A stretch of DNA of 18,372 bases from Phenylobacterium sp. Lineage in GTDB: Bacteria > Pseudomonadota > Alphaproteobacteria > Caulobacterales > Caulobacteraceae. Shown here in pieces: positions 1-18,372 of this stretch. The translations under genes were made by a program, and so were the position numbers. Where the stretch lies: the NCBI GenBank assembly GCA_028698405.1, contig JAQVDF010000003.1:1-18372 (forward strand), read 5' to 3'. The notes under the pieces are model-generated. The model saw only the letters and a list, made by a program, of their open reading frames with translations. It did not search any database and was not told the origin of the DNA. The first letter of the stretch is position 1. Each line of letters begins with the position of its first letter.

Positions 1-613
1 TGACGTGGAACGGCTGCACGACGGCGGCGAAATCGGGATGGGCCTCGCAGGCGGCGCCGTGGGCGGCGAGCCTGGGCCAGCGGGCGGGATCGAAGACGCC
101 GGGCAGCGCCTCGCCGATGAAGCGCAGCACGCAGCCGACGGCGATGTCGGCGTGGGTCGGGCGCTCGCTGAACCACCAGGTCCCCTCGTCGCGCGAGGCC
201 TCCAGGGCGTCGAGCACGCCGGCGATCTGCGTGCGGCAGCGTTCGACCCAGGCGGGCGTGCCGCGGCCGTGGACCACCTGCTCGTAGATCAGGCTCACCG
301 CCTTGTCGCCCATGCCGGTGGCGAGCGCGCAGACCTTCAGCGTCGCGCGCCGCTGCGGACCGGAGGGGGCGATCAGCGCCCGTTCGGGTCCGGCCTGCTC
401 GTCCAGCCAGTCGAGAATGGCCGAGCTCTCGACCAGCGCCTCGCCGTCGTCCAGCACCAGGGTCGGCACGCGGCGCAGCGGGTTGTAGCGGGCGATCTCC
501 TCGGCGTCACCGAACACCGACCAGGGCCGGTGCTCGTAGGGCATGCCGTAGAGACGCAGGGCGACGGCAACCCTTCGCACGAAGGGGCTGTCGTATTGGC
601 CGATCAGGATCAT
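1..613 (-). CDS. Glutathione S-transferase family protein (3' end outside window)
   Basis: The minus-strand frame opens at ATG 613 and stays open to the window edge, giving 204 residues without a stop. The start reads MILIGQYDSPFVRRVAVALR, a typical thioredoxin-fold N-terminus of a bacterial GST, with Ser9 in the usual Ser/Cys position. The glutathione-site signature follows: the cis-proline segment RRVPTLVLDDGE (Pro50) and the ES pair (Glu62-Ser63) before AILDWLDEQ. From about residue 85 the all-helical C-terminal domain runs on, including a THADIAVGC segment typical of helix 6. It probably conjugates or reduces electrophiles with glutathione in the cytosol; the substrate cannot be read. An in-frame ATG seven codons upstream (634) exists, but family alignment favours 613. 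A TTGACC-N17-TGGGAT promoter-like pair ends six bases before this ATG, so the mRNA could be leaderless. The gene diverges from DUF3008. Confidence 0.9.
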   Translation of the reverse strand, partial: MILIGQYDSPFVRRVAVALRLYGMPYEHRPWSVFGDAEEIARYNPLRRVPTLVLDDGEALVESSAILDWLDEQAGPERALIAPSGPQRRATLKVCALATGMGDKAVSLIYEQVVHGRGTPAWVERCRTQIAGVLDALEASRDEGTWWFSERPTHADIAVGCVLRFIGEALPGVFDPARWPRLAAHGAACEAHPDFAAVVQPFHV

Positions 614-619
614 GCGGCG

Positions 620-648
620 ATCCCAACTCGCCATCGGGGCATGGTCAA
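620..648 (-). promoter_or_regulatory. Candidate promoter of the GST gene (leaderless)
   Basis: On the minus strand, TTGACC (648-643) is followed after 17 bases by TGGGAT (625-620). The expected transcription start then falls at about the ATG (613), so the mRNA would be leaderless or nearly so. The -35 element is good and the -10 element is poor (3 of 6 consensus bases). The LexA-type box at 659-673 lies just upstream. Confidence 0.3.
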
Positions 649-658
649 GCCGAACGCG

Positions 659-673
659 GTTCGCCGCTCGTTC
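659..673 (+). promoter_or_regulatory. Candidate LexA (SOS) box, GTTC-N7-GTTC
   Basis: The sequence GTTC-GCCGCTC-GTTC is an exact match to the direct-repeat LexA operator known from Alphaproteobacteria. It lies in the 95-bp divergent region between the GST gene and DUF3008, two bases before a TTGACT hexamer (675-680) and eleven bases from the minus-strand TTGACC. It could therefore repress either gene. It overlaps a second symmetric element, CGAACGCGGTTCG (651-663). It is the only such box I found in the intergenic gaps of this window. A chance match is possible but unlikely within a gap this short. Confidence 0.5.
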
Positions 674-708
674 GTTGACTGACGGACAGCCACCCGAGGA
701 GCCTTTCC

Positions 709-897
709 ATGCCCGCCAAGTCCGCCGCCCAGCAGAAGGCCGCCGGCGCCGCCCTCGCCGCCAAGCGCGGCGACCAGCCCAAGTCCAAGCTGAAGGGCGC
801 CTCCAAGTCGATGATGGAGTCCATGAGCGAGAAGGAGCTCGAGAAGATGGCCTCCACCAAGCGCAAGGGTAAGCCCGAGCACGCGGCTCGCAGCTAG
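709..897 (+). CDS. DUF3008 family small basic protein
   Basis: This 62-residue, lysine- and alanine-rich protein begins MPAKSAAQQKAAGAALAAKR and contains SKLKGASKSM, then MSEKELEKMASTKRKGKPEH near the C-terminus. That pattern is characteristic of the DUF3008 family, small proteins common in Alphaproteobacteria. Their biochemical function is, to my knowledge, unknown. There is no signal peptide or membrane segment, and the protein is predicted to be helical, charged and cytosolic. A strong Shine-Dalgarno sequence, GAGGAG, lies eight bases before the ATG and fixes the start. The gene diverges from the GST gene, and the gap between them holds a LexA-type box, so DNA-damage control is possible but unproven. 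Confidence 0.88.
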   Translation: MPAKSAAQQKAAGAALAAKRGDQPKSKLKGASKSMMESMSEKELEKMASTKRKGKPEHAARS

Positions 898-913
898 TTT
901 CACCCGGATTAAA

Positions 914-942
914 TTGACGGCTGGCGCCCCCGGGTGGTAGCC
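914..942 (+). promoter_or_regulatory. Candidate promoter of the DUF2239 gene
   Basis: TTGACG (914-919) sits in an unusually AT-rich patch (attaaattgacgg) after the DUF3008 stop. A 17-base spacer leads to GTAGCC (937-942). The predicted transcription start is within one or two bases of ATG 950, where no convincing Shine-Dalgarno sequence is visible, so DUF2239 may be translated from a leaderless mRNA. The -10 element is weak. Confidence 0.35.
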
Positions 943-949
943 GGGGCCG

Positions 950-1516
950 ATGGAGCCCCGCTTCACAGCCTTCGCCGGCGAGCGCCTGCTCGCGCGCGGG
1001 ACCGCCGCCGAGGTGGCCCTGGCCTTGAAGGCAGCGCTCGACGCGGGCGTGCCGCGCATCGTGGCCTTCGACGACGCCGATGGCCGGCAGATCGACTTCG
1101 ACCTGCGCGGGACGAACGCCGAGATCGCCGCCCGCCACCCACCCGCCGAGGCGCCCAGGCGGGGACGCCCGAAGCTGGGCGTCATCGCCCGCGAGATCAC
1201 CCTCTTGCCCCGCCATTGGGAGTGGCTCGCCGGCCAGCCCGGCGGCGCCTCGGCCGCGCTCCGCCGCCTGGTGCAGGCCGCCATGCGCGACGCCGAGGGG
1301 CCGGACGCCGTCCGCAGGCGGCGCGAGCGCGCCTATCGCGTCATGTCGGCCCTCGCCGGCGATCTGCCGGGCTTCGAAGAGGCCAGCCGCGCGCTGTTCG
1401 CCGGCGATGCGGCGCGCCTGCGGGACCTGACCCTCGACTGGCCGTCCGAGGTGCGCGGCTATGTCCAGGAGCGGCTCGAGGACGAGGCGCCGCAGCCCGG
1501 AAGCGTCCGCAACTGA
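950..1516 (+). CDS. DUF2239 family protein, possible DNA-binding protein
   Basis: The 188-residue product matches DUF2239 along its length: N-terminal FTAFAGERLLARG, then VAFDDADGRQIDFDLRG (residues 38-54), then GRPKLGVIAREITLLPRHW and EWLAGQPGGASAALRRLV (72-108), and a helical C-terminal part. The family has no assigned biochemical role that I know of. Two features suggest nucleic-acid contact. PRRGRPK (69-75) contains the RGRP core of an AT-hook. The segment after it (strand EITLLP, helix RHWEWLAGQ, turn GGAS, helix AALRRLVQAAM) resembles a ribbon-helix-helix fold. Both points are inference. There is no signal peptide or membrane segment. The HTH-less S24 gene follows 25 bp downstream in the same direction, so co-transcription is likely. 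Confidence 0.85.
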   Translation: MEPRFTAFAGERLLARGTAAEVALALKAALDAGVPRIVAFDDADGRQIDFDLRGTNAEIAARHPPAEAPRRGRPKLGVIAREITLLPRHWEWLAGQPGGASAALRRLVQAAMRDAEGPDAVRRRRERAYRVMSALAGDLPGFEEASRALFAGDAARLRDLTLDWPSEVRGYVQERLEDEAPQPGSVRN

Positions 1517-1541
1517 CGTAGCCAGGTAGCCACAGTAGCGT
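1517..1541 (+). repeat. Three GTAGC direct repeats before the S24 gene
   Basis: The 25-bp gap between DUF2239 and the S24 gene holds three GTAGC words at 1518-1522, 1526-1530 and 1535-1539, spaced 8 and 9 bases apart. They are followed by a direct repeat, ATGCACG (1542-1548 and 1551-1557), over the start codon. The gap is too short for a promoter plus leader. It may be an operator or translational element, or chance. Confidence 0.35.
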
Positions 1542-2048
1542 ATGCACGTGATGCACGCCTTGATTGCAGAAGACGACGCCCCGGCGGCGCCACGCGAAGC
1601 CGACATTCTGATCGCTCACTGGACGGTCGCCCGGGTGGTCCCGGTGATCGGCTGGGCGGGCGCCGATCCCACCGGCGCGCGGCTGTTCGCCCACGGGCAG
1701 TCGCCGGGCGAGCTCGCGCCGCTGCCGCCGGGGTCCAGACGGGGCGCGGTGGCGCTCAGGGTCTGCGGCCAGTCGATGCGCGGGCTCGCCGACGACGGCG
1801 CGCTGATCTACTTCGAGGATCAGCGCACCCCGCCCACCACCGACATGCTGGGTCACGTGGTGGTGCTGGAGACCGACGGCGACGAGGTGCTGGTCAAGCG
1901 GTTGCTGCGCGGCTCGGGACCCGGCCTGTTCGACCTCGAGAGCCTGGATGCGCCGCTGCGCGCCGACGTTCGGCTGCGCTGGGCGGCCCACATCACGGCC
2001 ATCATCCCGCCCTATCAGGCCCGCCGCATCCTGCTGGGCGCGGCCTGA
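1542..2048 (+). CDS. S24 (LexA/UmuD-type) autoprotease domain protein without HTH
   Basis: The 168-residue protein is essentially a peptidase S24 domain. The catalytic serine motif VCGQSMRG places Ser78, and VLVKRLLR places the general-base Lys119. The Ser-Lys spacing of 41 lies between that of LexA/UmuD (37) and phage CI (43). The segment RVVPVIGWAGADPTG (31-45) resembles the linker of S24 repressors, with Ala39-Gly40 a plausible self-cleavage site. Phage-type repressors of this family normally carry about 70-100 residues of HTH before it. Here only about 25 residues precede the linker, and a TAG two codons upstream excludes an N-terminal extension. In this it resembles UmuD, but no umuC-like gene is nearby. 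ATG 1551 is an alternative start, and neither start has a clear Shine-Dalgarno sequence. A RecA-stimulated role in the SOS response is possible but is inference. Confidence 0.85.
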   Translation: MHVMHALIAEDDAPAAPREADILIAHWTVARVVPVIGWAGADPTGARLFAHGQSPGELAPLPPGSRRGAVALRVCGQSMRGLADDGALIYFEDQRTPPTTDMLGHVVVLETDGDEVLVKRLLRGSGPGLFDLESLDAPLRADVRLRWAAHITAIIPPYQARRILLGAA

Positions 2049-2110
2049 CGCGGAACTGGCTCCTCGGCGGCCACGTTGCTCCCTCGGTCGGGCCAAGAGG
2101 AGAGAGTTGC

Positions 2111-2185
2111 ATGCGGAGCATCATTTACATCGTCGGCCTGGTCGTCGTCGTCGCCGTCGTCCTGTCGCTGCTCGGCATCGTCTAG
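2111..2185 (+). CDS. 24-residue single-span membrane peptide
   Basis: A 24-codon frame runs from ATG 2111 to TAG 2183. The peptide starts MRSIIYIVGLV, continues as an unbroken run of Val, Ala, Leu and Ile, and ends LSLLGIV. It is one transmembrane helix with a single N-terminal Arg, suggesting N-in orientation. A strong Shine-Dalgarno tract, GAGGAGAG (2097-2104), lies about six bases before the ATG, far better than at the neighbouring genes. From memory, near-identical peptides beginning MRSIIYIVGLV occur in other Alphaproteobacteria as hypothetical proteins; I could not check this. It lies 62 bp after the S24 gene and 33 bp before the SRAP gene. The function is unknown: a small membrane regulator or a toxin-like peptide are both conceivable. 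Confidence 0.75.
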   Translation: MRSIIYIVGLVVVVAVVLSLLGIV

Positions 2186-2218
2186 CGCCCGGGGGCCGGC
2201 AGGGCTCAGAATGGCCCG

Positions 2219-2773
2219 ATGTGCAACGAATACCGCTTCCGCCAGCCGCTGGACCGCATCGTCGCGGAGTTCAGCCAGCTCAGGATCCCGGTCCGCTGGA
2301 GCGGCGGGGCGCCAAACCTCGAGCCGCGCGATTCCATCCGCCCCACCGACCCGGCCCCCGTTCTGGTCGGCGGCGAGGACGGCGCGGCCGAGCTGCGCCA
2401 GCTCCGCTGGGGCTTTTCGCAGCCGAAGGGCGGGCCGGTCATCAACTACCGATCGGAGAACCGCCGTTTCGCGAAAGGCCGCTGCCTTGTTCCGGCCGAC
2501 GGCTTCTACGAGTTCACCGGGACCAAGTACCCGAAGTCGAAGTGGCTGTTCACCACCACTGACAGCGACTTCTTCTGTTTCGCGGGCCTGGTGCGCGAGG
2601 ACCGCTTCACCATCCTGACCTGCGCGCCGGGGCCCGACATCGCCCCCTACCACGACCGGCAGGTGGTGATCCTGCAACGGCAAGACTGGGCGGCCTGGCT
2701 CGCCCCTTCGCCCGAGCACCCGGCGCCCGGCCCCCTGCCGGCCGGCGCCCTGAAGGTCGAACAGATCCGCTGA
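2219..2773 (+). CDS. SRAP / YedK-HMCES family abasic-site processing protein
   Basis: The 184-residue product starts MCNEY, placing the catalytic cysteine at position 2, where it is exposed by removal of Met1. Family motifs follow: WGFSQPKGGPVINYRSEN (64-81) with active-site Asn76 and Arg78, VPADGFYEF (91-99) with Glu98, and a late YHDRQVVIL (144-152) with His145. These match the residues of E. coli YedK and human HMCES that form a covalent cross-link to abasic sites in single-stranded DNA. The usual final RMP triplet reads DRQ here. YedK is about 222 residues, so this is a compact member, shortened mainly between the N-terminus and the Asn motif. The family was named for genomic association with SOS genes, which fits the neighbouring S24 gene. 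The start is fixed by Cys2; the ribosome-binding site is weak. Confidence 0.93.
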   Translation: MCNEYRFRQPLDRIVAEFSQLRIPVRWSGGAPNLEPRDSIRPTDPAPVLVGGEDGAAELRQLRWGFSQPKGGPVINYRSENRRFAKGRCLVPADGFYEFTGTKYPKSKWLFTTTDSDFFCFAGLVREDRFTILTCAPGPDIAPYHDRQVVILQRQDWAAWLAPSPEHPAPGPLPAGALKVEQIR

Positions 2774-2834
2774 GCCCGATCGGGAACACAGCGCCGCCTG
2801 CTTCGCTTCCTCTTTGCATGACGAGGAGAAGCGA

Positions 2835-3086
2835 ATGGCCGACGAAGTTCCGGAAACCGACGAAGGCGTGGCCACCGGCGACCGGCGCGAGGAGATGCGC
2901 TACGAGGACGACCCGGCCCAGCTCGCCCGCATCCGCCACACGTTGCCGAGCGATGCAAACCGCCTCCCCAAGCAGATGACCGCCTCCGGCGACCACGAGC
3001 CGCCGAGCGACGCCGGCCCGCTGACCGACGTGGCCGAGGCCGCGCCCTCGCCGTCCGTCTGGGACGCCCGCCCGAACGCCGACTGA
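2835..3086 (+). CDS. Hypothetical small acidic protein, 83 residues
   Basis: I do not recognise this protein. The preferred start is ATG 2835 (MADEVPETDEG), preceded at eight bases by GAGGAG; an in-frame ATG at 2814 would add seven residues but lacks such a site. The protein is strongly acidic and rich in Asp, Glu, Pro and Ala, with no membrane segment or signal peptide. It contains RREEMRYEDDPAQLARIRHT in the middle and a Pro/Ala-rich tail ending WDARPNAD. Low complexity suggests intrinsic disorder. It follows the SRAP gene by 61 bp in the same direction. The codon pattern resembles the neighbours, and the good ribosome-binding site supports a real gene. Confidence 0.65.
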   Translation: MADEVPETDEGVATGDRREEMRYEDDPAQLARIRHTLPSDANRLPKQMTASGDHEPPSDAGPLTDVAEAAPSPSVWDARPNAD

Positions 3087-3102
3087 TCGTCCGCCTCGTT
3101 GG

Positions 3103-3149
3103 TTGACGCGGGGCGCGAGGGGCTTATGGATAGTTTGGAAACCTAACTA
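3103..3149 (+). promoter_or_regulatory. Promoter and palindromic MarR-type operator
   Basis: TTGACG (3103-3108) and TATGGA (3125-3130), 16 bases apart, form a plausible vegetative promoter. Directly over the expected transcription start lies TAGTTTGGAAACCTAACTA (3131-3149), an imperfect palindrome with 7 of 9 pairs matched (TAGTT/AACTA and GG/CC). It is far more AT-rich than its surroundings. MarR regulators commonly bind 16-20 bp palindromes in their own promoters, so autorepression of the MarR-exporter operon is the simplest reading. Confidence 0.55.
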
Positions 3150-3167
3150 CCTTAAGCTTCGAGTCGC

Positions 3168-3620
3168 ATGCACGCCGCCGTCTCCACCGATCCCGACGAC
3201 CCTATCGCGCTGGCCGAGGCCCTGCGCCCGGCGCTGCTGCGGGTTACGCGGCGGCTGAGGCAGGAGGCCAACAAGGAGGGCCTGTCGGCGCTCGACGCCC
3301 TGCTGCTCGGCGAGATCAAGCGCAAGCCCGGCATCGGCGTCTGCGACCTGGCCGACCAGGAGCAGATTTCCCGTCCGACCATGAGCGGCCACATCAAGCG
3401 GTTCGAGGCCGCCGGCTGGATCGTCCGCGCCGGCCACGCCAAGGACGGCCGCCGCTCGGGCCTGACCATCACGCCGGCCGGCCTCAAGGCGCTCGAGGCC
3501 ATCCGCCGCCGGCGCAACGACTGGCTGGCGGTACGCCTGGCCAAGCTGTCGCCCGAAGCGCGCCGCGAACTGGCCGCGGCCGCCGGCCCGCTCCTGCAGC
3601 TGCTCAAGGTGGACGCATGA
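3168..3620 (+). CDS. MarR family transcriptional regulator
   Basis: The 150-residue protein has the layout of a MarR winged-helix dimer. N-terminal helices (12-36) are followed by the wHTH: GIGVCDLADQEQISRPTMSG with the recognition helix at about 67-82, and the wing around AKDGRRSGLTITPAG (91-105), which carries the conserved D-x-R-R/S signature. A C-terminal dimerisation helix follows (110-147). It is expected to repress its own operon and release DNA on binding a phenolic or drug-like ligand. The stop overlaps the ATG of the exporter gene by four bases (ATGA), indicating translational coupling. A palindrome at 3131-3149 is the likely operator. The Shine-Dalgarno sequence at ATG 3168 is weak. 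Confidence 0.93.
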   Translation: MHAAVSTDPDDPIALAEALRPALLRVTRRLRQEANKEGLSALDALLLGEIKRKPGIGVCDLADQEQISRPTMSGHIKRFEAAGWIVRAGHAKDGRRSGLTITPAGLKALEAIRRRRNDWLAVRLAKLSPEARRELAAAAGPLLQLLKVDA

Positions 3621-5071
3621 GCCAGGTCCACGGACGCATCCCCGCCGCCACCCGTGCAAACGCCGACGCCGCCGGCCGGACCGTCCGCGGCTGGATGATC
3701 CCGGCGATCATCGGCTCGGCGATGCTGATGCAGACGTTGAACGCCACGGTGCTGCACAACGCCCTGCCGACCATGGCCGAGGCGCTGGGAGAGGATCCGC
3801 TCCGGCTCAACCTGGCGATCACCATGTACCTGCTGGCCGCGGCGGTCTTCCTGCCGATCAGCGGCTGGGCGGCCGACAAATTTGGAGCCAAGCGGATCTT
3901 CGTCCTGTCGATCGTCCTCTACGCCTTCAGCTCGGCGGCCTGCGGCTTCGCGAACAGCCTCGCCGAACTGGTCGCCGCGCGCCTCGTGCAGGGTGTCGCC
4001 GGGGCGATGATGATGCCGGTGGGTCGCCTCGTCCTCTTGCGCACCACGCCCAAGAACGAGCTGGTCGGCGCGATGTCGGTGCTGACCATGCCGGCTCTGC
4101 TCGGGCCGGTGATCGGTCCGGTGCTGGGCGGCGCCATCGTCACCTTCGGCGACTGGCGCTGGATCTTCTTCATGAACCTGCCGATCGCCGCCGTGGGCCT
4201 GGCGCTGGTGCTGCGCTTCGTTCCCAACGTCGCCGAGCAGGACGTCTCCAAGCTCGACTTCGTCGGTCTCCTGCTGACCGGCCTCGGCCTCGCCGGCCTG
4301 ATCTTCGGCTTCGAGAACCTGGGCCGCGACATCATGCCGGCCTGGGCGGTGGCCTGCCTGTTCTTCGGCGGCTTCGGCTGCGCCGGGGCCTACTGGCTGC
4401 ACGCCAAGCGCAACCCAAACGCCATCCTCGATCTGTCGCTGTTCAAGGTGCAGACCTTCACCGCCGCGGTGGTCGGCGGCTCGTTCATGCGCTTCGCCAT
4501 GGGCGCGACGCCCTTCCTGCTGGCCATGCTGCTGCAGATCGGCTTCGGCTTCACGCCGTTCGAGGCGGGCCTCTTGACCTTCATGAGCGCGGCCGGCGCG
4601 CTGATCATGAAGACCACCGCCCCGCCGATCCTGCGCCGCTTCGGCTTCAAGCGGGTGCTGATCGTCAACGCGGTGATCGTCGCCGCCTCCTTCATGGCCT
4701 ACGGCCTGTTCCGCCCGGAGTGGTCCAGGTGGGCGATCATGACGGTGCTCCTGGTCGGCGGCTTCTTCCGCTCTTTGCAGTTCACCAGCCTCAACGGCCT
4801 GGCCTACGCCGATGTGGACCAGCCGCAGATGAGCCGCGCCTCGACCATGTCGAGCATGTTCCAGCAGCTGAACCAGTCGATCGGGATCGGGCTGGCCGCC
4901 ACCCTGATCCACCTGCTGATGACCTGGAGCGGCCAGGAGCGGATGACCGCCGACACCATCGCCCCGGCCTTCATGGTGTTCGGCGTGCTCAGCCTGGTCT
5001 CCCTCGCCTTCTTCGTCCCCCTGCCCCGCAACGCCGGCGACGAGATGAACGGACGCGACCGCGCCGAGTGA
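3617..5071 (+). CDS. DHA2 family MFS exporter, MdtD-like
   Basis: The 484-residue protein has about 14 hydrophobic segments, as in the DHA2 (EmrB/QacA) drug:proton antiporters. Motif A is GWAADKFGAKR (83-93) and the antiporter motif C is GPVIGPVLGG (163-172). The stretch LVQGVAGAMMMPVGRLVLL and the overall layout recall E. coli MdtD. In TM1 the usual Asp of the D-x-T-(I/V)-x-x-x-A-L-P motif is replaced by Asn42 (TLNATVLHNALP), which could affect proton coupling. The gene overlaps the MarR gene by four bases, so the pair is a self-contained regulated efflux module in the inner membrane. No membrane-fusion (EmrA-like) or outer-membrane partner follows. The substrate is unknown. Confidence 0.92.
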   Translation: MSQVHGRIPAATRANADAAGRTVRGWMIPAIIGSAMLMQTLNATVLHNALPTMAEALGEDPLRLNLAITMYLLAAAVFLPISGWAADKFGAKRIFVLSIVLYAFSSAACGFANSLAELVAARLVQGVAGAMMMPVGRLVLLRTTPKNELVGAMSVLTMPALLGPVIGPVLGGAIVTFGDWRWIFFMNLPIAAVGLALVLRFVPNVAEQDVSKLDFVGLLLTGLGLAGLIFGFENLGRDIMPAWAVACLFFGGFGCAGAYWLHAKRNPNAILDLSLFKVQTFTAAVVGGSFMRFAMGATPFLLAMLLQIGFGFTPFEAGLLTFMSAAGALIMKTTAPPILRRFGFKRVLIVNAVIVAASFMAYGLFRPEWSRWAIMTVLLVGGFFRSLQFTSLNGLAYADVDQPQMSRASTMSSMFQQLNQSIGIGLAATLIHLLMTWSGQERMTADTIAPAFMVFGVLSLVSLAFFVPLPRNAGDEMNGRDRAE

Positions 5072-5078
5072 CCCGGCC

Positions 5079-5091
5079 GGCGCGTGGCGCC
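5079..5091 (+). terminator. Short GC hairpin after the exporter gene
   Basis: GGCGC-GTG-GCGCC forms a 5-bp perfect stem with a 3-base loop, eight bases after the exporter stop. No T-tract follows, so intrinsic termination is doubtful; it may instead protect the 3' end or pause polymerase. Confidence 0.25.
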
Positions 5092-5143
5092 ATCATAGAG
5101 GCGACGCGAGGTGATTCTGGGGCCTGCGGCTCCGGGGAAGCGG

Positions 5144-6838
5144 ATGACTCAGCAGCGGCGGGCATCGGTCGAACGCGCTGAGGGGGGCGGAGGGCCGCTC
5201 GCCAACCGCCTGTTCGCGGCCTTCGCCATCGGCCTCGCCGCCCTGCCGGTCCTGCCCCCGCCGGTCTCGCTCGGCTGGACGGCCTTCGCCCTGGCGCTGG
5301 CGGGGATCGAGGCCCGCTTCCGGCAAGGGCGGGTGCGCGGCCTCCTGGTCGTCCTCTCCCGGCTGAACTACGCGCTCATGGCGGTGCTGTTCTGGCGCAC
5401 CGAGATCGCCGTCGCCCGGCTGTTCGCGGTGGTCATCGTGGTGGTCGACCTGTTGTGGCTGCTGATGCGCCATCACCAGCGCCCGCGCGCCTTCCTGGCC
5501 GCCGCCTCCCCGATGCTGGCGCTGGGCCTCGCGGGCGCGGTCGACGTGCTGGCGCTGTTCGTACGGCAGGGGCGGCCGGCCTTCGCCCTCACCGCCCTGA
5601 TGGGGCCGCTGCTCCTGACCCACTTCCTGCTGCAGACCCGCCGGCGGCTCTGCGCCTGGCAGGCCGATCTGGCCCGCGCCGGCGCTGCGGCCGAGGCGGC
5701 GGCGCGGGCCAAACGCCATTTCCTGGCCACCATGAGCCATGAGATCCGCACGCCGCTGAACGGGGTGCTGGGCATGGCGCAGGCGATGGCCGCCGACCGT
5801 CTGAGCCCGGTGCAGCGCGAGCGGCTGGCGGTGGTCCGCGAGTCCGGCGAGGCGCTGGCCGCCATCCTCGACGACGTCCTCGACCTTGCGGCCATCGAAT
5901 CCGGCCGCCTGGAGCTGAAACCGGCCGATTTCGACCTCGCCGAACTGGCCGAGTCCGCCCTGGCGGCGGTCGCGGCGGACGCCGAAGCCAAAGGCCTCGC
6001 CGCGAAGCTGCAGATCGCCCCCGGCGCCCAGGGCGTCTATCACGGCGACGCCCGCCGGCTACGCCAGATCCTCGCCAAGCTGCTGTCCAACGCCGTCAAG
6101 TTCACCACCGCCGGCGAGGTGGAACTGACCGTGGACCGCAGGGACGACGGCCGCCTCGCCTTCGCCGTTCGCGACACGGGCCCCGGGATCGCCGAGGCCC
6201 AGCTGCAGCGCCTGTTCGAACGGTTCGAGCAGCAGGATCCCTCCTCCACCCGCCGACACGGCGGCACGGGCCTGGGGCTGTCGATCGCGCGCGAGATCGC
6301 CGTCATGCTGGGCGGCGAGATCGAAGTCCGCAGTCGGCCGGGCGAGGGCTCGACCTTCACTCTCCTTGCGCCGCTCCCGCGCATCGCCGAGGCCGCGCCC
6401 GCGACCCCGGCTTCGCCTGAGACTCTGGACCTGTCGCACGTGCGGCTGCTGGCGGCCGAGGACAACCCGATGAACCAGCTCGTCCTCAGGACCCTGCTGG
6501 GACAGCACGGGCTGGAGCCGGTGCTGGTCGCCAACGGGGCCGAGGCGCTGGCCGCCTGGCGGGCCGGCGGCTTCGACGTGATCCTGATGGACGTGCAGAT
6601 GCCGGAGCTGGACGGCCCCGCCGCCGCCCGGGCCATTCGCGCCGAAGAGGCCGCCCGCGGCCTTCCCCGCACACCTATCGTCGCCCTGACCGCCAACGCC
6701 ATGAGCTGCCAGGTCGAGGAGTACCGGGCCGCGGGCATGGACCAGCACGTCGCCAAGCCCATCGAGGCGGGGCTGCTCTACGACGCCATCCTCGCGGCCG
6801 TTCAGGCGCGCCGCGCGCTTGCCGGCGCCGTCGCCTAA
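5144..6838 (+). CDS. Hybrid sensor histidine kinase with receiver domain
   Basis: The start chosen is ATG 5144, which has GGGGAAG just upstream (564 residues); GTG 5111 would add 11. The domains in order are: about five or six membrane spans (20-165) with no periplasmic sensor domain of note; HisKA with H-box FLATMSHEIRTPLNG, phosphoacceptor His199; HATPase_c with N-box LLSNAVKFT, G1 DTGPGIA, F-box FERFEQQD and G2 GGTGLGLSIA; then a receiver with acidic pair LLAAEDN, phospho-acceptor Asp483 (FDVILMDVQMP) and Lys538 (HVAKP). All catalytic residues are present. It should autophosphorylate and pass phosphate to its own receiver. No Hpt domain, response regulator or phosphotransferase is encoded nearby, so it probably feeds a distant relay. 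The signal is unknown. Confidence 0.93.
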   Translation: MTQQRRASVERAEGGGGPLANRLFAAFAIGLAALPVLPPPVSLGWTAFALALAGIEARFRQGRVRGLLVVLSRLNYALMAVLFWRTEIAVARLFAVVIVVVDLLWLLMRHHQRPRAFLAAASPMLALGLAGAVDVLALFVRQGRPAFALTALMGPLLLTHFLLQTRRRLCAWQADLARAGAAAEAAARAKRHFLATMSHEIRTPLNGVLGMAQAMAADRLSPVQRERLAVVRESGEALAAILDDVLDLAAIESGRLELKPADFDLAELAESALAAVAADAEAKGLAAKLQIAPGAQGVYHGDARRLRQILAKLLSNAVKFTTAGEVELTVDRRDDGRLAFAVRDTGPGIAEAQLQRLFERFEQQDPSSTRRHGGTGLGLSIAREIAVMLGGEIEVRSRPGEGSTFTLLAPLPRIAEAAPATPASPETLDLSHVRLLAAEDNPMNQLVLRTLLGQHGLEPVLVANGAEALAAWRAGGFDVILMDVQMPELDGPAAARAIRAEEAARGLPRTPIVALTANAMSCQVEEYRAAGMDQHVAKPIEAGLLYDAILAAVQARRALAGAVA

Positions 6839-6850
6839 GGGGCTGGACAG

Positions 6851-6868
6851 CGGCGCGGCGCCGTTCTT
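6851..6868 (+). terminator. Weak candidate terminator after the kinase gene
   Basis: CGGCG-CGG-CGCCG (6851-6863) can form a 5-bp GC hairpin, followed by TTCTT, twelve bases after the kinase stop. The T-run is short and interrupted, so termination may be partial and the penicillin-binding protein gene could be partly co-transcribed. Confidence 0.3.
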
Positions 6869-6929
6869 GAAGCGGACTGAAACCCTGCCAAGCTTCCGAC
6901 AGTTTGCGGGACGCCGCCCCGGAGTAGTC

Positions 6930-9020
6930 GTGTCCGACGCCGCCGCAACCCTGGACCTGACCGCCCGCAAGGGGCGTCCCCTGAGGCTGGCGGCTTGCGT
7001 CCTGGCGGCCGTCGCCGCGCTGGCGCTGGGCGGGGCGATGCTGTTCCAGCAGGCCTTCCTCACCGACCTGCCACCGGTGCCCGACCGTACGGGCCTCTGG
7101 GGCGCGGGCCGGCCGCCCGGCGTCACCTTCCTGGACAAGGACGGCAAGGTGATCGCCCACCGCGGCCCCCGACACGGCGCGCCGGTCACGCTCAAGGAAC
7201 TGCCGCCGCACGTGCCGCGCGCCTTCCTGGCCGCCGAGGACCGCCGATTCTACGAGCACGGCGCGCTGGATCTGCGCGGCATCGCCCGCGCCGCGCGCGT
7301 CAACCTGGAGGCCGGCCGCGCCGTTCAGGGCGGCTCGACCCTCACCCAGCAGCTCGCCCGCACCCTGTTCCTGGCCCCCGACAAGACCCTGCGCCGCAAG
7401 GTCCAGGAGGCGGCCCTGGCGCTGAAGCTCGAGCGGATGCTGAGCAAGGACGAGATCCTCGAGCTCTATCTGAACCGGATCTACTTTGGGAACCGCGCCT
7501 ACGGCCTGACCGCCGCCGCCAAGGCCTATTTCGGCAAGGCGCCCGAGGACCTGACCCTGGCCGAGGCGGCCCTGCTCGCCGCTTTGCCCAAGGCGCCCAC
7601 GCGGCTGGCGCTGACCAACGACCGCAACGCCGCCTGGGGTCGGGCCCGACTGATCCTCGCCCAGATGCAGGAACTCGGCTGGGCGGACGCCAATCAGGTC
7701 GCCCTCGCGGCCGCCGCCGCGCCCGAAGTGGTCCACACCCCCGAGCCCGGAGAAGGCGACATGGCCTGGGTGCTGGACGCCGCCGCCCTGCAGGCCGAGA
7801 CCCTGGTCGGGACCGGCGCCCCGGACCTGGTCATCCGCCTGACCGTCGATCCCGCCCTGCAGGCCAGGGGCGCAGAGATCGTCCGCCAGGCCATAGCCGG
7901 CGAGGGCCGTCGTCGCGGGGCTCGCCAGGCGGCGCTGGTGGCGCTCGCGCCCGACGGAGCGATCCGGGCCATGGTCGGCGGCGTCGACCATGCGCAGAGC
8001 CCATTCAACCGCGCCTGGCAGGCGCGGCGACAGCCCGGCTCGGCCTTCAAGCCCCTGATCTGGGCCGCGGCCCTGGAGCGCGGCGTCTCGCCCTACGAAC
8101 TGCGCGCCGACGCGCCGGTGAACATCGGCGGCTGGAGCCCGCAGAACTTCGGTGGCGGATACTCCGGCGCGGTGACCGTCGCCGAGGCGCTGCGGCGATC
8201 GATCAACACCGTCTCGGTGCGGCTGGCGCGCGAGGCCGGAACCGAGCGCGTGGCCGAACTCTCCCACCGCTTCGGGCTGGCGGCGATCCCCGACCGCCCC
8301 CTGCCCTCCATCGCCCTGGGCGCCTACGAGGTGAGCCTCCTAGAGCTGACCAGCGCCTACCAGGTGTTCCAGAACGGCGGCGTGCAGCGGCCGCCCTACC
8401 TGATCGCCAGCATCGCCAACGCCCGCGGCGACCTCCTCTACCTGCGCACGCCGACCGCCGGCGCGCCGGCCTTCAATCCCGATCAGGCCGCGCAGATGGT
8501 TCGGATGATGCAAGGGGTGATCGCCTCGGGCACCGGCCGGCGCGCCGCGCTCGGCCGGATCGCCGCCGGCAAGACCGGCACCAGCCAGAACCATCGCGAC
8601 GCCTGGTTCGTCGGCTTCACCCCGGACTGGGCGGCCGGCGTCTGGGTCGGCAACGACGACAACCGGCCGATGTCCCGCGTGGTCGGCGGCGAGCTGCCGG
8701 CGGTGATCTGGCGGCGTTTCATGACTGCGGCGCACGCCGGACTACCGCCCCGCGGCTTCGACTGGATGCCACAGCCGCCGGCCCCGCCGCCGCGCGAGTG
8801 GACCGACGAGCCCGCGGAGGAGCTCGACGAGACCATCGAGGTCGCCGCCGCACCGCCTGACGAGGTCCGCATCTGGCCGCCCCAGCGCGGCTGGGAGGCC
8901 GAGCCGCCCCCCTACGGCTACGACGACGAAGAGCCTTGGGACGAGCCGGGCCCCTACCGGCCCTACGACGAGCCGTCGGATCGGCCGCCGCGGTGGACGG
9001 CCGAGCCGGGCTACTGGTGA
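6930..9020 (+). CDS. Class A penicillin-binding protein (transglycosylase/transpeptidase)
   Basis: GTG 6930 is chosen because GGAG lies five bases upstream, giving 696 residues with a short cytosolic N-terminus and one membrane anchor (17-38). The GT51 domain holds catalytic Glu103 in AAEDRRFYEHG, then QGGSTLTQQLARTLFL and LERMLSKDEILELYLNRIYFG, the classic motifs for polymerising lipid II. The transpeptidase domain has Ser371-x-x-Lys374 (PGSAFK), Ser424-Ile-Asn426 and Lys548-Thr-Gly. All are intact, so it should both polymerise and cross-link peptidoglycan in the periplasm. Residues 612-696 form an unusual tail rich in Pro, Asp/Glu, Trp and Tyr. It is one of several Caulobacter-type PBP1 paralogues; which one cannot be decided. 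The gene ends three bases from the convergent oxidase gene. Confidence 0.95.
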   Translation: MSDAAATLDLTARKGRPLRLAACVLAAVAALALGGAMLFQQAFLTDLPPVPDRTGLWGAGRPPGVTFLDKDGKVIAHRGPRHGAPVTLKELPPHVPRAFLAAEDRRFYEHGALDLRGIARAARVNLEAGRAVQGGSTLTQQLARTLFLAPDKTLRRKVQEAALALKLERMLSKDEILELYLNRIYFGNRAYGLTAAAKAYFGKAPEDLTLAEAALLAALPKAPTRLALTNDRNAAWGRARLILAQMQELGWADANQVALAAAAAPEVVHTPEPGEGDMAWVLDAAALQAETLVGTGAPDLVIRLTVDPALQARGAEIVRQAIAGEGRRRGARQAALVALAPDGAIRAMVGGVDHAQSPFNRAWQARRQPGSAFKPLIWAAALERGVSPYELRADAPVNIGGWSPQNFGGGYSGAVTVAEALRRSINTVSVRLAREAGTERVAELSHRFGLAAIPDRPLPSIALGAYEVSLLELTSAYQVFQNGGVQRPPYLIASIANARGDLLYLRTPTAGAPAFNPDQAAQMVRMMQGVIASGTGRRAALGRIAAGKTGTSQNHRDAWFVGFTPDWAAGVWVGNDDNRPMSRVVGGELPAVIWRRFMTAAHAGLPPRGFDWMPQPPAPPPREWTDEPAEELDETIEVAAAPPDEVRIWPPQRGWEAEPPPYGYDDEEPWDEPGPYRPYDEPSDRPPRWTAEPGYW

Positions 9021-9023
9021 GGG

Positions 9024-10031
9024 CTACTCGGCCGCCCAGGCGAGCGGGCGGCCGCGAGTGAGCTTGGTCTTCTCGGCGAGCGCCAGCTTGGCAGCCTCGT
9101 ACTCCGCAGCCAGCCGGTCGATCCGTTCGCCGGCGGTGGGGATGTCCTGGATGGCGCCGATGCCTTGGCCGCAGCCCCAGATATCCTTCCAGGCCTTGGC
9201 CTTCTGGTTGCCGCCCGAGCCGAAGTTCATCTTCGAGGGGTCGGCCTCGGGCAGGTTGTCCGGATCCAGCCCCGCCGCCACGATCGACGGGCGCAGGTAA
9301 TTGCCGTGCACCCCGGTGAACAGGTTGGTGTAGACGATGTCGTCGCCCGAGCTGTCGACGATCATCTGCTTGTAGCCCGGCGCAGCGTTGGCCTCCTGCG
9401 TGGCGATGAAGGCCGAGCCCATATAGGCCAGGTCTGCGCCCATCGCCTGGGCGGCCAGGATGGCGCCGCCGTTGGCGATCGCCCCCGACAGGGCGATGGG
9501 TCCGTCGAACCACTGGCGCAGCTCCTGCACGAAGGCGAACGGCGACAGCCGGCCCGCGTGGCCGCCGGCTCCGGCCGCGACCGGGATCAGGCCGTCCGAG
9601 CCCTTCTCCACCGCCTTGCGGGCGAAGGTGTCGTTGATCACGTCGTGGAAGGTGACGCCGCCGTAGCTGTGCACCGCCTGGTTCACGTCTTCGCGCGCGC
9701 CCAGCGAGGTGATGATGATCGGCACCTTGTACTTGGTGGTCATCTCCACGTCGTGCTCGAGCCGGTCGTTGGTCTTGTGGACGATGTGGTTGACTGCGAA
9801 CGGGGCCGAGGGCGCCTCCGGGTGTGCCTTGTCCCACGCCGCCAGCTCTTCGGTGATCTGCCCCAGCCACTCGTCGAGCAGGCTGGCGGGCCGCGCGTTC
9901 AGCGCGGGAAACGAGCCGACGATGCCGGCCTTGCACTGGGCGATGACCAACTCGGGTCCGGAAATGATGAACAGCGGCGAGCCGATGACCGGCAGCCGGA
10001 GGCGGTTTTCGAGGACGGCGGGAAGGGCCAC
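9024..10031 (-). CDS. Nitronate monooxygenase / 2-nitropropane dioxygenase-like flavoprotein
   Basis: The 335-residue protein has the TIM-barrel of the NMO/2-NPD family of FMN enzymes. Signatures include LPVIGSPLFIISGPELV at the first strand, VPIIITSLG (103-111), VAAGAGGHAGRLSPF (151-165) with His158 in the phosphate/active-site loop, SGAIANGGAILAAQAMGAD, and MGSAFIATQEANA. Related enzymes oxidise alkyl nitronates with oxygen, but many homologues are of unproven substrate, and some bacterial ones sit in fatty-acid or aromatic catabolism. GTG 10031 is preferred because GGAG lies seven bases upstream; TTG 10037 would leave no spacing. A TetR-like palindrome lies 26-36 bp upstream of the start. 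The C-terminal stretch after about residue 225 (DIVYTNLFTGVHGNYLRPS) is typical of the subfamily. Confidence 0.88.
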   Translation of the reverse strand: MALPAVLENRLRLPVIGSPLFIISGPELVIAQCKAGIVGSFPALNARPASLLDEWLGQITEELAAWDKAHPEAPSAPFAVNHIVHKTNDRLEHDVEMTTKYKVPIIITSLGAREDVNQAVHSYGGVTFHDVINDTFARKAVEKGSDGLIPVAAGAGGHAGRLSPFAFVQELRQWFDGPIALSGAIANGGAILAAQAMGADLAYMGSAFIATQEANAAPGYKQMIVDSSGDDIVYTNLFTGVHGNYLRPSIVAAGLDPDNLPEADPSKMNFGSGGNQKAKAWKDIWGCGQGIGAIQDIPTAGERIDRLAAEYEAAKLALAEKTKLTRGRPLAWAAE

Positions 10032-10048
10032 GAGCAAGCTCCGTTCGG

Positions 10049-10068
10049 TTTACGATTTACACCGTAAG
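10049..10068 (-). promoter_or_regulatory. TetR-like palindrome upstream of the nitronate monooxygenase
   Basis: On the plus strand, TTAC-ACC-GTAA (10057-10067) is a perfect 4-3-4 inverted repeat, extended to TTTACACCGTAAG with one mismatch. A second TTTACG half-site (10049-10054) overlaps the region. Such TTAC-N3-GTAA elements are typical TetR-family operators. No TetR gene is in the window, so the regulator would act in trans. The AT-rich patch probably also contains the minus-strand promoter, but I cannot pick a clear -10. Confidence 0.45.
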
Positions 10069-10130
10069 CCGACACCCTCGGAGCCCGCAAGTCTCAAAGA
10101 ACGGCGTATGCGAAGGTCGGAAATCGCGGG

Positions 10131-10163
10131 CGGGCAGGTAGCGCTGCGCGCAACCGGTCACGG
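10131..10163 (+). repeat. REP-like palindromic element, unit C
   Basis: The 27-base core 10135-10161 matches the reverse complement of unit A (15193-15221) at 25 positions, with two single-base gaps. It has the form CAGGTA, then a hairpin with stem GCGC, loop TGC and stem GCGC, then AACCGGTCAC. The two gaps remove one base from each side of the stem, so pairing is kept. It lies in the 183-bp gap between the channel gene and the oxidase gene (same strand). Apart from this repeat and the TetR-like palindrome, I see nothing else in that gap. Confidence 0.7.
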
Positions 10164-10214
10164 TATTTCGCGCGCGCGGCGCCGGGTCGGCGGAAGGCCT
10201 GCCTGTCAGTTGCC

Positions 10215-11486
10215 TCAGAGCCGGTCCTCCGGCGGCTGCTCTGCCTTGCGGGTCCAGCGGTCGAGAAGCTGACGGGCGGCCTCACGGCCGCCGAGGCCGA
10301 AGGCGAGCGCCGCGGCCACCGCCGCCGAACCGAGGATCAGGCCGAACGCCAGGATGACGATCTCGTCGGCGATGCCCATGAACCGCAGGCCCATGGCCGT
10401 GGCCAGCGCGATGGTCGCCCAGCGCACGATGCTGGAGGCGAAGCCGTCCGCCCCGCCCGTCGAGCGATCGATCATCCCGGCCAGGAAGTGGGCCAGCAGC
10501 ACGCCGACGGTGATGATCACCCCGCCGAACAGCACGTGGCCCGCCAGGTCCAGCACCTCCTGCAGGATCTGGGCGATGGCGACGAACTCCAGCAGCCGCG
10601 CCGCCTCGATGGCCGACAACAGCATGATCGCCACCAGCACCAGCTGGGCGACCACCTTCGAGGGCGTCGCCGTGAGCACCGGGGACGGCTCGGCGGCGGG
10701 CGCCTGGTCGGCCGGGGCCTCCGCCGGCGGGACGGCGGGCGCCGTCGCCTTCACGCCGAGCGACTGCAGGCTGCGATCGAAGCCCAGCGAAGGCAGGACC
10801 TGTTCGATCAGCCCGGCCACCCAGCGGCCGATGAAGAAGGCGAGCGAAAGCACGATGGCGGCCGCCAGCACCCGCGGCAGCGCGCTCAGCACCGTCTGGA
10901 GCACCGCCACCGCCGGGGCCGAGATGGCCTCGATCTGCAGCTGCTCCAGCGCGGCGATGGTCACCGGGATGACGATCAGAACGAACACCAGGGTGCCCAA
11001 TGTCTTGCCGAGCCCCGAGGCGCCGGTGATGCGCGACAGCCCTGCCCGCTCAAGCCAGTTGTCGATGCGAGCCGCGGTCAGCGCCGCCTCCACCACACGC
11101 CGCGCCAGCGTCGCCACCACCAGGCCGACGACGAAGATGACCCCGGCGCCGATGATGTTGGGCACGAAGACCAGCACGTCGCTGATCAGCGTCGAGAGCG
11201 GGATGACCACGTCGTCCAGCTCCAGGATGGTCAGGGCGGCGATCACGCCGATCAGCAGCACCAGCCAGTAGCCGAGCTGGCCGAGCTGGTAGCCGATGGT
11301 CTCACGAGGGCCGGCGTCGCGGTTGTGCGCCCTGATGCCCGGGAACCGGTCGATCAGCTTGGCCATGCCCCACTGCACGCCCTTGGCCAGGAAGTGGGCG
11401 GCGACCAGCACCGCGATGGCGGTGAGGATCTTCGGGCCCCACTCGTAGAGGATGTCCTGGACGTCGTAGTAGCCAGCGGTCGGCAT
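10215..11486 (-). CDS. Mechanosensitive-channel-like protein with conserved TM-helix repeats
   Basis: The 423-residue membrane protein has about ten hydrophobic segments arranged as repeats of the conserved TM_helix module: PNIIGAGVIFVVGLVVATLARRVVEA (around 110-135), LPRVLAAAIVLSLAFFIGRWVAGLIEQ (around 205-230) and LFGGVIITVGVLLAHFLAGMID (around 315-340). The last span ends AFGLGGREAARQLLDRW, like the pore-helix end of MscS-family proteins. The MscS beta domain and C-terminal cage are absent, as in CmpX-type proteins, which are linked to membrane tension and envelope stress. An Ala/Pro-rich linker (about 250-272) joins two halves. GGGGA lies seven bases before ATG 11486. The gene diverges from mutA. 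Channel activity is inferred from family membership only. Confidence 0.82.
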   Translation of the reverse strand: MPTAGYYDVQDILYEWGPKILTAIAVLVAAHFLAKGVQWGMAKLIDRFPGIRAHNRDAGPRETIGYQLGQLGYWLVLLIGVIAALTILELDDVVIPLSTLISDVLVFVPNIIGAGVIFVVGLVVATLARRVVEAALTAARIDNWLERAGLSRITGASGLGKTLGTLVFVLIVIPVTIAALEQLQIEAISAPAVAVLQTVLSALPRVLAAAIVLSLAFFIGRWVAGLIEQVLPSLGFDRSLQSLGVKATAPAVPPAEAPADQAPAAEPSPVLTATPSKVVAQLVLVAIMLLSAIEAARLLEFVAIAQILQEVLDLAGHVLFGGVIITVGVLLAHFLAGMIDRSTGGADGFASSIVRWATIALATAMGLRFMGIADEIVILAFGLILGSAAVAAALAFGLGGREAARQLLDRWTRKAEQPPEDRL

Positions 11487-11507
11487 CGGCGGTCCCCAAG
11501 CTGCGCG

Positions 11508-11551
11508 AGCTCAACAATTCCGTGGGCAGCTCAACCGGTTTCGCCCGCGAA
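11508..11551 (-). promoter_or_regulatory. Regulatory region of the channel gene: direct repeats and palindrome
   Basis: The divergent gap 11487-11606 holds an exact 8-base direct repeat, read GTTGAGCT on the minus strand, at 11508-11515 and 11528-11535. The period is 20 bases, about two helical turns. Next to it is TTCGC-CC-GCGAA (11540-11551), a perfect inverted repeat. Both lie just upstream of the channel gene and fit a regulator-binding region. I cannot identify the protein or a firm -10. Confidence 0.35.
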
Positions 11552-11574
11552 TTCAAGCCGCACCCGCGCTTGAC

Positions 11575-11606
11575 GGCCCTCGCGTCAGGGGACCATCACG
11601 AGGGCC
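11575..11606 (+). promoter_or_regulatory. Inverted repeat covering the mutA ribosome-binding site
   Basis: GGCCCTCG (11575-11582) and CGAGGGCC (11599-11606) are perfect 8-base complements separated by 16 bases. The second arm ends at the base before ATG 11607 and contains the only Shine-Dalgarno candidate (GAGGG). In RNA this hairpin would hide the ribosome-binding site. A TTGACG hexamer (11570-11575) overlaps the first arm. If that is the true -35 the mRNA would start too late to include the hairpin, and the repeat would instead be an operator. Confidence 0.45.
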
Positions 11607-13030
11607 ATGAACGACGTCACCGCCCTCGCCGCCGGCTTCGAGCCCGCCTCGGAAGAGGCCTGGCTCGCCCTCGTGCGAAAGACCCTCAAGGACAGGCCCG
11701 TGGAGTCCCTGGACGGCGCCACCGTCGAAGGACTGCCGATCCGGCCCCTCTACCCGCCTGTAAGGGACGCCCGGCCGCTGATCGGCCCGCGCGATCCGGT
11801 GCGGCCGTGGGACGTGCGCGCCCTGACCCGCCATCCCGACCCGCTGCAGGCCAACCGCGAACTGCTGGCCGACCTCGCTGGCGGCGCGGCCTCCGTGGTC
11901 GTGCGGATCGACCCCACAGGCCAGGACGGCGTCGCGGTGGGCTCGGCGGAGGGTCTGGCCCAGGCGCTGGAGGGGATCGAGCTCGAACTCGCGCCGGTGG
12001 CGCTGGACGCCGGCTTCCTCGGGTCCAAGGCCGCCGACTGGCTGCACGCGGTCGCCAAGTCCTCGCCGGCCGCCCGGCTTCAGTTCCACCTCGACCCGCT
12101 GAGCGCGCTGGCCGAGGCCGGGGCCAGCCCTGGGCCGATCGAGGGCCACCTGATCGCCGCGGCGACGGTCGCCGCCAGGCTCGCCCAGCCCTATCCCAAG
12201 GCCGGCCTGTTCCTGGCCTCGGGCCGCATAGCGCACGAGGCCGGCGGCGGTGAGGCGGCCGAGATCGCCTTCGCGGCCGCCGCCGGCCTCGCCTACGCCA
12301 AGGCTATGGTGCGCCAGGGCCTGTCGATGGAGGCCGCCTTCGCCGGCGTGACCCTGGGGCTTGCGGCCGATTCCGACGTGTTCCTGAGTCTCGCCAAGCT
12401 GCGCGCGGCCCGGCTCGTCTGGGCGCGGATCGCCGAGGCCTGCGGCGCGGCGCCTACGGCGCGGATCGAGGCGCGCGCCTCGCGCCGGATGCTCGCCGCC
12501 CAGGACGCCTGGACCAACATGCTCCGCCTGACCGCCGCCGGCTTCGCCGCCGCGGCCGGCGGGGCCGACGCGGTAGTCCTCGGCTGCTTCACCGACCCGC
12601 TCGGCCTGCCGACCGCCTTCGCCCGTCGGCAGAGCCGCAACACCCAGCTGGTGCTGATGGAGGAGGCGCACGTCGGCCGCGTCGCCGACCCGGCCGCCGG
12701 CTCGGGTTACGTCGAGTCCCTGACCGACCAGCTGGCGCGGGCCGCCTGGGACCGCTTCCAGGCCATCGAGGCGGCCGGCGGGATCGTGAATGCGCTCGCC
12801 TCGGGCCTGATCGCCCGCGACGTGGACGCCGCCCGCGCCGCGCGCGAGGCCGCCGGCCAGCCGCGCATCGTCGGCGTCACCGCCTTCCCGCCGCAGAAGG
12901 ACGAGATCCCCGAGGTCGTGCGGGTCGAGCCGCGCGCCGTCGAAGCCCCCTCGCCCCGCCTGCCCGGGCCGGACAGCACCTGTCCGCCGCTCACGCCCAT
13001 CCGCCTCAGCGCGCCATACGAGGCCGCCCA

Positions 13031-13034
<4 letters not shown>
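11607..13034 (+). CDS. mutA: Methylmalonyl-CoA mutase small (beta) subunit, short form
   Basis: The 475-residue protein carries the mutase TIM-barrel fold of the non-catalytic small subunit: [17 protein letters not shown] near the N-terminus, [10 protein letters not shown] (42-51), [39 protein letters not shown] and [21 protein letters not shown], ending with VGVTAFPP. Known MutA proteins from Propionibacterium or Streptomyces exceed 600 residues, with a degenerate B12-binding-like domain. Here the chain ends about 50 residues after the barrel in a Pro-rich tail, so that domain is missing. It pairs with MutB in the dimer that converts methylmalonyl-CoA to succinyl-CoA (propionate, branched-chain amino acid and odd-chain fatty acid use). 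Its stop overlaps the mutB start (ATGA), so translation is coupled and near-equal output is expected. Confidence 0.93.
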
Positions 13035-15184
<2,150 letters not shown>

Positions 15185-15191
15185 TCCCTTC

Positions 15192-15277
15192 GGTCACTGG
15201 TTGCGCCGCAGGCGCTACCTGTCACCTCCCGGCGCGCCCTAGTGACAGGTAGGCCGCGTTGCGGCCAACCAGTCACC
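15192..15277. repeat. Pair of inverted REP-like palindromes (units A and B)
   Basis: Unit A (15192-15226, minus orientation) and unit B (15242-15277, plus) are inverted copies 15 bases apart, filling the gap between the convergent mutB and SulP genes. Each unit is itself a hairpin. Unit B reads GTGAC, A, GGT, A, stem GGCCGC, loop GTT, stem GCGGCC, A, ACC, A, GTCAC. GTGAC pairs with GTCAC and GGT with ACC, separated by A-A mismatches. Unit A keeps the flanks but has a different inner stem (GCGCC-TGC-GGCGC). The two units also pair with each other over 11 exact bases (CTACCTGTCAC with GTGACAGGTAG), so a cruciform is possible. The layout matches a BIME-like pair and may act as a bidirectional transcript end. 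No T-tract is present. Confidence 0.75.
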
Positions 15278-15297
15278 AGCTGACTTCACCGAACCCG

Positions 15298-16581
15298 TCA
15301 GACTCGCGAGGCCTTCCAGCGGCTCCAGACCGCCAGGCCCATGGCGATAGCGCAGCCGGTGCCGATGCCGGCGATCAGGTCGTGGAAGATGGTCAGCAGG
15401 AAGGTCGCGGCCAGCACCGCGGCCGCCCCCTTGCGCTCGACCAGCAGGCGCTTGATCTCGGCCTTCTCGGCCATGTTCCAGGCGACCACCGCCAGCAGGC
15501 CCGCCAGCGCCGGCAGCGGGACGTAGGCGGCCAGCGGCGCGGCCAGCAGCATGAACACCAGCAGGTAGGCCGAGTGCATGATGCCCGAGACGGGGCTGGT
15601 GGCGCCGGCCCGCACATTGGTGGCGGTCCGGGCGATGGTGCCGGTCACGGGGATGCCGCCGAACACCGCCGAGCCGACGTTGCCCAGGCCCTGAGCGATC
15701 AACTCCATGTTCGAGCGGTGCTGGCGGCCGGTCATGCCGTCGGCGACCACGGCCGAGAGCAGGCTCTCGATGCCGCCCAGCAGGGTGAAGGCGAGCGCCG
15801 CAGGCATCACCTCGATCAGCTTGCTCCAACTGATCTGCGGCAGGTGCGGCGCCGGCAGGCCGTGCGGGATGCCGCCGAAACGGGTGCCGATGGTCTCCAC
15901 CGGAAGGTGGAACACGGTGGCGACGATGGCCGCGCCGGCCACCGCGATCAGCAGGCTGGGCCAGGTCGGCTTGAACCGCTTGATGGTCTGGATGACGACG
16001 ATCACCGAGACCGAGAGCGCCAGGGCCTGCCAGCTCATGGTCGGCGCCGCGTCGGCCAGCGCCTTCAGCTTAGGCAGCAGCTCGCCCGGCTCGGGGCCGG
16101 ACAGGCTCAGGCCGAACAGGTCCTTCAGCTGGCTCGCGAAGATCACCACCGCGATGCCGGCCGTGAAGCCGACCGTCACCGGATGCGGGATCAGCCGGAT
16201 CAGCCCGCCGAGGCGAAAGACGCCTGCCAGGGTTACGAACAGGCCCGAGAGGAAGGTGGCCATGATCAGGCCGTCGACGCCGTGCACGGCCGCTGTCGAG
16301 GCCACCAGCACGATGAAGGCGCCGGCCGGCCCGCCGATCTGGAACCGGCTGCCGCCGAGAGCCGAAACGAGGAAGCCGCCGACGATGGCGGCGTAGAGTC
16401 CACGGTCGGGAGAAACCCCCGAGGCGATGGCGATGGCCATCGACAGCGGCAGGGCCACGATGGCCACGGTGAGGCCGGCGATGGCGTCGGCTTTGAATCT
16501 GCGTAGGTCGTAACCCTCCTCGAGGAGGGTCGCCAACTTGGGCAAATAGACGTCTGTTCGGGGCTGCGCAGCCTCGGTCAT
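15298..16581 (-). CDS. SulP (SLC26) family anion transporter lacking the STAS domain
   Basis: The 427-residue protein covers the full SulP transport domain. It begins with a short cytosolic stretch (about 30 residues), then AIAGLTVAIVALPLSMAIAI, the SulP signature region SPDRGLYAAIVGGFLVSALGGS, FQIGGPAGAFIVL, HPVTVGFTAGIAVVIFASQL, GGIESLLSAVVADG and FGGIPVTGTIARTATNVRAGA. About 12-14 membrane spans end at DLIAGIGTGCAIAMGLAVWSRWK, where the chain stops. Typical SulP proteins run to about 550 residues with a cytosolic STAS domain; this is absent, and the 113 bp before mutB cannot hold one. Substrate (sulfate, bicarbonate or other anion) cannot be decided. ATG 16581 has GGAAG at 12 bases and GAG at 7 bases upstream. 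An 18-bp perfect palindrome lies at codons 18-23. Confidence 0.93.
   Translation of the reverse strand: MTEAAQPRTDVYLPKLATLLEEGYDLRRFKADAIAGLTVAIVALPLSMAIAIASGVSPDRGLYAAIVGGFLVSALGGSRFQIGGPAGAFIVLVASTAAVHGVDGLIMATFLSGLFVTLAGVFRLGGLIRLIPHPVTVGFTAGIAVVIFASQLKDLFGLSLSGPEPGELLPKLKALADAAPTMSWQALALSVSVIVVIQTIKRFKPTWPSLLIAVAGAAIVATVFHLPVETIGTRFGGIPHGLPAPHLPQISWSKLIEVMPAALAFTLLGGIESLLSAVVADGMTGRQHRSNMELIAQGLGNVGSAVFGGIPVTGTIARTATNVRAGATSPVSGIMHSAYLLVFMLLAAPLAAYVPLPALAGLLAVVAWNMAEKAEIKRLLVERKGAAAVLAATFLLTIFHDLIAGIGTGCAIAMGLAVWSRWKASRV
16513..16530. repeat. 18-bp perfect palindrome inside the SulP gene
   Basis: ACCCTCCTCGAGGAGGGT is perfectly self-complementary over 18 bases. It lies near the 5' end of the SulP coding region, about 50 bases after its start codon. 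It contains a strong Shine-Dalgarno-like GAGGAGG and its complement CCTCC on both strands. No suitable start codon follows on either strand. It could be a protein-binding site or coincidence in GC-rich coding DNA. Confidence 0.5.
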
Positions 16582-16631
16582 CTGACGCTCGACTTCCGTG
16601 AGGTACCTGGGGAGGGTCTTAAGCGATATGC

Positions 16632-16671
16632 CGTTGCAATGGCGCTAACGCCAGAGGTTGCGACGTTTTTT
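16632..16671 (+). terminator. Intrinsic terminator facing the plus strand
   Basis: The arms CGTTGCAA (16632-16639) and TTGCGACG (16658-16665) pair over eight bases, with one T-G wobble. An inner stem TGGCG/CGCCA closes a CTAA loop, with a GAGG bulge on the 3' side. Six T residues (16666-16671) follow directly. The wobble pairs only in plus-strand RNA, and the T-tract also points that way. No plus-strand gene lies upstream before mutB (ends 15184). On the minus strand the same place is the gap between the DUF4112 and SulP genes. Confidence 0.6.
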
Positions 16672-16690
16672 CCCAGCTCCAGTGCCGAAA

Positions 16691-17134
16691 TTAACGCCTG
16701 ACGCCGCGGAAGGCCGGGCGTTTCGCGGGTCCCTCCCGCCGCGGGCGGCGCCGGAACAGCCAGTCGTCCTCCAGCAGAGACGGGCCGTGCCGGGCCTCGA
16801 TGTCCTTTTGCAGCGACCGCGCCGCCAGGGCGTGGCCGGGGAACAGGGTGTCCACCGCCCAGCCGAGAATCGGGACGCTCGAGCTCGCCGAGTCGGCCAG
16901 GAGGAAAGCCGCCATCTTGGCGATGGTGGCAGGCCTCGCCCCGGCGTTCACCGCCTCGAGCAGCAGCAGCCCCCCCGCCCCCAGGCTGTAGACCACGTTC
17001 GCCCCCGGCACCCAGGCGATGACCCCGTCGACGCCAAGGCCGAACGGGCCGATCCCGACCACCCGGTCGGACAATCGCTTGATCCGCTCTGCGGAGCGCC
17101 AGGCGCGGTGGGCCTTGGCCTGATCGTCGGTCAT
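16691..17134 (-). CDS. DUF4112 domain protein
   Basis: The 147-residue protein shows the DUF4112 pattern: RIKRLSDRVVGIGPFGLGVDGVIAWVPGAN (17-46), a hydrophobic stretch VVYSLGAGGLLLLEAVNAGA, IAKMAAFLLADSASSSVPILG (72-92) and WAVDTLFPGHALAARSLQKDIEARHG. The usual G-L-D-x-x-I-G-x-x-P-G signature is present in modified form. One or two hydrophobic segments suggest membrane association. The C-terminus is strongly basic (FRRRPRREGPAKRP). The function of the family is unknown to me. ATG 17134 lacks an ideal ribosome-binding site; AGGAG lies 14 bases upstream and no in-frame start sits closer. It lies 70 bp downstream of the epimerase gene on the same strand and may be co-transcribed with it. Confidence 0.8.
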   Translation of the reverse strand: MTDDQAKAHRAWRSAERIKRLSDRVVGIGPFGLGVDGVIAWVPGANVVYSLGAGGLLLLEAVNAGARPATIAKMAAFLLADSASSSVPILGWAVDTLFPGHALAARSLQKDIEARHGPSLLEDDWLFRRRPRREGPAKRPAFRGVRR

Positions 17135-17204
17135 GGGATCGGAACGCGCTCCTTTCGCGGTCGCTCCGGCATGACATGGGAAAGCCGCAGCCCCGGCGCG
17201 AGTC

Positions 17205-18185
17205 CTAGCCCCAGAGTTCCGGCTCCGGCGGCTCGATCAGCGAGCCGAGGTAGCTCAGCCCCGGCGCGCGGTCCGCCGCCAGCAGCAGCGGCCCGTCCAG
17301 GTCCACGACCTCCGCCCCCTGGGCCAGGATCATCGCCGGGGCCATGGCGAGCGAGGTCGCCACCATGCAGCCGACCATGATCTGCAGGCCCAGCCGGCGC
17401 GCCTCGGCGGCCATGGCCAGCGCCTCGGTGAGACCGCCGGCCTTGTCGAGCTTGATGTTCACCGCCCCGTAGCGGACCGCGCAGCGCGGCAGGTCGGCCC
17501 GGGTGTGACAGCTCTCGTCGGCGCACAGCAGGACCGGGCTCTCCCAGCCTTCCAGGGCCTCGTCTTCTCCGGCCGGCAGGGGCTGCTCGATCAGCTTCAC
17601 GTCCAGCCGCGCGAACTCGGGCGCAAGCCGCCGCAGCGTCTCGAATTCCAGCGCCTCGTTGGCGTCGACGACCAGCCGGGTGCGGGGCGCGGCGGTGCGA
17701 ACGGCTTCCACCCGGTCCAGGTCGTCCGCCCCGCCGATCTTCAGCTTCAGCATCGGGCGGCGGGCGTTGGCGCGGGCCGCCTCGGCCATCGCCTCGGGGC
17801 TGGCGAGGCTGAGCGTGAAGCAGGTCTTCACCGGATCGAGCCGGCCCCTCCCCGCCCGCGCCCAGGCGGGCACGCCGGTCAGCTTGGCCTCCAGGTCCCA
17901 AAGGGCGCAATCGAGGGCATTGCGCGCCGCGCCCGCCGGCAGCCTCGCTTGCAGGCCGGCCCGGTCCAGGCCGCCCTCGAGGTCCGCCCGGACGTCTTCC
18001 ATTTGGGCCAGCACCGCCTGCAGCGTCTCGCCGTAGCGGGCGTAGGGGACACCTTCGCCCCGTCCGCGGGCGCCCGCCTCGGCGATTTCGGCGACCACGA
18101 CCTCGGCTTCGGTCTTGGCGCCGCGGGCGATGGTGAAGGCCCCGGCGATCGGCCAGCGCTCGACGGCGACGGCGATTTTGCGCAC
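17205..18185 (-). CDS. L-Ala-D/L-Glu epimerase (dipeptide epimerase, enolase superfamily)
   Basis: The 326-residue protein has the MLE/dipeptide-epimerase layout: capping domain (1-115), then a barrel with catalytic lysines in LKLKIGG (Lys147, Lys149), metal ligands Asp174 (VVDANE), Glu200 (IEQPLP) and Asp223 (ADES), and the opposite base Lys245 (NIKLDKAGG). Spacing is within two residues of E. coli AEE (YcjG). Asp297 in DLDGP matches the substrate amino-group contact in that enzyme. It should epimerise L-Ala-D-Glu from recycled murein peptide to L-Ala-L-Glu in the cytosol, allowing normal peptidases to use it. The start is GTG 18185, with TGAGG about 13 bases before it inside the previous stop region; the gap to the upstream gene is 12 bp, so an operon is likely. 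Confidence 0.93.
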   Translation of the reverse strand: MRKIAVAVERWPIAGAFTIARGAKTEAEVVVAEIAEAGARGRGEGVPYARYGETLQAVLAQMEDVRADLEGGLDRAGLQARLPAGAARNALDCALWDLEAKLTGVPAWARAGRGRLDPVKTCFTLSLASPEAMAEAARANARRPMLKLKIGGADDLDRVEAVRTAAPRTRLVVDANEALEFETLRRLAPEFARLDVKLIEQPLPAGEDEALEGWESPVLLCADESCHTRADLPRCAVRYGAVNIKLDKAGGLTEALAMAAEARRLGLQIMVGCMVATSLAMAPAMILAQGAEVVDLDGPLLLAADRAPGLSYLGSLIEPPEPELWG

Positions 18186-18197
18186 GCCGCCCGCGCC

Positions 18198-18372
18198 TCA
18201 GCCGCCCGGCGCGACCGCGAAGCGGCCCACGACCTGCCGCAGCCCGTGCAGCACCGCCGCCTCGGCCTGCGCCCCGCCCGATCCGCCCATCAGCAGCCGC
18301 AGCGAGCGGACGTGCACGTTCACCGCCTCGGCGTCCCAGCGCTCGGCGCGGCCGAAGTTGTCGAGCAGGTCG
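18198..18372 (-). CDS. C-terminal fragment of an unrecognised protein
   Basis: The frame is open from the window edge to TGA at 18200-18198, giving 57 residues that begin DLLDNFGRAERWDAEAVNVH and end VVGRFAVAPGG. It is probably helical, with segments WDAEAVNVHVRSLRLLMG and AEAAVLHGLRQVVGRF. I do not recognise the family from this fragment. Codon third positions are strongly GC, as in neighbouring genes. It lies 12 bp upstream of the epimerase gene on the same strand and very likely shares its transcript, so a role near murein peptide recycling is possible but not shown. Confidence 0.6.
   Translation of the reverse strand, partial: DLLDNFGRAERWDAEAVNVHVRSLRLLMGGSGGAQAEAAVLHGLRQVVGRFAVAPGG

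Follow-up and report, generated by a model that had tools for sequence, protein, structure and literature searches.

A REP-like palindrome family with conserved mismatches and paired stem changes in a Phenylobacterium genome

Palindromic units in the window

The window analysed here is a stretch of 18,372 nucleotides from a Phenylobacterium sp., and it carries three copies of a short palindrome. Two of them lie between the convergent genes of a methylmalonyl-CoA mutase with a B12-binding domain (13031-15184, forward strand; Pfam PF01642, PF02310) and a sulfate permease family protein (15298-16581, reverse strand; PF00916). Unit A (15192-15226, reverse strand; inner stem GCGCC/GGCGC, loop TGC) has its tail 7 nt from the stop codon of the mutase gene, and unit B (15241-15277, forward strand; inner stem GGCCGC/GCGGCC, loop GTT) has its tail 20 nt from that of the permease gene. 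The heads of the two units, 'head' being the GGTGACAG end, face each other across a spacer of 14 nt (15227-15240). Two adjacent methylmalonyl-CoA mutase genes occupy 11607-15184 on the forward strand, the first with the mutase domain alone and the second with the B12-binding domain as well.

Unit C (10130-10162, forward strand; inner stem GCGC/GCGC, loop TGC) lies between the genes of a nitronate monooxygenase family protein (9024-10037, reverse strand; PF03060) and of a mechanosensitive-channel-like membrane protein (10215-11486, reverse strand; PF05552), 52 nt behind the stop codon of the latter. Its outer stem is damaged (GCGGG...TCACG), and when it was folded with its flanks, the minimum-energy DNA fold differed from the drawn hairpin. 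A possible decayed GGCC-type partner (...GGCGGAAGGCCTGCCTGTCAG) was seen by eye at 10184-10209 on the reverse strand, and the two are probably a former tail-to-tail pair. The partner did not appear among the 52 window matches, up to E 10, of the covariance model R1 described below.

Unit B folded as drawn (z -5.8), and none of 200 shuffles equalled it; so did unit A (z -2.5; stretch folded, 15193-15227), with four of 200 shuffles equalling it. The original prediction had placed three units with shared arms at these positions, and they were located there. The arms are real, as their pattern matched the window three times and none of 200 shuffled versions. R1 gave 46.1, 47.8 and 43.8 bits for units A, B and C, scores that are not independent since all three were among its training sequences; the best other match in the window had 10.8 bits. 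No Rfam match reached the gathering score in the window, and no intrinsic terminator (a hairpin followed by a T run) was found at the A/B junction when 14900-15600 was scanned.

A palindrome family in the host genome

The host draft genome consists of 2,470,294 bases in 473 contigs and is 73% complete. The arm pattern CAGGTA-N6-30-AACCNGTSAC matched it 30 times, and the reversed control pattern did not match. These 30 copies were aligned (alignment A1), the hairpin was assigned by hand, and R1 was trained on them. R1 recovered 66 matches in the host at E<=1e-3, the family being one of imperfect 33-nt palindromes. Two matches (on C284 and C426) have a flank in common where a contig ends and probably represent a single place, giving at most 65 places. 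With 66 model matches in 2.47 Mb and a palindrome within 20-40 nt, the family has the size and copy number of REPs in the broad sense. Rfam searches of nine loci returned nothing at threshold; the five sub-threshold matches, to microRNA families, all fell in one locus, a homotypic long palindrome (L038).

The units share one plan: an outer stem of 6 bp (GGTGAC/GTCACC), a mismatch, three base pairs, a second mismatch, a covarying inner stem (usually 4 bp) and a loop of 3 nt. In a set of 54 distinct host units, position 7 lacked pairing in 50, of which 34 had A.A, and position 11 in 52, of which 40 had A.A. In unit C the outer mismatch is A.G, not A.A. The commonest inner stems among the 54 were GCGC/GCGC (19) and GGCC/GGCC (17), and the loop read T-N-C in 41 of the 50 host units that had four or more inner pairs, identical units being counted one by one. 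Which bases stand unpaired depends on the strand, as the complement would carry T.T and G-N-A.

The changes in the inner stem are paired. Among the 21 distinct rows of A1, two pair positions swap C-G for G-C, with nine rows of each at one position and ten of each at the other. The covariation score was 0.159 compared with 0.073, and 92.3% of cells were paired compared with 86.0%, both above all 500 shuffles. The number of pairs with a two-sided change (2; shuffles, 2.2) and the number of pair types (4) were not above the shuffles. When the inner 3' halves were swapped between host units, the mean inner stem fell from 3.31 to 1.96 bp, and none of 500 shuffles reached the observed value. The prediction of a genome-wide family had named two grounds for giving it up, fewer than about five copies or copies lacking compensatory stem changes. 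It survived both, with 66 model matches and with stem changes that keep the pairing.

The 66 matches resolve into 43 elements, of which 21 are tail-to-tail pairs, two are head-to-head pairs (A/B of the window and one on contig C257) and 20 are singles, some of which have, by eye, partners too decayed for R1. Inverted pairs, a further property of REPs in the broad sense, thus make up 23 of the 43. The likeness of the A/B pair to a BIME, suggested at the outset, holds in that inverted pairs are common; the order of A and B, with the GGTGACAG ends inward across 14 nt, is exceptional, being shared by just 2 of the 23 pairs, whereas a usual pair is heterotypic, runs tail-to-tail and has a spacer of 10 nt. 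The tail-to-tail spacer was exactly 10 nt, about one helical turn, in 17 of the 21 pairs and 11, 11, 13 and 17 nt in the rest. The arms of these pairs are 88.8% identical. The middle eight bases of the spacer showed 35.0% identity between pairs, slightly above the shuffled value of 29.7% (sd 1.2).

When both units of a pair could be typed, head-to-head pairs included, 16 of 17 pairs were heterotypic (p=1.3e-4 against random joining; six of the 23 pairs were left untyped). With RNA parameters, one long fold over the two hairpins gained a mean of 13.1 kcal/mol in natural tail-to-tail pairs (long fold in 19/21), compared with 41.0 kcal/mol in homotypic controls (42/42); with DNA parameters the gains were 6.9 (16/21) and 28.4 (42/42), respectively. 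Because natural pairs gain less than the homotypic controls, heterotypy weakens the long palindrome and does not remove it. Di Nocera et al. (PMC3733652), writing on REPs, described the preference for heterodimers as being without an obvious explanation, and suggested that heterodimers may escape enzymes that cleave palindromes.

Genes were called with our own codon-usage caller, which is crude, and the junction background was taken from the neighbourhoods of the elements. On these calls, 24 host elements lay at convergent junctions, 14 at tandem, one at a divergent junction and four at contig edges; the element-free junctions of the same DNA were 8 convergent, 40 tandem and 6 divergent. Convergent junctions were thus enriched (24/39 elements compared with 8/54 element-free junctions; p=5e-6), while avoidance of divergent junctions was by itself not significant (p=0.23). 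No element lay wholly within a called gene and two overlapped a gene end, so that the copies sit in intergenic gaps or beside them. Gaps of up to 80 nt between an element and a stop codon facing it numbered 57, with a median of 12 nt; 39 were of 15 nt or less. In singles, 15 such gaps lay towards the head and 10 towards the tail, and of those of 20 nt or less 13/16 were on the head side. In tail-to-tail pairs the outward position of the heads follows from construction.

Distribution and a relative family in Oryzibacter

R1 at E<=1e-3 found no match in 59 relatives (35 of the genus and 24 of the order), scanned with stricter filters and at most 118 candidates scored per genome. The pattern GGTGACAGG-N10-30-CCAGTCACC occurred in the host only, among 385 genomes of the class and 101 of the genus (0 of the 100 other members). 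A looser pattern matched the host and one further genome of the 385 (G265) once, with the control pattern matching three times; the G265 match was taken as chance, as its inner positions were unpaired by eye. The window itself belongs to the genus: its mutase gene shares 82-83% identity with those of the best relatives, and a queried stretch of 1.9 kb was matched in 96 of 101 genus genomes, the host included. Relatives of the mutase point to an alphaproteobacterial host; Streptomyces is among them too. Among the junctions of relatives that were viewed (13 fetched stretches and 29 loci), the two window genes were side by side in one genome (G005), where the junction was, by eye, without such a hairpin; this is evidence of absence there, not of movement.

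The exact pattern was run against 84,980 named genomes, a set that may lack records close to the genome of the window. It matched Oryzibacter oryziterrae three times and one Gracilibacteria stretch; the latter was rejected, having by eye no matching inner stem. Oryzibacter belongs to the Hyphomicrobiales, and we infer that its order differs from that of the host: the order relatives scanned with R1 represent just four further families, while 38 families are reported for the Hyphomicrobiales. Over 397 genomes of Oryzibacter's order, a pattern matched Oryzibacter 18 times and one other genome (G519) once. The latter match (L114; G519:C76:5415-5471) keeps, by eye, the A.A mismatch at either position as well as the two inner pairs, with an off-set GGTCA/TGACC hairpin inside. 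It has no inner stem at the base, and it is either chance or a lone relative. In viral contigs the strict pattern was not found, and the 18 stretches matching a loose pattern were taken as chance, since none combined pairing at the two inner positions with an inner stem that reached 2 bp. Searches of plasmids gave two 19-nt matches to a host unit and none to an Oryzibacter unit.

R1 gave 25 matches in Oryzibacter up to E 1, 14 of them at E<=1e-3. Five span 78 nt and have a longer inner stem; these were excluded and four units found by regular expression were added, giving 24 units, 22 of them distinct. Both mismatches were unpaired in all 22 (18/18 when the units found by the expression, which itself demands purines there, were left out), with R1 itself leaning towards unpaired bases at these positions. 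Compensatory changes were present at pair 9 (T-A 11, G-C 8, C-G 1) and at pair 10 (T-A 16, A-T 6). Swapping of the inner 3' halves reduced the mean inner stem from 3.50 to 1.37, a result for which no shuffle out of 500 reached the observed value. Of the 14 units having four or more inner pairs, nine had a T-N-C loop. The pairs that were read are head-to-head, with spacers of roughly 45 nt. The 22 Oryzibacter loci were 5 convergent, 8 tandem, 1 divergent and 8 undecided.

The 78-nt form of the Oryzibacter hairpin, whose inner stem is GCCCAATTCA/TGAATTGAGC, is found close to one end of a repeat of ~650-930 bp, with copies at L089 (946-1628), L090, L091, L092 and L086 (126 bp only); four of the five are 93-96% identical. 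At locus L169 no gene was called at this repeat; ~1.2 kb from a 78-nt unit, at 3423-5527, lie an AAA ATPase gene (PF13304, PF13175) and, after it, a gene of 264 aa that matched nothing in Pfam.

The original prediction had proposed a search for a RAYT transposase gene flanked by the same palindrome, and a link to RAYT was not supported. The Y1_Tnp model had no match in the host (73% complete) and no significant match in Oryzibacter (4.8 Mb; best E 0.63). It matched in 20 of 100 genus genomes. At the eight RAYT loci scanned (L064-L071), out of 23 matches listed, the palindrome was not found beside the gene; two carried a lone GTGACAG-like heptamer, and no clear GTAG palindrome pair was seen flanking the Y1_Tnp genes of these eight. 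Among the Oryzibacter genes near neighbouring copies, ten proteins examined with Pfam included no transposase (for L168 the ORFs were judged by eye only).

Comparison with known repeats and possible origin

Searches of open papers brought up no description of this repeat sequence. The GTAG REPs, BIMEs and REPINs that go with RAYTs, e.g., in Escherichia coli, are likewise extragenic hairpins of 20-40 nt behind genes, occurring as inverted pairs and heterodimers, in the accounts of them in PMC3733652, and the REP of E. coli has a conserved mismatch within the stem, as here, according to PMC8266576. The present units lack the unpaired GTAG foot, both ends being paired (GGTGAC/GTCACC), have two separated single mismatches, and occur where RAYT was not found (the 73%-complete host) or not significant (Oryzibacter). 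CGTC REPs, according to PMC3733652, resemble this family in forming pairs, in occurring mainly in Alphaproteobacteria and in having no dedicated transposase known; they are described there with a CGTC-like foot, a stem of 8-9 bp, a loop of 4-5 nt and mostly a CCA tail. Our units lack a CGTC foot, A/T pairs at positions 1-2 of the stem and a CCA tail, and their loop is of 3 nt rather than 4-5. The original prediction had not recognised the sequence as a named family. By the published descriptions of both groups, the repeat fits neither the GTAG nor the CGTC REPs.

Br-REP1 and Br-REP2 of Bradyrhizobium are likewise 3'-UTR palindromes, Br-REP1 lies between convergent genes, and their copy number varies strongly among relatives, as here (PMC5082802); their consensus sequences are unrelated to ours. 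The CIR elements of Caulobacter and Brucella are also intergenic, alphaproteobacterial and built of two palindromic arms and a linker, but are about 110 bp long with GANTC sites (PMC2229807); none of the 43 host elements contains GANTC, and the family is not CIR. REPs are already known for most habits of the family, such as inverted heterodimers, variable spacers and a place behind convergent genes. For the untagged, doubly mispaired design we found no description.

The reading that we prefer, with about even confidence, is that these are REP-type non-autonomous palindromic repeats, spread by a putative enzyme that reads the folded strand as single-stranded DNA. Such an enzyme would read one strand of the hairpin through the mispaired adenines and the loop, and would not be a detectable Y1 protein. 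A parallel is E. coli TnpA-REP, for which the mismatched bulge of the REP is reported as required for cleavage (PMC8266576). Copies would survive just behind stop codons, where they would be least harmful, and in transcripts the survivors would fold into hairpins of the 3'-UTR. Where two identical units are paired, the result would be a palindrome with nearly perfect 33-nt arms, and such pairs would mostly be lost, leaving the heterotypic pairs.

Against such spread, no candidate enzyme was found in the host or Oryzibacter, no movement was observed, and the middles of the spacers are close to random, which would not be so in fresh copies from a single master. Also counting against it, the pairs of A1 with a two-sided change were no more numerous than in shuffles, although the covariation score and the share of paired cells were above all 500. 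Direct repeats of 3-8 nt were not in excess at the edges of the 23 pairs, the one 6-nt case being matched by 20 of 500 shuffles. Such target-site duplications are not generally expected of REPs.

The main rival is a role in RNA: elements selected by the host would protect mRNA 3' ends, slow translation near the stop codon (within about 15 nt) or terminate transcription bidirectionally, with no transposition. We think this possible, though rather doubtful. The enrichment at convergent junctions speaks for it, as do the stop-codon gaps (39/57 of 15 nt or less, median 12; 13/16 short gaps of singles on the head side), and REPs within 15 nt of a stop codon are reported to stall ribosomes (PMC12306157). 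Absence from the 100 other genus members would be odd for a housekeeping signal, no terminator-like site was found at the window junction, and orientation varies, the tail pointing towards a stop codon within 100 nt in the window pair and, by reading, in 11 of the 22 loci of Oryzibacter. Bases specific to one strand could just as well serve RNA. Recognition of a folded DNA strand is favoured because the unpaired bases are kept in both hosts though the gene-facing end differs; a 3'-UTR role may hold alongside it.

It is quite unlikely that the family is a REP moved by a RAYT that was either lost or is encoded in the part of the genome that the draft lacks. The 73% completeness of the host and the Y1_Tnp matches in 20 of 100 genus genomes leave room for such a gene, and host units have GTAG-like letters at positions 9-12. 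These letters lie inside the stem and are changed to GTAC, TTAC, CTAC or GAAC in most Oryzibacter units; moreover, Oryzibacter had no significant Y1_Tnp match in its 4.8 Mb, and the palindrome stood beside none of the eight genus RAYT loci scanned.

We regard as very unlikely a duplex binding or recombination site, with 12-bp inverted arms around eight variable bases as for a tyrosine recombinase. The core AACCAGTCACCG-N8-CGGTGACTGGTT is indeed of fixed length in 17 of 21 tail-to-tail pairs, with a nearly random middle, but 20 of 43 elements are single, two are head-to-head, as are the Oryzibacter pairs, and the covarying inner stems and kept mismatches would stay unexplained. A MITE of a cut-and-paste insertion sequence with GGTGACAG ends, to which the inverted ends of tail-to-tail pairs would conform, is most improbable given the singles, the head-to-head pairs and the lack of a direct-repeat excess at 23 pairs; the form with target duplication was dropped, as these pairs showed no duplications.

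Returning to spread through a folded DNA strand, a more specific and frankly speculative version is that an undescribed non-Y1 enzyme moves the family and maintains its shape by means of the two mispaired adenines and the T-N-C loop, and that the family was passed between distant bacteria and expanded within individual species. If true, this would be a second kind of hairpin-DNA mobilisation beside that of RAYT and REP. The family shows clearly two puzzles, the lack of a known transposase, as in the CGTC REPs, and the preference for heterodimers, and its fixed unpaired bases are something that a protein could read. With a relative family in a named strain, Oryzibacter oryziterrae COJ-58, both the putative enzyme and the possible role at 3' ends are open to experiment.
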